A stretch of DNA of 64,000 nucleotides, taken from assembly GCA_022760475.1 (NCBI GenBank), contig JALEFZ010000056.1, positions 1 to 64,000 on the forward strand, written 5' to 3'. The notes under the pieces are model-generated. The model was not told the origin of the DNA, made no database searches, and saw only the letters and a program-made list of their open reading frames with translations. Numbering within the stretch: the first letter of the stretch is position 1; the number at the start of each line of letters is the position of its first letter. This DNA comes from Bacteroidia bacterium. Its GTDB lineage: Bacteria > Bacteroidota > Bacteroidia > J057. Shown here one piece after another: positions 1 through 64,000 of this stretch. A program made the translations under genes and the position numbers.

Positions 1-123
1 ACTTTGTTTGCATAACTCGTAGTTTTGGTCGACCACAAGTTATCTGACTGATTCCTATTTTTTCAATGAACTAAATTTTCCGTCCCAAACATGGTCTTAG
101 TTCAGGTGGATAGCATTAAAAAG

Positions 124-160
124 AAAAATCTCCAGCAATCAGTGACTGCTAAAGATTTTT
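124..160 (-). terminator. Hairpin terminator closing the oxidase operon
   Basis: Inverted repeat with arms AAAAATCT..AGCA and TGCT..AGATTTTT around a 9-nt loop. Read on the minus strand it ends in a T-rich run and lies 27 bp past the stop of the multicopper oxidase gene, so it is a natural end for the transcript running from about 9.9 kb down to 0.19 kb. The A/T-rich outer arms would also allow function in the other direction. Positions 1-123 show no convincing gene. Confidence 0.6.
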
Positions 161-186
161 CTAATTCACCAATAAGGACAAGCCCC

Positions 187-2331
187 TTATTCTAGAATGA
201 TCTTTTCAGTTACACGTTTTTTATTGGAGATAAACTCCACAAGAACCAGTCCCCTTGGAAGCTCCGCTACGGAGATATTGGCAATTCCCTTGAATGCCGA
301 TACTTTCTCTTCTTTCAAAAGACGTCCCATGATGTCTGAAATCCTCACTTTACCCTCAGTCAAAACACTGCTCTTGAGGTGGATGATGTTTTCGGCAGGG
401 TTGGGGAAGATGGCAAACTCAGGCTGGGGTAGCAGGGGCTCATTACTGATATTGAGGCCATTGGCCTGGCATACCGAATCGCTAACTACCGTAAACTGGT
501 GCATCATGCTGAAGTCCTCATGTGTCAGGATATGGCAATGATACATATAACCATTCGTGGGTTTTATTTCATCCTCTCCAAACATATCGAACCTCGCCTG
601 GAAGGTAAACTGGGAATTCTTCCGCACAATCATCACATCCTTATACCCCAACATATGAGCAGGTAAGTTTGGATAATCGTAGGTAACAGGAGTTCCACTT
701 GACCCATCGATATATTGGACTACCTGGAATTGAACCTTATGAATGTGGAAAGGATGTGCCACAGGTGTTTGGTTAACCACAGTCCATTGCTCACAGGTAT
801 TTACACATACCGTATCATCCAATTTCATCATGTCCATGGGTGAATTGTCAATTGTCCATTGCCCACTTGTGAAGGTAGTATCACAAGTAATTGTTCCCAT
901 CATGGTATCACAAGTGATCACTGGCCTAAGGCCTATGGAATCCAACAGGTTCTTGGTTCTCATTCTTGGATTGACACAAGAATCCAGTTTATATTCAGGA
1001 AATAGTGAGGCATCAGGAAGTTTTGTCACTGGATTTGGAATAGAACCAAAGTGGTCAACATCAAATCTCATGAAGGCCAAACCTGTAGTAGGGTTGCCAA
1101 AACCACCCTTATTTTTACTATCTCCGCCTAGACCCACAATGTCATTAGGGCCTCCGCCATTTTTATAGTATTGAGCCTGGGTTGACAAATTACTCATGAA
1201 CAACTCCGTAGCACCATCAAGGGTGGAGTCCCTTAAATCCAGTAGAAACTCCCCTCTTTCGCCCGGATTGATCAAAAATTGCTTCATGGGATGAATATTA
1301 CCCATATACCCCCCATCAGTAGCTATTTGATAAAAAGTTTGGCGAGCATCATGGTCAGAGGTGTCAATATTGGTTGAGAATCCAATATTGTAGGACTTTC
1401 TTGGGTCTCCATTCAATAGTCTGATACGAATTATAGATCCATTGATGGGAAACCTTCCCATAACGACCCCATTGATTGCACGGAATTCCCCATCTCCTGG
1501 CTTTTCAACTATTTTTAATCCGGTAGCTGTTAAAACAGTCTTACTGGAATCGACAAAAAGGGTATCGTACACAAAGCCCTTCTCCTGAATCACAAGAGGG
1601 AAGTCGTTGATGGCATATTCATTTGGCAAGGCAGCAACTAGATCCTTGGTAGCTTGATCCATAGTATCTTCTACATAGATAATCCCCGCAGCCCCCATGG
1701 CCACTTGCTCAGTGGTAAACTCCATGACATGTGAGTGATACCAGAGGGTTTGGGCAGGGTCTACCATTGGGAAAACAGGTTTCCATGGATTTCTGGGGTC
1801 ATTGGCATCATTTGGAATAGGTTGGTGAGGCCCTCCGTCCCCTTGTGCATGTACATTTAGGCCATGCCAATGACTGGTAGTCATTTGGCCTTGACCAGGC
1901 TCTCCATTCATAGAAGTAGAAGTGGGCAGATTGTTTCTTACTTCCATTTCCACGGTATCTCCACGAAACCATCTGATCATCGCTCCCATGAAGGTAACAT
2001 CCAAGGCAGTAGATGGCCAACGTTGAGGACTATTGATCGCCCAGGTTCTCACGGGGTTGCTGATATCATAATAATAATTAGGATTGGGATTGTTGGAAGA
2101 TGTATCAAGCAACACTCCCCCGATGGTATATCCAGTTGGATCAAATCGATGCGTTCTTGGCTCAAATACCAGTTTATACCTCACGGTGTCATTGACCCGT
2201 TCTCCCTCAGCGACATAGGGGACGAAAATTCTGTTGATGAAATCGCTTGACCGGAATTGCGCATGCAGGCCAGAAGGTATAGCCATTAAGAAGGCTATTC
2301 CTACTAAAAATTGAGTAATTAAATTTCTCAT
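187..2331 (-). CDS. Secreted multicopper oxidase (laccase/CotA/bilirubin-oxidase-like) with T9SS sorting domain
   Basis: A 714-residue copper oxidase, expected to oxidise phenols, diphenols or metal ions with reduction of O2 to water. Residues 1-25 form a signal peptide ending LHAQ. All copper motifs are present: HWHG (154-157), HSH (199-201), HPFHIH (526-531) and HCHILTHEDFSMM (598-610), which supplies the type-1 Cys599 and the axial Met region. The last ~75 residues, starting IFPNP (641-645), form a type A T9SS sorting domain, so the enzyme should be exported and attached to or released from the cell surface. It is the last gene of the oxidase operon, 55 bp after the LodB-like gene and followed by a hairpin. 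Many cysteines (C452, C474, C483, C509, C513) lie in the linker before the last cupredoxin domain. The natural substrate cannot be read from sequence. Confidence 0.93.
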   Translation of the reverse strand: MRNLITQFLVGIAFLMAIPSGLHAQFRSSDFINRIFVPYVAEGERVNDTVRYKLVFEPRTHRFDPTGYTIGGVLLDTSSNNPNPNYYYDISNPVRTWAINSPQRWPSTALDVTFMGAMIRWFRGDTVEMEVRNNLPTSTSMNGEPGQGQMTTSHWHGLNVHAQGDGGPHQPIPNDANDPRNPWKPVFPMVDPAQTLWYHSHVMEFTTEQVAMGAAGIIYVEDTMDQATKDLVAALPNEYAINDFPLVIQEKGFVYDTLFVDSSKTVLTATGLKIVEKPGDGEFRAINGVVMGRFPINGSIIRIRLLNGDPRKSYNIGFSTNIDTSDHDARQTFYQIATDGGYMGNIHPMKQFLINPGERGEFLLDLRDSTLDGATELFMSNLSTQAQYYKNGGGPNDIVGLGGDSKNKGGFGNPTTGLAFMRFDVDHFGSIPNPVTKLPDASLFPEYKLDSCVNPRMRTKNLLDSIGLRPVITCDTMMGTITCDTTFTSGQWTIDNSPMDMMKLDDTVCVNTCEQWTVVNQTPVAHPFHIHKVQFQVVQYIDGSSGTPVTYDYPNLPAHMLGYKDVMIVRKNSQFTFQARFDMFGEDEIKPTNGYMYHCHILTHEDFSMMHQFTVVSDSVCQANGLNISNEPLLPQPEFAIFPNPAENIIHLKSSVLTEGKVRISDIMGRLLKEEKVSAFKGIANISVAELPRGLVLVEFISNKKRVTEKIILE

Positions 2332-2386
2332 AATTATGAATTAAGGTTTAAGGAAAAGTTGATTCAGTTTGTTTGTTTGCTGTGTA

Positions 2387-3511
2387 TCAAATTGCATGCT
2401 TAAGCCATCCGTTTTGTCTCCGGCTCCAGAATTCAACTGCTTTCCATCGGCTTTCATGTCCATAGTGAGTAGCCTTGCTTTGAAGGTAAGTGTCATATTC
2501 TTGGGAGAGGATTTTTTGATACCTGGATAGGGAATCCCGGCCTTTAAAATGATCAACAGCAACATAAGCCCCTATGATTCCGAACCTGAGTGCACGAAGG
2601 CTACCACTTGAAGAAAGTGGATCGACGGCTGCGGCGGTATCTCCCACAGCTACCCAGTTTGGGCCTCCAACTTGATCAAGGATATAAGATGATGCGGAAT
2701 AGAGGCTCAGCTCTGACATTTTCTCAAAGTTTTGCACCCTTTGGCAGGTGTGAGGAGCATCCTGGAGTTTTTCCAGATACATTTCCTTCCTGGAAAGCCC
2801 GTCCTGCCGGATGAGGTCAGAATCGCTCATCCAGCCCAATAAAACCGAATTGTCATTTGTGTAAGCAGAATACCACCATCCCCTATCCCTGGCTTCCACC
2901 AGGGTATAGCCGTGATGAGACCTCTGCCTGTCAGTAAGCCAAAAATTGGCATAGACTCCTATCAGTCGATCCGCCTTTCTTTTTCGCACACCAAGCTGCC
3001 TGGTAAATGCTGCATTTCTTCCGGAGGCATCAATTACATACTTTGAAGAAAAGGTATGTTCTTTCTCACCAATCTTCACTTCCAGCTTCCACAAGTTGGA
3101 AGTCCAATTTTGTCTTTTGAAACTGGCATTGAGGAAAAGTTCAGCTCCACGAGAAACACATTCTTTCCTTAGAAAATCATCATATTGGTTTCGGGGAATT
3201 TGCCAGCCATGCCCATGAGTCTGATAGATAAATTCATTGTAATGAGGGCTTTCGCTTCCCCAAATGGCTGAAGTCCCGTATGCTGCCTGAAATTGCTCTT
3301 TTAAAAATGATCCCCATATGCCCAGTTCTTTCAGGAAATGGGCTGTCATGGGACTTAGGCTCTCCAATCGGCGTCGGGCTAACGCTGCTGATTCGAGCAG
3401 ACAAACGCTTAGATGAGGAGCATTCTTTCGGATAGCCAGGGCCGCAGCACATCCTGCTGGCCCTGCTCCAATAATTACAATGTCAAAATATAAGTTAGTA
3501 TTGGGGGTCAT
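2387..3511 (-). CDS. lodB: LodB-like FAD-dependent oxidoreductase (quinone-cofactor maturation flavoprotein)
   Basis: A 374-residue flavoprotein of the tryptophan-halogenase/geranylgeranyl-reductase superfamily. The N-terminal Rossmann motif GAGPAG is at 15-20, GWWYSA at 211-216 and the second FAD motif GDTAAAVDPLSSSG at 290-303. In Marinomonas, LodB is required to convert a Cys-Trp pair of LodA into the cysteine tryptophylquinone (CTQ) cofactor and has about the same length (about 370 residues). Here the gene is 19 bp after a 153-residue ORF that itself follows the LodA-like gene, so a CTQ-maturation role is the best inference. No signal peptide is visible, as expected for modification of the oxidase in the cytoplasm before export. 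A halogenase role is unlikely: the characteristic WxWxIP motif is not seen. Confidence 0.82.
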   Translation of the reverse strand: MTPNTNLYFDIVIIGAGPAGCAAALAIRKNAPHLSVCLLESAALARRRLESLSPMTAHFLKELGIWGSFLKEQFQAAYGTSAIWGSESPHYNEFIYQTHGHGWQIPRNQYDDFLRKECVSRGAELFLNASFKRQNWTSNLWKLEVKIGEKEHTFSSKYVIDASGRNAAFTRQLGVRKRKADRLIGVYANFWLTDRQRSHHGYTLVEARDRGWWYSAYTNDNSVLLGWMSDSDLIRQDGLSRKEMYLEKLQDAPHTCQRVQNFEKMSELSLYSASSYILDQVGGPNWVAVGDTAAAVDPLSSSGSLRALRFGIIGAYVAVDHFKGRDSLSRYQKILSQEYDTYLQSKATHYGHESRWKAVEFWSRRQNGWLKHAI

Positions 3512-3530
3512 ACTTTATACTTATTGTCAC

Positions 3531-3992
3531 CTAGTTTTTAACCGCATACCAGGATGCAGTTACGCCAGCGGGAGAAATCCCTCCTGATCCATTTGGATGT
3601 GGGATTACTCTGACGATGGACCCTACCATCGCCATTTTCTGCTGCACTCCATTCTGCCAAGGCAATACCAGGTAGCCGACATAGTCATAAATCCATTCGC
3701 TGCCACTCACAATTCCTTTGCCCTGGAACCTTACTGTGAATGGATTCCCAAAATTGGTCGAACCCTTCAGGTTAAGTGCCCAGTCTGCAGCTGCGTGGGG
3801 ATCAGCTTTGCTTAGGTCATTTTGACCATAAATTAGCCCCTTGAACTCAGTTTGCATGGAAGGATCGATGCGGATATAGCCTGCTCCGAAAAGGAGATTG
3901 TTAACATCGGCTGTTTTTGTGAGGTCAGTTTCATTCAACCAACTTCTGTATGTCCAAATGCCTTGAAAGGTTTCTTCGTGTAGATTTGCCAT
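3531..3992 (-). CDS. Unrecognised 153-residue beta-rich protein encoded between lodA- and lodB-like genes
   Basis: I do not recognise a named family. The protein begins MANLHEETFQGIWTYRSW and has alternating hydrophobic/polar stretches with many Gly, Trp, Tyr and Phe, which suggests a small beta-barrel. The FQGIW start resembles the GxW motif of lipocalin-like folds, but this is only a resemblance. There is no signal peptide, membrane segment or cysteine. The gene has a fair ribosome site (aaagga) before the ATG, lies 63 bp after the LodA-like gene and 19 bp before the LodB-like gene, so it is almost certainly cotranscribed with them. Possible roles are a LodA/LodB chaperone, a carrier of the oxidase through export, or a substrate/product-binding protein. 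All are inference from position. Confidence 0.75.
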   Translation of the reverse strand: MANLHEETFQGIWTYRSWLNETDLTKTADVNNLLFGAGYIRIDPSMQTEFKGLIYGQNDLSKADPHAAADWALNLKGSTNFGNPFTVRFQGKGIVSGSEWIYDYVGYLVLPWQNGVQQKMAMVGSIVRVIPHPNGSGGISPAGVTASWYAVKN

Positions 3993-4055
3993 AGTTCCTT
4001 TGTTTTATCGATGTGAATATCAGACCTTGTTTATATTTAGTTGATTTGTGAATAA

Positions 4056-6209
4056 TTAATCTTCATTTCTTTCTACCTCAGTGAATTCCAGGCCTCCAGC
4101 TCCATTCTTTAACAGGAACCCTAGCCTCTTCCATTCACTTACCATTTTGAAGTCCCCTTCGTAAGTCTGGGGGATGCCCTTGGCCCAATCCTCTTGTTTG
4201 AATGAATCCCCATCCTTGCGATATACCTGCATAGGTCTGTGCGAAGGCCACCAAAGGGTCTCCACAACTTTCCGGTCTATCGTTCCGGGATCATTGCCAC
4301 TGTCATAGACTTTGTTCCATTCTCTGTAGGTTACATCAATCATCTGGGTGGCACACTCATTGAAATCTGCCTGCCAAGGCAGGGCATTTCGTTTGGTAAC
4401 ATCGCCAGGTTCAAGCCCTTTTTCAATGTTGTCGTCAAGGCTTAATGCCGGTGGCATGAAGGCATTTTTACCAGACAGCCTACCTGAGCCTGAGTTGGGA
4501 ACAAAATCCGTATTCTGCTTTATTCGATAGGGCTTTTCGTAAATGGCTCTGTTACGAACAATCCAACCTACCTCACCACCAGGGCAGAAAGATCCCCCCA
4601 ATACATTGGCCAGAACTCCTCTATCAATCTCAAGTCCTTTGTCTACGCGGGTTGTTTTGGCATCTTCAGGCAGGTCTTTTTGCCCAAACTCCTCCATTTC
4701 ATTGATAAACTTCCCATCTGCCCACTGCTTAAGCAGGAAGAGTTGGGTATCAGTCAGTCTAAAAAACTTGGATGGAAGGGTATTGCTTAATGGATTATCT
4801 CCACACAACAATGGCATGAGTCTTTTGCCATAAATCAGGTACTTGGGATCAGCTGTCCAGTTTAGGAAATCATTTTCTTCCCCTCCATGACGCAAAGCGT
4901 AGTAAACAAACTGACGAATTTCTCGGTAGGGATCTTCAAGTATGTAAATGCTTTCATTTCCCTTATCATCCTTGACCTTTTTGAACCTCAACTTGGACTC
5001 TTCCTGGCCGAGTAATTCGGTGATTTTTGCAGGATCTTCCAGTAAGACCCATTTTGGGGGAAGCATCACCTTTCTCTTATCGAAGTCCCCTCTGGGACCT
5101 ATTTCATGGGCATCGTTGGATATGGCTAGAAAATCTGTAACCCATTGCATTTTGTAAGGCCTGACGAGTATGGGCCAGATTTCCTTGAAAAACATGGGAT
5201 AATAATTGGAATTCCATTGTTTCTCAGTAGCTCTCCACAAATCCAGGGCTTTGGGATCGCTGATATCTACCTCCTCACGAGATTCAAATTTCCCTGTGCC
5301 ATAGAGATAGGTGTCATAGGCAAACTCCCTCACATAAAGGTCATAAAGGCAATCGTCCAGGGTTACCAGATTAGAAAGTTGGGGAGCATAATTGGGATTC
5401 CCCACTATTACCCAAGCCGGATCATGCACCTGAATTACACGCATCTCGGCATCCACTTCATCCCAAAATTTCAAAATGGCCATTACAGGTCCATCAGCTA
5501 TGTCATCAAACCATCCATCATTGTTGGCAAAATTTGAGATCATAGGCTGGCCAAAGTCGTTCTTAAAGGAGCCAGAATTGCCATAGCCTCCAAGCACAAT
5601 GAGGCGGTTGTTGTCATCGGTTTTAAGTTCACCAAGGGTTTCAATGGAGTAAGGTTCAAGTTTTGGGGGAAAGGACTGGGCATATCCTGAATTTTCTCCA
5701 CGGGCAAATTGAGCAGTTCGAGGTTCCTCGCTACACTTCACCGTTTGAGGTCCGGGATCAATGATCAATTTCTGTCTGGCCTGGCCTTGAATATCAGCGT
5801 TTCGCCTCGGATGGTCTGGCGCATAGCCATGCTCACCTTCCAGTTCTTTAAACTCGAACCATGAAGATTTTTTATTGGCCAAATACACTGTCCATTCTAT
5901 ATCCACAAGGGTGCCCTTACTTGTAATGCCTTCAACCTGATCCCCGATTTTCAATTCCCTCCCTTGAGGGTTTTTGTCATCATAGACGTAGATTCTGAAC
6001 CTTGCTGCTTGTCGTTTTACCCTTCCATCATTGTCCTTGAATGTAGAGGTTGTAACTTCTTTGCCCTCATTGTCAAGCGTAGCATTCCCCTGCTTGTCGC
6101 AGGCAATGGGTAGGCCTTCAGATGATTCGGGACTTAGATAGAATTCATCAGGGCTGTCCCCTACCCTGGCTATACCAATTGCTGGATGTATTTTATATGT
6201 TAGTTTCAT
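4056..6209 (-). CDS. lodA: LodA-like CTQ-dependent amine/amino-acid oxidase
   Basis: A 717-residue protein of the L-lysine epsilon-oxidase (LodA/GoxA) family, whose members oxidise a primary amine of an amino acid with release of NH3 and H2O2 using a protein-derived quinone. The N-terminus (KIHPAIGIARVGDSPDEFYL) is typical of the family, followed by the family blocks GGYGNSGSF (207-215), NFANNDGWFDD (226-236) and PWQADFNEC (611-619). The likely cofactor pair is Cys542 (GGSFCPGGE) and Trp612, 70 residues apart, comparable to Cys516/Trp581 of Marinomonas LodA. From memory, LodA has an Asp four residues before that Cys; here the same position appears to be Gly538, which needs alignment. No classical signal peptide is present, as is usual for the family. 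Substrate (Lys, Gly or another amine) cannot be assigned. It lies between the tyrosinase and the 153-residue gene. Confidence 0.88.
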   Translation of the reverse strand: MKLTYKIHPAIGIARVGDSPDEFYLSPESSEGLPIACDKQGNATLDNEGKEVTTSTFKDNDGRVKRQAARFRIYVYDDKNPQGRELKIGDQVEGITSKGTLVDIEWTVYLANKKSSWFEFKELEGEHGYAPDHPRRNADIQGQARQKLIIDPGPQTVKCSEEPRTAQFARGENSGYAQSFPPKLEPYSIETLGELKTDDNNRLIVLGGYGNSGSFKNDFGQPMISNFANNDGWFDDIADGPVMAILKFWDEVDAEMRVIQVHDPAWVIVGNPNYAPQLSNLVTLDDCLYDLYVREFAYDTYLYGTGKFESREEVDISDPKALDLWRATEKQWNSNYYPMFFKEIWPILVRPYKMQWVTDFLAISNDAHEIGPRGDFDKRKVMLPPKWVLLEDPAKITELLGQEESKLRFKKVKDDKGNESIYILEDPYREIRQFVYYALRHGGEENDFLNWTADPKYLIYGKRLMPLLCGDNPLSNTLPSKFFRLTDTQLFLLKQWADGKFINEMEEFGQKDLPEDAKTTRVDKGLEIDRGVLANVLGGSFCPGGEVGWIVRNRAIYEKPYRIKQNTDFVPNSGSGRLSGKNAFMPPALSLDDNIEKGLEPGDVTKRNALPWQADFNECATQMIDVTYREWNKVYDSGNDPGTIDRKVVETLWWPSHRPMQVYRKDGDSFKQEDWAKGIPQTYEGDFKMVSEWKRLGFLLKNGAGGLEFTEVERNED

Positions 6210-6236
6210 TTTAAATGCTTTGTAGTTGTTAAAAAA

Positions 6237-6282
6237 CTCGACAATAAGCCTCTTCTAGCCTCGACAATAAGCCTCTTCTAGC
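6237..6282. repeat. Perfect 23-bp tandem duplication spanning the tyrosinase stop codon
   Basis: The 23-bp unit CTCGACAATAAGCCTCTTCTAGC occurs twice in exact tandem (6237-6259 and 6260-6282), quoted here only as a unit starting CTCGACAATA and ending TTCTAGC. On the minus strand the first-read copy contains the last Ser codon and TAG stop of the tyrosinase gene, and the second copy lies in the 68-bp spacer before the LodA-like gene. It looks like a recent slippage duplication; it adds a second copy of the stop region without changing the protein. Confidence 0.9.
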
Positions 6283-8425
6283 TTTCAACCACCTCAATGG
6301 CCTTCGGGAAGAATCCATTTTCGCAATCACTCCCATCAGGTCCCACTACCACAAGGTTCACCTGGAACTCATCTACTCCTTCTTGAGAAAGCCTTTGAAC
6401 TGCTTCTGTGATATCCAGCCTGTAATTTCTGCGCGCATTGTGATTGGGAGGTCTTTTATCATTATCACGCTTATTCTCGGGCGGGGGGGCACAGTGCCCA
6501 GGTCCTCCTACACATCTCCCATGTCCCCAGAAGAAAATGCAACCTGCGTAAAATTTATTCTCTTCCGTAGCAGGGGTAAACATATCCGCATCAGGGCTAT
6601 TGAGAAATACCCTTACGACAAAGGAATTTTCGGGTTGGACCACCTCATGCAACCTCAGCTCTACCTTCCCCTTTAGCCCTTGAGTCTGATAGAGTCTCGC
6701 ATCAAAATTGATGTAGTCTGATTTGAAGACAGAAACTCCTTTGGGATGCTCTATTTGGAAGACATGACCTGCATGGGCATATTCATATCCCAGCTGTTCA
6801 ATATTTAGTGCGTCTCTTACCGAATATCCCAGTCCAGCAAGGGCTCCATTGACATTGTAGGGCAATTGGTTGGGATTATTTCTTTGCCAAATGCTGAAAA
6901 GCCTATCTATGTACACATGGTGAGGCCAGAAGATTGGGTCAAAACCTGCTGTCAGGTTGGCCAGCATATCCCCATTAAAAGGCTCCAATTCGTTCCCTTC
7001 CTGGAAATTTTTGTTGTAACCACCTACCCAAATATGAATGGTGTTGTGAGGGTCCATATCCAACACGCCAAATGATTGGTTGTACTCTGGTCCCCCCGCA
7101 AAATCCCTCCAATTATCCACTTGAAGGATCTTTACCACATCTTCAGCAGTAGGGTAATGATGGTGAAAAGGATTTTGAAGTCCATTTTTCAATATCGGAA
7201 TAGGATCACCATTTTTATCCCTGACAAACTTCCCATTATTCATCTGATAAAACATCCCTGGATAGCGAAGGGGATACCAAAGTGGATTGATTAGCTCAAG
7301 CTGTTCTATGATTTTCGGGCTAAACTTATAGTACTCATCCCCCTCAATATCAGCCATATAGAATAACTCAACTCCTGAATTGAATTTTATCCCCTTGATT
7401 TTTTCGAGCTTCTCCAAAACAGGCTTCCACTCATCTCCCAACTTGCTTAGGTTTTCAATGGCTACGTCATTGATCCAGCATCGGTAAATTTCAGGAATGA
7501 TGGAGCTGATAGGCTTTTTAGGGAATTCCTTGTTTTCTTTTGGAATAGCGCCATTGTTGTAGTCTGGATCTGTCCAATCCCAGTAGGGCAAAGTAACCGT
7601 CTCATCAAAATCTTGTAGCGTCTGCTCAAACTCATACAAAAACATCCTGTGCCAGGTTAGAAACTGCTCCCAACCATGCTCGCATACATTGCCATGGAGT
7701 TTTCCCCATGAATAGAGACTTCTTCGATCTCGAGGCCACTTATTCAGTTTTTTGAGTTCAAGGGTAGCACATCTGAGGCGGTAAATTTCCTCTTCTGTGA
7801 GGCTTTTGAGATTTTTACGTTGCTTTAGCCTTGGCTTATAGGCGTCGGTGAGTTGCAGGTTTATTTGGTATTTTCCCTTGTGGCCGGCGCCATGTCGATC
7901 AGGAATGTTGTCATCAGGTGAACAACCATAATCTATCCAATCCGAAATAAATTGGATATCCTTTTCAGAAACTTCTTTTCCCCCCCATGGCAAACGAGGA
8001 AAATGCCCTTCTCTATTTTCATCCCCTTGAAAAGAATTGCCATCAAAAGGAAATTCTCCCCTAAGCCCTTTAATCAATCCGGAAGCAGCACCGCGTCCAG
8101 GATAGGGAGGCTTGGAAAGCCCGTCAATTCTCTCCCAACCTTTCTCCAGCATGTCAATTTCATCCTCCTTTTCTTCATCCTCATGGCTTGAGCAACAAGA
8201 ACTCTCCGGCGGTTTGGAAAGGAGCATGTCCCCACAATCAGATTCATCAATAGGGGCAATCATCCGAACACCGTAGATGCTGATCTCCTGAAGTTTGTCA
8301 AGAGAGAGGCTTGACCAGAAATTTTTGTATCCCTGGTAGTCTGCTGTTGTTCCTTCGGCAGCTTTATCAAGGATTTGCTTAACTTTTTCGTAACTGCTGG
8401 GCTCACTATTTTGATCCAAATTCAT
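6278..8425 (-). CDS. Large tyrosinase / polyphenol oxidase with N- and C-terminal extensions
   Basis: A 715-residue type-3 copper enzyme, expected to hydroxylate monophenols and/or oxidise o-diphenols to quinones. The CuA site is H244, H250 and H259 in HGNVCEHGWEQFLTWHR; C248-E-H250 is the Cys-x-His arrangement that forms a thioether in fungal tyrosinases and molluscan haemocyanins. The CuB site is H460, H464 (DPHNTIH) and H501/H502 (FDPIFWPHH). The C-terminal ~140 residues (FFWGHGRCVGGPGHC around 631-645) resemble the capping domain of polyphenol oxidases. The first ~200 residues are an unrecognised extension with an acidic Cys-rich patch (C77, C78) and ISDWIDYG (160-167). No signal peptide is visible. 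The ATG at 8425 is preferred, 7 bp after the preceding stop; an upstream TTG at 8455 would overlap that gene. Central gene of the oxidase operon. Confidence 0.9.
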   Translation of the reverse strand: MNLDQNSEPSSYEKVKQILDKAAEGTTADYQGYKNFWSSLSLDKLQEISIYGVRMIAPIDESDCGDMLLSKPPESSCCSSHEDEEKEDEIDMLEKGWERIDGLSKPPYPGRGAASGLIKGLRGEFPFDGNSFQGDENREGHFPRLPWGGKEVSEKDIQFISDWIDYGCSPDDNIPDRHGAGHKGKYQINLQLTDAYKPRLKQRKNLKSLTEEEIYRLRCATLELKKLNKWPRDRRSLYSWGKLHGNVCEHGWEQFLTWHRMFLYEFEQTLQDFDETVTLPYWDWTDPDYNNGAIPKENKEFPKKPISSIIPEIYRCWINDVAIENLSKLGDEWKPVLEKLEKIKGIKFNSGVELFYMADIEGDEYYKFSPKIIEQLELINPLWYPLRYPGMFYQMNNGKFVRDKNGDPIPILKNGLQNPFHHHYPTAEDVVKILQVDNWRDFAGGPEYNQSFGVLDMDPHNTIHIWVGGYNKNFQEGNELEPFNGDMLANLTAGFDPIFWPHHVYIDRLFSIWQRNNPNQLPYNVNGALAGLGYSVRDALNIEQLGYEYAHAGHVFQIEHPKGVSVFKSDYINFDARLYQTQGLKGKVELRLHEVVQPENSFVVRVFLNSPDADMFTPATEENKFYAGCIFFWGHGRCVGGPGHCAPPPENKRDNDKRPPNHNARRNYRLDITEAVQRLSQEGVDEFQVNLVVVGPDGSDCENGFFPKAIEVVES

Positions 8426-8432
8426 AGACTGT

Positions 8433-9092
8433 TTATTTAAATTGAAGTGAGACAATGATTTTTTTTGAGAGCTTATATGGAATGTGTAGCCAAATCAGAG
8501 CAAGGAACAGGAAGCCAATCCCGATATGCATCAAGGAGGCAAAGTCAAATAAGAGCTTCCCACAGAGGACACAGCATGCCCCTATTGTGATTAATAGGAT
8601 GTAGGAATAGTTTTTCTTTCTAAACGATTTCCAGACTCCCCATCCAACAAAAGCAGAAAACAAAGCCACTAGAAATGGCAGCCACCAACTTTGATACCCA
8701 AGCTTGTCCAGACCAATTCCACTGAAAATACCTGCATATGCAGCCCAACACAGAGGGCATTTTGGGAGAAAGACAAGACCAATAGCAGGAAGCATGGATA
8801 GGTCCCATTTGACCTTCATTTTTTTTGGTTCCTCTTCAAGCAAGGAGATAAGTTTTTCTTCTCCAGGGATGGATGTGGAAATGGGAGTCTGAGAATGTTC
8901 ATCTATGACCAGTAATGCTTTTACATCAGGTGAAAGTGCTGCATGGCCTTCAAAATCTTCCAGTTCAGTTTCCTCCCAGAATAATTCATGGCCGCTCTTG
9001 AGTAGTGCCAGCCTCAAAGCCTTTCGCAATTCACTGACCTCAAAGAAATCTGCTTTCCGGTAAATTTTTATTTTGCGCCTTTGCTCCTGCAT
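8433..9092 (-). CDS. MerC-like membrane protein with CPLC motif
   Basis: A 219-residue protein with a soluble N-terminal part (1-95) and about four membrane segments (roughly 100-127, 136-155, 163-180, 185-206). The first segment carries LPKCPLC (109-115) and a third-segment cluster is GACCVLCGK (171-179), the paired-cysteine layout of MerC-type metal transport proteins. Its ATG follows the TAA of the DJ-1-like gene with no gap, and the tyrosinase ATG is 7 bp downstream, so translation is probably coupled. As three of the downstream gene products are copper or redox enzymes, copper handling or thiol/disulfide exchange at the membrane is a reasonable guess, but MerC homologues are best known for Hg(II). 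No mer genes are near. Confidence 0.72.
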   Translation of the reverse strand: MQEQRRKIKIYRKADFFEVSELRKALRLALLKSGHELFWEETELEDFEGHAALSPDVKALLVIDEHSQTPISTSIPGEEKLISLLEEEPKKMKVKWDLSMLPAIGLVFLPKCPLCWAAYAGIFSGIGLDKLGYQSWWLPFLVALFSAFVGWGVWKSFRKKNYSYILLITIGACCVLCGKLLFDFASLMHIGIGFLFLALIWLHIPYKLSKKIIVSLQFK

Positions 9093-9863
9093 TTATGTAC
9101 CCATGAATTTTTGAACAGCCTGATATACTTCTCCTGCATTCGCTGTATTTGATACCTTGTACAGAATGTCCGGGCTGGCATGCGAAGGATCTCCTTCATG
9201 AAATGGTGGATTTGGGGCATATTGGATGAGCAACTGAATCTTTCGGGCTATTTCGTCTCCTGCAATTACAGCCGCGATTGCAAGGGCTTCATCAATACCG
9301 GAGCTGATTCCTCCCCCTGTTATTCGGTTGCGGTCAATTACATAGCGAGGGTATCCAGGTTCTACATAAACCTGATCAAACAAGCGAAGCGGTTCTTGAA
9401 ATGCCCAATGAGTAGTACACCTATACCCTTGAAGTAAACCCGCAGCAGCGAGTAAAATTGCACCTGTACATACTGCGCTAACAATGTGAGGTCTTTGATT
9501 TACTTCAGCTATCTGGACCTGTTTTTTAAGGAAGTTTAGATAATTGTCTTCCTCACTATTCAGGCCCTTTTCCAATACATTGACCAAAGCAGAATCCGTC
9601 GCTCCCGGAACAAAGATCATATCAAGTTCCAAGTCAGAGCAGAAATCGTATGAGACATTCCAAGTTAGCCCATCGAATGAAGATATGTCCCCCACTTGAG
9701 GCCCAATCATGTAAATGGAGATCTCTTTTCCCAACTCCTTTGCGAAGTTTTTTAAAAAGAAAAATACCTGATTAGGACCTGCAACGTCCAGAGAATCAAA
9801 TCCTTCATAAAGGGGGATCCCAATCCTTAATTCCTTAAGAACTGAAATATCATTTTCAACCAT
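9093..9863 (-). CDS. DJ-1/PfpI family protein, isonitrile-hydratase-like
   Basis: A 256-residue class I glutamine-amidotransferase-like protein. The nucleophile elbow is SAVCTGAILLAAAGLLQG with the cysteine at residue 132 of the chosen start, and a TTHW block follows; this pattern is shared by isonitrile hydratases and by the ligand-binding half of FtrA-type AraC regulators. It has no DNA-binding domain of its own, but a separate AraC-type gene lies 141 bp upstream on the same strand. The start was taken at the second ATG (9863); an upstream in-frame extension to 9911 adds 16 residues not expected for the family. First gene of the oxidase operon. Possible roles are hydration of isonitriles, detoxification of reactive carbonyls, or sensing of a pathway product. 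Confidence 0.8.
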   Translation of the reverse strand: MVENDISVLKELRIGIPLYEGFDSLDVAGPNQVFFFLKNFAKELGKEISIYMIGPQVGDISSFDGLTWNVSYDFCSDLELDMIFVPGATDSALVNVLEKGLNSEEDNYLNFLKKQVQIAEVNQRPHIVSAVCTGAILLAAAGLLQGYRCTTHWAFQEPLRLFDQVYVEPGYPRYVIDRNRITGGGISSGIDEALAIAAVIAGDEIARKIQLLIQYAPNPPFHEGDPSHASPDILYKVSNTANAGEVYQAVQKFMGT

Positions 9864-9908
9864 GATTAAACAATTAAACCCGAACAGGCAGGAGAGTTTC
9901 TTGTGAAC

Positions 9909-9974
9909 CAAATTACATAATCACAATAGGTCATATATAACAATGAGATTGCAATTACTGGTAAACAGATTGCA
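9909..9974 (-). promoter_or_regulatory. Candidate AraC-type operator and promoter of the oxidase operon
   Basis: Two perfect 8-bp direct repeats AGATTGCA (plus strand 9946-9953 and 9967-9974) are 21 bp apart, i.e. two helical turns, the geometry used by AraC-family dimers or two-HTH monomers. Reading on the minus strand they lie just upstream of a TTG (9941-9943) and a TAATTTG (9909-9915), a fair match to the Bacteroidota TTTG / TAnnTTTG promoter with 25 bp between. The DJ-1-like start is about 45 bp further on. The repeat is seen directly; regulator identity and promoter activity are inferred. Confidence 0.5.
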
Positions 9975-10004
9975 CCTTTGAATCTTGTTGACTCCCTTAA
10001 GTTG

Positions 10005-10784
10005 CTACCGCTTCAAGTATGCTGACGGGAGGTAACCAAACTCCTCTTTGAAACACCTGGTAAAATAGCTTGGGCTGCTAAACCCTAGGCTGTAGGATAC
10101 CTCACTACAACTGAGTTTGGTCTCAAAAATCAACTTTTTTGCCTCCAGGAGTCGCTGTTTCTTAATAAATTGGCCACAATTCTGGTTAATTTCCGCTTTC
10201 AGCCTGCGATGCAATTGGGAATGACTGAGTCCTATCTCTTTAGCTAAATCCTTTGGTGAGAACTTCTCATCCTTTAATCGTTGCTTAACTATTCTGGCCA
10301 ACTTATCTAGAAATTCCGTTTGCTTGCGACAGGAAGCAGCTATTGATTTATCTGACTTGGCTTCCTTCAAGGAAATGGCTCTTAAGTAATTATTTATCAA
10401 GACCTTAGACCTTGCTAACAATTCTTCTTTTGGTATTAAATGATCAAAGTAAGCATCTGCTCCACTTTCCCAAATTTTGACTTTACAAGCAGATGTTTCG
10501 CCTGTATCAATAAAAACACAGGGGATTTGCCAGTTAGCTGGATCTGATTTTAGTTTGACAATTTGTTGGGGAGAACTACCTACGGAACAATCGCTTCCCA
10601 GGACTATCAAAGTCAATCTATCTTTGCCACTTTCCTGACACATCAAAATAGCTTCATCTATTTTACAGGAGAGAATACCATATCCTAACTCCGAGAGCTC
10701 ATTTCTGATTCGCTCGTCCTCACAATTCAAAAGCAGGATTTTATGGTTTCCATTCTGGCTATGTGGTATTGCAGAAGAAAACAT
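10005..10784 (-). CDS. AraC-type regulator with degenerate receiver domain
   Basis: A 259-residue protein. Residues 14-130 resemble a response-regulator receiver fold (KILLLN strand, LTLIVLG strand, GADAYFDHLIPKEEL at 108-122). The usual phosphoacceptor Asp position is Gly63, and the switch Lys appears to be His115, so phosphorylation in the usual way is unlikely. Residues ~160-259 form an AraC double helix-turn-helix, with the typical second-helix block VSYSLGFSSPSYFTRCFKEE. The gene lies directly upstream of, and on the same strand as, the seven oxidase-operon genes, with a 141-bp spacer holding 21-bp-spaced direct repeats. It is therefore the likely local activator, probably driven by ligand binding or protein contact rather than phosphotransfer. 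Confidence 0.85.
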   Translation of the reverse strand: MFSSAIPHSQNGNHKILLLNCEDERIRNELSELGYGILSCKIDEAILMCQESGKDRLTLIVLGSDCSVGSSPQQIVKLKSDPANWQIPCVFIDTGETSACKVKIWESGADAYFDHLIPKEELLARSKVLINNYLRAISLKEAKSDKSIAASCRKQTEFLDKLARIVKQRLKDEKFSPKDLAKEIGLSHSQLHRRLKAEINQNCGQFIKKQRLLEAKKLIFETKLSCSEVSYSLGFSSPSYFTRCFKEEFGYLPSAYLKR

Positions 10785-10870
10785 TACATCAAATTAAAAT
10801 TGAGCGTACCATTAGAATTGATACTTGAGCTTTAAAACATCATTTTCTAAAATGGTATCCTGGCAAGGAG

Positions 10871-10900
10871 TAATTCAATATTACCTAATATATTGAATTA
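10871..10900. promoter_or_regulatory. Perfect 11-bp inverted repeat upstream of the AraC-type gene
   Basis: TAATTCAATAT (10871-10881) and ATATTGAATTA (10890-10900) are perfect inverted arms around an 8-nt centre. The element lies in the 158-bp gap between the stop of the WYL-PhyH gene and the AraC start, about 87 bp upstream of the latter. It has no T-run after it on the minus strand, so an operator is more likely than an intrinsic terminator, but neither is shown. Confidence 0.5.
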
Positions 10901-10942
10901 TAAAAAGTAAATATGGGAAAAACATCATATTTCCAATTACGA

Positions 10943-12547
10943 TTACTTAGCCCCAAAATTCATCTGAATGAACCATCTTTTTTTCTGGCTTTGTAGTTTT
11001 GATGAGGCTCGAAGGATTAAAGGACTCATCAGATGCACCCCACCTGTACCTACTTCACATAGAATGGGCAGGCTATTTTCTTTTATGAACTCTATCTCGC
11101 TTAGGGATAGCATATTTTTATGAGAACCCGGTAACAGCATCAAAGCTCCATTTTTGTTGTCAGTTTCATCCAGGTGTATCCGAAGAGTAAATGAAATGGA
11201 TGTTGCCCCAATCTCCTTCAGGATTGAGTCCTGGTGCAAGGTCAAATCCCTGGTTGTCTGAGGCTCTTTTTCAAAAAAAGAGGTTTTAAGCAAGACTGCT
11301 TTCTCATCTATGCTGCGAATGATTCTTTGCAGATTTTTGTTAAACAGGTTGTTTTTCAGAGAAGGAATCCCTGCTAACAAATCTCCTTCCTTGATGGAGG
11401 GACCTTTTTCACTAAACTTTCTTTGAATAATCCGTTTGATGTGATTGACTTCACGCTTGGTAAAAACGTGGTTCAGCACCGCATAGCCTTTGTACTGCAA
11501 TTGATTGATTTTGGCAGCAAGCCCCTTGGCCTGTATCTCAGTATTATACTTATCAACCGAAGCTTCCAACCTTTCCTTGATTCTTCTTTTTAGCCTGATT
11601 GGGGTAATTACCTGGATAGATTCTCCGTAAGAAAGAATCTCTTTTTCCAGTTCAAAATTATGCTGAACCCATAACGAAATAGTTACACCAAATCCATCCC
11701 TCGAGACTTCCTTTTGTGAATGGTGAAGGGGTTTGGTCAAGACATAGGGTGCATGTTTGTGCTCAATGAATAACAAGGTCTCTTCAAGTTGGGCCTCAGG
11801 ACTTACGGATGCTCCAATGACATCCTTATAATACTCCTTTAGGTCATATTTTGTATTGGCTTTAAATGCCTCCTTGCTATGTTTTAATTCATGAATCCTG
11901 TCCAATGCAAGGTTCAATAATTCCTTTCCACCACGTTTTAGTCCCACCACAAACCAGCGATTCCTAAACTCTTTCAGCCAATATGGATAGAATAAAATTT
12001 GGCTGGGCTTTCTTGCTCGAAATGACTGGTAATGAATCTCAAGGCTTCTTTCTTTCAAAATGGCCTGATAAATAGAGTCCAGGTATTCGATTCCCTTGAG
12101 ATTATCATTCTTTTCAAAATCAATGACTGGATTGGTATGTGCTTTTTGGGCATAAATGTGGTCTTCAAGTTTTTGAACCATCCCATCCAATTCCTTAAAA
12201 TGTGAGAATCCCTTGAACTGTCTCATGAATTCAATGGTTTCATGGAGTTTATTCAAGTCATTTTCTGATAGGGGGATATTCGTAATGCTAAAATCGGGAT
12301 CTTCATAGGTGTAAAATTTCCTTTCAAGGACAATGATGGGGGCATTATATCCCAATTTGTCGCTGCGCATCATTTGAATATCTGCCTGTATAGTACGTTT
12401 ACTGACTCCCTTATCTATGCCTTCATACTCATACAGGGCCTCAGAACAAGCATCAATCAAATCCTCCAGCGTCCACTTCCTGAACCTGTTTTGCAGGCAC
12501 CTGTCGATGGTCTTATATCTAATGAGGGCATTCCGGTTGGCAGGCAT
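10943..12547 (-). CDS. WYL-domain transcriptional regulator fused to a phytanoyl-CoA-dioxygenase-like domain
   Basis: A 534-residue two-part protein. The N-terminal ~90 residues include a winged-HTH-like region (WTLEDLIDACSEAL, SKRTIQADIQMMR). Residues ~150-235 are a WYL domain (YPYWLKEFRNRWFVVG at 187-202), followed by a WCX-like part to ~335. Residues ~345-531 match PhyH-type 2-oxoglutarate/Fe(II) dioxygenases: HQD (438-440) supplies the HxD pair, NGALMLLPGSHKN (466-478) is the family block, and LMSPLILRASSK (506-517) matches the usual LxRPLLLHASSK segment. There the distal iron-binding His is replaced by Arg513 (codon CGA), so normal catalysis is doubtful and a sensing role is plausible. 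Divergent from rtcB, with an inverted repeat between them. No frameshift joins the halves; the fusion is in one uninterrupted frame. Confidence 0.85.
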   Translation of the reverse strand: MPANRNALIRYKTIDRCLQNRFRKWTLEDLIDACSEALYEYEGIDKGVSKRTIQADIQMMRSDKLGYNAPIIVLERKFYTYEDPDFSITNIPLSENDLNKLHETIEFMRQFKGFSHFKELDGMVQKLEDHIYAQKAHTNPVIDFEKNDNLKGIEYLDSIYQAILKERSLEIHYQSFRARKPSQILFYPYWLKEFRNRWFVVGLKRGGKELLNLALDRIHELKHSKEAFKANTKYDLKEYYKDVIGASVSPEAQLEETLLFIEHKHAPYVLTKPLHHSQKEVSRDGFGVTISLWVQHNFELEKEILSYGESIQVITPIRLKRRIKERLEASVDKYNTEIQAKGLAAKINQLQYKGYAVLNHVFTKREVNHIKRIIQRKFSEKGPSIKEGDLLAGIPSLKNNLFNKNLQRIIRSIDEKAVLLKTSFFEKEPQTTRDLTLHQDSILKEIGATSISFTLRIHLDETDNKNGALMLLPGSHKNMLSLSEIEFIKENSLPILCEVGTGGVHLMSPLILRASSKLQSQKKRWFIQMNFGAK

Positions 12548-12725
12548 AAGGATAGGAAATATTACTTATTAGGAATAGCTAAATCTAATTGAAAGCTGTA
12601 GGCGAGTCAATGTTTCAAGGCTTCATGGCAAATGATAAAAAAAAACATGGCTGTCACCATAAAAAATCCCAACTGAAAATCAGACACTTACATGATAGCT
12701 AAAAACTTTTTCAAAAAAAATCCTT

Positions 12726-14160
<1,435 letters not shown>

Positions 14161-14212
14161 AGCAACCGTCGGATTTAGCCAATGATTTACGATTTCATAT
14201 ACGAGGACAAGC

Positions 14213-14262
14213 CTGATTGTCGTGAGACAATCAGACAGAGAGGCCGAAAGGCCTCTTTTTTT
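14213..14262 (+). terminator. Double hairpin and T-run after rtcB
   Basis: CTGATTGTC/GACAATCAG (14213-14234, GTGA loop) is followed directly by AGAGGCC/GGCCTCT (14239-14256, GAAA loop) and seven T residues. The second hairpin is a textbook intrinsic terminator for rtcB; the first may be part of it or a processing site. The remaining spacer to 14477 is A/T-rich and shows no gene. Confidence 0.8.
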
Positions 14263-14477
14263 CATCCTTGATATTTTTTCAAGAAAAGCTTACTTTAATG
14301 ATTGTAATTTAAATTTATGCAGTGATTTTCATAAAAAATAATAATTAAGCTCAATAAAATTAGTTTCAATCCTAATTAAGTCTGCCTGTAAACCAGCAAG
14401 TTTATGCGTCCTTTACTACATAGCCATTGTTAAAGGGACCATATAATTAATGAATCTAAAAAAGTTATATCCTAGTC

Positions 14478-17400
14478 ATGAAACACCTGAAATACCTAAG
14501 CCGAACCTGGCTTTTATTCATCATCGCTATTATTTGTTTTATCTGTAGTTCCTGCGCTCCATTGCTAAATTGGAGATCCCGGGTTGACTTACTGAATATT
14601 CTTGAGGATGACCTGAAGCTTCAGGGAACAACCCTGAGGCATGCTCCAAAGCAAACCCTACCAAGTTTTAGAGGATTGGACAGCCTACTTCTAGGGCACT
14701 CAACTGCCAATGTTTTGCTTATTCCAGGCTCCACCAAAACTGATTGGAGTCATTACAACAAAATGATCTCTAAAATCACCAAGGCTATGAATTTTGAATT
14801 CATTGAATTGGTAAGGGACAGCAGTGAGATTATTGGAGATGATGCTATCCCAATTGGCAGCGGAGAATTAAATATCTTCAGGTTCAAAGGAAAAAAAGGT
14901 GAAAATAAAGGTAAAAGCCTGAACTTTTTCTTTGCCAACTGGACAAAAATCACCGAACCCACCAAAGATATATTCCTGAAATTTGATAAGGCGCCAAATG
15001 GAAATGACTTTATAGAGCGAACCTTTCTTTCTGACAAGATCAAAAACTTATATTCAATCGATATTAATGTTGATCAAGCTCTTTATAGGCAAAGTGATTA
15101 CCATGAAGCTATAGTAGATTTCATCAATAAATCCCTTCACAAAATTGATACAGCATCATTTTCCCAAGACGGCAACCTGATTTGTATTACTGAAAGTATG
15201 GGGGCACAGATCCTCAAGGATGCTTTCAAGTCAATGATTACAGAAGGTGAAATCCTTACTCAATTGCATGCCTCAGGAGAATCCACAAACTCAGAAGGAA
15301 ACATACTTTTAGGGGCTGAAGAGGTAGAATATTCCATGCAATGGAAGAAAGTCCTGGCAGTTTCTCCTTCCATTCATCTGAAAAGAGAGCTAAAAAAAAC
15401 CACGGCCATGCTTAAACAATTTGAGCAGGAAAATGGGGAACTAGACAAAACAAGTGCAAGAGCTTATCTGGCATCACGAAGAGAAGGTTTCGACACTTGG
15501 GAGAAGTATGGTAGGGATATTGGGACCAAACTCGATCAAATTTTCATGCTCAACAACCATATGATTTTCTTTGGAGTACTTGACTATTCATCAAGTGATT
15601 TCGACTCCAATAAACTTCTTAAGGAAAAAGTTGCCAAAGAGTTGAGCAATCTTGTAAATCTAAAATCCGATCCTGGTTTTCGGGTCATTTCGTTTTATGA
15701 TCCAAATGATATTATTGGTTTTGAGCTACCTAACGAATTAATTACCACAGGTCGTTTCGTAAGCATTCCAATCTCCTCCACCACACAATGGAGTATTGAT
15801 GCCAAAAGGCTAAAAGACAACTACTTAGCGAAATTACCCTTGGGAAAGGATAAAAATACCATCATGGCTTTCGTTGGTGACACTTCCAGGCTCAATATTT
15901 CTGTGAGTTTGGGAGCGCCAAACAGGCTTATCAGGACAAATGATGATGTTATATCTTACTTAATCAAGGGCAATAACAAGGCCAATCCTACAATAAAGGT
16001 AGTGGAAAAGGATACAATATACCTCCAACAAGATTTTTCTCCAGTTATAGATGAGGTAGACGGTTATCCATTTAAAGTAGGGGAGAGAAACAACCGAAAA
16101 GATGAAAGGTCAAAGAAAAACGCTATTTCAAGGCTCCTAACAGTGGGATTAAGGGGATCTCAGATGCTTCCTTCTGTCGACCTTCCTTATAACCAGCCTC
16201 CAAATGGGATACATGTAGACGGGATAAAAAAGGTATTTCAACAGCCAAATGTAAATACCGCCTATGTCCTCACAATCCATGGCATAGCAGACAAAACCCC
16301 TAACCATTATGATCATATGGCCTCTGAAATAGCTTCAAAGTTAGGTTTTGTTCCAGAACTAAGTGCCTTAAATACTGGTTTGGAACTTATAGAGCAGGGG
16401 CAGGACAGTCTCTCAACTGTCAATAATAACTTTCTCCGTGGATTAGAAGGACCTAACTCTGATGGAAATTCGCCTGGATTAGAAGACTTATTTGGAATTA
16501 GAAAGCTGGTTTTTCGAAATAGCGAAGGCAAAAGATTGGTATTTGCTATTATTCATTGGTCTCCCATGACCAGAAATCTTAAAAATCAACTTCGAGACCT
16601 GGAAAATGAGCTCTTGGATATTCCAGGATTAAATAGTTCACAAATTTCCTTTGCTCATCAATTTATCAGGGACAAAATTGTAATTGATGGCTTTACAGAT
16701 GTTTACCTTTCCCTGGGTGAAAGAGACTTCCTGAGTTTCATTGGTAGGGCAGTCAGTAAGGGAATGGAAGAATTGGCAAAAGAAAAAATTGGAGACGATG
16801 TCCACCAAAAAAATATATTTTTTATAAGTGGAAGCCTCGGAAGTAAAATTCTCTACGAACACCTGACCAGAAAAATGCTGGATACACTTGTAATAGGATT
16901 AAATACCTCGATGTATCCACATTTTCAAGATGATATCCTAACTCCTTCATTGCCCCAAGACTTAACACATAGAAATAACCTGATTTTTCTCGAAAGGAAT
17001 GAAGCTAAACTGAAAGGCTTGTTATATTTCAATCCTAATAAAGAGGACTCTTTAATGAAGTTCTGCAAAGATATGCTTCTAAGAGTCAAAGAACGCAAGG
17101 TTGCCAAAAGAATCCTTGAGAAAACGCAAAGTTGGTATATGTTGACAAACCAAATACCCCTGATTGGTTTAAAAGAATTGGAACAAGAAAATCGAAAGCA
17201 AGAGTTTTCTAAACAGGTTTGGCATGCTCTGGAGAAAAATAATTCTCTAGATCCAGCGATGAAATTCAATTTCCAACTGAATGTACATGCTTTTCATGAT
17301 CCCAATGATGCATTGACTTTCAGGCTTCCCAAAACAAGCGAAGAGTTGGAGTCCCAATTCAATGTTCAAAATATCCCGCTTCGAACAGGAAATGGACTTG

Positions 17401-17981
17401 AGGTCAATAGGTACCTGTTTTACAAGTTTATTAAAGAAATTGATGCAAGTCTTTACAGGAGATTAAGAAAAAATTATTCTCAGATGATAACCTCTATCAA
17501 TAATGACTCTACCATCCCTAAAGATGACAGGATTGAATTCTCCTCCAGAATAAGGAAGGATAAGAAAGCCCTTAAAACCAGGGGAATTAAGGAATTGGAA
17601 AAGGAATTTCTTTTTCTACGGGAGATTTTAGCTATTCAGGAAAGACAACTAAAGAACCTCAATTCTGAACTAAGGAATGCCAAGAAAAGTGGAGACGACC
17701 CAAAAATTCAGAGCCTGGAAGCCAAAATTTCTATTGCTGAAGCCAATCATCTATTAATTGAGCAAGAGAAAGTAAAGGTAGAAGTGGACTACTTAAAGCA
17801 GAAAGAATTTAAACAACACAAGACATTCTTTTTGTTGCCTCTTTTGTTGGAAGCCTATGATATCGAGTCATTACCTGATGATATTTACCAATCATTCATG
17901 CTGAGACCCGATAAGGCCCACGATAAGGTCCACTCCAACGATCGAGTATTAAACTTGATCTCGAAGGGAAGCCAAAACTAG
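14478..17981 (+). CDS. Large lipoprotein with two tandem alpha/beta-hydrolase-like halves and a C-terminal coiled coil
   Basis: An 1167-residue protein I cannot name. A signal sequence with lipobox CSSC places a lipidated Cys at 26. Two halves share an order of motifs: a strand ending in a Gly-rich turn (VLLIPGS 79-85; VLTIHGI 597-603) followed by HY..M, a nucleophile-elbow-like segment (ITESMGAQI with Ser240; SGSLGSKI with Ser786), and a DPND motif (408-411; 941-944). This points to an internal duplication of an alpha/beta-hydrolase-like domain of roughly 500 residues. Residues ~1035-1120 are a Glu/Lys-rich coiled coil. The substrate is unknown; an outer-membrane-bound esterase, lipase or peptidase-like role is possible, and the elbows are not the canonical GxSxG. 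Transcribed in the same direction as rtcB but separated by a terminator, so an independent unit. Confidence 0.75.
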   Translation: MKHLKYLSRTWLLFIIAIICFICSSCAPLLNWRSRVDLLNILEDDLKLQGTTLRHAPKQTLPSFRGLDSLLLGHSTANVLLIPGSTKTDWSHYNKMISKITKAMNFEFIELVRDSSEIIGDDAIPIGSGELNIFRFKGKKGENKGKSLNFFFANWTKITEPTKDIFLKFDKAPNGNDFIERTFLSDKIKNLYSIDINVDQALYRQSDYHEAIVDFINKSLHKIDTASFSQDGNLICITESMGAQILKDAFKSMITEGEILTQLHASGESTNSEGNILLGAEEVEYSMQWKKVLAVSPSIHLKRELKKTTAMLKQFEQENGELDKTSARAYLASRREGFDTWEKYGRDIGTKLDQIFMLNNHMIFFGVLDYSSSDFDSNKLLKEKVAKELSNLVNLKSDPGFRVISFYDPNDIIGFELPNELITTGRFVSIPISSTTQWSIDAKRLKDNYLAKLPLGKDKNTIMAFVGDTSRLNISVSLGAPNRLIRTNDDVISYLIKGNNKANPTIKVVEKDTIYLQQDFSPVIDEVDGYPFKVGERNNRKDERSKKNAISRLLTVGLRGSQMLPSVDLPYNQPPNGIHVDGIKKVFQQPNVNTAYVLTIHGIADKTPNHYDHMASEIASKLGFVPELSALNTGLELIEQGQDSLSTVNNNFLRGLEGPNSDGNSPGLEDLFGIRKLVFRNSEGKRLVFAIIHWSPMTRNLKNQLRDLENELLDIPGLNSSQISFAHQFIRDKIVIDGFTDVYLSLGERDFLSFIGRAVSKGMEELAKEKIGDDVHQKNIFFISGSLGSKILYEHLTRKMLDTLVIGLNTSMYPHFQDDILTPSLPQDLTHRNNLIFLERNEAKLKGLLYFNPNKEDSLMKFCKDMLLRVKERKVAKRILEKTQSWYMLTNQIPLIGLKELEQENRKQEFSKQVWHALEKNNSLDPAMKFNFQLNVHAFHDPNDALTFRLPKTSEELESQFNVQNIPLRTGNGLEVNRYLFYKFIKEIDASLYRRLRKNYSQMITSINNDSTIPKDDRIEFSSRIRKDKKALKTRGIKELEKEFLFLREILAIQERQLKNLNSELRNAKKSGDDPKIQSLEAKISIAEANHLLIEQEKVKVEVDYLKQKEFKQHKTFFLLPLLLEAYDIESLPDDIYQSFMLRPDKAHDKVHSNDRVLNLISKGSQN

Positions 17982-18002
17982 AAAGGCTGAGTTCCTGAAA
18001 CA

Positions 18003-18039
18003 AATTGGCCTTGAATGACTAAGTCACTCAAGGCCAATT
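18003..18039. terminator. Long bidirectional hairpin between convergent genes
   Basis: AATTGGCCTTGA (18003-18014) pairs perfectly with TCAAGGCCAATT (18028-18039), and TGAC/GTCA continues the stem inside after one mismatch, leaving a 3-nt loop. It sits midway between the convergent 1167-residue lipoprotein gene and the monooxygenase gene and likely ends both transcripts. T-runs on either side are weak. Confidence 0.6.
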
Positions 18040-18059
18040 CCTTTAGAATCATTTAAATT

Positions 18060-19496
18060 TCACAAATACTCCAGACAACCATCATCCACACTCCCCCGCT
18101 TGATCAACCTCAAATCCTTCAAATAATTCTGATGGATCTTCCAGGGTTGCTCCTTGCCTTGTTTGGGTAGCAAGTGCTTTCCCCGCTGAATGTAGCCTGC
18201 GCTTAAGTCAATCAGATCCTCCTCTGCCCTGTCATGGGCTCCAATCCGCGGGACAACCATCTGCTTTCCTGCTTTATCCATCTGATTGATGACCCGCGTT
18301 ACATACACACAGTTCAAATCGCATTTGAGTGTCCAGGAAGCATTCGTGTAGCCTACTGCCACTGCAAAATTGGGAAAATTGCTGACCATCACCCCTCGGT
18401 AGGCATATTCGTCATTGATATTCAAGGCTTCACCATCCTTGTCAAGGCTCATTCCGCCAAATAATTGCAACTTCAGGCCTGTGGCAGCCACAACAATGTC
18501 TGCTTTCAGCCTTTTTCCCGATGCCAATTGAATCCCCTCGGGAATAAATTTCTCAATTTGGTCAGTTGTGATGTGTGCATTGCCCCCTTTGATGGCCTCA
18601 AACAAATTGTTGTCAGGCACCAGGCACAAACGCTGATCCCAAGGATCATAAGGCGGGTCAAAATCCTCTTGCTTATACTTTTCCTTCAATTCCTTTTGGG
18701 CTGCTTTCTGAAGGGATTTTCTGATGTAATCCGGCCATTTTTTTGACAACTGATACATCAACATGCTCAAAAGGATGTTTTTCCACCTGGCCAAGCCATG
18801 GGCCCATTGGGCTGGAAGCAGCTTTTTTGCCGTATTGGCGAAGCCATCTTCACTAGGTAGATTCATGATAAAAGTAGGCGTCCGCTGAAGCATCGTCACC
18901 CTGGATGCCTTTTGGGCCAATTCTGGCAGTAGGGTCACAGCCGTAGCTCCACTTCCAATGATCACTACCTCTTTATCTCGGTAATCCAAATCCTTGTCCC
19001 ATTTTTGAGGGTGAATAATAGGCCCCTCAAATACAGCTTCTTCAGGGAATTGGGGACGGTGTCCTTCCTCATAACTGTAATATCCGCTGCACATGAATAG
19101 GAAATTACATTCCATTTCCCTGTACTCCTCCCCTACCCTCACATCCAGCGTCCAACACTTCTTTGGACTAGACCAGGAAGCATGCACAACTTTGTGCTTA
19201 TATTTAATATGATCATCAATCCCAAAATGAGCTGCTGTTTCCTTGATGTAAGACAAAATTGCTGGGCCATCAGCAATCGCCTTTGGATCTCTCCATGGAT
19301 AAAATGAAAAGCCCAAGGTGTACATATCCGAATCCGAGCGTACACCAGGATATTTGAATAAATCCCAGGTGCCCCCCATAGACTCCCTCGCTTCCAAAAC
19401 GGCATACGATTTTCCAGGGCACTTGTCTTGCAAATGGTAGGCTGCTCCAATCCCCGATAGACCTGCACCCACAATTACCACATCATATTTTTCCAT
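18060..19496 (-). CDS. Flavin-containing / Baeyer-Villiger-type monooxygenase (EthA-like)
   Basis: A 478-residue FAD- and NADPH-dependent monooxygenase. The FAD Rossmann motif GAGLSG is at 10-15, followed by the family block GGTWDLFKYPGVRSDSDM. A Baeyer-Villiger-type fingerprint FEGPIIHPQKW lies between the two dinucleotide-binding motifs, and the NADPH motif is VVIIGSGATA. Length and motif order match the EthA group, which oxygenates ketones, sulfides or thioamides. The start is the ATG at 19496; the longer frame begins with a TTG. The gene stands alone on the minus strand between a convergent hairpin and a second hairpin at 19553. Substrate cannot be assigned. Confidence 0.85.
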   Translation of the reverse strand: MEKYDVVIVGAGLSGIGAAYHLQDKCPGKSYAVLEARESMGGTWDLFKYPGVRSDSDMYTLGFSFYPWRDPKAIADGPAILSYIKETAAHFGIDDHIKYKHKVVHASWSSPKKCWTLDVRVGEEYREMECNFLFMCSGYYSYEEGHRPQFPEEAVFEGPIIHPQKWDKDLDYRDKEVVIIGSGATAVTLLPELAQKASRVTMLQRTPTFIMNLPSEDGFANTAKKLLPAQWAHGLARWKNILLSMLMYQLSKKWPDYIRKSLQKAAQKELKEKYKQEDFDPPYDPWDQRLCLVPDNNLFEAIKGGNAHITTDQIEKFIPEGIQLASGKRLKADIVVAATGLKLQLFGGMSLDKDGEALNINDEYAYRGVMVSNFPNFAVAVGYTNASWTLKCDLNCVYVTRVINQMDKAGKQMVVPRIGAHDRAEEDLIDLSAGYIQRGKHLLPKQGKEQPWKIHQNYLKDLRLIKRGSVDDGCLEYL

Positions 19497-19544
19497 GAAT
19501 CCCAAGCTATATCCTATGAATTTATCTCAACATTCACAGAAAGC

Positions 19545-19577
19545 AAAAAAAAGCCGTTAAGGAATTGACCTTAACGG
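19545..19577 (-). terminator. Minus-strand terminator downstream of a gene remnant
   Basis: CCGTTAAGG (19554-19562) pairs with CCTTAACGG (19569-19577) around AATTGA, and eight A residues precede it on the plus strand, giving a T-run on the minus strand. It would end transcripts from the lipoprotein gene at 19712-20236, or from the gene whose possible remnant lies in between. Confidence 0.75.
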
Positions 19578-19596
19578 GCTCCACACAACTACTTTA

Positions 19597-19707
19597 TCAG
19601 TTACCACTTACTTGCTGAACTGCACTCATCCAATCTTCCATATGAAAAGCACTGACCAACTTCCCATTTTCAACAGCCCTGCGAGGATATAAATTAGATG
19701 CTTCATC
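19597..19707 (-). pseudogene. Possible 3' remnant of a lost gene
   Basis: Between the lipoprotein stop and the terminator there is an open minus-strand frame of 36 codons that reads like the C-terminus of a folded protein (segments LYPRRAVENGKLVSAF and MEDWMSAVQQVSGN, then TGA). It has no start codon at its upstream end, where a TAA is in frame, and the terminator follows 20 bp later as after a real gene. I do not recognise the family. A short genuine peptide starting at an internal Met, or chance, remain possible. Confidence 0.3.
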
Positions 19708-19711
19708 TTAT

Positions 19712-20236
19712 TTAATCCAATTCAATGGTAAAACTGCTCCCTGGATTGAAGCTGAAGCCTTCACCAATCACCACCACCAACTCCTTTTCAGAGATCACCT
19801 GCAAGGATACAGATGAATTACTTGAATTTCCTTCACTTACATTATGTCCATCTGCGAAAGTAAAATAATACCTGTCAAAGGTTCCGGCTTCAAGGGTGCG
19901 GTAGAAGTTTTTGTAAATGTCATTGTCAGCATCTGCGACCAGTTCAAATGAAATCTCTTTCTTTGACAAGTCTATGTCATAAAGCCCTTCTAGGTAATTA
20001 TCAAATTCAATCCCCTCTTCAATCGTGGAAGTTAATTCATAGGTACCCGCTGGAGCACCAAAGATGGTTTCAATGGGCAGTTCGGCACCGCCAGTTCCTC
20101 CTGCACTGGGATCAGCAGCTGTCTGAAGGGTGTTTCGCACAGATACATTGGTCTCAAGGCTAAGTGGAGATTGACACGAAGTCAGCAGACTAAGTACAAC
20201 AGCTATTGCCCCAGCCCAAAAATAAATTCTCTTCAT
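19712..20236 (-). CDS. Small lipoprotein of unknown function
   Basis: A 174-residue protein with a lipoprotein signal ending LLTSC (Cys21). After a low-complexity linker rich in Ala, Gly, Ser and Thr (32-55), the rest is acidic and beta-rich (IDLSKKEISFELVADADND, SVSLQVISEKELVVVIGEG). The YYFTFADGHN block is compact and may mark a domain, but no family is recognised. Bacteroidota lipoproteins of this type are usually on the periplasmic or outer face of the outer membrane. It stands alone between a 36-codon possible remnant downstream and an AraC-type gene upstream; 117 bp separate it from the latter. Confidence 0.75.
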   Translation of the reverse strand: MKRIYFWAGAIAVVLSLLTSCQSPLSLETNVSVRNTLQTAADPSAGGTGGAELPIETIFGAPAGTYELTSTIEEGIEFDNYLEGLYDIDLSKKEISFELVADADNDIYKNFYRTLEAGTFDRYYFTFADGHNVSEGNSSNSSVSLQVISEKELVVVIGEGFSFNPGSSFTIELD

Positions 20237-20353
20237 CGTTAGAAATTTTGGTTTTAAATACTTGGTGTAGAAGATCAGATCCTCTACAAATTATTTGAAA
20301 CAAATTTCCTTCTCGAAGCCTTAAATTCACTTATCAAATTCGATTAAGAATAG

Positions 20354-21214
20354 TCATTTTAAATTTTGAAGCCTGTAAGATTTTGGAGTCAGTCCAGTCA
20401 TCTCCCTAAAAAATCGGTTAAAATTCGAAGGCTCTGAAAAACCTAATTCAAAAGCAATTTCCGATAGGTTCTTTTTGGTAAACAATAATTCCTTCTTGAC
20501 CTCGATCAAAAGCCTCTCTTTGATTATTTCAGAACAACTTTTACCAAAATAAGACTTGAGAAGTTTGTTCAAGTGAGATTGGCTGACCTCAAGCATTTGG
20601 GCATACTCAGAAACACGTTGCTTGCTCTTTAGGTTCTGTTCAAGTAACCTTCGGAATTTTAATATCAACGTATCCTCATAAAAATCGCCTTTAATGTCGA
20701 AATTCCTTTCATAAAGCCTGTTTATATGAATCAATAACAGGTATAGCAATGCCCTCAGTAGATGGTTGCTATCGGCCTTCAGGCTTTTTATTTCCAGGCG
20801 AATTTCATTCAAACTAGCCATAAAACGCGCTAAATCGCCTGTTTCGGCCGATACATAGGAAGGAGAACTGGTATTGTAAAAGTAATGGAACCTGTAGAGG
20901 AAAAGAGCGTCATTAAAGAAGGTAGAGATGAATTCCTCTTCAAAAATCAAATAAATCCCGTCAAAGTTTTTGTCCATTTCTACCCACTGCCTCCACTTAT
21001 TGGGAGGGAGAAGTAAAATTGTCCCAGCTTTTACCTCAATTTGCTCATCATTCAAAGCAAACTTGCCCTGACCTGCGGTGACAAAAATGATTTCATAAAA
21101 AGTAATCAAAAAGGGTTTCGTAGGTCCCTTTAGCATCAATGTTTTGCTCTTTTCAAAGCAGTCAATCAGGAGTTCGGTTTGGTATTTATCTCTATAAAAC
21201 TGGTATTTCTGCAT
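20354..21214 (-). CDS. AraC-family regulator with cupin-like N-terminus
   Basis: A 286-residue transcription factor. Residues ~30-100 have a cupin-like pattern (FVTAGQGKFALNDEQIEVKAG then LLLPPNKW), the usual ligand-binding fold of this class. Residues ~185-283 form the two AraC helix-turn-helix motifs, with LSEIAFELGFSEPSNFNRFF in the second. Its ATG directly follows the TAA of the upstream secreted-protein gene (21215-21805), so the two are translationally coupled, which hints that the secreted protein and the regulator belong to one response. The inducer is unknown. Confidence 0.85.
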   Translation of the reverse strand: MQKYQFYRDKYQTELLIDCFEKSKTLMLKGPTKPFLITFYEIIFVTAGQGKFALNDEQIEVKAGTILLLPPNKWRQWVEMDKNFDGIYLIFEEEFISTFFNDALFLYRFHYFYNTSSPSYVSAETGDLARFMASLNEIRLEIKSLKADSNHLLRALLYLLLIHINRLYERNFDIKGDFYEDTLILKFRRLLEQNLKSKQRVSEYAQMLEVSQSHLNKLLKSYFGKSCSEIIKERLLIEVKKELLFTKKNLSEIAFELGFSEPSNFNRFFREMTGLTPKSYRLQNLK

Positions 21215-21805
21215 TTAATCCCCTCCCCTCTTTTCATTTTCCTTATAAACTATACTGAGACTCGGTACACCATCCACCTGTTTCAGTTTCAGCCATCCTT
21301 GCCCCTCAATGAATACTTCTACCTCATCAAAGTTGATGTTGACACTTCGTCCCAATGGAGGCCATTCTTTTTGCCAATGGTCGAAGATTATCCTTTCAAT
21401 CCTCTCTGTTGTCAAGACAAGATCATCCAAGTTTTTTACGTCAACTTTACTTGAACGTGGACTACCCAAAGGCCCCATGTAGTACCTCATATAAAAATGC
21501 CCCCTTACACTGTCTAACAACTGCTCTTTCCTGAATTTCCAGAATTTTACGCTGACAGTATCTTCTTGGTCAATAACCAATGTCCTACTCACAAAAGAAG
21601 ATGACTTCCATTTGATGCCTTCGAACTTTAACTTTTTTCTTCCTTGCCGCACATAGACCATGGTTTCTATCTCACCATTGTAAAGGGTTTGGATCTCCAT
21701 TAAAACTTTTCGGAGGGCAATTTGATGATAAATTTTAGAGGACTGACCCATGAGAAGAAAAGGAAAGCCAACAAATAAAGCGGTCAGGTATAGGAATGTC
21801 CTCAT
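21215..21805 (-). CDS. Exported protein of unknown function coupled to an AraC-type gene
   Basis: A 196-residue protein with an N-terminal signal peptide (about 20 residues, ending LLMGQ). The mature part is basic and beta-rich, with KLKFEGIKWKSSSF, GHFYMRYYMGPLG and a C-terminal block FDEVEVFIEGQGWLKLKQVDG. It resembles small periplasmic or outer-membrane-associated proteins of Bacteroidota, possibly of a GLPGLI/DUF3108-like beta fold, but I cannot assign a family. The stop overlaps nothing but abuts the start of the AraC gene (TAAATG), so they form a two-gene unit. Confidence 0.72.
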   Translation of the reverse strand: MRTFLYLTALFVGFPFLLMGQSSKIYHQIALRKVLMEIQTLYNGEIETMVYVRQGRKKLKFEGIKWKSSSFVSRTLVIDQEDTVSVKFWKFRKEQLLDSVRGHFYMRYYMGPLGSPRSSKVDVKNLDDLVLTTERIERIIFDHWQKEWPPLGRSVNINFDEVEVFIEGQGWLKLKQVDGVPSLSIVYKENEKRGGD

Positions 21806-21876
21806 GAAAACTCGGTTTCTTCAAACCAAAGAAGCAAAATTTTCAGGTTTTTCCCTTGAACTTTTTCTAGCTGTTT

Positions 21877-22716
21877 TTAGCCGCGCTGGCGCATTACCTG
21901 CTGCAGTTCTTCAAACTTTTCCTGGAAAAGTTCCAGCATTTCTTGGTTTTCTTGTCTTTTATAAGAATTGATGTAGTTACGGAATACCCTATATACAATT
22001 TCAATGGTTGAAGATGGTCCTACGTGCAAGGGCTGGGTTCGTTGGGACATCAATCGCTGGATATATAATATGGTCTGTCTGGGTATTTGCGTACCTTGGT
22101 TGAAGGGGTCATAGACGCGAAAATCATTTTCGAATTCTTGATAAATCAAAAAGTGTCCGGGCATATTAAACCCATAAAGGGGCAACTCAAGTCTTCTTCC
22201 CATGAAGACAGCAATCATGCTAAGGCTAATCTGAAGGCCTTTTTTATTTTGAATTACCTGGACAAGGTTGCTATTCCTTGGATGGTAAAATTGATCTTCT
22301 GGTTGAGAAAAGCCTTCTTCTTCAAACAAAAATTTAAAGAGTTCCTTTACATGATTGGGTCTTTGCTGGGCTATAAACTTCTTTGCCAAGCCATCCAGCA
22401 ATTCTTTCAGGGACTTATCATGAGGTTCCAATGTCAAATAGCCCAACCACTCAAGTGCTTCTTCCTGCGCCTTCCTGGGGTCAGACTCATTAACCCAATT
22501 ATAGGGGTCGTCCTGAAACCGCTCTAATTGAAATTCTTTGAAAACTTCAAGCAAGGCATCCCTACTCGTAGAATCCACTTCATCCAATAAGGGTTTGAGG
22601 GAAGATTGGCCTTTTTCCCACAAACCTTTGAGTTCACTTCTCACCTGTCTCCTTACGTAAGGAGTCTCATCATCCAGCAAGTGAATTAAATACGGAATGT
22701 CTGCTATTTTTGCCAT
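21877..22716 (-). CDS. SirB1-like transglutaminase-fold protein with N-terminal HEAT-like repeats
   Basis: A 279-residue cytoplasmic protein. Residues 1-60 resemble a HEAT-type helical pair (IPYLIHLLDDETPYVRRQVRSEL starts one). The central part matches the SirB1/transglutaminase-like family: YHPRNSNLVQVIQNKKGLQISLSM and LPLYGFNMPGHFLIY, then VYDPFNQG. Members are non-enzymatic or of unknown activity in most bacteria. No catalytic Cys is apparent at the usual transglutaminase position, which agrees with a degenerate fold. The C-terminal 40 residues are a charged helix. It is in the same direction as its neighbours but separated by 71 and 139 bp. Role unknown. Confidence 0.78.
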   Translation of the reverse strand: MAKIADIPYLIHLLDDETPYVRRQVRSELKGLWEKGQSSLKPLLDEVDSTSRDALLEVFKEFQLERFQDDPYNWVNESDPRKAQEEALEWLGYLTLEPHDKSLKELLDGLAKKFIAQQRPNHVKELFKFLFEEEGFSQPEDQFYHPRNSNLVQVIQNKKGLQISLSMIAVFMGRRLELPLYGFNMPGHFLIYQEFENDFRVYDPFNQGTQIPRQTILYIQRLMSQRTQPLHVGPSSTIEIVYRVFRNYINSYKRQENQEMLELFQEKFEELQQVMRQRG

Positions 22717-22855
22717 AATAAACAGAGAACCATATTGCTTTCTGCTTGGTTTGGCATTTTAAATTATTAGCATATATAGATAATGTATTTACCATGTTTA
22801 ATTTGTCCTGGATAGATACCAAAGGATATATGGGTTTCCACTCAATCTCAGTAGC

Positions 22856-23848
22856 CTAGAGCTTCATAATTCCCTTCAATTCTTTCTCACTTACTTTAAG
22901 CAAACCATTTGGAACCAACCTGGGAGTCAGCGTCTTCCAGTCTTTATTCATAGCAAAGACCTTCTTCAACATGGCCTTCCCTTCATCCATTTTGCCCATA
23001 TTGATGAGGGAAACAGCATGCCAGAATTTCATTTCTTCATTCTGTGGAAACATTTTTTCTGCAGCACCATATTCCTCCAGCGCCTTTTCGTTATCTCCAT
23101 GCTCGACTGCCAAATCTCCCTGATTCATGTGTTCATATGCCCTATGCACCTTCAACAAACGCTTCAGTTCCTTTACAGGTGTTGCGTGATCCTCTACCCT
23201 CAGGTCTACCAATCGGTCATTCCAGACTTGCCCGCTTGACTGGGGCCTTACTACCAATATAGCAGCCGACTGCTTACCACGTATGTCTCCACCTGCTTTT
23301 TGTGCTGCTTCAAGTGCTGCGACCAGCCTCTCAGCCAAAGGACCTTGAGTAGACTCATAAGCCTCTGCCATGGCAGGCCACACCTTGTCATTGGCCATGA
23401 GATTGGCCTGTACTGAGTATGCTGTACCTTGTTTATGCCCTGCAGGCTGGATACACATACTTCCCGTATGCGTTGCAACATTCCCTTTAGCGTCCAGAAT
23501 GGCAAGTTGGCGTACATCTCTCCCAGGATCTGCCTGAATCAAGGCGTCCAAAACCTGTTGGGCAGTAAGTCCCGTCCTCAGCAAGGCAAGGCCTTGAGGT
23601 CCAAAAGCAGGATTGACAAATGATTGGGTAGCAATTACACCAACCCCAGCCTCACCCCAACTAACCAAAGCACCTACAGAAAACCAGTGAGACTGAACAG
23701 CTACTCCCATTTCGCCAGTCGCAGTATCCATGGCTACAATGGAATAGGTATGCGCCAAGGGTTCTTTTCCATAAGGAGCCTGCGCAAAGGAATAATCAAC
23801 CGTAGCCAAGCACAAGATCATCAGTAGTACAGCGGTAAAAAATTTCAT
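22856..23848 (-). CDS. Secreted DUF1028 protein with TPR-like C-terminus
   Basis: A 330-residue protein with a signal peptide (residues 1-22, ending SFAQ). Residues 32-225 match DUF1028, an Ntn-hydrolase-like fold: HTYSIVAMDTATGEMGVAVQ, then GVGVIATQSFVNPAFGPQGL, and QLAILDAKGNVATHTGS. Residues ~235-310 form a tetratricopeptide-type region (AYEHMNQGDLAVEHGDNEKA; FWHAVSLINMGKMDEGKAM). Family members are thought to be amidohydrolase-like but no substrate is established. The ORF stands alone between the SirB1-like gene and tRNA-His. Confidence 0.87.
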   Translation of the reverse strand: MKFFTAVLLMILCLATVDYSFAQAPYGKEPLAHTYSIVAMDTATGEMGVAVQSHWFSVGALVSWGEAGVGVIATQSFVNPAFGPQGLALLRTGLTAQQVLDALIQADPGRDVRQLAILDAKGNVATHTGSMCIQPAGHKQGTAYSVQANLMANDKVWPAMAEAYESTQGPLAERLVAALEAAQKAGGDIRGKQSAAILVVRPQSSGQVWNDRLVDLRVEDHATPVKELKRLLKVHRAYEHMNQGDLAVEHGDNEKALEEYGAAEKMFPQNEEMKFWHAVSLINMGKMDEGKAMLKKVFAMNKDWKTLTPRLVPNGLLKVSEKELKGIMKL

Positions 23849-23905
23849 TCTAATCAGTTTCTGGTTCGTATTTCTTTGAATATAGCGGAAAAATCAGCCT
23901 ACAAA

Positions 23906-23935
23906 AAAAGTCCAACGACAATTCGCTGGACTTTT
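23906..23935 (-). terminator. Terminator of the tRNA-His gene
   Basis: AAAAGTCCA (23906-23914) and TGGACTTTT (23927-23935) form a 9-bp stem. On the minus strand it follows the tRNA 3' end by 5 bp and ends in a run of T residues. Confidence 0.75.
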
Positions 23936-23940
23936 GGATG

Positions 23941-24014
23941 GGTGACCAATGGGAATCGAACCCACGACCCCCAGAACCACAATCTGGTGCTCTAACCAAC
24001 TGAGCTATGGCCAC
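23941..24014 (-). tRNA. tRNA-His (anticodon GTG)
   Basis: On the minus strand the sequence folds as a full cloverleaf: acceptor GTGGCCA / TGGTCAC (one G-T pair), D-arm region TAGCTCAGTTGGTTAGAG, anticodon stem CCAGA / TCTGG with loop TTGTGGT, and T-arm containing GGTTCGATTC. The anticodon is GTG. The base before the acceptor 5' end is G (24015) and the discriminator is C, as expected for the extra G-1:C73 pair of tRNA-His. A 3' CCA does not appear to be encoded. Confidence 0.95.
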
Positions 24015-24081
24015 CATTTATGAATGGACTGCAAATATAATACAATATTTTTATGTTGATCAACTGTATTTTAAAATATTT

Positions 24082-27000
24082 TTACCTGATCAAAGTAACC
24101 GTTCCCGTCCTCGAAAACTGAGTCCCATCAAAACCATTTCCAGTGATCACGTAGACATATACACCTTCCTGCACAGGCTGTCCCCTGAAGGTTCCATCCC
24201 AATATTGTCTCCAGTCAAAGGTATGGTATACACGCTGTCCCCACCTGTTAAAGATGCTCACCTCTGCATTTTCTACCCTAGGCAAATAAATGGTAAATAC
24301 ATCATTTACGTCAGGTCCTTCATTATTGGGAGTAAAGGCATTTGGAATAAATACCCTGGGTGGTAATAAAACACAAGCTTCATTGGATACCGCTTCAGCT
24401 TGATTGCCCTGAATCTCAGTTGCCACCACTCGGTAACAATACTGGAATTGATTCGGGAAATCACTCAATAGATCCTCAAAGTTGGTTTGGTCAGCAGGGA
24501 GGAAGTCTTGAACTTCTACAAAATCTCCCAATACCTCATCAAATATTTCTACCCGGTAACTCTGAACACCCAATTCCCATTCTTCATAAGCAGACCAGTT
24601 CAAAACAGGGGTCGTACCTTCCAAAGTAGCATTAAGGAGAATACTCTTTCCAAGGTTACCATAATTTGCTGTATCTCCACACTGGTCAATTACTTGTACC
24701 CTATAGTAGTAAGAGAAATCATCTACCGCTACATTTTCATCGTCCAGGCTTGTCGTACCAATGTTAAAGGTATTCAGAATGCTGTAAGAGTTTCCGTCAA
24801 GCGATTTTTCCAATACATATTCCTGAGGCAGGTATCCGGTATAGTCAAGCCAACTTAGCCTGACAAAGGAGTCTTCTACCACGGTGGCAGTGATCACATC
24901 TGAAACCTCTGTCGGAGGCAAGTGTATAGGCGCTTCGCCATCCAAATCACTGAAAGATCTTTGATTGATGTTGCCAACTCCAACTGCCCTAACACGATAG
25001 CTGATAGAATCATAACAGAAGGTTTCAAGATCTGTATATGTCAATGTGTTGCCATCAACCTGCCCAATCTGCTGAAGGCTGCCGGGTAGGTAGTCATTCG
25101 CTCTGTAAATCTCATAAGTGGCAACTGGGAAGCCAACGTAGTCAGTCCAGTCCAAGACCAATCCATCGATGATTGGGGTTACTTCCAGATCAATGGTACA
25201 ATGCTCAAGGGTCAGGTTGACATCTGATTCTTGAAGGCAGCTATTAATCACCGTAACCTTATAACAAATAGAACCTGATTCGGGATCTAGTCCTGGAGTC
25301 ATATCCACAAATCTTGTATTGATCTGGTCTGTAGTCCTGCCTACTTCTACTGGCACACTGTCATCAATCCTGTAGACTACATACTCCACAAAGTCAGAAC
25401 CTGGATAAGAGTCCCAATTGACCTCCACAGTGCTGGCAGACTCTACCGTAACATTTTGAAGCACGATAGGATCTGGCACAATGCGTTGCTGGATGCTCAC
25501 AGGAAGTGGCGCTGATGTTGCAGGACAGGACAATGAGTCGGTTACAGACAAAATCATCACATACTCTCCTGGATCATCAAATTGAAGTACCAATGAATCT
25601 TCAGGTGCATTTGTTACAATACAAGTTGTATCATTGGTATTTATGTCTACCAGACACCATTCGTAGGTCTCCAGAGGCCTTCTTGAAACGGTAGAGTCTG
25701 AGAAGAAAGTAATGCTTATTGGGTTACATCCTTCTGTTTGGCTGGCTGTAACTACCGGCTGTGGCCTGAACAAGTCTATATAGTCCACCTTGGTCAATGT
25801 ATCTGAACAACCCAGGTTGTCAGAGATGATTAAGGTTACAGAAAACAGCCCATCGTCCACATAAGTGTGGCTCACAGGAGGTGAAACCCCTCTCAAAGTG
25901 TCAGAACCATCACCGAATATCCAGATCCATGCCGAAGGAGGCACAGCTCCAAAACTTGAATCCGTAAAGGAAATATTGATTGGCGCACAACCAGTTGTAT
26001 CAGAGGCAAAAAACTCAGGAACAGCCCCTTCGAATACATTAACGGTAGTCGTGGCCGTATCCGAACAACCAAATTGGTCTTCAATGACAAGGGTTACATC
26101 ATAAATTGTGTCCCCAACATAGGTATAGACAGGATTCTGCAGAAGGGAAGAATCACCATTCCCAAAATCCCAATTCCAATTTACCAAGTTCCCATTACCA
26201 GGAATTGAAGCATCCATGAATGGCACTGCCAATGGTGAGCATCCCGTCGTATCCTGAGGGAATATAGCTGCTTGTGGTCTTCTGTAAACCAATGCACTGT
26301 CCTGGATATTTGGGGTAAATGTACAGCCCTGGTCATCTGTCAATACAATTTGAGGGAAGTATTGCCCAGAATCTGTATAGACATGACAAACCACAATGGT
26401 ATCAATAAATCCAGTCAGGGTAGAGGTATCAAAGACCTGAGTTCCTCCATCGCCAAACAAGATTACTGCTTGTGCAGCTCCAAAAACCTCAGCAGTAATA
26501 CAGACCGTATCCCCTTCACATACAGCATCAGGAAATACTTCATAGGTACCGGAAGGCCCGGCTACTAGAATATAATCTTCTTTCAAAAGTGTATCCCTAC
26601 AACCATCTTCATGCGTTCCAATAGCCAGGACGTCGTAAAGTCCAGGAACCTGGAAGAAGGCACCCACCTGAGGACTATCTACTCCCAGGGCGAAGCCCGC
26701 TCCGTCAAAAAACCAGTCCCACAATACAGGAGTACCGATGGAAGTGTCAAACAACTGTACAGAAAGTGGTGGACATAAGGCCAATGTATCTGACGCAAAA
26801 AACCTGATGTCAAAGGGTTCTATGAAAATATAGTTGGGTCTGACAATTGTATCCGAACATCCATTGATATCGGTCGCAATCAATGAAACATCAAAAAAGT
26901 TACCGTTGATAGAATCTGGTCCAAAATAAGTATTGGTAGGAGTGATAAGGTTAGAAGTATCCCCATCACCGAAATCCCATAGGTAACTATTTCCTATTCC

Positions 27001-29754
27001 TTGAGATTGGTTGACAAATGGAACATCAGCCCCCGAACAAGTTGAAGTATCAACCACCATAAAGTTGGCAATAGGCTGCGTAATCTGAACCTGAAGTGCC
27101 AGAGAATCGGTACAGCCTCTCGAATCCTGCACTGCCAAACTTCCATTGTAGAATCCAGCAGCAGAAAATGAGGTACTATAAGTATTGTTTACACCTACTG
27201 GATTGGAAGAAGTTGGGAAGCTCCATGATTGGCTGCTTATAGTAGCTCTGTATGCAGATGAAGTATCAGTAAATTGAATGCTTTCATTTGGACATGCAGG
27301 TGTTCTGTCAATAATTGCACCCGCATAAGAACCAAATACCTCTATGTGCTGAGGTTCAAAAGCGGTATCTCGACAGCCAAACTGGTCAAGGACAATAAGT
27401 CTGACATCTATAAGTCCGGTATCCTGAAAAGTAATAGAAACCCCATTGCTGTTTGTACTTCTGAATGGCACACCATTTCTCAAAAAGGAGTATCCACCTT
27501 GAGGAGCAGTTAAATCCACATTCTGAGAAGTATTGTTTAAGCCTACCTGATAAGGCCTACAACCAGCCGTATCAGTAATATTGAAACTGGCTATGGGGTT
27601 ACCTGCATTCACAATAACCGTTGCGGTATCGGTACAGCCGGTCGCTGAATTCAGGATTGCCTGTTGAAAGATATATGTTCCTGGGGTGGTAATGGTATAT
27701 GGATTGGGAACCTGAGGTCCTCCAAAAGAAGCCAAAAGCTGTCCATTCACAAACCACGTATAAATATCTGCAGGGCCAATCGAACTATCACTAAAAGTTA
27801 TTGTCGCAGGCAAAGAACAAATAAGGTTCTCACTTGTGGTAAACTCAGCACGAGGGGGAGATACAAATACCATGTCATCAACAATGGTGGTATCCCTACA
27901 CCCATTGTCCTCTACAACCAGTGCCACAGAGAACAAGCCTGTGTCTGGATAAACAGTAGCAGGGGCTGAAGTCAATTGCTGGAAATTACCCGGAGAGACA
28001 TATTGAAAATCCCAGAAGTAATTCCAGGTACTATCAGAAGAATCCGCAGTAAAGGTGAGATCTTCAAAAATACATACGGTATCCTTATCCACCGTGAAGG
28101 TACTCACTGGTGGAGTTCCAACTCGGATCAACCTGGATCGAGTCAATGTATCCGAACAACCATTTCCGGTAGAAATGATCAGACTTACAGAGAAAGTTCC
28201 AGGATTGTTATACGTTACGCTTGGATTTTGAGCATTTGAAGTTCCTGGAGTACCACCTGGAAATGTCCATTGCCATGAAGTAATGGGATCTACAGGAGAG
28301 TTGGAAGCATCCGTAAACATAGTCATGAGCGGAGCACAACCTTCACGATCAGACACACTGAAACCAGGTGTAGGAGGTGCAATGGTAACGGTGTCAGTAA
28401 ATGACTTGGAGCAACCCACAGCATTCTCTACCGTCAGCGTAACCGGGAAAGTCCCAAAGCTTGTATAGGTATGCGTAGGGTTTTGGGCTGTGGAAGTATT
28501 TCCATCACCAAAGTCCCAGCTCCATGAATTGTTGCCAGATGAAGAATCCGTGAATACGAAGGGATTCCCTGGCTGGCAATCCAAATCACGATCAATGCCA
28601 AAGTTTGCGGTAGGGGTATCAAGTACAGTAATGAAAGAATTCCTGACTAGGGTATCCCCACAACTCACATTATTGGCGAAGAGGGTAACTGAATATACCC
28701 CTGGGTTTCCATAAGTATAAGAAGCAAGCGGACTGGTCGCGTCTATACCAGGAAGCTCACCAAAATCCCAACCAATGGTAGAAACACCACCTGAGGAGGT
28801 GCTCTCAAATGTAATGGGGTCCCCTAAACAGACAACCGTGTCTGTCGCATTAAACTCTGCTGTTACACCCCCAATTCCAATCAGGTTATTATAGGTAATG
28901 GTATCATCGCAAGTTCCGATACCGCTTATTATTAAGGTAACGTCAAATTGCCCACTGGTGGAGTACGTAACCGGAGGGGGTGTCTGCCCTACAAAACTGG
29001 ACTGGCCACTGGTCGTTACCCCATTAGGAAATTGCCAGGTGTAGGTAAGGTTCGTAGTACCTCTCTCATCAGATGTATTGGTAAAGTTTACAGTTAATGG
29101 AGGATTACAAGCCGAATTCACATCTACGGTGAAGTCTGCAACAGGTCGCTCCCTTGTAACAACCACATTATCGAACACAACTGTATTTTCACAACCGTTG
29201 GAGTTGCGAACCCGGAGGATGACATCTATAGAATCATTGGGGTCTGTGACCGTAAAATTTGGGTTCTGAAGTGTACTGGTAAGGTTATTAACCGATAAAA
29301 TCCACAGCCAATCTACATTACCTCCGGGAGCATTGGCTAGGGAGGTATCCGTAAATTGGATAGGTGTAGGTACACAGGCTTCGATGGGATCAACGACAAA
29401 TCCAGGCTCAGGCTGGGCATATATCTCAACAAAACAAGCTTTTGTGATGGTGTCTGTTCCGAGCCCGTTGGTGCTAATCAAAGTTACCTCATAGCAGCCC
29501 GGCTGGGTATAAACGAATGAAGGATTTTCGAGGGTACTTGTCTGGACAGGAACCGTATTCGTCCTCCATTGATAGGTTGGGTTTGCACCTGTATTTGTGG
29601 TTTGGTTGTCAAATGACACTACCAATACCTGAGGTGCACATTGTGTAGTTGGAGTGAAGGCCCCAAACTCAGCAACAGGCTGTGCCCAACCGATTGCCAT
29701 TTGAAATAAAAAAACAAATCCTAGAGAAATTTGCCCAAACAGTCTTATTTGCAT
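24082..29754 (-). CDS. Giant PKD-repeat surface protein with CHU_C-type T9SS C-terminus
   Basis: An 1890-residue protein. A signal peptide ends IGWAQ, and the ATG at 29754 is chosen because the longer frame would bury this signal. About sixteen PKD/immunoglobulin-like units of 75-90 residues follow, most with the PKD pattern (WDFGDGNTST.NPTHTY, WDFGDGDTS, IFGDGSDTLRG) and paired cysteines as in CSD.L. After them come about four fibronectin type III-like units (WDSYPGSDFVEYVVYR, WTDYVGFPVATYEIYR, WLDYTGYLPQEYVLE). The end is a CHU_C domain (VFIPNAFTPNNEGPDVNDVF; SIFNRWGQRVY; GTFRGQPVQEGVYVY), the type B T9SS signal. Such proteins act as adhesins or in gliding-type motility and polysaccharide contact. 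No catalytic domain was seen. PorQ, part of the secretion system, is encoded about 1 kb away. Confidence 0.93.
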   Translation of the reverse strand: MQIRLFGQISLGFVFLFQMAIGWAQPVAEFGAFTPTTQCAPQVLVVSFDNQTTNTGANPTYQWRTNTVPVQTSTLENPSFVYTQPGCYEVTLISTNGLGTDTITKACFVEIYAQPEPGFVVDPIEACVPTPIQFTDTSLANAPGGNVDWLWILSVNNLTSTLQNPNFTVTDPNDSIDVILRVRNSNGCENTVVFDNVVVTRERPVADFTVDVNSACNPPLTVNFTNTSDERGTTNLTYTWQFPNGVTTSGQSSFVGQTPPPVTYSTSGQFDVTLIISGIGTCDDTITYNNLIGIGGVTAEFNATDTVVCLGDPITFESTSSGGVSTIGWDFGELPGIDATSPLASYTYGNPGVYSVTLFANNVSCGDTLVRNSFITVLDTPTANFGIDRDLDCQPGNPFVFTDSSSGNNSWSWDFGDGNTSTAQNPTHTYTSFGTFPVTLTVENAVGCSKSFTDTVTIAPPTPGFSVSDREGCAPLMTMFTDASNSPVDPITSWQWTFPGGTPGTSNAQNPSVTYNNPGTFSVSLIISTGNGCSDTLTRSRLIRVGTPPVSTFTVDKDTVCIFEDLTFTADSSDSTWNYFWDFQYVSPGNFQQLTSAPATVYPDTGLFSVALVVEDNGCRDTTIVDDMVFVSPPRAEFTTSENLICSLPATITFSDSSIGPADIYTWFVNGQLLASFGGPQVPNPYTITTPGTYIFQQAILNSATGCTDTATVIVNAGNPIASFNITDTAGCRPYQVGLNNTSQNVDLTAPQGGYSFLRNGVPFRSTNSNGVSITFQDTGLIDVRLIVLDQFGCRDTAFEPQHIEVFGSYAGAIIDRTPACPNESIQFTDTSSAYRATISSQSWSFPTSSNPVGVNNTYSTSFSAAGFYNGSLAVQDSRGCTDSLALQVQITQPIANFMVVDTSTCSGADVPFVNQSQGIGNSYLWDFGDGDTSNLITPTNTYFGPDSINGNFFDVSLIATDINGCSDTIVRPNYIFIEPFDIRFFASDTLALCPPLSVQLFDTSIGTPVLWDWFFDGAGFALGVDSPQVGAFFQVPGLYDVLAIGTHEDGCRDTLLKEDYILVAGPSGTYEVFPDAVCEGDTVCITAEVFGAAQAVILFGDGGTQVFDTSTLTGFIDTIVVCHVYTDSGQYFPQIVLTDDQGCTFTPNIQDSALVYRRPQAAIFPQDTTGCSPLAVPFMDASIPGNGNLVNWNWDFGNGDSSLLQNPVYTYVGDTIYDVTLVIEDQFGCSDTATTTVNVFEGAVPEFFASDTTGCAPINISFTDSSFGAVPPSAWIWIFGDGSDTLRGVSPPVSHTYVDDGLFSVTLIISDNLGCSDTLTKVDYIDLFRPQPVVTASQTEGCNPISITFFSDSTVSRRPLETYEWCLVDINTNDTTCIVTNAPEDSLVLQFDDPGEYVMILSVTDSLSCPATSAPLPVSIQQRIVPDPIVLQNVTVESASTVEVNWDSYPGSDFVEYVVYRIDDSVPVEVGRTTDQINTRFVDMTPGLDPESGSICYKVTVINSCLQESDVNLTLEHCTIDLEVTPIIDGLVLDWTDYVGFPVATYEIYRANDYLPGSLQQIGQVDGNTLTYTDLETFCYDSISYRVRAVGVGNINQRSFSDLDGEAPIHLPPTEVSDVITATVVEDSFVRLSWLDYTGYLPQEYVLEKSLDGNSYSILNTFNIGTTSLDDENVAVDDFSYYYRVQVIDQCGDTANYGNLGKSILLNATLEGTTPVLNWSAYEEWELGVQSYRVEIFDEVLGDFVEVQDFLPADQTNFEDLLSDFPNQFQYCYRVVATEIQGNQAEAVSNEACVLLPPRVFIPNAFTPNNEGPDVNDVFTIYLPRVENAEVSIFNRWGQRVYHTFDWRQYWDGTFRGQPVQEGVYVYVITGNGFDGTQFSRTGTVTLIR

Positions 29755-29829
29755 AGTTCCAGATCTGGTGCGTTGATACGAATAGAAAGCACGTATGAAA
29801 AAAGTTTTCTCGGCTGTAAAAAAAATCAA

Positions 29830-29837
29830 CAAATGTA
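29830..29837 (-). promoter_or_regulatory. Candidate -7 box for the PKD-protein gene
   Basis: TACATTTG on the minus strand matches the Bacteroidota TAnnTTTG -7 consensus. It lies about 75 bp upstream of the chosen start codon. A clear TTTG -33 box at the ideal spacing was not found, so this is tentative. Confidence 0.35.
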
Positions 29838-30123
29838 AAGTCTCCTAACTCAACTTATTTTTTTTACAACATTCCAAAAAACACCTTTTCTCCCGGTTTA
29901 CCCCAATTAAAAAATGTAGTGACTAGCCGCTTTCCCCACTGGTTTTTATATTTTTTCTTAAAAAACCATTCAAATTGTCGCCCCCCATATAATCTGACCC
30001 TCAAGTCAGGGCCAAAATCGCCTAAATATACAACCTTAAAAGTAAGAGCTAAACTATTATTGGAATGGACTTTTTGTTATGAAAGAAAACATCCGACCAC
30101 ACTCATTACCAATTGTTGAAGCA
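29838..30123. other. Gap without a supported gene
   Basis: The stretch between the PKD-protein promoter and the next stop codon is T-rich and contains only a short weak hairpin (CTGAC/GTCAG near 29994-30009). A 66-codon plus-strand frame is present but has no codon pattern or signal of a gene. I see nothing else in it. Confidence 0.5.
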
Positions 30124-30696
30124 TTAAGAAAATGGTAAAGACGAGTTTTCAATTCTCATGTTCCTTAGTATAACCAGCAGAAAGGTATAAATGATTATCG
30201 GTGAAAGATCAATCAGTGATTTATGCCATTTCCATCGCTGCCCCCAGTGGACAATCACATGAAAAAAGGTGGTAAAAATAAGGAGATTCCCACTTAATTT
30301 AAGGATTGGGTGGAAGGTCATATGTTGTACGGGGACATTCTGCCCCAAAGATGTAGCCGGAAAAACGTAATAAAAGGGGGACTTGATAGCTATAAATAAA
30401 AATAGAACCAGAAGGATAGCCCATTGACTAACAGAAAAAAACAGCCTGATGGAAAATAGGTCCTGACCATAGTTCAGGCTCCGTGCCCATATAAGTAAGA
30501 TGGAACTTATCCAAATAAATACCATCAGAATGGAGGCCAGGCTCCCGCTGAGGTGAAAATACCACAAAACCATGCTCAATCCATACTGAAGCAAGGCATG
30601 GCTGACCAGAAGCAAAGGCAGTTCTTTCCTACCTGCAAACAGAAAGTACATCAAGAGTGCTACGGAGAGTATCAGGAATCCAATCTCAGCTGCCAT
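30124..30696 (-). CDS. Multi-pass membrane protein of unknown function
   Basis: A 190-residue very hydrophobic protein with about six membrane segments (roughly residues 4-20, 28-46, 51-70, 85-103, 132-147, 165-180). Conserved-looking polar residues within or near helices include His32, His48, His147 and His150, with VQHMTFHP in a loop, but no family is recognised. No signal peptide is needed. It lies between the giant surface protein and porQ in the same direction, 86 bp downstream of porQ. Whether it takes part in secretion is unknown. Confidence 0.65.
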   Translation of the reverse strand: MAAEIGFLILSVALLMYFLFAGRKELPLLLVSHALLQYGLSMVLWYFHLSGSLASILMVFIWISSILLIWARSLNYGQDLFSIRLFFSVSQWAILLVLFLFIAIKSPFYYVFPATSLGQNVPVQHMTFHPILKLSGNLLIFTTFFHVIVHWGQRWKWHKSLIDLSPIIIYTFLLVILRNMRIENSSLPFS

Positions 30697-30782
30697 GTAC
30701 GCAAGTTAATCCCCATGAGACTGGAAGACAAGTAATTTCAAAGGGGGTAAAAGAGGAAAACAAAAACTTATAGCTTTAGTGA

Positions 30783-31817
30783 TTATTTTCTCTTGATCCT
30801 GTATCGAAGGCTAAATTGATGGGCATTGAAGAGACCTGAAGAGCCCAGGCTACTATATCCATAATCGAACGCAAAGCCTCGTTTGTTTGCCCTGATACCA
30901 ACTCCAAGGTTAAATCCAGACATTCCACCACGGTTTTCCGAACGTAGTTCTTGTCTTCTCAAGTGGTTGTACCCCACCCTCAAGCGAAGGCTCTTGCCTA
31001 ATAGAAACTCACCACCAAAAACAAGGTGCCTGGCAATCCTATCTGCCACTCCTGGAGAATTGTCAATCGGGTTGCCATTGAGGTCAAGCTCTACTTCAGC
31101 ATTGGGATCATCAAAAACCAGATTGGGATGTTCAAGTTGAATGAAGGTAACCGAAAAGCGAAGTGGCATGTACTTTAGCTTGTTTGATACACCTGCTACA
31201 ATTTGAAATGGCAATGGTTCCCTCACTCCATTGGGGGAATAGGTAGAAAGCTGTACACCCATATTCCTTAAAACAAGTCCAGCAGAGAACAAGCCACTAT
31301 CGCTCACATATGCTCCTCCCAAGTCAAAGGCCAAGCCAGTAGAGGAGAATCCCGGAGCGAGATTAGATGCAATGAATTTCACATTGGCACCATAGGAGAA
31401 ATTCTTCCATGGACGGGCATACCCAACTACAAGAACTGCTTCATTGCTGGAAAATGTATTGGTAAGGTTGCCAAAAGCATCTGCCCCTTGCTGGGTTCCG
31501 GAATTGAAATACTTTACACCTGCATGAAACATCCCTACATTCTCGATTTTCGTGGCATAGGAAGTATAGCCATACTTTATACCTGCGAGATAGGGAGAAT
31601 AGGATAAGGATGCCCAATTATTCATGGAGTCATTCAACAAGGCAGGATTTTCATGTGCCATCACCGGATCATCATCAGAAAGAGATACATTGGTTCCTCC
31701 AAGCGCATTTAGCCTGGCTGATGGAGATAAGTTTAGAAAGTCAAAGGTATGCTGTCCTCCTATTTGGGCATATGCAATTCCAAACAGAAAAGAAATGATC
31801 AGGCAGATGTATTTCAT
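30783..31817 (-). CDS. porQ: Type IX secretion system outer-membrane protein PorQ
   Basis: A 344-residue outer-membrane beta-barrel. A signal peptide ends AYAQ; the mature N-terminus GGQHTFDFLNLSPSARLNAL and the block DDDPVMAHENPALLND are hallmarks of PorQ. The remainder alternates short polar and amphipathic strands and ends in an aromatic-rich strand (FSLRYRIKRK). PorQ works with PorU, PorV and PorZ at the attachment complex that cleaves and anchors T9SS cargo. Start: ATG at 31817; a GTG at 31826 is also in frame. Three T9SS-type cargo proteins are encoded in this window (at 0.2, 24 and 43 kb), consistent with an active system. Confidence 0.87.
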   Translation of the reverse strand: MKYICLIISFLFGIAYAQIGGQHTFDFLNLSPSARLNALGGTNVSLSDDDPVMAHENPALLNDSMNNWASLSYSPYLAGIKYGYTSYATKIENVGMFHAGVKYFNSGTQQGADAFGNLTNTFSSNEAVLVVGYARPWKNFSYGANVKFIASNLAPGFSSTGLAFDLGGAYVSDSGLFSAGLVLRNMGVQLSTYSPNGVREPLPFQIVAGVSNKLKYMPLRFSVTFIQLEHPNLVFDDPNAEVELDLNGNPIDNSPGVADRIARHLVFGGEFLLGKSLRLRVGYNHLRRQELRSENRGGMSGFNLGVGIRANKRGFAFDYGYSSLGSSGLFNAHQFSLRYRIKRK

Positions 31818-32059
31818 ATTTTTCACAATTCAAATCTAAGCCTTAAATACCGAGTTCCGAAGGTAAAAATCATTCTCTATCCAACAAAAGAAAGTCCATG
31901 TAGAAATTTGAACCACTCAAAGTTCCTGGTATACAGCTCAATCAATTATCCGCAGCTGTGGAAATGGGAAACGTAACCTTTTTTTCATAATCCGTAAACT
32001 CTTGAGTGTCATGATAAGAAATCGGGTACTTTTTCACTTTTATGTGATAGACTTTTTTT

Positions 32060-32067
32060 TAGCTTTG
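32060..32067 (+). promoter_or_regulatory. Candidate -7 promoter box of the LOG-family gene
   Basis: TAGCTTTG is an exact TAnnTTTG match 17 bp before the ATG at 32085, giving a very short leader as is common in this phylum. The expected TTTG at -33 is replaced by a T-rich stretch. Confidence 0.45.
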
Positions 32068-32084
32068 CCTCGATTTAGACAAAA

Positions 32085-32798
32085 ATGAATATGGATTCAA
32101 ACATAAGTTCCTATTTCTCAGAGCGAAAAAGTGAGTGGAAAAAGCACTCAGGCCAGGAGTCTTGGACAGTGTTCAAGATCATGGCTGAATTCGTTGAGGG
32201 CTTTGAAAAAATGTCCGAGATAGGTCCTTGTGTGTCGATTTTCGGTTCTGCAAGAACCAAACCTGGCACCAAGTATTATGAGTTGGCGACTGAGGTTGCT
32301 TCCAAATTGACGCAGGCTGGCTTCGGAGTTATTACCGGAGGAGGACCTGGGATCATGGAAGCTGGCAACAAAGGAGCCAATGAGGCAGGTGGTGCCTCAG
32401 TAGGACTGAACATCATGTTGCCCTTTGAGCAACATTCTAATCCATACATTGATCAGGACAAGGACATCAACTTTGATTATTTCTTTGTTAGAAAGGTGAT
32501 GTTCGTCAAATATTCACAAGGTTTTGTGGTCATCCCAGGGGGATTTGGCACCCTCGATGAACTCTTCGAAGCCTTGACGTTGATTCAGACTGAAAAGATC
32601 GATCAATTTCCGGTAGTACTCATGGGGAAAGAATTCTGGTCAGGTTTAACCGATTGGATCAAAAATACCCTTCTAGAGGCTCATGGAAACATCTCTCCAC
32701 AAGACATGGATCTTTTCACAGTGGTGGATACCGCAGATGAGGCGGTAGCATATATCACTAATTTCTACCAAAAACATCTACTCAAGCCAAATTTCTAA
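32085..32798 (+). CDS. LOG-family protein (TIGR00730), putative nucleotide phosphoribohydrolase
   Basis: A 237-residue Rossmann-like protein. GGGPGIMEA (85-93) and PGGFGTLDE (151-159) are the phosphate-binding and catalytic motifs of the LOG family, which releases a base from nucleoside 5'-monophosphates; plant and some bacterial members activate cytokinins. In bacteria the physiological substrate is often AMP or unclear. Start codon ATG at 32085 with a second in-frame ATG two codons later. It has its own promoter-like box and is not closely linked to the next gene (192 bp). Confidence 0.88.
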   Translation: MNMDSNISSYFSERKSEWKKHSGQESWTVFKIMAEFVEGFEKMSEIGPCVSIFGSARTKPGTKYYELATEVASKLTQAGFGVITGGGPGIMEAGNKGANEAGGASVGLNIMLPFEQHSNPYIDQDKDINFDYFFVRKVMFVKYSQGFVVIPGGFGTLDELFEALTLIQTEKIDQFPVVLMGKEFWSGLTDWIKNTLLEAHGNISPQDMDLFTVVDTADEAVAYITNFYQKHLLKPNF

Positions 32799-32927
32799 TT
32801 TTACCCTAATCATTTTATTCTCAGCAACTTGCCTTTAATTCCTGCGGATGCAAGAATTGATAACAGGATGATAGGTCTTTCCTGCGAGAAAAACGAAAAT
32901 CCGAAGGCATGAAAGAAAAAGGATCGT

Positions 32928-32964
32928 TTTGTTCGAAAAGTTCAGAATCCTGGAATAAAATTTG
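32928..32964 (+). promoter_or_regulatory. Candidate promoter of the lytic transglycosylase-uvrA pair
   Basis: TTTG (32928-32931) and TAAAATTTG (32956-32964) resemble the Bacteroidota -33/-7 pair, with spacing one or two bases longer than usual, 26 bp before the ATG at 32990. Confidence 0.4.
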
Positions 32965-32989
32965 ACCATAAAAACAAACAAACCCAGAC

Positions 32990-34075
32990 ATGAAAAATCT
33001 TGCCCATATAGCAATTCCACTTGGACTCCTTTGCGGAGGTGTTCAACTGGTGCCTGAACCGGAAGAGCCCCCGGCTACTACTCCGGTGGACCAAGCTTGT
33101 CAGGATTATAGATTTGTATCCAATCACCTTCAATCCATAGATGATATCCCACGTAACTTCCAATTCGGAGACCAATTGGTCCCTGTAAACGATGAGCGTG
33201 TGAGGCTAAAATTGAAGAAGCAGATCAATAAGTTCTCAAAATATTCCTATGGCAATAGAATCATCAAACAACGCATGGGAAGGTATGAGAACACATTCCG
33301 CAGAATTTTGAGGGAACACGGGATACCTGAAGATTTCGTTTACCTCGCAATTACTGAGAGTAACCTGCGAAATGCCATATCACCTGTAGGAGCCAAAGGT
33401 TTTTGGCAGTTCATGCCTGCAACTGCAAGGCAATATGGACTGGAAGTTTCCGCTACAGTAGATGAGAGATACGATCCCGAAAAAGCAACGCATGCCGCTG
33501 CCAAATACTTGACCGACAGTTATGAAGAATTTGAAGATTGGTTCCTGGTAGCAGCAGCCTACAACATGGGGCCTTATGGTGTCATGAAGCAAATGCGCAA
33601 ACAAGATGCCTGTAGCTACTTTGACCTGAAACTCAACAGAGAAACAGGCCAATATGTCTACAAAATTCTTGCTTACAAGGCGATCTTCAATCAACCATTC
33701 AAATATGGTACTGAAGTATCCGAAACCAAGCTACTTTCTCCACTGAAAACAGAAGTGGTTTATGTGGATAAAAATATTGGGAATCTTAGTAAATTTGCAG
33801 CCCAGCACGGTACTGACCTGGAAAATCTGAGAGCATATAACCCCTGGTTGATTGCAAACAGCCTAAGGGTAAAAGAAGGAAAAACATATCGCCTCAGGAT
33901 TCCGTTAGATGAAAACCTGCGCGTTGATGAGTTGATGGTAGATATCCCCAAGGTCAAGAAAGAAACTGAAGAAAAATCAGCTGCTGCTGATTCTACCCTG
34001 AAAGCTGAATCATTGGTGCAGGAAAAAGGCAAGGCCGTTGCCGAAACTGCGCAGGATTCAAGCAAGCAGGTATGA
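32990..34075 (+). CDS. MltD-like lytic transglycosylase with LysM-like C-terminus
   Basis: A 361-residue cell-envelope enzyme that cleaves the glycan strand of peptidoglycan. A short hydrophobic N-terminus (1-20) serves as export signal. The SLT domain spans ~105-230: LAITESNLRNAISPVGAKGF carries the catalytic Glu123, followed by WQFMPATARQYGL and AAAYNMGPYGV. Residues ~260-300 look like a LysM-type repeat (LSKFAAQHGTDLENLRAYNP). The Lys/Glu/Ala-rich tail (315-361) is probably disordered. The stop overlaps the uvrA start by 4 bp (ATGA), so uvrA is translated from the same message, an unusual pairing of wall turnover with DNA repair. Confidence 0.88.
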   Translation: MKNLAHIAIPLGLLCGGVQLVPEPEEPPATTPVDQACQDYRFVSNHLQSIDDIPRNFQFGDQLVPVNDERVRLKLKKQINKFSKYSYGNRIIKQRMGRYENTFRRILREHGIPEDFVYLAITESNLRNAISPVGAKGFWQFMPATARQYGLEVSATVDERYDPEKATHAAAKYLTDSYEEFEDWFLVAAAYNMGPYGVMKQMRKQDACSYFDLKLNRETGQYVYKILAYKAIFNQPFKYGTEVSETKLLSPLKTEVVYVDKNIGNLSKFAAQHGTDLENLRAYNPWLIANSLRVKEGKTYRLRIPLDENLRVDELMVDIPKVKKETEEKSAAADSTLKAESLVQEKGKAVAETAQDSSKQV

Positions 34076-36894
34076 GCAAAAATAAATTTATTGAAATCTT
34101 AGGTGCTAGAGAGCACAATCTTAAAAATATAGATCTAAATATTCCCAGAAACCAACTGGTAGTTATTACCGGTGTAAGTGGCTCCGGGAAAAGTTCGCTG
34201 GCCTTCGACACGCTTTATGCCGAAGGCCAGCGTCGTTATTTAGAGAGTTTTTCTGCCTACGCCAGACAGTTTCTTGGAGACCTAAAAAGCCCTGATGTAG
34301 ACCGGGTGGATGGCCTAAGCCCGGTTATTGCCATTGAACAAAAAACTACCTCCCGTAACCCAAGATCAACCGTTGGGACTGTAACTGAAATATATGACCT
34401 GTTCCGCTTACTTTTTGCCAGAGCAGGAGATGCCATTTCTTACAAAACAGGTAAGAAAATGGTCAAAATGACGGACGAACAGGTAGTCGATGCCATAGAA
34501 GGGCAGTTTGTAGGGAAAAAATTCACCATTCTTTCACCCCTGGTCAGGTCAAGAAAAGGGCATTACAGAGAGTTGTTTGAGAACCTGGCCAAACAGGGTT
34601 ATACCAAAGTAAGGGTAGATGGAGAGGTCCAGGACATTGAAAAGGGGATGAAACTGGACAGGTATAAAGTCCACGACATCGAACTGGTGATTGATCGGGT
34701 CAAGATTGGAGGAGACTCCAAGCGCTTGATGGGCAGCATACAAAGAGCGATGAAAACCGGTGATGGTACAGTACTGCTGATAGAACATGAAACTGGAGAG
34801 TTTCATTGGTACTCAAGAAACCTCATGGATCCGGAATCGGGAATTTCCTATGATGTTCCATCTCCAAATACCTTCTCATTTAACTCTCCCTACGGCGCCT
34901 GTCCAACCTGTAATGGCCTTGGAAAGGTATTCGAAGTAGACATGGAGCAGTTGGTTCCCGATCCTAAGTTATCCATCAACAAAGGCGCATTGGCTCCCTT
35001 GGGTGAATACCGAGACATTTGGTCATTCCGCCAATTAAGAAAAATAGCAGACCATTTTGATTTCTCCATGGCCACCCCCTGGAAGGATATCCCCGAGGAT
35101 GCAAAGACATTTATCTTAAAAGGTGAAAGGACAGCTATGGCCAAAGGATTGAGGACAAGGTTCTCTGGAGTGAAGGCCTTTGTATCAGAACAATACCACA
35201 ATTCTTCCTCTGAAAAAATAAAAAGCTGGGCAGAGCAGTTCATGAAAATCTCTACCTGCCCCACTTGTGAAGGAACGCGATTGAAGAAAGAAAGCCTGTT
35301 TTTCCGCATTGACGGCAAGCACATCGCTGAGCTGGCTCAAATGGATATCGGCAAATTGGCTGATTGGATCAAAGACCTGGAAGAAAGGTTGAGTGAAAGA
35401 CAGAGAAAGATTGGTGAAGAAGTCATCAAGGAATTAAAGAAAAGAATTGGCTTCCTCACAGAGGTTGGTCTGACCTACCTCGCCCTGGACAGGCCTGCAC
35501 GTACCCTTTCGGGCGGAGAAGCACAGCGCATAAGACTTGCCACTCAAATAGGCTCTCAGTTGGTAAATGTCCTTTATATCCTGGATGAGCCATCCATCGG
35601 CCTCCACCAAAGGGATAATGAGAAACTCATCCAGTCTTTGATCAAACTCAGAGACCTGGGAAACAGCGTTCTGGTGGTAGAGCATGACAAAGATACCATG
35701 ATGGCTTCGGACTTCATCATTGATTTCGGCCCCGGAGCTGGACTTTATGGGGGAGAGATTGTGGGAAAGGGAACGCCGGATGAATTCCTGACCTTTAATT
35801 CTCAAACCTCTGATTACTTGAGTGGGCGGAAACTTATTGAGCTTCCTGAGGAAAGAAGAACTCCACAACCAAACTGGCTTCACTTAAAAGGGGCTAATGG
35901 CAACAACCTGCAAGAAGTGGACCTGAAATTACCTTTGGGGGTTTTTGTATGTGTTACTGGTGTATCGGGATCAGGAAAATCAACCTTGATCAATGAAACT
36001 CTTCACCCGATCATTTCTCAATTCCTGTATAGATCCAAGAAAAAGCCTATGGCTTTTGACAGCTTCGAAGGACTTGACCATGTCAATAAAGTCGTTAGGA
36101 TAGATCAGTCCCCAATTGGTCGAACTCCCAGGTCCAACCCTGCAACTTATACTGGGGTATTCACCTACATCCGCGAACTCTTCGCCCAACTGCCGGAGTC
36201 TAAGGCTAGGGGCTATAAAATCGGACGTTTCTCATTTAATGTAAAGGGAGGAAGATGTGATGAGTGTGAAGGAGCAGGTGTAAAAACCATTGAGATGAAT
36301 TTCCTTCCTGATGTCTACATTACTTGTCCAAAATGTCAGGGAAGAAGATATAACCGAGAAACCCTGGAAGTAAGGTATAAAGGAAAATCTATTTCTGATG
36401 TACTGGATATGGACATTGAGGAAGCCTTACAGTTTTTTGATGCCTTACCTCGAATCAAAAGGAAGTTAAAAACCCTCTACGATGTAGGTCTGGGTTATAT
36501 TACCCTCGGACAACCTGCAACGACCCTATCCGGGGGTGAAGCTCAAAGAATTAAGGTAGCCGCAGAACTTTCAAAAAAAGACACAGGGAATACCCTATAT
36601 ATCCTGGACGAACCTACTACAGGACTCCATTTCAAAGATATTAAAATGTTGCTTCAGGTACTCAATCAACTGGTGGACAGGGGCAATACTGTCCTGGTGA
36701 TTGAGCACAACATGGATGTGATCAAGGTTGCAGACTGGGTCATAGACCTTGGGCCTGAAGGAGGCAAGGGAGGAGGTCAAATCATCGCTCAAGGTATTCC
36801 CGAGGAGATTGCAAAGGTTAAAAAGTCTCATACAGGAAGGTTTTTGAAGAAAGAATTGGAAGAGGCCAGAAAACATGGACTCACCAAAGCCTAA
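34072..36894 (+). CDS. uvrA: Excinuclease ABC subunit UvrA
   Basis: A 940-residue ABC-type ATPase, the damage-recognition subunit of nucleotide excision repair. Walker A motifs GVSGSGKSS (34-42) and a second GVSGSGKST are present, two ABC signatures LSGGEAQRI precede the Walker B segments (LYILDEPSIGLHQRD and LYILDEPTTGLHFKD), and zinc-binding CxxC pairs appear as CPTCNGLG, CPTCEG, CDECEGAG and CPKCQGRR. Length is normal for the family. It overlaps the transglycosylase gene by 4 bp. No uvrB is in the window. Confidence 0.98.
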   Translation: MSKNKFIEILGAREHNLKNIDLNIPRNQLVVITGVSGSGKSSLAFDTLYAEGQRRYLESFSAYARQFLGDLKSPDVDRVDGLSPVIAIEQKTTSRNPRSTVGTVTEIYDLFRLLFARAGDAISYKTGKKMVKMTDEQVVDAIEGQFVGKKFTILSPLVRSRKGHYRELFENLAKQGYTKVRVDGEVQDIEKGMKLDRYKVHDIELVIDRVKIGGDSKRLMGSIQRAMKTGDGTVLLIEHETGEFHWYSRNLMDPESGISYDVPSPNTFSFNSPYGACPTCNGLGKVFEVDMEQLVPDPKLSINKGALAPLGEYRDIWSFRQLRKIADHFDFSMATPWKDIPEDAKTFILKGERTAMAKGLRTRFSGVKAFVSEQYHNSSSEKIKSWAEQFMKISTCPTCEGTRLKKESLFFRIDGKHIAELAQMDIGKLADWIKDLEERLSERQRKIGEEVIKELKKRIGFLTEVGLTYLALDRPARTLSGGEAQRIRLATQIGSQLVNVLYILDEPSIGLHQRDNEKLIQSLIKLRDLGNSVLVVEHDKDTMMASDFIIDFGPGAGLYGGEIVGKGTPDEFLTFNSQTSDYLSGRKLIELPEERRTPQPNWLHLKGANGNNLQEVDLKLPLGVFVCVTGVSGSGKSTLINETLHPIISQFLYRSKKKPMAFDSFEGLDHVNKVVRIDQSPIGRTPRSNPATYTGVFTYIRELFAQLPESKARGYKIGRFSFNVKGGRCDECEGAGVKTIEMNFLPDVYITCPKCQGRRYNRETLEVRYKGKSISDVLDMDIEEALQFFDALPRIKRKLKTLYDVGLGYITLGQPATTLSGGEAQRIKVAAELSKKDTGNTLYILDEPTTGLHFKDIKMLLQVLNQLVDRGNTVLVIEHNMDVIKVADWVIDLGPEGGKGGGQIIAQGIPEEIAKVKKSHTGRFLKKELEEARKHGLTKA

Positions 36895-36964
36895 TCCAAC
36901 TTAAGGAGTATTTTCTGAATCATCCCGCTTGACCCTTTAGGACAAAATTCAGAAATTACTCCTA

Positions 36965-37462
36965 ATGTCATCCAGATTAAGAAACATCCTTGGCCTCATT
37001 GTTGGGCTGATCATTGCCTTCGGGACAATTATGCTAATTGAGGGCCTTGGTCATCAGATTTTCCCGCCATCAGAAGAAATTCTTGCTGCACAAGGTAAAC
37101 TATCCAAACTAGATCCTCAGGATCGTGAGGGCAGGAAAGAGGCAATGGATGCCATGCAACAAGCCATGGCTGACTATTTGGAATCTGCTCCTTTTGGCGC
37201 TGTAGAAATCATTCTGCTTGCATGGTTACTAGCGGCTCTCTTTGGCAGCTTTGTAGCCACTACCTTGACAGCGAGTCATAAGCTACGTTATGGCCTTTCT
37301 ATTGGAGGGGCTGTACTCCTGATGACCATCCTCAACTTTGTCATGATTCCTTATCATCCCATATGGGTTATTCTCCTGGTAGTTTTACTGATACCATTGT
37401 TTGCATGGCTAGGAGCAAAAGCCTCATTATTTTTCTTCCCATCAACTAAATCAGCATCATGA
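36965..37462 (+). CDS. Membrane protein of unknown function
   Basis: A 165-residue protein with four predicted membrane segments: 9-27, 79-100, 107-127 and 130-150. Between the first two is a polar, charged loop (QGKLSKLDPQDREGRKEAMD) likely periplasmic. I do not recognise the family. The final ATGA overlaps the start of the VOC-family gene, so the pair is translationally coupled. Confidence 0.68.
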   Translation: MSSRLRNILGLIVGLIIAFGTIMLIEGLGHQIFPPSEEILAAQGKLSKLDPQDREGRKEAMDAMQQAMADYLESAPFGAVEIILLAWLLAALFGSFVATTLTASHKLRYGLSIGGAVLLMTILNFVMIPYHPIWVILLVVLLIPLFAWLGAKASLFFFPSTKSAS

Positions 37463-37866
37463 AAAAAAGAGTTACAGGTATCGGTGGAATTTTCTTCAAA
37501 GCCAAAGATGAAGCCGGAATGAAAGACTGGTATGGAAAGCATCTTGGAATTGATTCTGACAAATATGGCCACATTTTTTGGTGGAGAGATGCAGAAGACA
37601 AGGAAAAAAAAGGCACGACAAACTGGAGCATCATGAAAGAAAGCACTGGATATTTTAATCCGAGTAAGCAAAGTTTTATGATCAACTACAGGGTAGAAAA
37701 CCTTGATGAATTACTGGATTCCTTAAAAAATGAAGGGGTAGAAGTCGTAGGAGAGCCAGAATCCCACATCTATGGCAAGTTTGCATGGATACTAGATCCC
37801 GAGGGCAATAAAATTGAGTTATGGGAGCCAATAGACGAGGCATTTGAAGAAGAAGAAAAGGCATAA
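37459..37866 (+). CDS. VOC-superfamily protein (glyoxalase/bleomycin-resistance fold)
   Basis: A 135-residue single-domain protein with the VOC pattern: VTGIGGIFFKAKDEAGMKDW at the start (helix after beta1), YKxGxx-like middle and FAWILDPEGNKIELWEP at the end, supplying the conserved C-terminal Glu. His residues at H28 and H38 may take part in metal binding. Members act as lyases, dioxygenases or antibiotic-binding proteins; no substrate can be assigned. Coupled to the preceding membrane-protein gene by a 4-bp overlap. Confidence 0.82.
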   Translation: MKKRVTGIGGIFFKAKDEAGMKDWYGKHLGIDSDKYGHIFWWRDAEDKEKKGTTNWSIMKESTGYFNPSKQSFMINYRVENLDELLDSLKNEGVEVVGEPESHIYGKFAWILDPEGNKIELWEPIDEAFEEEEKA

Positions 37867-37987
37867 GCTAATTTTACAGGGTTAAAGCTGCACCTTTTCC
37901 GCTTACTCCTGCATATTATCAGATTTTGTCTTCAAGTTGACTCAACATTTCCTATTTTTCGCTGTTATAACAGCAAAATCTAGGGAC

Positions 37988-40198
37988 TTGAAACGAATTA
38001 TAATAATAATTTTGGTACTAGCTGGTTCATCCAGCCTGTTTAGTCAAAATATTCAATCTGCTACCACTCAACCAAGGGTGATTCGCAACGATGAAAAAAT
38101 CGTTTTAGACGGTAAACTAGAAGAATCCTTGTGGAGTCGAACAGTCCCAGCAGAAAATTTCCAACAATTCTTTCCATCCGATGGGGTATCTGCTTCAGCC
38201 CAGACAGAACTCCATTTCGCATTTGACGACAAGAACTTTTATGTAGGAATTCGTTGTTATGCGGTAGGAGATAAATACATTGTTCCAAACCTGAGACGAG
38301 ATTACCAAGCAGGTGGAAGCGACAACATTACCATTCTATTTGATACTTTTAATGATAAAACAAATGCCTTTTTCTTCGGCATCAACCCTATGGGTGTAAG
38401 GCGCGAAGGCTTGATTTCTAATGGTGGACAAGGCAGAGATGGCTTTTCTACCTCCTGGGATAATTCGTGGAAGGGAGAAGCTCACATTTACAAAGATCGA
38501 TGGGAAGCTGAAATGGTCATTCCGTTCAAATCTATCCGCTTCAAAGAAGGCCTCGATACATGGGGCCTATTGTCCTACCGTTTTGACCAACAAAGCAATG
38601 AAAGATCTATTTGGCCTACCCTACCCAGGGAACAATTTATCACCAACCTGGCTTTCTGTGGAGACTTAAAATGGAATGAGCCCCTTGGTAAACCAGGAAA
38701 AAATGTGGTATTAATTCCCTACGTATCAGGTGCTATGAGCCAGAATATTGAAGAGGGAGATGGCACACCAGGACTTGCCGGGGGCATAGGCGGCGACGCT
38801 AAAATCGGATTGGGCCCCTCGCTCAACCTTGACCTTACGTTCAACCCTGATTTTTCACAGGTAGAGGTTGACAGACAGGTTACTAACCTTGACAGATTTG
38901 AAATTTTCTTTCCGGAAAGAAGACAGTTCTTCCTTGAGAATGCTGACCTATTCGCCAGTTTTGGAACCTCCCGTACACGCCCCTTTTTCTCCAGAAGAAT
39001 TGGGGTTTCAAGAGATAGCTCCACAGGGCAAAACATCCAGAATACCATCCTGTATGGAGCAAGATTGAGTGGAAAACTCAATCCAAATGCCAGATTGGGT
39101 GTCTTAAATATGGCGACAGCCTATGATGGAGACAATGGCACCCCTTCCTTTAATTTTACGGTAGCCACCTTCCAACAAAAGATCTTCAAACGCTCTAACC
39201 TTTCCTTCATTCTTGTAAATAAGGATGCTTTGACAGATTCACTTGGACAATTTTCTCCTGGAAATATCAGGGCCAATAGAACGGCAGGGATTGATTATAA
39301 CCTGGCTTCTGCCAATGGCAAGTGGCAAGGTAAAGCCTTTTATCATCATAGCTTTGCAGACACTTTCTCTTCATTGAGTTTTGCTCATGGTGCTTCGCTG
39401 AACTACAACGTAAGGCGTTTTAGGCTAACCTGGGATCACGAATGGATCGGCCAGGATTATGACGCCCAGGTAGGCTTCGTGCGCAGAAGGGGGATTTTCA
39501 GGACGAACCCACGTGCCGAATTATCATTCTATCCAGAAGGAAAAATCCTTAATCGACATAATATCTCCTTAAGACAACTTTCAATCTGGAACGATTCCAG
39601 CCGGCTCACAGACTCCAGGTACTCCCTCAATTATAACATGAGCTTCACCAACACGGCTCAACTTTCTTTTGAATTTACAAGAAGCTTTATCTACCTCTTC
39701 AATGAATTTGATCCGAGTGGAACCGGGGGAGAACCCCTTCCCGAAGGCAGTTCTTACAGATTCAACTCACTAAGGCTAAGTTATAGGACCGATAGAAGGA
39801 AAGTTTTAAACGCCAACCTGAATCTCTTTACAGGGGCATACTTTAATGGAACCAGGTCTGGTGCTGCCTTGAACCTGAACCTGAGGCTTCAGCCCTATGC
39901 AAATGTTGCCCTTCAAGCCAATTTCAACCGCATTGACTTGCCCAATCCACACTCAAGTGCAGATCTTTGGTTGATTGGTCCGAGGATCGATATCACCTTT
40001 TCTAAAGAGCTGTTCTTCACAACCTTTATCCAATACAACAACCAAATTGATAACCTCAATATCAATAGTAGATTCCAGTGGAGATTTGCACCTGTTTCTG
40101 ACCTCTTTGTTGTTTATACAGAAAATTACCTCCCTTCAGAATTTAGCATCAAAAGCCGCTCACTGATTCTGAAATTATCTTATTGGCTCAATGTCTAG
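37988..40198 (+). CDS. Outer-membrane protein with CBM9-like domain and DUF5916 barrel
   Basis: A 736-residue exported protein. The N-terminal part (~30-220) has the pattern of a family 9 carbohydrate-binding domain (DEKIVLDGKLEESLW, ELHFAFDDKNFYVGIRC, WEAEMVIPFKSIRF). The rest matches DUF5916, including DFSQVEVDRQVTNLDRFEIF and FPERRQFFLENADLF, followed by a long beta-barrel of alternating strands that ends in an aromatic residue-rich strand (SLILKLSYWLNV). The likely start is a TTG at 37988: it gives a clean signal peptide (KRIIIIILVLAGSSSLFSQ), whereas the only upstream candidate (TTG at 37937) would precede it with a non-signal extension. Such proteins are frequent in Bacteroidota, often beside polysaccharide- or peptide-related genes. 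Function unproven. Confidence 0.82.
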   Translation: MKRIIIIILVLAGSSSLFSQNIQSATTQPRVIRNDEKIVLDGKLEESLWSRTVPAENFQQFFPSDGVSASAQTELHFAFDDKNFYVGIRCYAVGDKYIVPNLRRDYQAGGSDNITILFDTFNDKTNAFFFGINPMGVRREGLISNGGQGRDGFSTSWDNSWKGEAHIYKDRWEAEMVIPFKSIRFKEGLDTWGLLSYRFDQQSNERSIWPTLPREQFITNLAFCGDLKWNEPLGKPGKNVVLIPYVSGAMSQNIEEGDGTPGLAGGIGGDAKIGLGPSLNLDLTFNPDFSQVEVDRQVTNLDRFEIFFPERRQFFLENADLFASFGTSRTRPFFSRRIGVSRDSSTGQNIQNTILYGARLSGKLNPNARLGVLNMATAYDGDNGTPSFNFTVATFQQKIFKRSNLSFILVNKDALTDSLGQFSPGNIRANRTAGIDYNLASANGKWQGKAFYHHSFADTFSSLSFAHGASLNYNVRRFRLTWDHEWIGQDYDAQVGFVRRRGIFRTNPRAELSFYPEGKILNRHNISLRQLSIWNDSSRLTDSRYSLNYNMSFTNTAQLSFEFTRSFIYLFNEFDPSGTGGEPLPEGSSYRFNSLRLSYRTDRRKVLNANLNLFTGAYFNGTRSGAALNLNLRLQPYANVALQANFNRIDLPNPHSSADLWLIGPRIDITFSKELFFTTFIQYNNQIDNLNINSRFQWRFAPVSDLFVVYTENYLPSEFSIKSRSLILKLSYWLNV

Positions 40199-40290
40199 AA
40201 ATGTAACATGGAGACGAACAACTTAATTCAATGTTAGGATTATTCCAATATTTATAAATTACAACCATCTCCAAGGCTTATCAATTGGCT

Positions 40291-40312
40291 TTTTGCGCAT
40301 TTTTTTGCGCAA
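40291..40312. repeat. Short TTTTGCGCA direct repeats
   Basis: TTTTGCGCA occurs at 40291-40299 and 40303-40311, 12 bp apart, and TTGCGCAA at 40305-40312 is a perfect palindrome. It lies in the 241-bp gap before the next gene. It could be a protein-binding site or part of a weak terminator; the evidence does not decide. The rest of the gap is A/T-rich. Confidence 0.35.
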
Positions 40313-40423
40313 GTGGCAATCTTTTATGTATGAACTGCCCTAGTAAGAAAGTCAGATTATCCATGAATATAAAATTATAAAAATAAAAATAATCCACTTC
40401 TTTGTATCATAAACTTAACTGAT

Positions 40424-40430
40424 AGGAGGA
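40424..40430 (+). promoter_or_regulatory. Strong Shine-Dalgarno site
   Basis: AGGAGGA ends 9 nt before the ATG at 40440. This is a near-perfect Shine-Dalgarno sequence and stands out in this window, where most genes have weak or no such site. It fixes the start of the following gene. Confidence 0.75.
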
Positions 40431-40439
40431 AGCGGATTT

Positions 40440-41360
40440 ATGGCAGTTCAACAAGAAATAAGGGTCAAAAATACAAGCAAATTAAAGCAAATGATTTCTG
40501 CTTTAGGTATTTCTATGGCTTTTATGGCTTTTCTTGGAATGTGGCAAATGGAATCTAAACCATCATTCATCCAACAAAATACCTTTAAACGGATAAAGGC
40601 TGGAGAAAGTCTCGTTCTGGAATCTGACTTTGCCAACACTTACTCAGGAAACCTTCAAAATGAAGGAATCATCCAGTTCAAAGGAAATGTTACAAACTAC
40701 GGCAAACTGGGCTGTGGGAATTGTAAATCAGGAACATTTCGATTTGACTTGAAGGAAGGCAAGGATTTTTACATTAATGGCTCAGCCCCCCTAGTCATGC
40801 ATAAGGCTATATTCGAAGGGGAAGGTAAGGTCCTCCTTAAAAATAAGTTAGAAATCCTTGACCAGTTGGTACTAGATACCGTGATCCTAAGATCTGACAA
40901 AGAGGTTGAATCGTACTCGATACATTTTAAGGAGGCTGCGAGTTATGAGTTTATTTCCCAAAATGCTTACCTGGATACCTGGATAGTGTATACGGGTCAG
41001 GGACAGTTTGGCTTCCCGCTTGGAGGTCCTGAAGGTAGCAGAAAGGTCTATACGCAAGGGAAATTCAGCAAAAGCCAGTATTCCGCTTCATATATTTCTG
41101 TCAAAGATTCGGCCTTTTTAAGTTGGGAAAGAAATATCCTGTCTGCCGGCCATCATTTGGTAGCCGAATGCGGGATCTGGATGGTAAAAGGAAAGGAGGA
41201 AACTAACCTGGTTTTTGATTATCCCGATGGCTTTGTACATGGCTATAAGGAAGGTAAATGGTACTCGATGGGCGCTATCAAATCCACCCACGGGCTATCA
41301 ACAGAAAAAGCCATCATACCCGACGAGTATGAGGCTTTTTGTTTACTTAAGTCAAAATAA
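40440..41360 (+). CDS. Membrane-anchored or exported beta-rich protein of unknown function
   Basis: A 306-residue protein. A single hydrophobic segment at ~18-34 (MISALGISMAFMAFLGM) follows a short basic N-terminus and may be a signal anchor. The remainder is beta-rich with repeated short motifs (YSGNLQNEGIIQFKGNVTNYGKLGCGNCKSGTFRF; quoted in parts: NEGIIQFKGNVTNYG, CGNCKSG), suggesting a beta-helix or beta-sandwich that starts like Bacteroidota surface proteins before their repetitive parts. C94 and C97 form a CxxC. No sorting domain is present. The start is fixed by a strong Shine-Dalgarno site. It ends 2 bp from a convergent gene. Confidence 0.7.
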   Translation: MAVQQEIRVKNTSKLKQMISALGISMAFMAFLGMWQMESKPSFIQQNTFKRIKAGESLVLESDFANTYSGNLQNEGIIQFKGNVTNYGKLGCGNCKSGTFRFDLKEGKDFYINGSAPLVMHKAIFEGEGKVLLKNKLEILDQLVLDTVILRSDKEVESYSIHFKEAASYEFISQNAYLDTWIVYTGQGQFGFPLGGPEGSRKVYTQGKFSKSQYSASYISVKDSAFLSWERNILSAGHHLVAECGIWMVKGKEETNLVFDYPDGFVHGYKEGKWYSMGAIKSTHGLSTEKAIIPDEYEAFCLLKSK

Positions 41361-41362
41361 AT

Positions 41363-42292
41363 TTATTTCAACTTCTTGATAGCATCTTCCAGTTGCTTCT
41401 TCATCTCATTTGAAAGGTCGATAGAGTCTACCAACATTCTTTCTTTAAGGATGGGCAATTCGCTTTCAATTTCTTTGATATGCTTCTCAAATTCCATTTG
41501 GAGCATGGTTTTTTCGATCTCCGCCACGTTCTCAAGAGGAGAGTCTTGCTGAAGAAAACTGATGATCTCCATATTACCCAGGGTAGCCTCAAGGTTTTTC
41601 TTTTCTTTGAGGAATAGGTTTTGTGCCTCAGTGAAGAATTGAATCAGCAATTTATAATTGTCTAAAGTATTCAGAAGGCTTTCTTTCAATTTCTCAGTTA
41701 CCTGCCTATTCTCTTCACTCAAATGTTCATAAGAAAGGCGCTCCTCGACATCCCTTAAGTAATTGTTTCTCTTGGTTCTGGCGCGATACAAACCATCCAA
41801 TTGAACCTGATAAACCTCAATCTTAAGGTCAATCTCAGTTAATTTTTTCTGAATTCTATATTTGTGAGAATGAGTTGAGTTATCACTTTCATCCTCCAAT
41901 TGAACCTGCCCCCCTATGGCCTGTCTACTGCTGCTGTAAACTTTTTCCTCTCCACCCGCAATTTCTGGAGTTATCCCAAGAGCTATGAGAAAAACCACAA
42001 GACTTCCCAACAAAAATACCACAACCGAATAGGGAGACATGGCCAAGCTGATGGTAAGAAATATGCCAAGACTTGCTATATATAAGTTTAAATGAAAACT
42101 GGAATTTTCAGAAAAAATGAAGGAATACAGGAATGGTGTAAAAACAGGAAAAGCCATTATGACGAGAAAACCAAAGTTAAAATCCTCCTCGGAAGGCGCA
42201 GTTGCAGGAATTATTAAATAGGACAATACATATAGTATAAGTATCCCTATCCTAAAGTTGGTATATAGTTTTATCCTTCTTTCTTCAGACAT
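41363..42292 (-). CDS. Membrane protein with long cytoplasmic coiled coil
   Basis: A 309-residue protein. The N-terminal ~110 residues hold four membrane segments (about 14-31, 42-59, 69-85, 90-108). Residues ~140-309 are highly charged and largely helical with heptad-like leucines (KKLTEIDLKIEVYQVQLDGL, LKESLLNTLDNYKLLIQFF), a long coiled coil ending in KKLK. No catalytic motif or known family is recognised. It is convergent with the preceding gene, with only 2 bp between the stops, and 218 bp of A/T-rich DNA lies upstream of its start. Confidence 0.68.
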   Translation of the reverse strand: MSEERRIKLYTNFRIGILILYVLSYLIIPATAPSEEDFNFGFLVIMAFPVFTPFLYSFIFSENSSFHLNLYIASLGIFLTISLAMSPYSVVVFLLGSLVVFLIALGITPEIAGGEEKVYSSSRQAIGGQVQLEDESDNSTHSHKYRIQKKLTEIDLKIEVYQVQLDGLYRARTKRNNYLRDVEERLSYEHLSEENRQVTEKLKESLLNTLDNYKLLIQFFTEAQNLFLKEKKNLEATLGNMEIISFLQQDSPLENVAEIEKTMLQMEFEKHIKEIESELPILKERMLVDSIDLSNEMKKQLEDAIKKLK

Positions 42293-42510
42293 GGCAGTGC
42301 AGTTAGGCTAATAAGTTCTTTTGATATTTATACATAAGAAAGATAACAAATCTGGCTGAGGGTTTAAAGAAAGAAAAAATCATTTCCAAGAATAATTAGT
42401 TCATACATCATATTTATTCATGAGTTATATACTACGAATAAATGTATTTTATTAAAAATAAAGTATTTGCTTATTGCCGATAAAGTTGATTATCGCAGCA
42501 AATAGCAGAT

Positions 42511-44190
42511 ATGATGAAAGAGAATTTTTGGACAAAATCTTTAAGAAATTTTACCCTGGGGACTTTTTTATCCCTTATTCTGTTTTTCGCGGGCACTGGC
42601 ACAAGCCATGCCCAGACTTATAAAATGCTTTACAGAAATTTGTGGGAGCACAGCCCACAATTTTTTACTGTAAAAGACCTCGCTTACAACCGGATTAAAA
42701 ACACAATTATCATAGGTGGGGACTACAGGAAGGATTCAATCTCAACCGAATCGTATGGATACCTGCTAGAGGTTGGAATGGACGGCTTGGAAGAGAGCAA
42801 CAACGCCATTATTGCTCCTACCTCCAGCACACAGGATGGTTTCAACATGGGAGGAATAGCCATTGACCCTTTAGGAAGGCCTTACATTGCGGGTTCTTAT
42901 GCCACTGACATGAACAATCCCAGTTCATACACAGAAAAAACCATCTCGGGACTAGAAAGCGATGGCAAGCTCCGTTGGAGTCAGATGGAGGGAAGCAGGC
43001 ACTTTGCTGATGTGGTATTCGATGAGGATGACAATTCACTGATTGCTGTGGGATCACCTGATGGTCCATGGACACGTAGCCAACCCATCTCTATCCTTAA
43101 AATGGATGCAGATGGTGTCATAAAGCGATATGAGACCGTGTATGACCCTGCTTTTAATAAGGTTGTGAAGGTCATAGACCTACCGAATAGCAAGGGTTAC
43201 ATCATTACAGCCATCTATGATACAATAGGCCTGAAAGCACCATATGTGCTGTACTTCGACCAAGATCTCAAGAGACAATGGTCATTCATTTACACCAATT
43301 TCCTGACTGAATATGAAGTATCTGACGCGACCTACCATCCAGATGGGGAAATAGCCATTGCTGGAACCAGCTACGATCCCATTTCCGAAGAAAGAAGGGC
43401 ATTTATTTTAAACCTGACAGAAGAAGGTAAAATCAATTACTCCCACCATTTCAAGGTACAAAGTGAAGGAGATGCAGAGGGGTTTGGGCTTACCTATGTG
43501 AAACACAGCAGGGATCAGGCATATAACGGTTTTATAATTGGAGGATCTTATAAACCTAGTCTGGGAACTTCCAACAGGCATGCACTTATTTTTCATATCA
43601 ATCTCGATGGAAAACAGGAATGGGCCTATGATTTGAGTGCTTTTGGAAAACAGGATTTCACAGAAGATGAGACCGTTCAGGAGTTAATGTTCCTGGAAGA
43701 TCGCAACATGTTTGTTGCCAGTGGCGAATACAAGGCCAGTGTTGGAGGAGCGGGTTTGAGCAAACATATATGGGTAGCCAAAGCCAGTATCAAGGATGGA
43801 AAGCTGTTCGATACAGGCTCATGCTCCAGAGAAGCTATCCTGGATGTCAGATCGGACTCATTAGGCATCTACAAAGCAGGAACGGACAGCACTGGTGGTG
43901 GCCTGATGAATTATGCCTACAATGTTACGAGCCTTTACTATTCAAGACAGAGTTGCTCTTACATCCCCGTGGAAGATGACCAGCGTAGAATAGGAACCAA
44001 TGTCAGCCCCGAGCTTACTCCCGCTGCAAGGGCAGACAGATTGGAAGTCATGGACTTGACAGGAAGGCTTATCTACAAAGCTGATATCAACAATCAGAAC
44101 TGGAAAGAAGGATTACCCAAAGGGGTTTACCTGATAAAATATCTGAAAGACAGGGATCTCATTCAAACTGAGAAAATTGTCCTTCCCTGA
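42511..44190 (+). CDS. Secreted beta-propeller-like protein with type A T9SS sorting domain
   Basis: A 559-residue protein with a signal peptide ending SHAQ. The body repeats blades of the kind IIIGGDYRKDSISTES, AIDPLGRPYIAGSYATD, FDEDDNSLIAVGSP, AIAGTSYDP and FIIGGSYKP, typical of secreted seven- or eight-bladed propeller/PQQ-like proteins. The final ~75 residues (RLEVMDLTGRLIYKADINNQ, GVYLIKYLKDRDLIQTEKIV) form a T9SS type A domain, although the usual PNP start is altered to NVSPELTP. The cell-surface role is not known. The start has two adjacent ATG codons (42511, 42514). Confidence 0.82.
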   Translation: MMKENFWTKSLRNFTLGTFLSLILFFAGTGTSHAQTYKMLYRNLWEHSPQFFTVKDLAYNRIKNTIIIGGDYRKDSISTESYGYLLEVGMDGLEESNNAIIAPTSSTQDGFNMGGIAIDPLGRPYIAGSYATDMNNPSSYTEKTISGLESDGKLRWSQMEGSRHFADVVFDEDDNSLIAVGSPDGPWTRSQPISILKMDADGVIKRYETVYDPAFNKVVKVIDLPNSKGYIITAIYDTIGLKAPYVLYFDQDLKRQWSFIYTNFLTEYEVSDATYHPDGEIAIAGTSYDPISEERRAFILNLTEEGKINYSHHFKVQSEGDAEGFGLTYVKHSRDQAYNGFIIGGSYKPSLGTSNRHALIFHINLDGKQEWAYDLSAFGKQDFTEDETVQELMFLEDRNMFVASGEYKASVGGAGLSKHIWVAKASIKDGKLFDTGSCSREAILDVRSDSLGIYKAGTDSTGGGLMNYAYNVTSLYYSRQSCSYIPVEDDQRRIGTNVSPELTPAARADRLEVMDLTGRLIYKADINNQNWKEGLPKGVYLIKYLKDRDLIQTEKIVLP

Positions 44191-44224
44191 CGAAATAAGG
44201 ATGCCGTTTTGTTGTGAATGATGG

Positions 44225-44252
44225 AGGTAGGCCAAGGGCCTACCTTCTTTTA
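44225..44252. terminator. Bidirectional terminator between convergent genes
   Basis: AGGTAGGCC (44225-44233) and GGCCTACCT (44237-44245) form a 9-bp GC-rich stem with an AAG loop, followed by TCTTTTAT. It lies between the 559-residue protein gene and the acyltransferase gene and can end both; its 3' edge touches the acyltransferase stop region. Confidence 0.8.
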
Positions 44253-44861
44253 TACCCATCTTTTTGATTGCTCTTCCAGACATTCCCTGAAGAAATCCTG
44301 GTAAACAAGCCCTATTTCTTCCTCCTGATCCCATTCCTTAAGATAATAGTACAGGCTGGGTTTGTGGTATTGAAAGAAATCTACGAAAACAGCCCCAAAG
44401 ACTACCTGGACCGGCTTTCTACACCATTTGAGGATTTTTGCAGGAGCTGTACCAAAATCTATCTTGTCATTATGGAAGGACCAGATTTTACCCTGGGGAA
44501 AGAGCAGTAGCATATTTTGTGGATCTTCCAGCAATTCGGCTGAGTAACGTAAGCTCTCAATCATGGACCTGCTTTGAGGATCGATGGAAAACGCCCCTGC
44601 ATGGCGCAGGAATTTACGGGGAGCAAGTTCCCTTTCCAACATGATGACCTGGAAACGCTTATTCCATTCTTGCTCATTCAAATAAAAGCCCCAAAATCCA
44701 TCCCACCAGCTGACGTGATTGGTAAGCAAGAGCAAAGATCTTTCAGGATCTGCCTCTACCTTATGCGGAAGAATCAATTTCCTAAAGGCTCTTTTTTGAT
44801 TAAAATGTATAAATCCCTTCCAAAGATTTCTCCTAAAAGGATCATAAGAGGGCTTGATCAT
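44250..44861 (-). CDS. Lysophospholipid/glycerol-type acyltransferase, linked to carotenoid desaturase
   Basis: A 203-residue protein of the PlsC/LPLAT superfamily. NHVSWWDG is the acceptor NHxxxxD motif and LLFPQGKIWS matches the second motif; GAFSIDPQSRSM lies between. It starts at an ATG overlapping the TGA of crtD by 4 bp, which fixes the start at 44861 (a longer frame reading into crtD was rejected). In Bacteroidota, such acyltransferases near carotenoid genes can esterify carotenoid glycosides or be part of flexirubin synthesis; here the tight link to the desaturase supports the first. Confidence 0.83.
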   Translation of the reverse strand: MIKPSYDPFRRNLWKGFIHFNQKRAFRKLILPHKVEADPERSLLLLTNHVSWWDGFWGFYLNEQEWNKRFQVIMLERELAPRKFLRHAGAFSIDPQSRSMIESLRYSAELLEDPQNMLLLFPQGKIWSFHNDKIDFGTAPAKILKWCRKPVQVVFGAVFVDFFQYHKPSLYYYLKEWDQEEEIGLVYQDFFRECLEEQSKRWV

Positions 44862-46339
44862 CAGGCAAGTACTTTGGGTGAGGGAACTAGGTCTCCTACA
44901 ATCCTGGCAGACAATAGACACAGGGGAATGCCACCACCAGGATGTACAGAACCTCCACAGAAGAATAATCCTTCAATTTGTCTGGAGAAATTTGGATGTC
45001 TGAGAAATGCAGCAAACGGATTGTTGGAGCTATTGCCATAAAGCGCACCCAAATGAGAAGAGGTTTTTGATTGAATGGTCCTAGGCTCAAGGATTGCCTC
45101 CACTTCTATGTGGGACTCTACATCTTTGCCCAACATTTTTTTGAGTTTGGCCAGGATGTTTTTCCTGGACCTTTCAATGATTTCATCCCAGTTTTGCCCA
45201 TCATCATGAGGGACATTAATCATGGTAAACCAATTCTCAGCACCTTCTGGAGCATCGTTGGGATTTAGTTTGGATGAGATGTTGACATAGATGGTTGGAT
45301 CATCATATACCTCCTTTTTCTTCCATATATAATCAAATTCTTCCTTATAGTCCTCTGTAAAAAAGATGTTGTGGACATCCATTTCAGGGAAACTCTGATT
45401 TATTCCCCAATAGAAAATAAGTGCAGAACTGGATCGTGGTTGTTCAAGGGTCGATTCGGGTGCCGGGAGCTTTTTGAGCAGTCGTCTGTAAGTGGGTACA
45501 ATGTCAGCATTACTCACTATCAGGTCCGCCTTGTATTCATTTCCATCAATAGAAATACCCTTCACCTTTTTATTTTCGATGAGGATCTCATCCACTTTCT
45601 GATCAAAGTGATATTGGACTCCCAGTTCTTTGCCCAGCTTGTAAATACTTTCCGTAATGTGATACATACCTCCCTGGGGGAAGTAGGCGCCCATGTTGAA
45701 TTCCAGATGAGGAATAATGTTCAGGGTGGCGGGGGCCTGGTAGGGATCTGAGCCATTATAGGTGGCATACCTGTTGAACAATTGTACCACCCTGGGGTCA
45801 TTGAACCTTGCTGCATTGGCCTGGTTCATGGAACGAAAAGCATCAATTTTATGCAATTGCATGATGGATTTCAGGGTATCCATCCTTAGGTAGGTCTGCA
45901 TTTTGTGTAAAGAGCTCTCCAAAAATACCTTGTGGGTAATGTCATAAAGTTCTTCACTCTTTTCGAGCAGTTTCTTGATTTCCAGTTTGCTTTCACCAGT
46001 TTTGGAATGGACTTCTTCGGCGAAGGCTTCAGGATCTGAGTAGGCATGGATGCGGGTGCCATCAGGGAAAAAATAGTTGGTGATGACTTCCAGCCTTTGA
46101 TAATTGAAATAATCCCGAGGATCCTTACCTGCGGCCTGGAAAAGAGCATCTACCTCCATGGGAAGGGTAAACAAGGAGGGTCCTGCATCAAAACGATAAG
46201 CTCCTTGATCGAATTCTGATAGCTTTCCGCCTGGATAAGAATTTGCCTCGAATACCGAACATTGGTATCCCTTCAGTTGTAACCTGACTGCGGTTGCCAG
46301 GCCACCTATACCTGCTCCAATAACAATTGCCTTCTGCAT
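44861..46339 (-). CDS. crtD: Carotenoid desaturase, CrtD-like (CrtI family)
   Basis: A 492-residue FAD enzyme. The dinucleotide-binding site is VIGAGIGGLATAVRLQLKGY (quoted as VIGAGIGGLATA), followed by FEANSYPGGKLSE and FDAGPSLFT. The C-terminal GLFFCGGSVHPGGGIPLCLL is the FAD-binding block of the CrtI family. Middle-region features (IFYWGINQSFPEMDVHNIFF, PTIYVNISS, GALYGNSSNNPFAAFLRH) favour 1-hydroxycarotenoid 3,4-desaturase (CrtD) over phytoene desaturase. The product would be a monocyclic or acyclic hydroxycarotenoid such as the saproxanthin or myxol type. The other carotenoid genes are not in the window. Confidence 0.85.
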   Translation of the reverse strand: MQKAIVIGAGIGGLATAVRLQLKGYQCSVFEANSYPGGKLSEFDQGAYRFDAGPSLFTLPMEVDALFQAAGKDPRDYFNYQRLEVITNYFFPDGTRIHAYSDPEAFAEEVHSKTGESKLEIKKLLEKSEELYDITHKVFLESSLHKMQTYLRMDTLKSIMQLHKIDAFRSMNQANAARFNDPRVVQLFNRYATYNGSDPYQAPATLNIIPHLEFNMGAYFPQGGMYHITESIYKLGKELGVQYHFDQKVDEILIENKKVKGISIDGNEYKADLIVSNADIVPTYRRLLKKLPAPESTLEQPRSSSALIFYWGINQSFPEMDVHNIFFTEDYKEEFDYIWKKKEVYDDPTIYVNISSKLNPNDAPEGAENWFTMINVPHDDGQNWDEIIERSRKNILAKLKKMLGKDVESHIEVEAILEPRTIQSKTSSHLGALYGNSSNNPFAAFLRHPNFSRQIEGLFFCGGSVHPGGGIPLCLLSARIVGDLVPSPKVLA

Positions 46340-46444
46340 CTTGACTGCTTTTGAGGAATGTGAATAAACCTATCCTTGAACAATCAATAAATGACGAAAA
46401 TGTTATTTATAGAAAGAAAATCTTGTAGGTCAATATTAATCAAG

Positions 46445-46481
46445 AAAAAAGGTGGAAAACATGATCTGCCTTCCACCTTTC
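46445..46481 (-). terminator. Terminator of the pyrophosphatase gene
   Basis: AAAGGTGGAA (46448-46457) pairs with TTCCACCTTT (46471-46480). On the minus strand it follows the pyrophosphatase stop by about 22 bp and ends in a T-run (from the A-run at 46445-46450). Confidence 0.78.
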
Positions 46482-46502
46482 TAATATATTCTTTGCTTTT
46501 GC

Positions 46503-47243
46503 TTATGAAGCAAGGTCTTCATCACTGAATGCTTCCTTCCAGCTCTGCCCGAAGTTGATCATTTCAAGTGTGGCTACTGAAAGTTTGTTGGCCAGCTTAC
46601 CAAATTTCTTTTGGTAATCCTTCATACTCCTGCGGATGACCTCCTGAGCCTCTTCACGGCCATAGATATGGGTAATTTCTACCTTCTTGTCCACATCATC
46701 AGGATTCATTTTATAAGTGAGGAAGTAGTGCTTCAATCTTGATACGATGGCGTCAGGGCAATCCAGGATATCGTCCCACTGCTCGTATACCTGATCATCC
46801 TTCAATACTGCGATGATTTTGTCATCTGCCTCTCCCCCATCGATCATGCGGAATCCACCGATTGGAATGGCAGGAACCAGGATGTCGCCGTGAGTGATGT
46901 CTCTTTCGGTTAGTACACATATATCAACCGGGTCTCCATCTCCTACAATGTTGTCCCTGCCAGTCTTTTCCATACAATATTCTGCCACTTCATCCATACA
47001 GTAAGTCTGAGGGATAAAGCCATAAAGGGCAGGTACAATGTTGGAAAACTTTTGAGGGCGATCCACCTTGAGGTATCCCGTACGCTTGTCAACTTCGTAT
47101 TTTACCGTATCAGTTGGGACCATCTCGATAAATGCCGTGACTTGTTCAGGGGCATCTTCTCCAATGTTTACCCCGTGCCAGGGATGAGACTTGTAACGGA
47201 GACCGATAAGTTCCCAAATGTGTGTAAGGGGATTATGAGGCAT
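46503..47243 (-). CDS. ppa: Soluble inorganic pyrophosphatase
   Basis: A 246-residue class I (family I) pyrophosphatase that hydrolyses PPi to phosphate and so drives biosynthesis. The catalytic signature DGDPVDI (102-108) is present, with KYEVD (48-52), YGFIPQTYC (74-82) and the block LVPAIPIGGFRMIDGGEADDK. The ATG at 47243 is chosen because the upstream in-frame extension (to 47357) has no sequence of the family. Length is longer than the ~175-residue bacterial type and nearer to plastid/animal-type or extended bacterial forms. It is single, with its own terminator. Confidence 0.93.
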   Translation of the reverse strand: MPHNPLTHIWELIGLRYKSHPWHGVNIGEDAPEQVTAFIEMVPTDTVKYEVDKRTGYLKVDRPQKFSNIVPALYGFIPQTYCMDEVAEYCMEKTGRDNIVGDGDPVDICVLTERDITHGDILVPAIPIGGFRMIDGGEADDKIIAVLKDDQVYEQWDDILDCPDAIVSRLKHYFLTYKMNPDDVDKKVEITHIYGREEAQEVIRRSMKDYQKKFGKLANKLSVATLEMINFGQSWKEAFSDEDLAS

Positions 47244-47520
47244 GTTTGATTTTTTATTAGGTTTTGATAAGAGCTCTTGGGAAAAGGTGTACATGGCAGA
47301 AGTCATGTGTGTAAAAGTTACTAAATAAATATTAATTGAAGATGGAAAAGTCCTCAATCATGGTGTCTGTGTCCGTAAGATTATAGTTGAAGTATTGCTG
47401 CCCAGATAGGCGAGAAATTCGTAAGAACTTAAGCAGCAGTGTAGGTTAGAAAAGTATATGACGCAATTAAGTAGGCTCAGCGCATAGAAGCAAATGGAGG
47501 AATTCGATTTGGAGGATTAA

Positions 47521-47554
47521 GGGATCCAAGGGGCAATTTAGGGGTTTAAATGGG
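47521..47554 (+). other. G-quadruplex-type motif in an intergenic gap
   Basis: Four runs of three or four G (47521-47523, 47530-47533, 47541-47544, 47552-47554) are separated by 6, 7 and 7 bases, meeting the common G3N1-7 rule. It lies in the 325-bp gap (47244-47568) between ppa and the 82-residue gene, close to the latter's stop. The rest of the gap has no gene and only A/T-rich DNA. Confidence 0.45.
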
Positions 47555-47568
47555 TTAAATGGAGGTAT

Positions 47569-47817
47569 TTATTCTCTAGCCAACCAGCCCATTTGATCGA
47601 TCCAGAGGAAACTAAGTACAAATACAGCGACGCCAATCCAAATACCTATGGCATTGGTTCTTCTCTTTCCAATCCATGTAATAACCCCCACGGCTACTCC
47701 AAGAAGGGCATTTCCCAAGATATTTTTGATACTCATGACATTGGCGGTAAGAATAGCCAATGAAATGAGCGATAAAACAGCCGAAAAAATAATTTGCAGG
47801 TAATTATTCTCTTTCAT
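47569..47817 (-). CDS. Small membrane protein
   Basis: An 82-residue protein with three predicted membrane segments (about 8-26, 34-48, 57-73) and a basic loop (IGKRRTN at ~49-55). It has no recognised motif. It stands alone; the ATG at 47817 has a poor ribosome site. Possibly conserved among Bacteroidota, but the sequence alone gives no role. Confidence 0.55.
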   Translation of the reverse strand: MKENNYLQIIFSAVLSLISLAILTANVMSIKNILGNALLGVAVGVITWIGKRRTNAIGIWIGVAVFVLSFLWIDQMGWLARE

Positions 47818-47911
47818 TTGGGAAAAATACTAATTTCTACCCTCAATTTCGTTAAGTAAGGAAATTTGAGCCAGTAATTCGGAATAGATTAAAACTTAAA
47901 ACCAGGACTTC

Positions 47912-48364
47912 ATGCAATTGTTTACCCCTCCATCCCCCTTTCCTAAAACCCAACCCAGTGTTTTTTTGGCAGGAAGCATTGCCATGGGGATCGCGAAACC
48001 CTGGCAAGATGAGGTTGCAGATGCATTGAAGGAAACTGAATGGATCGTCTTAAACCCAAGAAGGCCGGACTGGGACAGCAGTTGGAGGCAGGATCTTTCA
48101 GATCCACGTTTTGTAGAGCAAGTCAACTGGGAGTTGGATGCCCAAGAAGCTGCCAGTCATATTTTAATGTACTTTGACCCTGACACCAAGTCTCCTATTA
48201 GCCTACTAGAGTTGGGGCTTTTTGCTGCATCAGGAAAGATGAGGGTTTGTTGTCCAGATGGTTTCTGGAGGAAAGGAAATGTAGATATAGTCTGTCTGAG
48301 GCATAATATTCCCATGTTTGAGGAGTTACCAGCCATGGTCAATTCGTTGATTGAAGAACTTTAG
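47912..48364 (+). CDS. Nucleoside 2-deoxyribosyltransferase-like protein
   Basis: A 150-residue protein of the nucleoside 2-deoxyribosyltransferase-like family (Nuc_deoxyrib_tr_2 type). VFLAGSIAMG is the strand-turn typical of the fold's N-terminus, followed by WIVLNPRRPDWDSSW and VNWELDAQEAASHILMYFDP; the block SPISLLELGLFAASGKMRVCCPDGF supplies the Glu (in LLELG) used as nucleophile in this superfamily. Members transfer or hydrolyse the glycosidic bond of deoxynucleosides and also occur in phage and toxin-like contexts. Single gene. Confidence 0.85.
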   Translation: MQLFTPPSPFPKTQPSVFLAGSIAMGIAKPWQDEVADALKETEWIVLNPRRPDWDSSWRQDLSDPRFVEQVNWELDAQEAASHILMYFDPDTKSPISLLELGLFAASGKMRVCCPDGFWRKGNVDIVCLRHNIPMFEELPAMVNSLIEEL

Positions 48365-48508
48365 TATTCGGAATATTTATTTTTCTTCATACCTACGAAA
48401 TGTTTTTTTAAAAATAAATCCTCTTTGTGAAGTGCATCTAATCCAAAACTAACTTAAATTTGTACATACCCAGACAAAATCATCCGCCTACAAAGTGTCA
48501 TTTTGCTC

Positions 48509-49072
48509 ATGCGCCTACAAATTTCCATTACCACCCTTACGCTGCTTGTCTGGTTTGGCATTTCACCACTTATGGGACAAAATAACCTTCCCTCAGGTGC
48601 AAATCATCGGTCTTCTTATTATAGCAAGGTTCAAAACAAGCAGGAGAATTTCACAGAATTCTCAGGTTTCCTTTACCTTTTCCGTAAGAAGGCCAGCATT
48701 CCTAAGGACTTGGTGAGGCAGTATGCTCCGCTAAGCAGCCTAAAAGGCAACTTCCAGGCGAAGGGATTTCATAAGCTCCCAAATGGCATGTTGGTGCTAA
48801 TTCTTGAGCAACGCAGCAGCATGTGTGTCCGACAGCACTTACTTACTACAAATGGCGAGAAAATAATCAATCAAAGGTTGGTTTCTGAGAGGTGTACACC
48901 TGCTCCTGGCGCACATTCTAATGAGTTTTCAGCCCTTGAATACAAGGAGGGAGAGGGCTTCTACCAGGTGATCTACAAAGATGTCTTTTTACCAGAGAAA
49001 GACAGGTTGGTCATCGACAAAAGGAGGCTAAAAATCAATAGCAACGGAGCCATTGTCCCAGTTCAGTTGTAA
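48509..49072 (+). CDS. Exported protein of unknown function
   Basis: A 187-residue protein with an N-terminal signal peptide (about 22 residues, ending LMGQ). The mature part contains two Cys (in SSMCVRQH and SERCTP) and an aromatic/basic beta-rich pattern (FHKLPNGMLVLILEQRSS; GEGFYQVIYKDVFL). No family recognised. The ATG at 48509 is preferred over an in-frame TTG two codons earlier because it begins directly at the basic start of the signal. It is convergent with the LytTR regulator gene, with 9 bp between the stop codons. Confidence 0.7.
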   Translation: MRLQISITTLTLLVWFGISPLMGQNNLPSGANHRSSYYSKVQNKQENFTEFSGFLYLFRKKASIPKDLVRQYAPLSSLKGNFQAKGFHKLPNGMLVLILEQRSSMCVRQHLLTTNGEKIINQRLVSERCTPAPGAHSNEFSALEYKEGEGFYQVIYKDVFLPEKDRLVIDKRRLKINSNGAIVPVQL

Positions 49073-49081
49073 CCCTCACAT

Positions 49082-49819
49082 TTATAACTCACTTAACATT
49101 TGCATGACAGTACTTCTCTTTCTAGAGGAAACAGGTACTTGGGTACCATCTTTCATGACGAGATAGCCACCATCTCCCTTTACAAATTCCTTGATGTAGG
49201 CAGTATTGACCAAGTGGGATTGGTGTACCCTAAAAAAACCATGTCCCCCTAGAAGGTTGTCATACTCTTTTAGGGTCTTTGTTACAAGCAATTGCCTGCC
49301 ATCATTGAAGTAGAAGATCGTATAGTTGGTACTAGACTCACACCTTACAATCTCCTGGATATGAACCACATGAATCTTTTCCAGGGTATGAAGTGCCAAA
49401 CGGCTATGTTTCTTCTCCTGGACATTATTTAGAAGGGCTTGAACATACTCTGGTTCAGTCTGTTTGCGGTTTTTGACCCGTTCAATGGCTTGTATGAGTT
49501 CATCAGGGTCAACCGGTTTTAGCAAATAATCAATAGCTGAGAATTTGAATGCCTTCACAGCAAATGAGTCATGGGCAGTGGTAAAAATAACGTTAAATGG
49601 AGCATCTCCCATTATTTCAAGCAGGTCAAAGCCAGTGCCATCCCCCATTTCGATATCCAAAAATACGAGTTCAGGTTTGGATTTTCTCAGAAGTTTGCCC
49701 CCATTCAGTACGCCATCAGCCTCCCCAATCAGTGAAACCTCGGGGCAATAGGCTTTCAAATCTGCTTTGAGGGCTGTTCTGGCCTTTTCAGAATCGTCAA
49801 TAATAACCGCCTTTATCAT
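49082..49819 (-). CDS. LytTR-type response regulator
   Basis: A 245-residue two-domain regulator. Receiver: acidic pair IIDDS (6-10), phosphoacceptor Asp55 in LVFLDIEM, Thr81 in FTTAH and Lys101 in LLKPVD. Residues ~140-243 form a LytTR DNA-binding domain (VVHIQEIVRCESSTNYTIFY, FFRVHQSHLVNTAYIKEFVK). LytTR regulators normally act with a membrane histidine kinase of the LytS/7TM or His_kinase type; none is adjacent, so it is an orphan in this window. Confidence 0.93.
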   Translation of the reverse strand: MIKAVIIDDSEKARTALKADLKAYCPEVSLIGEADGVLNGGKLLRKSKPELVFLDIEMGDGTGFDLLEIMGDAPFNVIFTTAHDSFAVKAFKFSAIDYLLKPVDPDELIQAIERVKNRKQTEPEYVQALLNNVQEKKHSRLALHTLEKIHVVHIQEIVRCESSTNYTIFYFNDGRQLLVTKTLKEYDNLLGGHGFFRVHQSHLVNTAYIKEFVKGDGGYLVMKDGTQVPVSSRKRSTVMQMLSEL

Positions 49820-49887
49820 CTCAGTCTAATATATTCGACAAGTTAGCAGGATAAATCAATAAATCGAAAGACTAGTAATCGGATAGT

Positions 49888-50721
49888 TTATAATTGAACA
49901 TGGATATGGTCGTCATGTCGAACGGCATGGCAACCTGCCGAACGAAGTTTTTTACCTTGTAGGCCAAGGCGAGCCTTGACATGAGGCTCCAGAAATACTT
50001 TCCCAACCCCTGGATTGGAAGCAAATAAACTGACCATTGTCCTACTTCTTTTCACATCAAATTCATAATTCCTCCACGGGAATTTTGGGAATAACTTCGC
50101 TGTGAAATTATAATTCCAATGCCCATTTTCTATGCAATATTTGGGTCGGTTGACCTCTCCTTTTCGTACCTCCAAAGTACTTCCGTAGCCAATAGGCGCA
50201 GGGGTCTTGCCATTCAGCTCCTTACCTGACTTTTTTTGCTTATAGAAGTAGGCAAGGTCGATTTTGCGGCCATCATTATGAGAAATGTGGGGCAACAATG
50301 GATATCCATTTTTAAATGGAAAACAGGCATCCAGGTAAGAGACGTAGCTCCCAGGATGGGCTTTCCCCAATTTATCAGCGGTCTTCAGTACAATTTCCTT
50401 CAATTGAGGTTTTACATAATTTCGATTCAACAAAAAATATCCCCAATGGAGCGGTTTTACATGCTTACTGCTAAATGGCAAAGGTACCCTCCCACTTAGG
50501 GACTTGGCCAAGGGAGGAATAATGCTGAGGCTGATGATTAGGTAAAAGCAAAAAAAACTTCCAAGTTTCAGCCACCTTCTACCTCTATGGATTTCAAGTC
50601 TTTTGGTAATCAATCGGAAAAGAGGGATAAAAACCAGGTATATCAAGCCTCCGACCTGGGTAAATAGAGTCAATAAAGCTATCCAGAAGATGTGCTTAGC
50701 TAACTTCCAAAAATTTTTCAT
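49888..50721 (-). CDS. Membrane-bound LAS-type metallopeptidase-like protein
   Basis: A 277-residue protein with two membrane segments (about 10-36 and 52-74) followed by a periplasmic domain. The zinc site of the LAS (lysostaphin, D-Ala-D-Ala metallopeptidase, sonic hedgehog) fold is visible as H148 and D155 in SHNDGRKID, 7 apart as in MepA, and H272-x-H274 in DDHIHVQL at the C-terminus. A role in peptidoglycan peptide cleavage, as for MepA, is likely. It lies directly between the LytTR and TetR genes. Confidence 0.78.
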   Translation of the reverse strand: MKNFWKLAKHIFWIALLTLFTQVGGLIYLVFIPLFRLITKRLEIHRGRRWLKLGSFFCFYLIISLSIIPPLAKSLSGRVPLPFSSKHVKPLHWGYFLLNRNYVKPQLKEIVLKTADKLGKAHPGSYVSYLDACFPFKNGYPLLPHISHNDGRKIDLAYFYKQKKSGKELNGKTPAPIGYGSTLEVRKGEVNRPKYCIENGHWNYNFTAKLFPKFPWRNYEFDVKRSRTMVSLFASNPGVGKVFLEPHVKARLGLQGKKLRSAGCHAVRHDDHIHVQL

Positions 50722-50747
50722 GGCTAAAATGTATTTGATTGACCCTT

Positions 50748-51440
50748 TTAATTACCGCCTTGAGCCATAACTCCTTCCTTTTGTGTCTCTTCAATTTTAA
50801 TTCCCCGACTCAATATATTAATTGCTCCTTTGATTGTTTCCTCTATGGTGGATTCTGATATCCCCAAGGCTACAGGCTTTGCCTTGCTCGACTTTGGTTG
50901 TACGTCAAGCTTGTTCGAAAGGTAATCTATGATATTATATTCCAATTGTTGAATCTGAAAGGCGAGCCATTTTCGGTCTAGTTCTGATGATAGCTCTCCC
51001 TTAAACTGATACTTTTCAATAAGTGCTTGTAAAGATTTAAGAATAGCTCGTTTGCGCTTTCCCAACATGTGATCCAATTCCTGGCAGTTTCGTTCCCTCA
51101 TCATGTTGCAAATCAGTCGCCCTTCCAATGGATGTTCAAAGTAAAAACTGATTCCTTGAAAATACTTCTCATGAAGCAGTTCGAAAAAACTTAGTTCCCT
51201 CTCTTTTTGAATAACAGTAAACTCATTTTTATGCTCAAGAGAACTGTCTACTAAAAAAGTATAGAGATCCAGTTTATGCTTAAAATACCTATAAAAACTC
51301 CCCTTAGCTACCCCAACTTCCTTGATCACTCGTGTGAGAGAAGCACTCTCATAACCCTTGTATGCAAATTCCTTCAAAGAGGCATGCATGATCTTCTGCT
51401 GTCTTTCTTCTGTGAGATTGTAGTAGGTGAGTAGGGGCAT
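50748..51440 (-). CDS. TetR-family transcriptional regulator
   Basis: A 230-residue regulator. Residues 10-55 are a TetR N-terminal HTH (RQQKIMHASLKEFAYKGYES, SLTRVIKEVGVAKGSFYRYF, KHKLDLYTFLV). The C-terminal ligand domain is helical and rich in charged residues (RERNCQELDHMLGKRKRAIL). The gene ends 26 bp upstream of the peptidase gene start in the same direction, so they may share a message. A CGTATACG palindrome lies 39 bp upstream of the start and may be the operator. Ligand unknown. Confidence 0.88.
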   Translation of the reverse strand: MPLLTYYNLTEERQQKIMHASLKEFAYKGYESASLTRVIKEVGVAKGSFYRYFKHKLDLYTFLVDSSLEHKNEFTVIQKERELSFFELLHEKYFQGISFYFEHPLEGRLICNMMRERNCQELDHMLGKRKRAILKSLQALIEKYQFKGELSSELDRKWLAFQIQQLEYNIIDYLSNKLDVQPKSSKAKPVALGISESTIEETIKGAINILSRGIKIEETQKEGVMAQGGN

Positions 51441-51478
51441 AATTATGAGGTTGTGAATGATGGCGCGAATTTTCAGAA

Positions 51479-51486
51479 CGTATACG
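51479..51486. promoter_or_regulatory. Palindrome upstream of the TetR-type gene
   Basis: CGTATACG is a perfect 8-bp palindrome, 38 bp upstream of the regulator ATG on the minus strand and inside a 227-bp divergent spacer. Autoregulation is an inference; short palindromes of this length can occur by chance. Confidence 0.3.
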
Positions 51487-51667
51487 ATCTCCTAACCAAT
51501 GAAAGTTAAATCTCTCATTAGCAGCAAAATAAAATCCTATAAGTGGTAAGGCACTTTTTTTAGGGGGACACTAAAGTAAGAAAATTTATTCAATCTCCTA
51601 GGTACTAGACGTAACCAATTTCATTTTTTACATTGTAAAGAATGAAAAACATAATTAACAATTTAGC

Positions 51668-53020
51668 ATGAAAAAGGCCTTCCAATTTCTTATTCTTCTA
51701 TTGATCATACCTTCTTTTGCACTTGCCCAAGCTGGGCTTACCTTAGAAGAAGCCATTGCGAAAAAACAAGCAAAAGTTGCTGTTCAAGGCAATGGTTGTT
51801 ACAGGGGGGAGTGCCTAAAGATAGCCTTGAAGAATCTTCTATCGGTTCCCTTGACTATAAAAATTCCAGCTGGACAAATATTCATTAGCAAAGACTCATC
51901 CCACCAAAACCTGATGGTCACAGAAGCTCAGGAAGTCCAGGTTCTGGCCAATCAAAGCCGATTTGTCTCCTTGACAACCATGTGCATCCAATCGCGCAAT
52001 ATGTCTCCCCCCAGAAAATCCAAATTTGCGATGGGACCTGTGGCTGGAGATCACTTGGGAGAGTTGGCGCAACTTATCTCAGATAAGGAGTATCAAAACA
52101 GCACAGCCCAAAGCGCTGTCTGGGCCGTAGCCAACAACGATCCCATCAAATATATCTATGGCATGGATACCGTCATGGTAAAAGAATTGGCAAAAATCGT
52201 CAGTGAGGCCACTGGAAGTCCCATGGCAGAATTTCGTATTGTCCAACGCCCACATCAAATCACCAATATCAATAGCAGTTTCGAAGTATTCCTGGAAGAC
52301 TATACCGAACATTTGAAATTAGCCCTTTACGATTCCAGCGACAACCTTATCAGGACATATTTTGACGGCCGTGCCTACGAACCCGGTTTTTACCAATGGA
52401 AAGTAGGAGCCAATCACTATATGGGAGAAAACGCCAAGGTTTACCTTCGCCTATTTGAAGGAGACAAAATGCTTGAAGAAAAGCTGTTGGCACCTTCGGA
52501 TACCATCCAAAAACTCCAAAGATTGAATGTAAATGCAGTACTCAACTACGTCCTGGTCGATGAAAAGAACGCTCGAGTAGGTGTCTATGATACCAAAGGA
52601 AGGTTGTATTTTTTGTTAAAGGACAATGAGACCCTTGAAGAAGGCTACCACAGATCTACCTATGCAGCCAAAACCTATGTACTGCCTGATGAGGGCTATT
52701 TCATGAAAATCATTTCCGGAGAAGAAGTTATAGCCTCTGCAAAACTTGATCTCAAAAAGAAAGCTGAGAAAATTTTTCCCAAGCAAAAGAAATCGGGAAA
52801 ATTTGTCATGAAACTGGAAGAACCCATCCAGAATGTAAAACTCGGCATCTATGATGAAGAAGGCAGGCTCAAACGAATGATGTACGAAATCAACTCCATG
52901 AGTCCGGGAGAAAAGACCTTTACTTATGGATTTACCCATCATAATGGTCCTGATGCTAATTTCTACGCAAAACTGACAGATGCCAATGGCAAAGTGGTCT
53001 GGGAGCAAAAACTGGATTGA
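51668..53020 (+). CDS. Secreted protein of unknown function with C-terminal repeats
   Basis: A 450-residue protein with a signal peptide ending LAQ. Residues ~35-185 look like a small helical/beta domain (IPAGQIFISKDSSHQNLMVT, SAVWAVANNDP). From ~215 the sequence is made of beta-sandwich-like segments ~75 residues long that share the pattern VKLGIYDEEGRLKRMMY / ARVGVYDTKGRLYFLLK / LKLALYDSSDNLIRTYFDGR, each followed by G.... This suggests three FlgD-Ig-like or similar repeats. No T9SS domain is visible. Role unknown; likely periplasmic or extracellular. Confidence 0.75.
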   Translation: MKKAFQFLILLLIIPSFALAQAGLTLEEAIAKKQAKVAVQGNGCYRGECLKIALKNLLSVPLTIKIPAGQIFISKDSSHQNLMVTEAQEVQVLANQSRFVSLTTMCIQSRNMSPPRKSKFAMGPVAGDHLGELAQLISDKEYQNSTAQSAVWAVANNDPIKYIYGMDTVMVKELAKIVSEATGSPMAEFRIVQRPHQITNINSSFEVFLEDYTEHLKLALYDSSDNLIRTYFDGRAYEPGFYQWKVGANHYMGENAKVYLRLFEGDKMLEEKLLAPSDTIQKLQRLNVNAVLNYVLVDEKNARVGVYDTKGRLYFLLKDNETLEEGYHRSTYAAKTYVLPDEGYFMKIISGEEVIASAKLDLKKKAEKIFPKQKKSGKFVMKLEEPIQNVKLGIYDEEGRLKRMMYEINSMSPGEKTFTYGFTHHNGPDANFYAKLTDANGKVVWEQKLD

Positions 53021-53092
53021 TATAAAATCAGCTTTCCAATCTCCTCTCACATACCTGCATTTTAATTTGCCAAGAAATCCTACATTTGTAGC

Positions 53093-54664
53093 ATGCCAAA
53101 AGAGGTACAAATAAGGATAAATCCTGAGGATTACGGCGATGAGCGAATCTGGAAGCTGCAAGCAGCCAGAAAGGCGGGACTAAAAGTGGAAGATATCAAG
53201 AGTATTGAATTACTGAGGAGGTCTGTTGACTCCAGGAAAAAAGCTGTATTTGTCCTAAAACTTAGGCTGAGCCTAAAAGGTGAGGAAGCTGACGTACTTG
53301 ATTCAAGTCTGGGTGTAGCTCTGAAGGATGTCTCTGATGCTCCAGAGGTTCATATTGTAGGCCTTGGCCCTGCCGGCTTATTTGCTGGCCTTCAATTAAT
53401 TGAAAAGGGATACAAACCCATCATACTAGAAAGAGGGAAAGATGTACGAGCCAGGCGTAGGGATTTGGCAGCTCTTAGCAAACATGGAATCGTCAATCCC
53501 GAAAGCAACTATTGCTTCGGGGAGGGTGGTGCCGGGACTTTTTCTGATGGCAAGCTCTATACCCGATCCACCAAAAGGGGAGATACCCGAAGGGTGTTGG
53601 ATACCCTGGTACAGTTTGGTGCAGTCAAAGACATTCTGATTGATTCTCACCCACACATTGGTACCAATAAGCTACCCAGGATCATCCAATCCATGCGGGA
53701 AGCGATTGTTGAAGCTGGTGGGGAGGTACTATTCGATACCAGGCTTAGCGGAATCAAGAAGGACAGTACAGGAGTGCAGGCCATTCAGTTGAATGACAAA
53801 GAATGGATTTCCTGTAACTCTTTGATATTGGCCACAGGCCATTCGGCCAGGGATGTATTCAGGCTCTTGCATCATGCGGATATTTTGATCGAGGCGAAGC
53901 CTTTTGCGCTTGGAGTTCGGGTGGAACATCCCCAGCACCTTATTGACAAGATACAATATCACATAAAAGGAGATCGAAATTTTCACTTACCAGCGGCCTC
54001 CTACTCTCTTGTCCAGCAAGTAGAAGGCAAGGGGGTATATTCCTTCTGCATGTGCCCGGGAGGCATCATTTGTCCTGCTGCAACATCGCCCGGGGAGCTT
54101 GTAGTCAACGGGTGGTCTCCTTCCAAGCGAAATTCCCCCTATGCCAACTCAGGTATGGTGGTTGAGATTTCACTTAAGGATATGGTAAACCCCATCGAGA
54201 ACCCTTTGGCGGGAATTGAATTTCAATCAAGGGTCGAAAAATTAGCATCTCGGTTAGGAGGCGGTAAACAAGTGGCTCCTGCCCAAGGGTTGGAAGATTT
54301 TGTTAAAGGCAAGTATTCAAAAAATATACCTAAAAGTTCATATATCCCCGGCCTCAATTCCGCTAAATTAGATGAAGTCTTGCCTGACTTTGTGTACGAA
54401 CGCCTGCAAGGAGGCTTCAGGGCATTTGGAAGAAGGCTAAAGGGCTTTCTAAGCAATGAAGCTGTAGCTGTGGCAACTGAATCCCGTACCTCATCCCCCG
54501 TCAGGATACCCCGAGACCGAGAAAGCCTGATGCATCCACAAGTAAATGGACTTTTCCCGTGTGGTGAAGGTGCAGGCTATGCTGGTGGGATCATGTCTGC
54601 TGCCATTGATGGGCAAAAATGTGCCCGGGCTGCGGTATCCTTCCTCGAAAAAGTAAAAAATTGA
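53093..54664 (+). CDS. FAD-dependent dehydrogenase of the COG2509 family
   Basis: A 523-residue flavoprotein. A ~90-residue N-terminal domain with a short basic pattern (RINPEDYGDERIWKLQAARK, SIELLRRSVDSRKKAVFVLKL) precedes the Rossmann motif GLGPAGLFAGLQLIEKGY. Downstream blocks NYCFGEGGAGTFSDGKLYTR and FCMCPGGIICPAATSPGELV are typical of the NAD(FAD)-utilizing dehydrogenase family COG2509. The C-terminal GEGAGYAGGIMSAAIDG is the flavin C-terminal motif. Physiological substrate unknown. A TACATTTG box lies directly before the ATG. Confidence 0.88.
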   Translation: MPKEVQIRINPEDYGDERIWKLQAARKAGLKVEDIKSIELLRRSVDSRKKAVFVLKLRLSLKGEEADVLDSSLGVALKDVSDAPEVHIVGLGPAGLFAGLQLIEKGYKPIILERGKDVRARRRDLAALSKHGIVNPESNYCFGEGGAGTFSDGKLYTRSTKRGDTRRVLDTLVQFGAVKDILIDSHPHIGTNKLPRIIQSMREAIVEAGGEVLFDTRLSGIKKDSTGVQAIQLNDKEWISCNSLILATGHSARDVFRLLHHADILIEAKPFALGVRVEHPQHLIDKIQYHIKGDRNFHLPAASYSLVQQVEGKGVYSFCMCPGGIICPAATSPGELVVNGWSPSKRNSPYANSGMVVEISLKDMVNPIENPLAGIEFQSRVEKLASRLGGGKQVAPAQGLEDFVKGKYSKNIPKSSYIPGLNSAKLDEVLPDFVYERLQGGFRAFGRRLKGFLSNEAVAVATESRTSSPVRIPRDRESLMHPQVNGLFPCGEGAGYAGGIMSAAIDGQKCARAAVSFLEKVKN

Positions 54665-54741
54665 GATTTTACCTAAACAACTATTTCCCTACATTTACAT
54701 AGGATCATATACCAATACTCCTATTTACCTAAAAATATCCT

Positions 54742-55803
54742 ATGTACACAAAAAAGGTTTACAAAGCCAAAGACATGGCCATGTGGACAAGGTACGAGAC
54801 TTTCTTGTTCCTTTTCCTGATTGTGGCTGTGGTTGGAGTTTTCCAATTTTTTAATTTAACCTGGCTCAAAATTCCCTGGACTCCCCTGGCCTTGATTGGT
54901 ACTGCAGTGGCCTTTGTGGTTGGTTTCCAAAACAATTCTGCTTATGGACGGATCTGGGAAGCCAGAAAAATATGGGGAGGGGTGGTAAATACTTCTCGCA
55001 CCTTTGGAATGTTTGTCCAGGACATGGTTACAAATGAACATGCAGGTGTCAAACTTTCAAAGGAAGAATTGTTTCATGAAGTCAAGACCTTGACCTACCG
55101 ACATATTGCCTGGATGACTGCCCTTCGCCATGCGATGAGAGCACCCAAGCCATGGGAAACCGTTACCCAGGAGAGATCCAACCGGGACTGGGAATCCATC
55201 ATGCGCCCTCCCGAAAGAGAATCCGATGTAGAGACAGACATGAAGCCCTACCTCAATGAGGAGGACATGAAGTATGTGATGAGCAAAAACAATAAACAGA
55301 CTGCCCTGCTCTACCTGCAATCTCACCACCTGAGAAGACTGAAAGAACATGGCTTGATTTGGGAATTCTCCTTCTTACAATTGGAAGGGGTACTTGAGGA
55401 ACTTTTTACCCTACAAGGTAAATCGGAGCGAATCAAAAACTTCCCTTATCCCAGGCACTTTGCCACCTTGAATCACTATTTCATGTGGATCTTTGTGCTT
55501 GTTCTCCCTTTTGCCATGGTTCCACAATTTATGGAGATTGGTAAGGACATCCAGGAATTATTCCCTGTACTCGGGCCGTGGTTTGTTTGGTTGACCGTTC
55601 CATTTTATGTCATTGTAGCCTGGATCTTCCATACCATGGAACGGATCGGCAGAACGGGAGAGAATCCTTTTGAGGGTTCTGCCAACGATGTCCCGATCTC
55701 AACGATCGCCAGAGGCATTGAAATCGACCTCCGACAAAATTTGGGAGAAACAAAAGAAGAAATTCCTGAACAATTCCCGGTCAAATACGATACACAGATG
55801 TAG
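54742..55803 (+). CDS. Bestrophin-family anion channel
   Basis: A 353-residue membrane protein of the bestrophin (UPF0187) family, chloride or other anion/cation channels that form pentamers. Seen features: an N-terminal membrane pair (about 22-55), the IGTAVAFVVGFQNNSAYGRIWEAR block (quoted here as AFVVGFQNNSAYGRIWEAR), a polar middle region and a second pair at ~245-300 ending in the conserved RIGRTGENPFEGSANDVP segment. The pore/neck residues cannot be assigned reliably. It has its own terminator, followed by an exported protein gene. Confidence 0.92.
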   Translation: MYTKKVYKAKDMAMWTRYETFLFLFLIVAVVGVFQFFNLTWLKIPWTPLALIGTAVAFVVGFQNNSAYGRIWEARKIWGGVVNTSRTFGMFVQDMVTNEHAGVKLSKEELFHEVKTLTYRHIAWMTALRHAMRAPKPWETVTQERSNRDWESIMRPPERESDVETDMKPYLNEEDMKYVMSKNNKQTALLYLQSHHLRRLKEHGLIWEFSFLQLEGVLEELFTLQGKSERIKNFPYPRHFATLNHYFMWIFVLVLPFAMVPQFMEIGKDIQELFPVLGPWFVWLTVPFYVIVAWIFHTMERIGRTGENPFEGSANDVPISTIARGIEIDLRQNLGETKEEIPEQFPVKYDTQM

Positions 55804-55812
55804 ATAAAAAAA

Positions 55813-55850
55813 AGGGGCCATCCACACTCGGGATTGGCTCCTGTTTTTTT
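55813..55850 (+). terminator. Terminator after the bestrophin gene
   Basis: AGGGGCCA (55813-55820) pairs with TGGCTCCT (55835-55842, one G-T), with TCC/GGA continuing the stem after a bulged T, and is followed by seven T residues. Confidence 0.82.
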
Positions 55851-55877
55851 GCAGGATGTTTACATGACCGAAGCTCA

Positions 55878-57767
55878 ATGAAAGTTTTATTTTCCTATAT
55901 TCTATTCATATTCAGCCTCTCCATGATACCGGCCCAGGACCTCAGTAAGGAAGATGCCTTGTCCGTAGCAGATAAGTTGGTGGAGAAGGAAATCCTCACA
56001 GAGCAGGGAGCAAGCATGCTCAAGAAAAAAATCGATGAGAAAAAATTCAGAAGGAGTAAAAGGGAAAGCTGGATAGATGGATCGACCTTTGAAAAAACTG
56101 AGCTGGCTCCATCTCATATCCTTATGTACCTATCAACTGCATTCTCCTCAGATTTTTATTATAGGACTGGGACTTATGAAGTTGAGAAGGTTTATCAAGA
56201 ACTGTTGGAAGGCCGTGACATGGAATCTCTGCTGAAAGCTGAAGAATGGGAAAAATATAATGAGGAAGTGATGAAGGAGGTCGAAAAGCGAATGAAAAAA
56301 TTTGAAGGAATAAAAATCGAGAAGCGAATTAAAAATGAGGAGACATTCAAAGTCGTTGAAGCACGCTCATTTATCTTTATACGAGGATTTCCTAAAGGCG
56401 TTTCTGAACTCTCAGGAATGAAGTTCATTGCGAATAGTAGGTCAGTTGGTGGAAAGACCCTTTCTCGAACTGCGAAGGACCTAAATGGTATCGGATTGAT
56501 TGACAGCACAACCCTTACAGATGCCCTTCAAAAAATAAATTCTCAATCCTTTAAAACTGAGGCTAAATTACTTGAATACCTAGAAGAAAAGGCTGCATTC
56601 CTTGAAGATTATGAAGAAAACAAATTAGAAGAGCAAAATTTCATCAAAGGCCTCCACCAACAAAAAATTCTTTCTGATGGCAAGTTGAAGGAGCTTTTGG
56701 ATTCTTCTTTAGAGAAAAAATTATACAACAAATTTGAACTGATTGGCTTTTGTGAAAAGGCAAAAATCTTTGAATTGGATCAATATCCTGAAGAGCCTGG
56801 CCTCGCATTTCAAAAATTCTTCATTGAAATCAGAAAGTTCATCCCGGGCTTCAATTTTACTGCCTTCGAAGCCAAGGTAATTGACATGCCTTCCCTTCCA
56901 GAAGATGAAAAATTTGAAAAGAGAATACAGATTTCCTTTCGTGTTTCTGACCAAAGATATTTCTCTGAAGGCCAGCTTGGCTATTTCCCCAAAAAGCCTA
57001 AGAAGAATCAGAAATCACAAAAAGTTAATGTCCCGGAACAGATTGTATTTGGTATAAACAAATTTTTGTCAGATCAGAATTCCCCCTACCGCCTTCATTT
57101 TGCCATAGATAAATTCTCCGGCGACTGGACCTTTGATATGGACAGGTTTGGAGTCATTCTGCTTTCAAAAGAGCAACTTGAAGCATGGGGCCATAACAAT
57201 GAAAGATTTCTAAGCATCCCCAATTTTGATAACCGCTTCAATAGGCATGGAATACAGAAAATCCTAAGCAGGTATAAGGAAATCGGACTCTTTGAGCATT
57301 TGAATGAAGAGGAATATCAACAAGGCCTCCATCAACTGTCCACATCAACCGTTGAATCCTTGCAGGATATACTCCTCGCATTTCCCAAGACAATAGTATA
57401 CTTCGACTGGGAAGCAGACAATCTTAAAAATCCTTATGAAGCATTAACCAAAGAATTTGGAGCAGCTTCAAGGGGAACCTTCACCCCATCCAATATTCAG
57501 GATGATTTTGATGAAAGTTGGGAGAAAGAATCGGTTAATTACTCCTTCGAATACAATGGCAAAGTATATAAGGAAAACTTGGTCATGCAATCAGATTGGT
57601 TGGACTCCAGCTTTATGAAACTGATCAACAAAGCCATGAAAGAGCAAAAAATTGAAGGAAAGTTTTATTATTGTCTTGAAAATGGGCAGGAAAATGGATT
57701 TATCTTCCTAAACTCAAGCCAATTTAAAATCCTCTCAAAAGAGCAAGCAGAGCTATTTCCTGATTAA
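55878..57767 (+). CDS. Exported protein of unknown function with a duplicated helical motif
   Basis: A 629-residue protein with a signal peptide (1-20, ending IPAQ). The protein is rich in charged residues and mixed alpha/beta. A motif EEQNFIKGLHQQ (251-262, with GLH at 258-260) recurs as NEEEYQQGLHQL (476-487), each preceded by a Leu-rich helix, so an internal duplication of ~225 residues is likely, and the N-terminal DLSKEDALSVADKLVEKEIL/TEQGASML may be a third, weaker copy. The C-terminus carries a mixed fold with SKEQAELF. No named family. Downstream of a bestrophin terminator, it is its own unit. Confidence 0.72.
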   Translation: MKVLFSYILFIFSLSMIPAQDLSKEDALSVADKLVEKEILTEQGASMLKKKIDEKKFRRSKRESWIDGSTFEKTELAPSHILMYLSTAFSSDFYYRTGTYEVEKVYQELLEGRDMESLLKAEEWEKYNEEVMKEVEKRMKKFEGIKIEKRIKNEETFKVVEARSFIFIRGFPKGVSELSGMKFIANSRSVGGKTLSRTAKDLNGIGLIDSTTLTDALQKINSQSFKTEAKLLEYLEEKAAFLEDYEENKLEEQNFIKGLHQQKILSDGKLKELLDSSLEKKLYNKFELIGFCEKAKIFELDQYPEEPGLAFQKFFIEIRKFIPGFNFTAFEAKVIDMPSLPEDEKFEKRIQISFRVSDQRYFSEGQLGYFPKKPKKNQKSQKVNVPEQIVFGINKFLSDQNSPYRLHFAIDKFSGDWTFDMDRFGVILLSKEQLEAWGHNNERFLSIPNFDNRFNRHGIQKILSRYKEIGLFEHLNEEEYQQGLHQLSTSTVESLQDILLAFPKTIVYFDWEADNLKNPYEALTKEFGAASRGTFTPSNIQDDFDESWEKESVNYSFEYNGKVYKENLVMQSDWLDSSFMKLINKAMKEQKIEGKFYYCLENGQENGFIFLNSSQFKILSKEQAELFPD

Positions 57768-57923
57768 TTGTTATTGATTCTCATGTATCTAGTAATCCAA
57801 TAATTGAATTTGATCATTGAACTTTCTGAGGAAGAAAAGGCAAAAGAGTAAAAACTGAACATTTGTTAAGAAAATTGCCAGCAAAGAACCTCAATTTGGG
57901 ATTGTTGATTAAATCCAAAGAAA

Positions 57924-58874
57924 ATGAAAGAAGAACTTCATGTCGTATTAGGTGCCGGAGGAGGTAGCGGGCAAGCTGTCGTCGAGGAGCTGAAAACTAG
58001 ATTCTTACCCTACCGAGCGGTAACACGCTCGGGTCGCAATAACACTTTCGCCTCAGATGTGCTTGATAAAGCCCAAACCTTAAACTCAATAGAGGGTGCA
58101 TCCCATGTATATCTTTGCATTGGCTTTCCATACAAAAAGGAGGTTTGGGATAAGAAATTCGAGATCATGATGGAAAATGTAATCAATGCTTGTGAGGTCC
58201 ATCAAGCCAAACTGATCTTCCTTGACAACATTTATATGTATGGCCCTAGCCCTTTGGCTGTTCCTTTTGACGAAACCCATCCCAGAAATCCTTCAGGAAT
58301 AAAGGGAAAAGCCAGAAAACGTACGACGGATCTTTTGTTGAAAGCAATGGCGGAAGGACGGCTTGAGGCATTGATTGCCCGCTCAGCGGATTTTTTTGGT
58401 CCCGGCGCGGTAAACAGTACCATTTACCTATCTTTCCTTCAAAGAATGCTCCAAAATAAGCCTCCACAGTGGCTTGGTAAGCCTGATGTCCAGCACACCT
58501 TCGCAAATATTGCAGATAATGGACGTGCCATGCTTGCCCTGGCCATGGAGGAAGATTGTTACGGACAAGAATGGCACTTGCCCGTTGGTGAGCCGATCAA
58601 TGTCCACGAAATTGTAGAGATGCTGAATCAGGAACTGGGTACCCAATTCAAAGTACAGGTACTTCCGACATTTATGAGGAAATTGTTGGCTATGTTTGTC
58701 TCCCCAATTAAGGAATTGGAGGAAGTAATCTATATGTTTCAGGAAGATTATGTAATGTCTTATGAAAAATTCCGCAGCAGATTTCCTGATTTCAAAGTTC
58801 AGAGCAATCGAGAAAGTTTAAAAACCATGATCAACTGGTTTCAAAAAAATTCCGAAAAAAAAGGAAACTTATAG
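57924..58874 (+). CDS. NAD(P)-binding epimerase/dehydratase-like protein
   Basis: A 316-residue atypical extended short-chain dehydrogenase-like protein. The nucleotide-binding motif GAGGGSG (11-17) is followed by the family pattern (VYLCIGFPYKKEVWDKKFE, LIFLDNIYMYGPSPLAVPF), then an active-site-like GKARKRTTDLLLKAM and RSADFFGPGAVNSTIY. The Tyr of the usual YxxxK motif is not present in standard form, so catalysis may differ or it may bind nucleotides only. The C-terminal ~100 residues bind substrate in related proteins. The ATG follows a gap of 156 bp from the previous gene. Substrate unknown. Confidence 0.82.
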   Translation: MKEELHVVLGAGGGSGQAVVEELKTRFLPYRAVTRSGRNNTFASDVLDKAQTLNSIEGASHVYLCIGFPYKKEVWDKKFEIMMENVINACEVHQAKLIFLDNIYMYGPSPLAVPFDETHPRNPSGIKGKARKRTTDLLLKAMAEGRLEALIARSADFFGPGAVNSTIYLSFLQRMLQNKPPQWLGKPDVQHTFANIADNGRAMLALAMEEDCYGQEWHLPVGEPINVHEIVEMLNQELGTQFKVQVLPTFMRKLLAMFVSPIKELEEVIYMFQEDYVMSYEKFRSRFPDFKVQSNRESLKTMINWFQKNSEKKGNL

Positions 58875-58943
58875 GGTCATAAGCAAGTATCTTTACAACA
58901 AATGAACGGGGACTTATACTAAAAGTCCATAACCGACCCGAAT

Positions 58944-59435
58944 ATGGCAGAATCTCTTGCACTTACACCACAAGCTACCAAGGAGGAAAGATATAAGGAA
59001 CTACTTCCACAGATAAAGGCGGTGATTGAAGTAGAGGAAGACCTTGTGGCTAACCTTGCCAACATCTCGGCTATGCTCAAAGAAGCTTTTGATTTCTTCT
59101 GGGTAGGCTTTTATATAAATAAGGAGGACGAATTGGTCTTGGGACCTTTCCAAGGACCATTGGCATGTACCAGAATTTCATTTGAAAAGGGAGTTTGCGG
59201 CGCAGTTGCTTCTCAGCAAAGAACCATCGTCGTACCTGACGTCAATCGTTTTCCAGGCCATATTGCTTGTTCTAGCGCCTCAAAATCGGAAATTGTGGTT
59301 CCACTGGTAGTGGGTGGCCATACGAAGATGGTTCTGGATGTAGATTCTGATCTATTGGACGATTTCGACGAAACCGATGCCAAATACCTCGAAGAGGTCA
59401 TGGATGTGGTGAAGAGCATTCACTTTCCGATTTGA
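58944..59435 (+). CDS. msrC: Free methionine-(R)-sulfoxide reductase (GAF-domain fRMsr)
   Basis: A 163-residue single GAF-domain enzyme that reduces free methionine-(R)-sulfoxide, protecting against oxidants. The three cysteines C75 (LACTRI), C85 (GVCGAV) and C109 (HIACSS) have exactly the spacing (10 and 24) of C84/C94/C118 of the E. coli enzyme, and NRFPGHIAC and SKSEIVVPLVV match the family. The gene is 69 bp after the epimerase-like gene, in the same direction, and convergent with the DivIVA gene. Confidence 0.93.
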   Translation: MAESLALTPQATKEERYKELLPQIKAVIEVEEDLVANLANISAMLKEAFDFFWVGFYINKEDELVLGPFQGPLACTRISFEKGVCGAVASQQRTIVVPDVNRFPGHIACSSASKSEIVVPLVVGGHTKMVLDVDSDLLDDFDETDAKYLEEVMDVVKSIHFPI

Positions 59436-59476
59436 TTGGAGCGATGTAAAGGCATATCGCTTAAGTTTGCTTGACC

Positions 59477-60058
59477 TTATAGTTCGTCAGTGATGTCATC
59501 TACCAGGTTGGAGCTGGAGGTGCCGTTCTCGGATGGGACGGAGTCAAAAAAGCTCTTGCTAGTCCTCGAGGAATTTTCTGTAAGCCTTAATTCCTCTTCA
59601 TGTGCAGGAAGCTCATCGTGTTCAAACATATTGACATGATCCATCTGCGTTTTGAGGAAACCTTGGAGTTGGGAAAGAAACTTGTTTCGGTATCTCGTCA
59701 ATTCGGTAATTTCCCTTTGGATCTGATTGCGATCCTCCACCCCTTTGCGAACAATCTCTTGCGCCCTGGCTTCAGCCTCTCTGAGCCTTAGCTCTGCCTT
59801 TTGGCGAGCGTTCTCCATGGTGTCTCTTGAAGACTGCTCGGCCTGCATCAAGGTTTTGTGGAGAATATCCTCCACTTCTTTCAAGGTATTATAGTTGTTC
59901 TGGATTTTTTCCAGTTCATCTTTCAATTTGCGATACTCCTCCAACTGCACTTCCCACTCCTTGGACAATGCAACCAAGAAGGCGTCCACTTCTTCCTTGT
60001 CGTATCCACGCAAAGCCCGCTTGAATTTTTGTTGTCTAATTTCAATAGGAGTAATCAT
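59477..60058 (-). CDS. DivIVA-domain coiled-coil protein
   Basis: A 193-residue protein. The N-terminal DivIVA motif ITPIEIRQQKFKRALRGYDK EEVDAFL (quoted as ITPIEIRQQKF and GYDKEEVDAFL) is complete, followed by a long coiled coil (about 30-140) with frequent Glu, Gln and Leu. The C-terminal ~50 residues are acidic and probably disordered. DivIVA homologues bind curved membrane and organise growth or septum machinery. In Bacteroidota their role is less clear. It is convergent with msrC, 41 bp apart, and upstream of it, in the same direction, is the WD40 gene. Confidence 0.9.
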   Translation of the reverse strand: MITPIEIRQQKFKRALRGYDKEEVDAFLVALSKEWEVQLEEYRKLKDELEKIQNNYNTLKEVEDILHKTLMQAEQSSRDTMENARQKAELRLREAEARAQEIVRKGVEDRNQIQREITELTRYRNKFLSQLQGFLKTQMDHVNMFEHDELPAHEEELRLTENSSRTSKSFFDSVPSENGTSSSNLVDDITDEL

Positions 60059-60189
60059 AAAAAGTCGTATTCTAATAATTTACAAATATACGTTAAAAGT
60101 TGAAACGCGTGAAAAAGCCTTAATATTTGGAAAATGCAACTGAAAAAACCATTTATCTCCTTAATATTACGCCTTTTGCTTGCTTTCGT

Positions 60190-61119
60190 TTATGCCTCTA
60201 GCGTTAACTTCCAACGTAGTATCTTCCTATCATCCCCACAAGAAATAAAGCTGTTATCTGATTTTAGCCAAAAAATCTTATTCACACTATGGGTATGGGC
60301 CTGGTTTCGCAGGAAGTCAATGACCTTGAGGAGGCTAAAATCATAAGCATCCCAAAGCTTGATGGTTTTATCCCTACTTGCTGTCAAAAAGTAATTCCCA
60401 TCTGGTGAAAGCGCGAAATAGTTGATGGTAAAATTGTGGGCAGGAACCGAGCGAATCTGGCTATGACTATTTTGTAAATCCCAAACATTAAAATGAGCAT
60501 CTCTGGAACCCGACAATAGATATTTCCCATCTGGGTGGAGCAAAAGAGAAAAAACCGAATTGTTGTGAGCGCTCCACTTATTGAGAATTTTCCCTTGGAG
60601 GGAATCAAATTCGTAGATGTAGTTGTCGCTTGCTCCAATGTAGTACCTTCCCTCATTCAAAGCAGGAATCATGATGCGGAGATTTTCCTCTGTAAGCCTT
60701 CCGAAAAAATGCTCCTTCCCATTACGGGTATCCATACATGTTAGGAAGCCACCACCCTGGCAAATCCAGATAAAATCACCCTCTGAATGCAAATGATAAA
60801 TAGAATCGGCGGTTTTACGTACCGTCTGTAAAAGTTTTTTGTCTATCAGGTCATAAACATAAAGGGTCCCATCACTGCTACCGGCAAACAAAAGTCCTCC
60901 ATCCTCAGAAATCGCTAGGCTATATACCGCCCTATCGCTTCGCAGCAGTGCAACAGCATCTGGCGATTCCTGGCTCAAATCCCACTGAGCTATGATCCCA
61001 TCATCCCCTGAACTATAGAGGAAACTCTCTTCACGATCGTGGGCAAGGGCAAAAACCGATCCTGTATGCCCTTTGTATGAGGCAATTTGCTCAACCTGAA
61101 TATGCTTTTTTCCTGACAC
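60190..61119 (-). CDS. WD40-repeat beta-propeller protein
   Basis: A 309-residue propeller of about seven WD40 blades, several with the typical ending (GHTGSVFALAHDREESFLYS, GDDGIIAQWDL, LLSGSRDAHFNVWDLQ, FLTASRDKTIKLWDA, SCGDDRKILRWKL). No signal or membrane segment, so cytoplasmic scaffold or interaction role. The start appears to be GTG (61119), as no ATG is in frame before the first blade. Upstream of divIVA in the same direction, 131 bp apart. Intergenic 61120-61344 shows no gene. Confidence 0.88.
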   Translation of the reverse strand: MSGKKHIQVEQIASYKGHTGSVFALAHDREESFLYSSGDDGIIAQWDLSQESPDAVALLRSDRAVYSLAISEDGGLLFAGSSDGTLYVYDLIDKKLLQTVRKTADSIYHLHSEGDFIWICQGGGFLTCMDTRNGKEHFFGRLTEENLRIMIPALNEGRYYIGASDNYIYEFDSLQGKILNKWSAHNNSVFSLLLHPDGKYLLSGSRDAHFNVWDLQNSHSQIRSVPAHNFTINYFALSPDGNYFLTASRDKTIKLWDAYDFSLLKVIDFLRNQAHTHSVNKIFWLKSDNSFISCGDDRKILRWKLTLEA

Positions 61120-61344
61120 AAAATTTTGGATAAAAGGGTGGATTTGCTGCGAAGGTCTTAATTATTCCTCAATTAGAAAAAATTGGTCTAATCACCAAAA
61201 TTGAATACCCAGCCTTCAAATTGGCAAAAAATATTATTTAAATAGCCTTATTGATATCTATTTGTATAAATCCTCAATCACCCGAGCCCTTATTCAATTT
61301 TCCATACACCCTTAATCGCTCATCAAGGTATTTTTGAATAAGAA

Positions 61345-62058
61345 ATGATACAAATGAATATATACAAATCACTTTACTCAGTTTCTCTCTTTTTCTCTTT
61401 GACCATTCTTTGCCTTATGCTCAACTCATGTGCAATAGAGGGCTTGGAGAGGGGAAAAACTACGATAAGTCTAACAATTACCCACCCGGTAACAGGTATG
61501 CCAATTGATAGTGTTCCTGTTTCTGTAAGGGGATTTTCCAATACTCTCCTGGGTAATGACGCTCATCATGTAGCGGACGAATGGACAGATAAAAATGGAG
61601 AGTTTAGCATCACTTTCGATGCCTTATCTTCCATGTATTATGAATTACGGACTTCCAATTTCAAGAAAAAATCAACTGACCCTTATGATTTTATTGCTTG
61701 CGGAGATAAAAGAATTCCAATCAAAAAAGGTGAAGACCAATCCTTTGAGATGAAGACCTATGACTTGATCGAGATATTTTGGCAAATGAAACCAGATCCT
61801 AATTTAGCCAAAATTGATTCCATGAAGTTTACAGCCCCGCTTGACTTGGTAGGAGGCTGCACATCTCACCTATCCAAATTCACCATTTACGATCCTGAAA
61901 ATGAAGCATCTGCCTTATTGGATGGCTATAAAGTCAACTGGCTTACAGGCCCACAGACGATTAGGTTAGAAGTGAGTAGGGAGGGAAAAACAGAAATCAT
62001 TGAGCGTTTCCTGAATATAGAAAAAGGAAAGAAAAACGAGATCAGGATAATTTATTGA
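61345..62058 (+). CDS. Lipoprotein of unknown function
   Basis: A 237-residue protein with a lipoprotein signal ending LNSC (Cys29). The mature part begins with a likely beta-sandwich carboxypeptidase-regulatory-like pattern (TISLTITHPVTGMPIDSVPV, TDKNGEFSITFDALSS), followed by a second beta-rich part with three Cys (ACGDKR, GGCTSHL). Such small surface lipoproteins are common and usually unnamed. Convergent with the methyltransferase gene; stop-to-stop gap 45 bp. The ATG three codons in (61354) is an equally good start. Confidence 0.75.
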   Translation: MIQMNIYKSLYSVSLFFSLTILCLMLNSCAIEGLERGKTTISLTITHPVTGMPIDSVPVSVRGFSNTLLGNDAHHVADEWTDKNGEFSITFDALSSMYYELRTSNFKKKSTDPYDFIACGDKRIPIKKGEDQSFEMKTYDLIEIFWQMKPDPNLAKIDSMKFTAPLDLVGGCTSHLSKFTIYDPENEASALLDGYKVNWLTGPQTIRLEVSREGKTEIIERFLNIEKGKKNEIRIIY

Positions 62059-62103
62059 AAGGGAAATCTGTCAGTTGCCGGGAAAAATAAGCTGCGCCAA
62101 AGA

Positions 62104-62907
62104 TCAATTTGTGGCATTTTGTTCGGATTCCGATTGAAACTTCTGAATGCGTTTTCGGGCCAACTCACAATAGTCCGAACTGATATCAATGCCAATATAG
62201 TTTCGCCCCAATTCATGTGCGGCTCTACAGCTTGTCCCACTCCCACACATGGGATCCAATACAAGGTCTCCTGCTTTTGTCCATGAATTGACATGATCTT
62301 TGGCCAAAGCCAGCGGAAATGGCGCTGGATGCCCCTTGGCTTCCTGATCTTCAGCCTTTTTCCCTACTACATATTCCCAAATATTCCCTTTGATTTTCTG
62401 CTTCTTGACAGGTTTCGCAAGTTTTGCTCGCTTTTGTTCGCCCTTGGAGAAGTTTTTATAAGTCGTTCCATTCAGCTTAAGTCCAGCATGTAGACAATCA
62501 ATCATGATGGGATTATGGGTCTTAACTGCTCCCTTACTCAGTACAAACATATACTCAAAGATATTGCTATACCTTTTCCTGTAGATTTGAGGAATGGGAT
62601 TCGTTTTTTGGAAGATCATGGTATCATGCAGGTTGAACCCAATTTCCTTGAAGTATAGTGCCTGCCTAAAACTGCTGCCAGTCTCACTGCCTTTGATGGT
62701 CGCATCTCCAACCACCCATACCAATACTCCCCCCTCTTTGGTAACTCGATATATTTGCTTTGCAATCTCTTCAAATGGGAATGTATAGCCCTTATAGGTC
62801 CTCAAATTGTCGTATGGAGGTGAGGTAAGGGTTAAGTCAATGGAATTTGCTTCAAAGCTTTTCATAAGCTCTACACAATTTCCTTCTATGATTTTATCGA
62901 GTTCCAC
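62104..62907 (-). CDS. DNA methyltransferase of the beta-type motif order (probable N4-cytosine)
   Basis: A 267-residue enzyme. The catalytic motif TSPPYDNLR (28-36) is N-terminal and the AdoMet-binding motif DPMCGSGTS (218-226) is C-terminal, followed by GRNYIGIDIS; this is the beta-class order. SPPY rather than DPPY favours N4-cytosine over N6-adenine methylation. HPAPFPLALAK (193-203) is the X-motif-like block. The start is a GTG (62907), the first possible codon after an in-frame stop. No restriction enzyme gene is adjacent, so it is likely a solitary methyltransferase or a remnant of a system. Confidence 0.85.
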   Translation of the reverse strand: MELDKIIEGNCVELMKSFEANSIDLTLTSPPYDNLRTYKGYTFPFEEIAKQIYRVTKEGGVLVWVVGDATIKGSETGSSFRQALYFKEIGFNLHDTMIFQKTNPIPQIYRKRYSNIFEYMFVLSKGAVKTHNPIMIDCLHAGLKLNGTTYKNFSKGEQKRAKLAKPVKKQKIKGNIWEYVVGKKAEDQEAKGHPAPFPLALAKDHVNSWTKAGDLVLDPMCGSGTSCRAAHELGRNYIGIDISSDYCELARKRIQKFQSESEQNATN

Positions 62908-63052
62908 AAGCAGGGATGTTCTGGTTTAGGTCAAATTAGTACAGGCAAAAGGAAATTGCCAATCAGGTTCTCAACAAAATACGGGTATCAAATTACCGGA
63001 AGAGGTAAGTTAATAACGCCTTGAATAAGCTTATTGAAACTTGGGTAAGGAA

Positions 63053-63790
63053 TCAGGAGCCAATAGGTGCATCTACATTTTCCTGAAAATAAAGCTCCTT
63101 GGTGGTCAATTCAAATGCACAAAGGTTGCCAAGACCGGATCGGTACTTGGCAAAGCAGCCATTGTCAATATCCAGTACCTGGTCTTGGTCCAACAGGGAA
63201 GCCATGTCCTGTATTTCGCTCTTTTCAATCGGAGTGTGTCCATGGACAATTACGCGCTCTTTTAGCCAGTTCCAATCGATGTCCTCGTACCACCAGCGGA
63301 CCCACATCATGGACTTGCGGTCTTTTAAGGGGTTATAAAGTTTCCAAAGAAAACCTTCTCCCTGGGCATCAGTAGTTTGCCCCTTGAAATTCAGGCCAGC
63401 ATGAACAAGGATGTACCCGTCTACTTCCTTGAAATAATCAAAGCTGTCTATGAATTCGATGTATCGTTCAGGAATTTCTTCGGTGTATTGGGCATCAAAA
63501 CTGCGCATGGTTTCTTTCCCACCATTGTATAGCCACATTTCAACCTCTGAGGGATCATCAAAGGCATCTACCATCATGGCTTCGTGGTTTCCTTTGATAC
63601 AATGAACCTTGTAATTGGCATCCTTTAAGGACATGACATAGTCCAGAACCCCTCGCGAATCAGGGCCTCTGTCCACAAAATCTCCGAGCAAATACAATTC
63701 ATCATTAGGCTTCAATTGGATCTTATTCTCCAAAAGCGTCTGAAATGTTTTGAAACAGCCATGTATATCCGAGATCGCAAACTTCCTCAT
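63053..63790 (-). CDS. PPP-type metallophosphatase (serine/threonine phosphatase or ApaH-like)
   Basis: A 245-residue protein. The dinuclear metal-site motifs ISDIHG (6-11), GDFVDRGPDS (36-45) and GNHE (67-70) are all present, and a later VIVHGHTP supplies further metal ligands. These identify the PPP family; candidates are a protein phosphatase (PrpA/PrpB type) or a diadenosine tetraphosphatase-like enzyme. It is in the same direction as the methyltransferase but 145 bp apart. Confidence 0.9.
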   Translation of the reverse strand: MRKFAISDIHGCFKTFQTLLENKIQLKPNDELYLLGDFVDRGPDSRGVLDYVMSLKDANYKVHCIKGNHEAMMVDAFDDPSEVEMWLYNGGKETMRSFDAQYTEEIPERYIEFIDSFDYFKEVDGYILVHAGLNFKGQTTDAQGEGFLWKLYNPLKDRKSMMWVRWWYEDIDWNWLKERVIVHGHTPIEKSEIQDMASLLDQDQVLDIDNGCFAKYRSGLGNLCAFELTTKELYFQENVDAPIGS

Positions 63791-63966
63791 TGTGTGCTAT
63801 ATGCCTCAAAATTAATAAACCCATTGAGAATTTCTAATTCTTTTTGCTTAGTGCTTTTTCTGGCGAAAAGTAAACATATAAGATTAAATATAATTATTAG
63901 CTCTTTTGAGTCCTTTCCTTATTTGACTTGATTTTTTACTTTAGAAGGATAAAGTTGACAAAGGTC

Positions 63967-64000
63967 ATGAAAAATACACTACTTATACTTCTGTTGCCGC
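63967..64000 (+). CDS. Start of an exported protein, cut by the window edge
   Basis: The ATG at 63967 begins a frame with MKNTLLILLLP, a basic residue followed by a hydrophobic stretch, as in a signal peptide. Only 11 codons are visible, so the product cannot be named. Confidence 0.55.
   Translation, partial: MKNTLLILLLP

Follow-up and report, generated by a model that had tools for sequence, protein, structure and literature searches.

A tyrosinase-LodA operon of a Bacteroidia bacterium belongs to a widespread operon type and may form a melanin-type phenol-oxidation unit

In the 64-kb stretch of Bacteroidia DNA analyzed here (the window), the ORF list and its coordinates place seven co-directional genes on the minus strand from position 9863 to 187 (Table 1). 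From the first gene to the last, the intergenic gaps are 0, 7, 68, 63, 19, and 55 bp, each exactly as in the original prediction, and the operon ends at the hairpin that had been proposed as its terminus (19 pairs, −25.4 kcal/mol, z −4.8). Because the window starts at the first base of the contig, the downstream view stops there and nothing beyond the 3' side of the operon is visible. Promoter scans found 21 matches against 21 expected. An AraC-family gene lies 141 bp ahead of the first ATG, on the strand of the operon, and its product is the probable regulator of the operon. The direct repeat AGATTGCA at 9946 and 9967 (21 bp start to start) is a candidate AraC-type operator; the window holds one such pair, compared with none in 100 shuffles, for a pattern picked after it had been sighted. 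The predicted AraC-type repeats were seen as one pair only; both the regulator gene and the repeat were found upstream.

Table 1. Features of the operon and its flanks, in window coordinates
Feature	Position	Strand	Basis
Intrinsic terminator	122..162	-	hairpin 162-122, 19-pair stem + T tail
Multicopper oxidase (MCO), signal peptide + T9SS type A sorting tail	187..2331	-	PF07731, PF07732, PF18962
LodB-like flavoprotein, CTQ cofactor maturase	2387..3511	-	NF038171 4.5e-78
153-aa protein (p153), predicted avidin-like 8-strand barrel	3531..3992	-	no Pfam/NCBIfam family
LodA-like CTQ amine/amino-acid oxidase, group ID	4056..6209	-	PF17990 2.9e-64, PF18417 7.4e-42
Tyrosinase	6278..8425	-	PF00264 1e-35
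Membrane protein with CPLC motif	8433..9092	-	homologues in related loci
DJ-1/PfpI protein	9093..9863	-	PF01965 7e-13; ATG start, TTG at 9911 also possible
Two direct 8-bp repeats TGCAATCT	9946..9974	-	upstream of operon
AraC-family gene, N-terminal part degenerate-looking	10005..10784	-	Pfam HTH_18 7.6e-22

The oxidase encoded in the middle of the operon carries the LodA_N and LodA_C domains (PF17990 and PF18417), and its CTQ residues Cys542 and Trp612 align with those of the solved LodA 2ymw. Against NF038172 (lysine 6-oxidase LodA) it scored 359.4 bits, below the curated cut-off of 600; because of this score we assign it by sequence to the LodA family, and the label lysine oxidase would exceed the evidence. 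The LodB-like gene lies downstream of lodA with the small p153 gene between them. For the flavoprotein, the LodB and GoxB maturases ranked first in NCBIfam, both under their cut-offs, with NF038171 as the best match (262.8 bits, cut-off 400). Of the proposed LodA/LodB pair, LodA is thus confirmed by Pfam, whereas its LodB-like partner ranks first but under the cut-off.

The tyrosinase consists of a 200-aa N-terminal domain with a CC motif, the catalytic domain, and a C-terminal domain with a CxGGPGHC motif. Its six copper-binding histidines and the neighboring cysteine were invariant in an alignment of 67 sequences. For the N-terminal domain the core of the predicted model was confident, and a Foldseek search with it came back empty. 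When 13 chains were compared with it, the top three were c-type cytochromes (Z ≤4.7); this likeness is too weak to build on, and the domain is without CxxCH. The DJ-1 protein has isocyanide hydratase InhA as its closest solved relative (3non, 7.3e-31) and its nucleophile cysteine is kept in 15 of 15 homologues; the resemblance makes hydratase activity putative. The CPLC membrane protein scored 12.5 bits in the MerC test (PF03203) and its homologues at most 19.7, under the cut-off of 27.6, which weakly suggests a distant MerC-like protein. Its homologues occur in tyrosinase-lodA loci and also in LodA-less loci. In LodA-less loci, PpoB2 (PF09948) was found in the place that the CPLC protein holds elsewhere, and PpoB2 hands copper to tyrosinase in Marinomonas (PMC2855505). 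The CPLC protein is accordingly a candidate copper supplier to the tyrosinase, and this exchange of the two membrane proteins is new here.

We compared 80 related loci from seven phyla, 50 of them complete. The gene immediately before lodA is a tyrosinase gene in each of the 76 loci that are not cut there, in all seven phyla, so the conserved order in unrelated genera that the original prediction had named as its own check was found, and the genes can be regarded as one functional unit. In a tree built on our own set rather than on the sequences of the 2015 group ID tree, the tyrosinase-linked LodA proteins, the window one among them, formed one clade of 82 rows (SH-aLRT 99), with 6 rows of other LodA-like proteins outside it. 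Mere co-location of genes with no common function, to which the seven different protein kinds might point, is strongly disfavored and very improbable, given the fixed order and the finding that other LodA types are without tyrosinase and p153. The union of these genes is not new; it had been described in 2015, when group ID LodA operons were reported to hold tyrosinase, MCO, and an unnamed small gene (PMC4417212). It is the rule in this LodA clade, not the exception, and the operon is a widespread, previously noticed operon type. Among the 50 complete loci, tyrosinase is present in 50, LodB in 49, p153 in 40, MCO in 24, and an exported heme-c protein in 22.

The MCO had been predicted to be secreted by the T9SS, and its sequence bears this out. 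It contains Cu-oxidase_2 and Cu-oxidase_3 domains (PF07731 and PF07732), its tail scored 33.9 bits against TIGR04183 (cut-off 23), and SprA is encoded in the genome (2103.8 bits). The copper ligand motifs HxH, HxH, HxxHxH, and HCHxxxHxxxxM are intact in 34 of 34 sequences. No export signal was found on tyrosinase (68 sequences, with the window protein included in the verdict), LodA (71 sequences), or p153 (64 sequences). These localizations bear on matrix cross-linking (quinone tanning), where o-quinones and LodA-made aldehydes would link surface proteins or polysaccharides and pigment would be a by-product. Delivery of the MCO to the surface and the co-encoded aldehyde and quinone chemistry agree with it, as does the tie of LodA to biofilm development in Marinomonas (PMC4417212). 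However, tyrosinase, LodA, and p153 are without export signals and the neighborhoods contain no conserved surface substrate protein, so that we consider cross-linking unlikely.

The MCO is not a fixed member, since the heme-c protein replaces it in many loci. This alternation is new here. None of the 50 complete loci has both, and at least nine changes between the two were counted on the tree. Mutual exclusion gave a Fisher p of 1.7e-10 with kinship ignored; on independent pairs, 0 went the same way and ~5 the opposite way (p ~0.06). The exclusion is strong as a pattern and moderate as statistics. The heme-c protein matched no family in Pfam or NCBIfam, and a PDB profile search returned only weak rows of cbb3 subunits around the heme motif. 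What the system needs, to judge by this swap, may be an exported electron acceptor and not laccase chemistry as such. Such interchange would be expected of an electron sink and fits a catabolic or detoxifying role, in which tyrosinase and LodA would degrade aromatic amines and phenols (e.g. tyramine or dopamine), with MCO or heme-c protein as the electron outlet; the likeness of the DJ-1 protein to a hydratase points the same way. Yet no gene for ring cleavage or aldehyde dehydrogenase recurs in the clusters, and we regard this explanation as improbable.

For p153, no match was found in Pfam, NCBIfam, or the PDB sequences. The predicted model (pLDDT 88) resembles an avidin-like eight-strand barrel, with Z ~12 to streptavidin, tied with other barrels, and Foldseek gave no match with E < 1e-3. 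One of these barrels is a domain of QHNDH (1jmx_A, Z 12.3); because it ties with streptavidin, nothing was concluded from this likeness. By fold analogy, a dirigent-like role is conceivable. p153 as a cross-linked structural substrate was rejected, there being no conserved lysine among the invariant positions. Four genomes from a single Bacteroidota family have p153 adjoining a tyrosinase without LodA, which is absent from three of them and megabases distant in the fourth, and the same arrangement was seen on rhizobial and Burkholderia plasmids. LodA in turn occurs without p153 in loci L105-L110. Because each occurs without the other, we rejected a LodA subunit as the main reading of p153; it goes with tyrosinases rather than LodA and would be a tyrosinase partner. 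A search of 247 genomes around an Acidobacteria locus found no p153, a result that was uninformative. The Sinorhizobium meliloti GR4 gene C770_RS34430, a 'hypothetical' gene of 130 aa between mcoA and mepA, is 40% identical to the window p153 (E 4e-33) and by this measure its orthologue. The barrel prediction, the association with tyrosinase, and the match to the melanin cluster gene are new here.

In S. meliloti GR4, MCO and tyrosinase make copper-induced melanin; less of it is formed when either mepA or mcoA is deleted, and none when both are (PMC7010606). Because p153 corresponds to a gene inside this proven melanin cluster, a melanin-like pigment is the most likely product of the operon. 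With moderate confidence we favor a melanin-type phenol-oxidation unit with a built-in peroxide-producing CTQ amine-oxidase module. The CPLC protein would probably supply copper to the tyrosinase, which, with p153 as partner, would hydroxylate and oxidize phenols to o-quinones. At the cell surface, the T9SS-delivered MCO would act on diphenols or radicals as an oxidase, and a dark phenolic polymer would thereby arise in or on the envelope. LodB would activate LodA, which would oxidize an amine or amino acid and free H2O2; this could drive oxidative coupling and turn resting tyrosinase into its oxygenated form. Of the three ideas that the original prediction had attached to one pathway, pigment is the best supported through the GR4 cluster, but a linear pathway exceeds the evidence.

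The peroxide could instead serve antagonism or self-protection, with LodA-made H2O2 and toxic quinones inhibiting competitors or predators and the copper oxidases acting in the same stationary-phase response. Marine LodA-family enzymes are antimicrobial through H2O2 (PMC4699246), and S. meliloti melanin shields against Myxococcus (PMC7010606). The occurrence of p153 and the copper chaperone with LodA-less tyrosinase would be left unexplained, and we give antagonism little weight. More speculative than the melanin-type unit, and of low but appreciable probability, is a joint claim in which p153 is a new class of tyrosinase helper whose avidin fold loads the enzyme or shields or steers its products, and MCO and the mono-heme c protein are an interchangeable electron sink. 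Tyrosinase, CTQ oxidase, and envelope redox protein would then be joined in one wired system, as opposed to separate O2-using oxidases.

The organization can be compared with four known systems. In Streptomyces melC1/melC2, the tyrosinase likewise adjoins a small helper protein. To our knowledge, MelC1 does not have an avidin-like barrel fold. Should p153 prove to help tyrosinase, then MelC1 and PpoB2 would be joined by a third kind of helper, useful for making active tyrosinases. Marinomonas mediterranea, with PpoB1/PpoB2, PpoA, and LodA/LodB, shares a membrane copper-transfer protein for tyrosinase, and its tyrosinase, MCO, and LodA are under common PpoS regulation; it differs in having separate loci, PpoB2 instead of the CPLC protein, and no reported p153 (PMC2855505). 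The GR4 mcoA-hypothetical-mepA cluster likewise brings together MCO, p153 orthologue, and tyrosinase but, unlike the window, is without LodA/LodB. The window tyrosinase belongs to another subfamily than MepA (26.6% over 335 aa) and lacks an export signal, while a Tat-like one is present in MepA; the window MCO and McoA share only 22% identity. The group ID operons, known from 11 genomes, one of them from Bacteroidetes, likewise combine lodA-like, domain-less small, lodB-like, tyrosinase, and MCO genes (Campillo-Brocal et al. 2015, PMC4417212); in the window operon, tyrosinase and MCO were identified by Pfam. The window differs from them in the T9SS tail of its MCO, in the DJ-1 and CPLC protein genes at its start, and in the length of p153 (153 aa compared with 138-142 aa); its MCO gene is last, whereas in most related loci it lies upstream of tyrosinase. 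Neither pigment nor activity is on record for a group ID operon (PMC4417212); this counts against the melanin-type unit, as do the distance of the window tyrosinase and MCO from MepA and McoA and the many loci with a heme-c protein in the place of the MCO. For these operons, to which no function has been assigned since 2015, the link between p153 and the melanin cluster gives a direct hypothesis.

The seven genes and the gap sizes of the original prediction are all exact by open reading frame coordinates, in a window that forms the initial 64 kb of contig C14 (whole genome, 6.86 Mb). Pfam and NCBIfam assigned the products to DJ-1/PfpI, tyrosinase, LodA (both its N and its C domain), a LodB-like flavoprotein and a multicopper oxidase (MCO) whose tail is a T9SS sorting domain of type A. 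This tail is plausible because SprA is encoded in the genome. In the same databases the membrane protein had no solid family match, and the 153-residue protein (p153) encoded between LodA and the LodB-like protein had no family whatsoever. The predicted terminal hairpin is present at the 3' end (19 pairs with a T tail, z -4.8), and the predicted repeats upstream correspond to one pair of 8-bp direct repeats, 21 bp start to start, accompanied by an AraC-family gene. Elsewhere in the window, a single open frame carries an unusual fusion of a WYL/WCX-type regulator (residues 154-329) and a PhyH dioxygenase-like domain (351-522).

Coordinates of the operon and of related features in the compared loci (L-numbers)
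Sequence	Position	Strand	Feature
Window	9863 to 187	-	seven operon genes; gaps 0, 7, 68, 63, 19, 55 bp
Window	10943-12547	-	regulator/PhyH-like fusion
Contig C13 (L136, L135)	15366-15875 and 269012-270403		second tyrosinase gene and heme-c protein gene
L046	15915-18921	opposite to operon	second LodB/LodA pair
L101	13197-13577		127-aa protein
L102	1667-4024		weak p153 match
L127	9816-12184		divergent p153 relative
L128	3120-3839		divergent p153 relative
L139	7995-10713		avidin/streptavidin-family gene and p153 orthologue
L144	4351-6995		lodA in two frames

Conservation was assessed in 80 LodA relatives with flanks of up to 10 kb, from named genomes of Bacteroidota, Acidobacteriota, Pseudomonadota, Cyanobacteriota, Planctomycetota, Gemmatimonadota and WPS-2 (alias Vulcanimicrobiota). 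The conserved order in unrelated genera that had been proposed as a check was found: a same-strand tyrosinase gene lies 5' of lodA in 76 of 80 loci, and in the other 4 the contig starts within or just before lodA. The 50 complete loci (at least 5.5 kb on either side) contain tyrosinase (50), LodB (49), p153 (40), MCO (24), an exported heme-c protein (22), the membrane protein (18) and DJ-1 (15). Neither tyrosinase nor p153 was found in six LodA-like loci of other types from Bacteroidota genomes, which branch outside the tyrosinase-linked clade on the LodA tree (SH-aLRT 99). Of 22 genomes in the taxonomic order of the window, no more than 3 encode a LodA of any type, and the copies of the two relatives are of the other type; the operon is therefore patchy, consistent with horizontal transfer. 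In Lacihabitans sp. (L046), a second LodB/LodA pair follows directly behind the tyrosinase operon.

The window LodA can be aligned to its solved Marinomonas counterpart, and the alignment extends to both residues of the CTQ cofactor, Cys and Trp. Its score of 359 bits is far below the NCBIfam lysine-oxidase cut-off of 600 bits, so the substrate cannot be read from the sequence. All six copper-binding His are conserved without exception across 67 homologues of the tyrosinase, and so is a Cys close to the second His; in other tyrosinases this Cys forms a Cys-His link. The family is further marked by a conserved N-terminal domain, which bears a CC motif, and by a C-terminal motif, CxGGPGHC. MCO copper ligands are complete in 34/34 sequences, and the DJ-1 protein, whose nearest solved relative is isocyanide hydratase, retains the nucleophile Cys. 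A stand-alone protein resembling the tyrosinase N-terminal domain adjoins a LodA-less tyrosinase/heme-c cluster (L101), and the divided lodA in a Mesorhizobium huakuii plasmid operon (L144) is probably a frameshift.

The p153 model (AlphaFold2, from an alignment of 37 sequences; pLDDT 88) is an eight-strand barrel that matches avidin/streptavidin-like barrels in VIA-align (Z about 11 to 12.5); Foldseek gave no match below 1e-3. Genome searches turned up four genomes in which p153 neighbours another tyrosinase and LodA is missing from the locus; three of them have no LodA at all, and in the fourth it lies megabases off. On plasmids, p153 occurs in 107 records. In 10 of eleven inspected neighbourhoods a tyrosinase is adjacent or one gene off (two with LodA; eight without, in one of which the tyrosinase is unannotated), and the eleventh has an MCO and no tyrosinase. 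The gene order in Sinorhizobium meliloti is MCO, p153, tyrosinase, and the "hypothetical" middle gene of the mcoA-mepA cluster on plasmid pRmeGR4b of strain GR4 is orthologous to p153 (40% identity, E 4e-33). The GR4 melanin phenotypes rest on mepA and mcoA deletions: either one reduces copper-induced melanin, and the double mutant makes none and shows increased sensitivity to Myxococcus (PMC7010606). Given this orthology, the window operon would carry a counterpart of this proven melanin trio and add LodA/LodB to it. Divergent p153 relatives also lie away from tyrosinase clusters: one neighbours a GMC oxidoreductase in Bradyrhizobium erythrophlei (L127), a copy in WPS-2 appears to carry a signal peptide (L128), and one is a weak match within a 786-aa frame (L102). 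On Rhizobium etli CFN42 p42d (L139) an annotated avidin/streptavidin-family gene lies <2 kb from the p153 orthologue, a protein with a predicted avidin-like fold; this may be chance.

The heme-c protein (540 aa, signal peptide, one CxxCH close to the C terminus in 25/25; no Pfam or NCBIfam family) occupies the slot held by MCO at other loci. The two occur together in 1 of 80 loci and in 0 of 50 complete ones. On the LodA tree their distribution requires nine changes, eight forced by well-supported branches; an independent-pair analysis pointed in the same direction (small sample, p about 0.06). We infer that they are two exported redox proteins in one role, perhaps electron acceptance from diphenols. 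Outside the operon, the genome of the window additionally encodes one heme-c protein and, apart from it, another tyrosinase.

A CPxC-type motif lies in the first transmembrane part of the membrane protein, whose homologues gave weak but repeated matches to MerC (best 1.2e-4, NCBIfam; under the Pfam cut-off). At LodA-less loci either a membrane-protein homologue or PpoB2, a "Copper chaperone" by its Pfam name (PF09948), occupies the slot beside p153 and tyrosinase. PpoB2 hands copper to tyrosinase in Marinomonas (PMC2855505). This replacement suggests that the membrane protein may supply copper.

In the proposed mechanism the tyrosinase, assisted by p153, would form o-quinones, LodA would contribute H2O2 together with a product that is an aldehyde or a keto compound, and the exported MCO would oxidise diphenols at the surface. 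A simple hydropathy test found no export signal in 68 tyrosinase, 71 LodA and 64 p153 sequences and found one in most MCO and heme-c proteins, which makes two compartments likely. As a counterpoint to placing LodA by the absent signal, Marinomonas LodA reaches the medium (PMC2855505).

The gene combination highlighted in the original prediction is of a kind described in 2015, when Campillo-Brocal et al. named the LodA clade group ID; its members, from 11 genomes of which one is a Bacteroidete, have a small domainless gene (138-142 aa) between lodA and lodB, are accompanied by genes for tyrosinase and MCO, and were assigned no function (PMC4417212). In contradiction to the 2015 statement that the CTQ Cys is present in all members, it is replaced by Asn, Phe, His, Val or Ser, with Trp retained, in LodA-family proteins of L005, L063, L065 and L105-L110. 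Several of these genes still adjoin a LodB-like gene, and the proteins would have either a thioether-free cofactor or no activity. The window operon is a further group ID member: it is real, well conserved and of a described kind, with its function newly narrowed, and the interest lies in the connection between p153 and melanin, which can be tested, and in the MCO/heme-c swap rather than in the gene combination.

Follow-up and report, generated by a model that had tools for sequence, protein, structure and literature searches.

A likely WYL-family activator of RNA repair in Bacteroidota with a fused PhyH-fold domain that has lost an iron ligand in the genome analysed

The 64,000-nucleotide stretch of DNA from a Bacteroidia bacterium that was analysed here (hereafter the window) contains a gene that likely encodes a WYL-family activator of RNA repair, which would control rtcB via a palindrome at positions 12725–12749 and which carries a fused oxygenase domain that appears to be dead in this genome. 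The elements computed in the present analysis are the gene fusion, its conservation, the decay of its C-terminal domain, the operator and the target genes.

Results

A WYL-WCX regulator and a PhyH-fold domain in one frame

The gene occupies positions 10943–12547 on the minus strand and specifies a protein of 534 aa, in which a WYL-WCX regulator is followed by a C-terminal PhyH-fold domain. This assignment is based on the single open frame, Pfam, full-length relatives and an AlphaFold model. The conserved regulator core, consisting of an N-terminal DNA-binding region, WYL and WCX, covers residues 1–336 (11540–12547, minus strand). The PhyH-fold domain covers residues 337–534 (10946–11539, minus strand), as judged from alignments, the kept fold and a long end branch. 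A preceding sequence-only reading had proposed the fusion of WYL and PhyH in a single frame, and this is real: the frame has 534 codons, and all three Pfam domains exceed their curated cut-offs, with WYL at residues 154–222 (E 6e-13, 49 bits versus a cut-off of 21.8), WCX at residues 261–329 (E 3e-6, 27.8 bits versus 23.9) and PhyH at residues 351–522 (E 6e-10, 40.1 bits versus 22). H438, D440, H505 and R513 also lie exactly where that reading had placed them. The possibility that the fusion is an assembly artefact was ruled out by the finding of full-length relatives with 46–58% identity in many independent Bacteroidota genomes.

The AlphaFold model of the protein has a pLDDT of 79. DriD and PafBC were the best Foldseek matches of the WYL half, and Fe/2OG oxygenases were the matches of the PhyH half, the fold of which is kept in the model with a VIA-align Z of about 20 to solved Fe/2OG oxygenases. 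No Pfam match to an HTH above cut-off was obtained for the N-terminal helices, which are predicted at residues 5–61; the Foldseek alignment to DriD is long.

Association of the regulator with RNA-repair genes

Divergent to the regulator gene lies rtcB (12784–14160, plus strand), which encodes an RtcB-family RNA ligase of a divergent class with a Pfam RtcB match at 7e-39 and the catalytic motifs present. The open frame (12766–14160, plus strand) begins at a GTG at 12766, the likely start being the ATG at 12784. By our own estimate, an rtcB gene this near a random gene would be expected in well under 1 genome in 100. Core RNA-repair genes, counted here as rtcB, Ro60/TROVE, T4-type RNA ligase, Hen1/Pnkp, RlaP, PrfH and KptA, were present at 90 of the 108 regulator loci with enough flank, and the 18 loci with no such gene nearby are partly accounted for by a want of flank. 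The annotated neighbours of both fused and unfused relatives include rtcB, slipin/Band 7, Ro60/TROVE with vWA, and RlaP, as well as a PrfH-like release factor and a metallophosphoesterase. At loci without rtcB, the operator-linked neighbour was often a T4 RnlA-type RNA ligase or Hen1 of the Pnkp/Hen1 system, the latter being identified by TIGR04074 with E-values down to 1e-207. The upstream rtcB, slipin and Ro60 genes were divergent to the regulator where this was measured. The link to RNA damage or repair that had been guessed from the divergent rtcB is strongly confirmed, and it is extended by the operator described below and by the many RNA-repair partners.

Several other genes in and around these loci were recorded. 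The window genome has a second, canonical rtcB (G000:C86:58220-59302), and no operator was found at this gene. Directly downstream of the first rtcB, positions 14478–17981 encode a 1167-residue protein without a Pfam match. Adjacent genes for a LodA-type L-lysine epsilon-oxidase and a tyrosinase-domain protein (4056–8455, minus strand) have no evident link to RNA repair. No Y RNA was found in the window, where the Rfam matches comprised one tRNA only. Divergent to the Aureispira fusions, a protein of about 750 residues (L007:1723-3900, L003 and L029), of which the L007 copy has no Pfam match, occupies the place held elsewhere by Ro60 or rtcB.

A predicted palindromic operator at a fixed distance from a −7-type TTTG

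Comparison of the regions upstream of the orthologues led to the prediction of an operator at 12725–12749 (plus strand), which reads TACTACGCA-AAAAGAC-TGCGTAGTT and has its core at 12729–12745. The palindromic consensus is ACTrCGCA-N7-TGCGyAGT, and its core, RCGCA-N7-TGCGY, was found in 93 of 124 orthologue upstream regions as compared with 0.09 expected from dinucleotide shuffles; spacers other than 7 occurred only 0–2 times in these 124 regions. The TTTG at 12760–12763 (plus strand), read directly from the sequence at +31 from the operator core, represents a −7-type element in the rtcB promoter. In Bacteroidota, the −7 box reads TAnnTTTG, of which TTTG is conserved. The spacing is well kept, since TTTG was located exactly 31 bases from the start of the core in 125 of 165 sites and at +31/32 in 137 of them. 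The next gene in the direction of this TTTG was rtcB in 48, slipin in 26 and TROVE in 22 of the 165 sites. No −33 TTG was found at the right spacing in the promoters facing the targets. Toward the regulator, TTTG is supplied within the operator itself (101 of 114), and TAnnTTT shows a weaker peak 19 bases beyond the operator TTTG (27 of 114).

Operator sites far from the regulator gene, which were examined regardless of annotation, also preceded RNA-repair genes. Such unlinked sites were found directly upstream of rtcB in genomes G005 (L257), G073 (L260), G003 (L262) and G061 (L275), upstream of TROVE in G466 (L268), and upstream of an RNA ligase and HD/kinase pair in G003 (L261). Of 30 genomes with the regulator, 24 had the operator together with TTTG (40 sites), compared with 4 of 30 genomes that lack the regulator. 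One of these four sites lies upstream of rtcB in a genome of the same family as the window genome, and the remaining three look like chance occurrences. It should be noted that the composite pattern is missing in some genomes, for example G041, G060 and G084. In the window genome there are three other matches to the loose core, and the palindromic flanks and TTTG are present at the window site only. Since there is a single good site, the regulon in this genome is probably limited to rtcB and the regulator. Altogether, the operator is strongly tied to the regulator gene and represents its candidate binding site.

Two groups of further proteins were encountered behind operators. Similar-looking proteins of about 200 residues are encoded directly after the operator (L189:6540-7187, L202:9147-9779, L201:7313-7879 and L011:4258-4887); those scanned (L189 and L011) had no Pfam match, which makes them a candidate new RNA-repair component. 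In G073, an operator with TTTG immediately precedes a MoxR-vWA-beta-propeller ternary system (bpX4, bpMoxR; L259:3869-5630), and this system may belong to the RNA-repair regulon.

Distribution and history of the fusion

A genome scan yielded 80 relatives, 31 with and 49 without a C-terminal domain, one of the latter (L071) being found later to have a KptA piece. With further relatives added from whole-genome searches, the WYL–PhyH architecture, which the sequence-only reading had suggested looking for in other genomes, was found at 43 Bacteroidota loci in total, the iron triad being intact at 34 of them and not at the other 9. The regulator core (residues 1–336) was matched in 64 of 395 genomes of the phylum at E≤1e-50.

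In a tree of PhyH domains, the fused copies form a single clade (support 98/96), and the PhyH oxygenase apparently was fused to the regulator once. The regulator tree requires nine changes over four labels (fused intact, fused degenerate, KptA-fused and unfused), so that gains and losses of the tail domain are not rare. A free PhyH copy, L112, from genome G002 in the family of the window genome, nests within the fused clade and is best read as a fission product of the fused form. Neither regulator nor operator survives in G002, the free PhyH of which is intact. The two halves are therefore separable, since G002 keeps the enzyme alone and the window genome has a regulator without a working enzyme. 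In 21 of 26 genomes, the unfused regulator was accompanied by free PhyH paralogues whose triads are intact; the statistic for this co-occurrence (Fisher p 8e-19) ignores phylogeny and is only suggestive. No operator was found upstream of the stand-alone PhyH genes, and they are therefore not counted in the regulon.

In a Mucilaginibacter-type sister lineage, the place of PhyH is taken by a Tpt1/KptA RNA 2'-phosphotransferase (Pfam PTS_2-RNA, E 2e-50) beside rtcB. The only intact example of this WYL regulator–Tpt1/KptA fusion is L161:1501-3099 (the same as L194), with rtcB divergent to it; the KptA-type fusion at L071:5001-6317 is frameshifted in its contig. An ADP-ribosylglycohydrolase-like frame lies directly downstream of the latter.

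Decay of the PhyH domain in the window genome

Alignments show that the HxD motif (H438 and D440) is kept in the window protein and that the position of the distal histidine is taken by R513. The closest relatives, from G005 and G010 in the family of the window genome, have WHQD…LHASS with the full HxD…H triad, and from this motif it follows that the distal histidine aligns with R513. About 24 residues directly after HxD and about a dozen C-terminal residues have also been lost. The loss of the distal histidine noticed beforehand is thus real, with Arg513 being specific to the window copy. H505 was considered and rejected as a substitute iron ligand, because its column is unconserved (Q, H, L or M in the relatives) and the relatives with H at this position also keep H513.

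In the PhyH tree, the window copy sits on a long branch (1.31), and its PhyH half diverges much faster than its regulator half. Compared to its closest relative, L119, it shows 41% identity in the PhyH half and 67% in the regulator half, the respective values for the intact pair L119/L120 being 62% and 68%. Independent decay of the iron site took place in at least three other lineages and was seen in Aureispira, G058/G508, G003 and a Saprospiraceae MAG. K421 and R524, which we take to be likely anchors of the 2OG carboxylate, are kept both by the window protein and by those copies from Aureispira that have lost iron ligands; other degenerate fusions (L031, L087 and L118) have lost one or both of them.

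Since the distal metal histidine is absent, the window domain is predicted to be a PhyH-fold pseudo-enzyme and not an oxygenase. We infer that it is unable to form a His-Asp-His iron site and is a non-catalytic remnant, which would be structural or at most a ligand-binding module. The surviving K421 and R524 are compatible with what may be a 2OG-binding pseudo-enzyme. That a metal-less domain is the design of the whole family was not borne out: with 34 of the 43 fused relatives keeping an intact 2OG-oxygenase triad, the family did not originate as a sensor without metal.

Discussion

Proposed mode of action

We infer that the regulator would bind the palindrome at 12725–12749 and thereby exert direct control over the divergent promoter of rtcB. 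The regulator would very probably act as an activator, because the operator is located where the absent −33 element would be expected and keeps a constant distance to the −7 TTTG. It would probably repress its own gene, since the −33-type TTTG toward the regulator sits within the operator. On the model of DriD and PafBC, the signal sensed by the WYL-WCX part is most likely a nucleic acid produced by damage, for which an RNA end or fragment would be the obvious candidate, and the regulator would help the polymerase at rtcB. The C-terminal domain stems from an Fe(II)/2-oxoglutarate oxygenase that was active and has stayed intact in most relatives; it is probably an active accessory enzyme in these and a dead module in the window.

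Alternative explanations

It is unlikely that the regulator represses rtcB and is released by RNA damage. The overlap of the operator with the promoter region would fit occlusion too, but the presence of the −7 TTTG with no −33 TTG in the target-direction promoters points to dependence on an activator, and it is this promoter geometry from which an activator rather than a repressor is proposed. Moreover, the solved WYL structures nearest to the window protein are those of DriD and PafBC, both of which are activators (PMC12340889, PMC11804915). The palindrome might also belong to another regulator, with the WYL gene as merely one of its targets. This would agree with the sites preceding many genes, the WYL regulator included. 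We regard it as very improbable, however, as few genomes that lack the WYL regulator have sites with TTTG (4/30 versus 24/30), G002 has no site after losing the regulator, and an autoregulatory placement beside a DNA-binding regulator is the usual pattern.

Further interpretations concern the role of the tail domain. It is possible, although doubtful, that the fused oxygenase is, at least ancestrally, an RNA- or signal-processing repair enzyme, that its fusion couples the control of expression to chemistry, and that in the window protein some activity is sustained by a different residue. This would be in line with the intact HxD…H and R of 34 fused relatives and of stand-alone paralogues, with Tpt1/KptA being fused at the equivalent position next to rtcB, with the intact free PhyH of G002 that nests in the fused clade, and with the co-occurrence of stand-alone PhyH and regulator (21/26), a figure that is weakened by ignoring phylogeny. 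However, the stand-alone genes have no upstream operator, and the window copy is devoid of the distal histidine and the loop, with H505 being no family-wide ligand. The sequence-only reading had instead favoured a PhyH domain that lost its iron site and became a sensor of 2-oxoglutarate, iron, oxygen or a modified nucleic acid, thereby controlling the regulator. The kept fold, the persistence of K421 and R524 in the window and Aureispira copies, and the recurrence of decay in four or more lineages with the single open frame preserved would suit this view, and a useless remnant is argued against by the confident folding of the PhyH half and its retention of these two residues. Nevertheless, a sensor seems quite improbable, since the full triad of 34/43 relatives means that metal loss was not the purpose of the fusion, L031, L087 and L118 lost K and/or R as well, and the PhyH half evolves much faster than the regulator half. 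Similarly improbable is a phylum-wide WYL RNA-repair regulon with swappable tails, in which repeated loss of the iron site produced a pseudo-enzyme that senses 2-oxoglutarate or RNA ends and gates repair.

Comparison with known systems

DriD of Caulobacter and PafBC of mycobacteria are WYL-WCX activators of DNA-damage responses that sense ssDNA (PMC12340889, PMC11804915). The window regulator shares with them the WYL-WCX half, for which they are the top Foldseek matches, but it differs in having an RNA-repair regulon and an added C-terminal enzyme-fold domain. RtcR, a sigma-54 activator of rtcBA in Salmonella and E. coli, regulates rtcB and Ro60-type genes upon RNA damage (PMC7790460) and is composed of CARF, AAA+ and HTH domains (PMC4012209). 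The window protein would do the equivalent job in being devoted to the control of rtcB and Ro60-type genes, but it is an unrelated protein without Pfam matches to CARF, AAA+ sigma-54 or Fis-type HTH domains. TrcR of Anabaena represses rtcB, slipin and tRNA-array genes and belongs, according to its authors, to a transcription-factor family different from that of RtcR (PMC10272220). It resembles the present regulator in being distinct from RtcR and in that its regulon includes rtcB and a slipin gene; WYL is not mentioned in PMC10272220.

With regard to the C-terminal half, the window protein shares its fold (Z 19–20) and HxD with human PHYH (2a1x), PHYHD1, EctD, SnoK and the proline hydroxylase H11. 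Unlike these PhyH and Fe(II)-2OG oxygenases, it is without the distal histidine and the post-HxD loop and is fused to a transcription regulator. Lastly, when compared on placement, it resembles the WYL regulators of phage-defence islands in adjoining the system it would control, but its link is to RNA repair and not to defence (PMC9122601).

Implications for RNA repair in Bacteroidota

WYL regulators, RtcB regulons and PhyH enzymes are already known. A review of RNA repair systems is said to have been given by Burroughs and Aravind in 2016. In the searchable literature we found neither a WYL–PhyH fusion nor a WYL regulator of rtc genes, although an earlier mention of WYL in connection with rtc is possible. 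Relative to this literature, what appears to be new is the control of RNA repair by a WYL regulator for which an operator is defined and whose fused enzymes are interchangeable. To our knowledge, little is known about the triggers of bacterial RNA repair outside the RtcR systems. The predicted operator unites RtcB, Ro60, T4-type RNA ligase, Hen1/Pnkp and PrfH-type genes in one Bacteroidota regulon, and searches with it can predict further genes of RNA repair. The fused tail domain, whether oxygenase or Tpt1, in turn hints at a so far unexplored chemical step or signal in this process.
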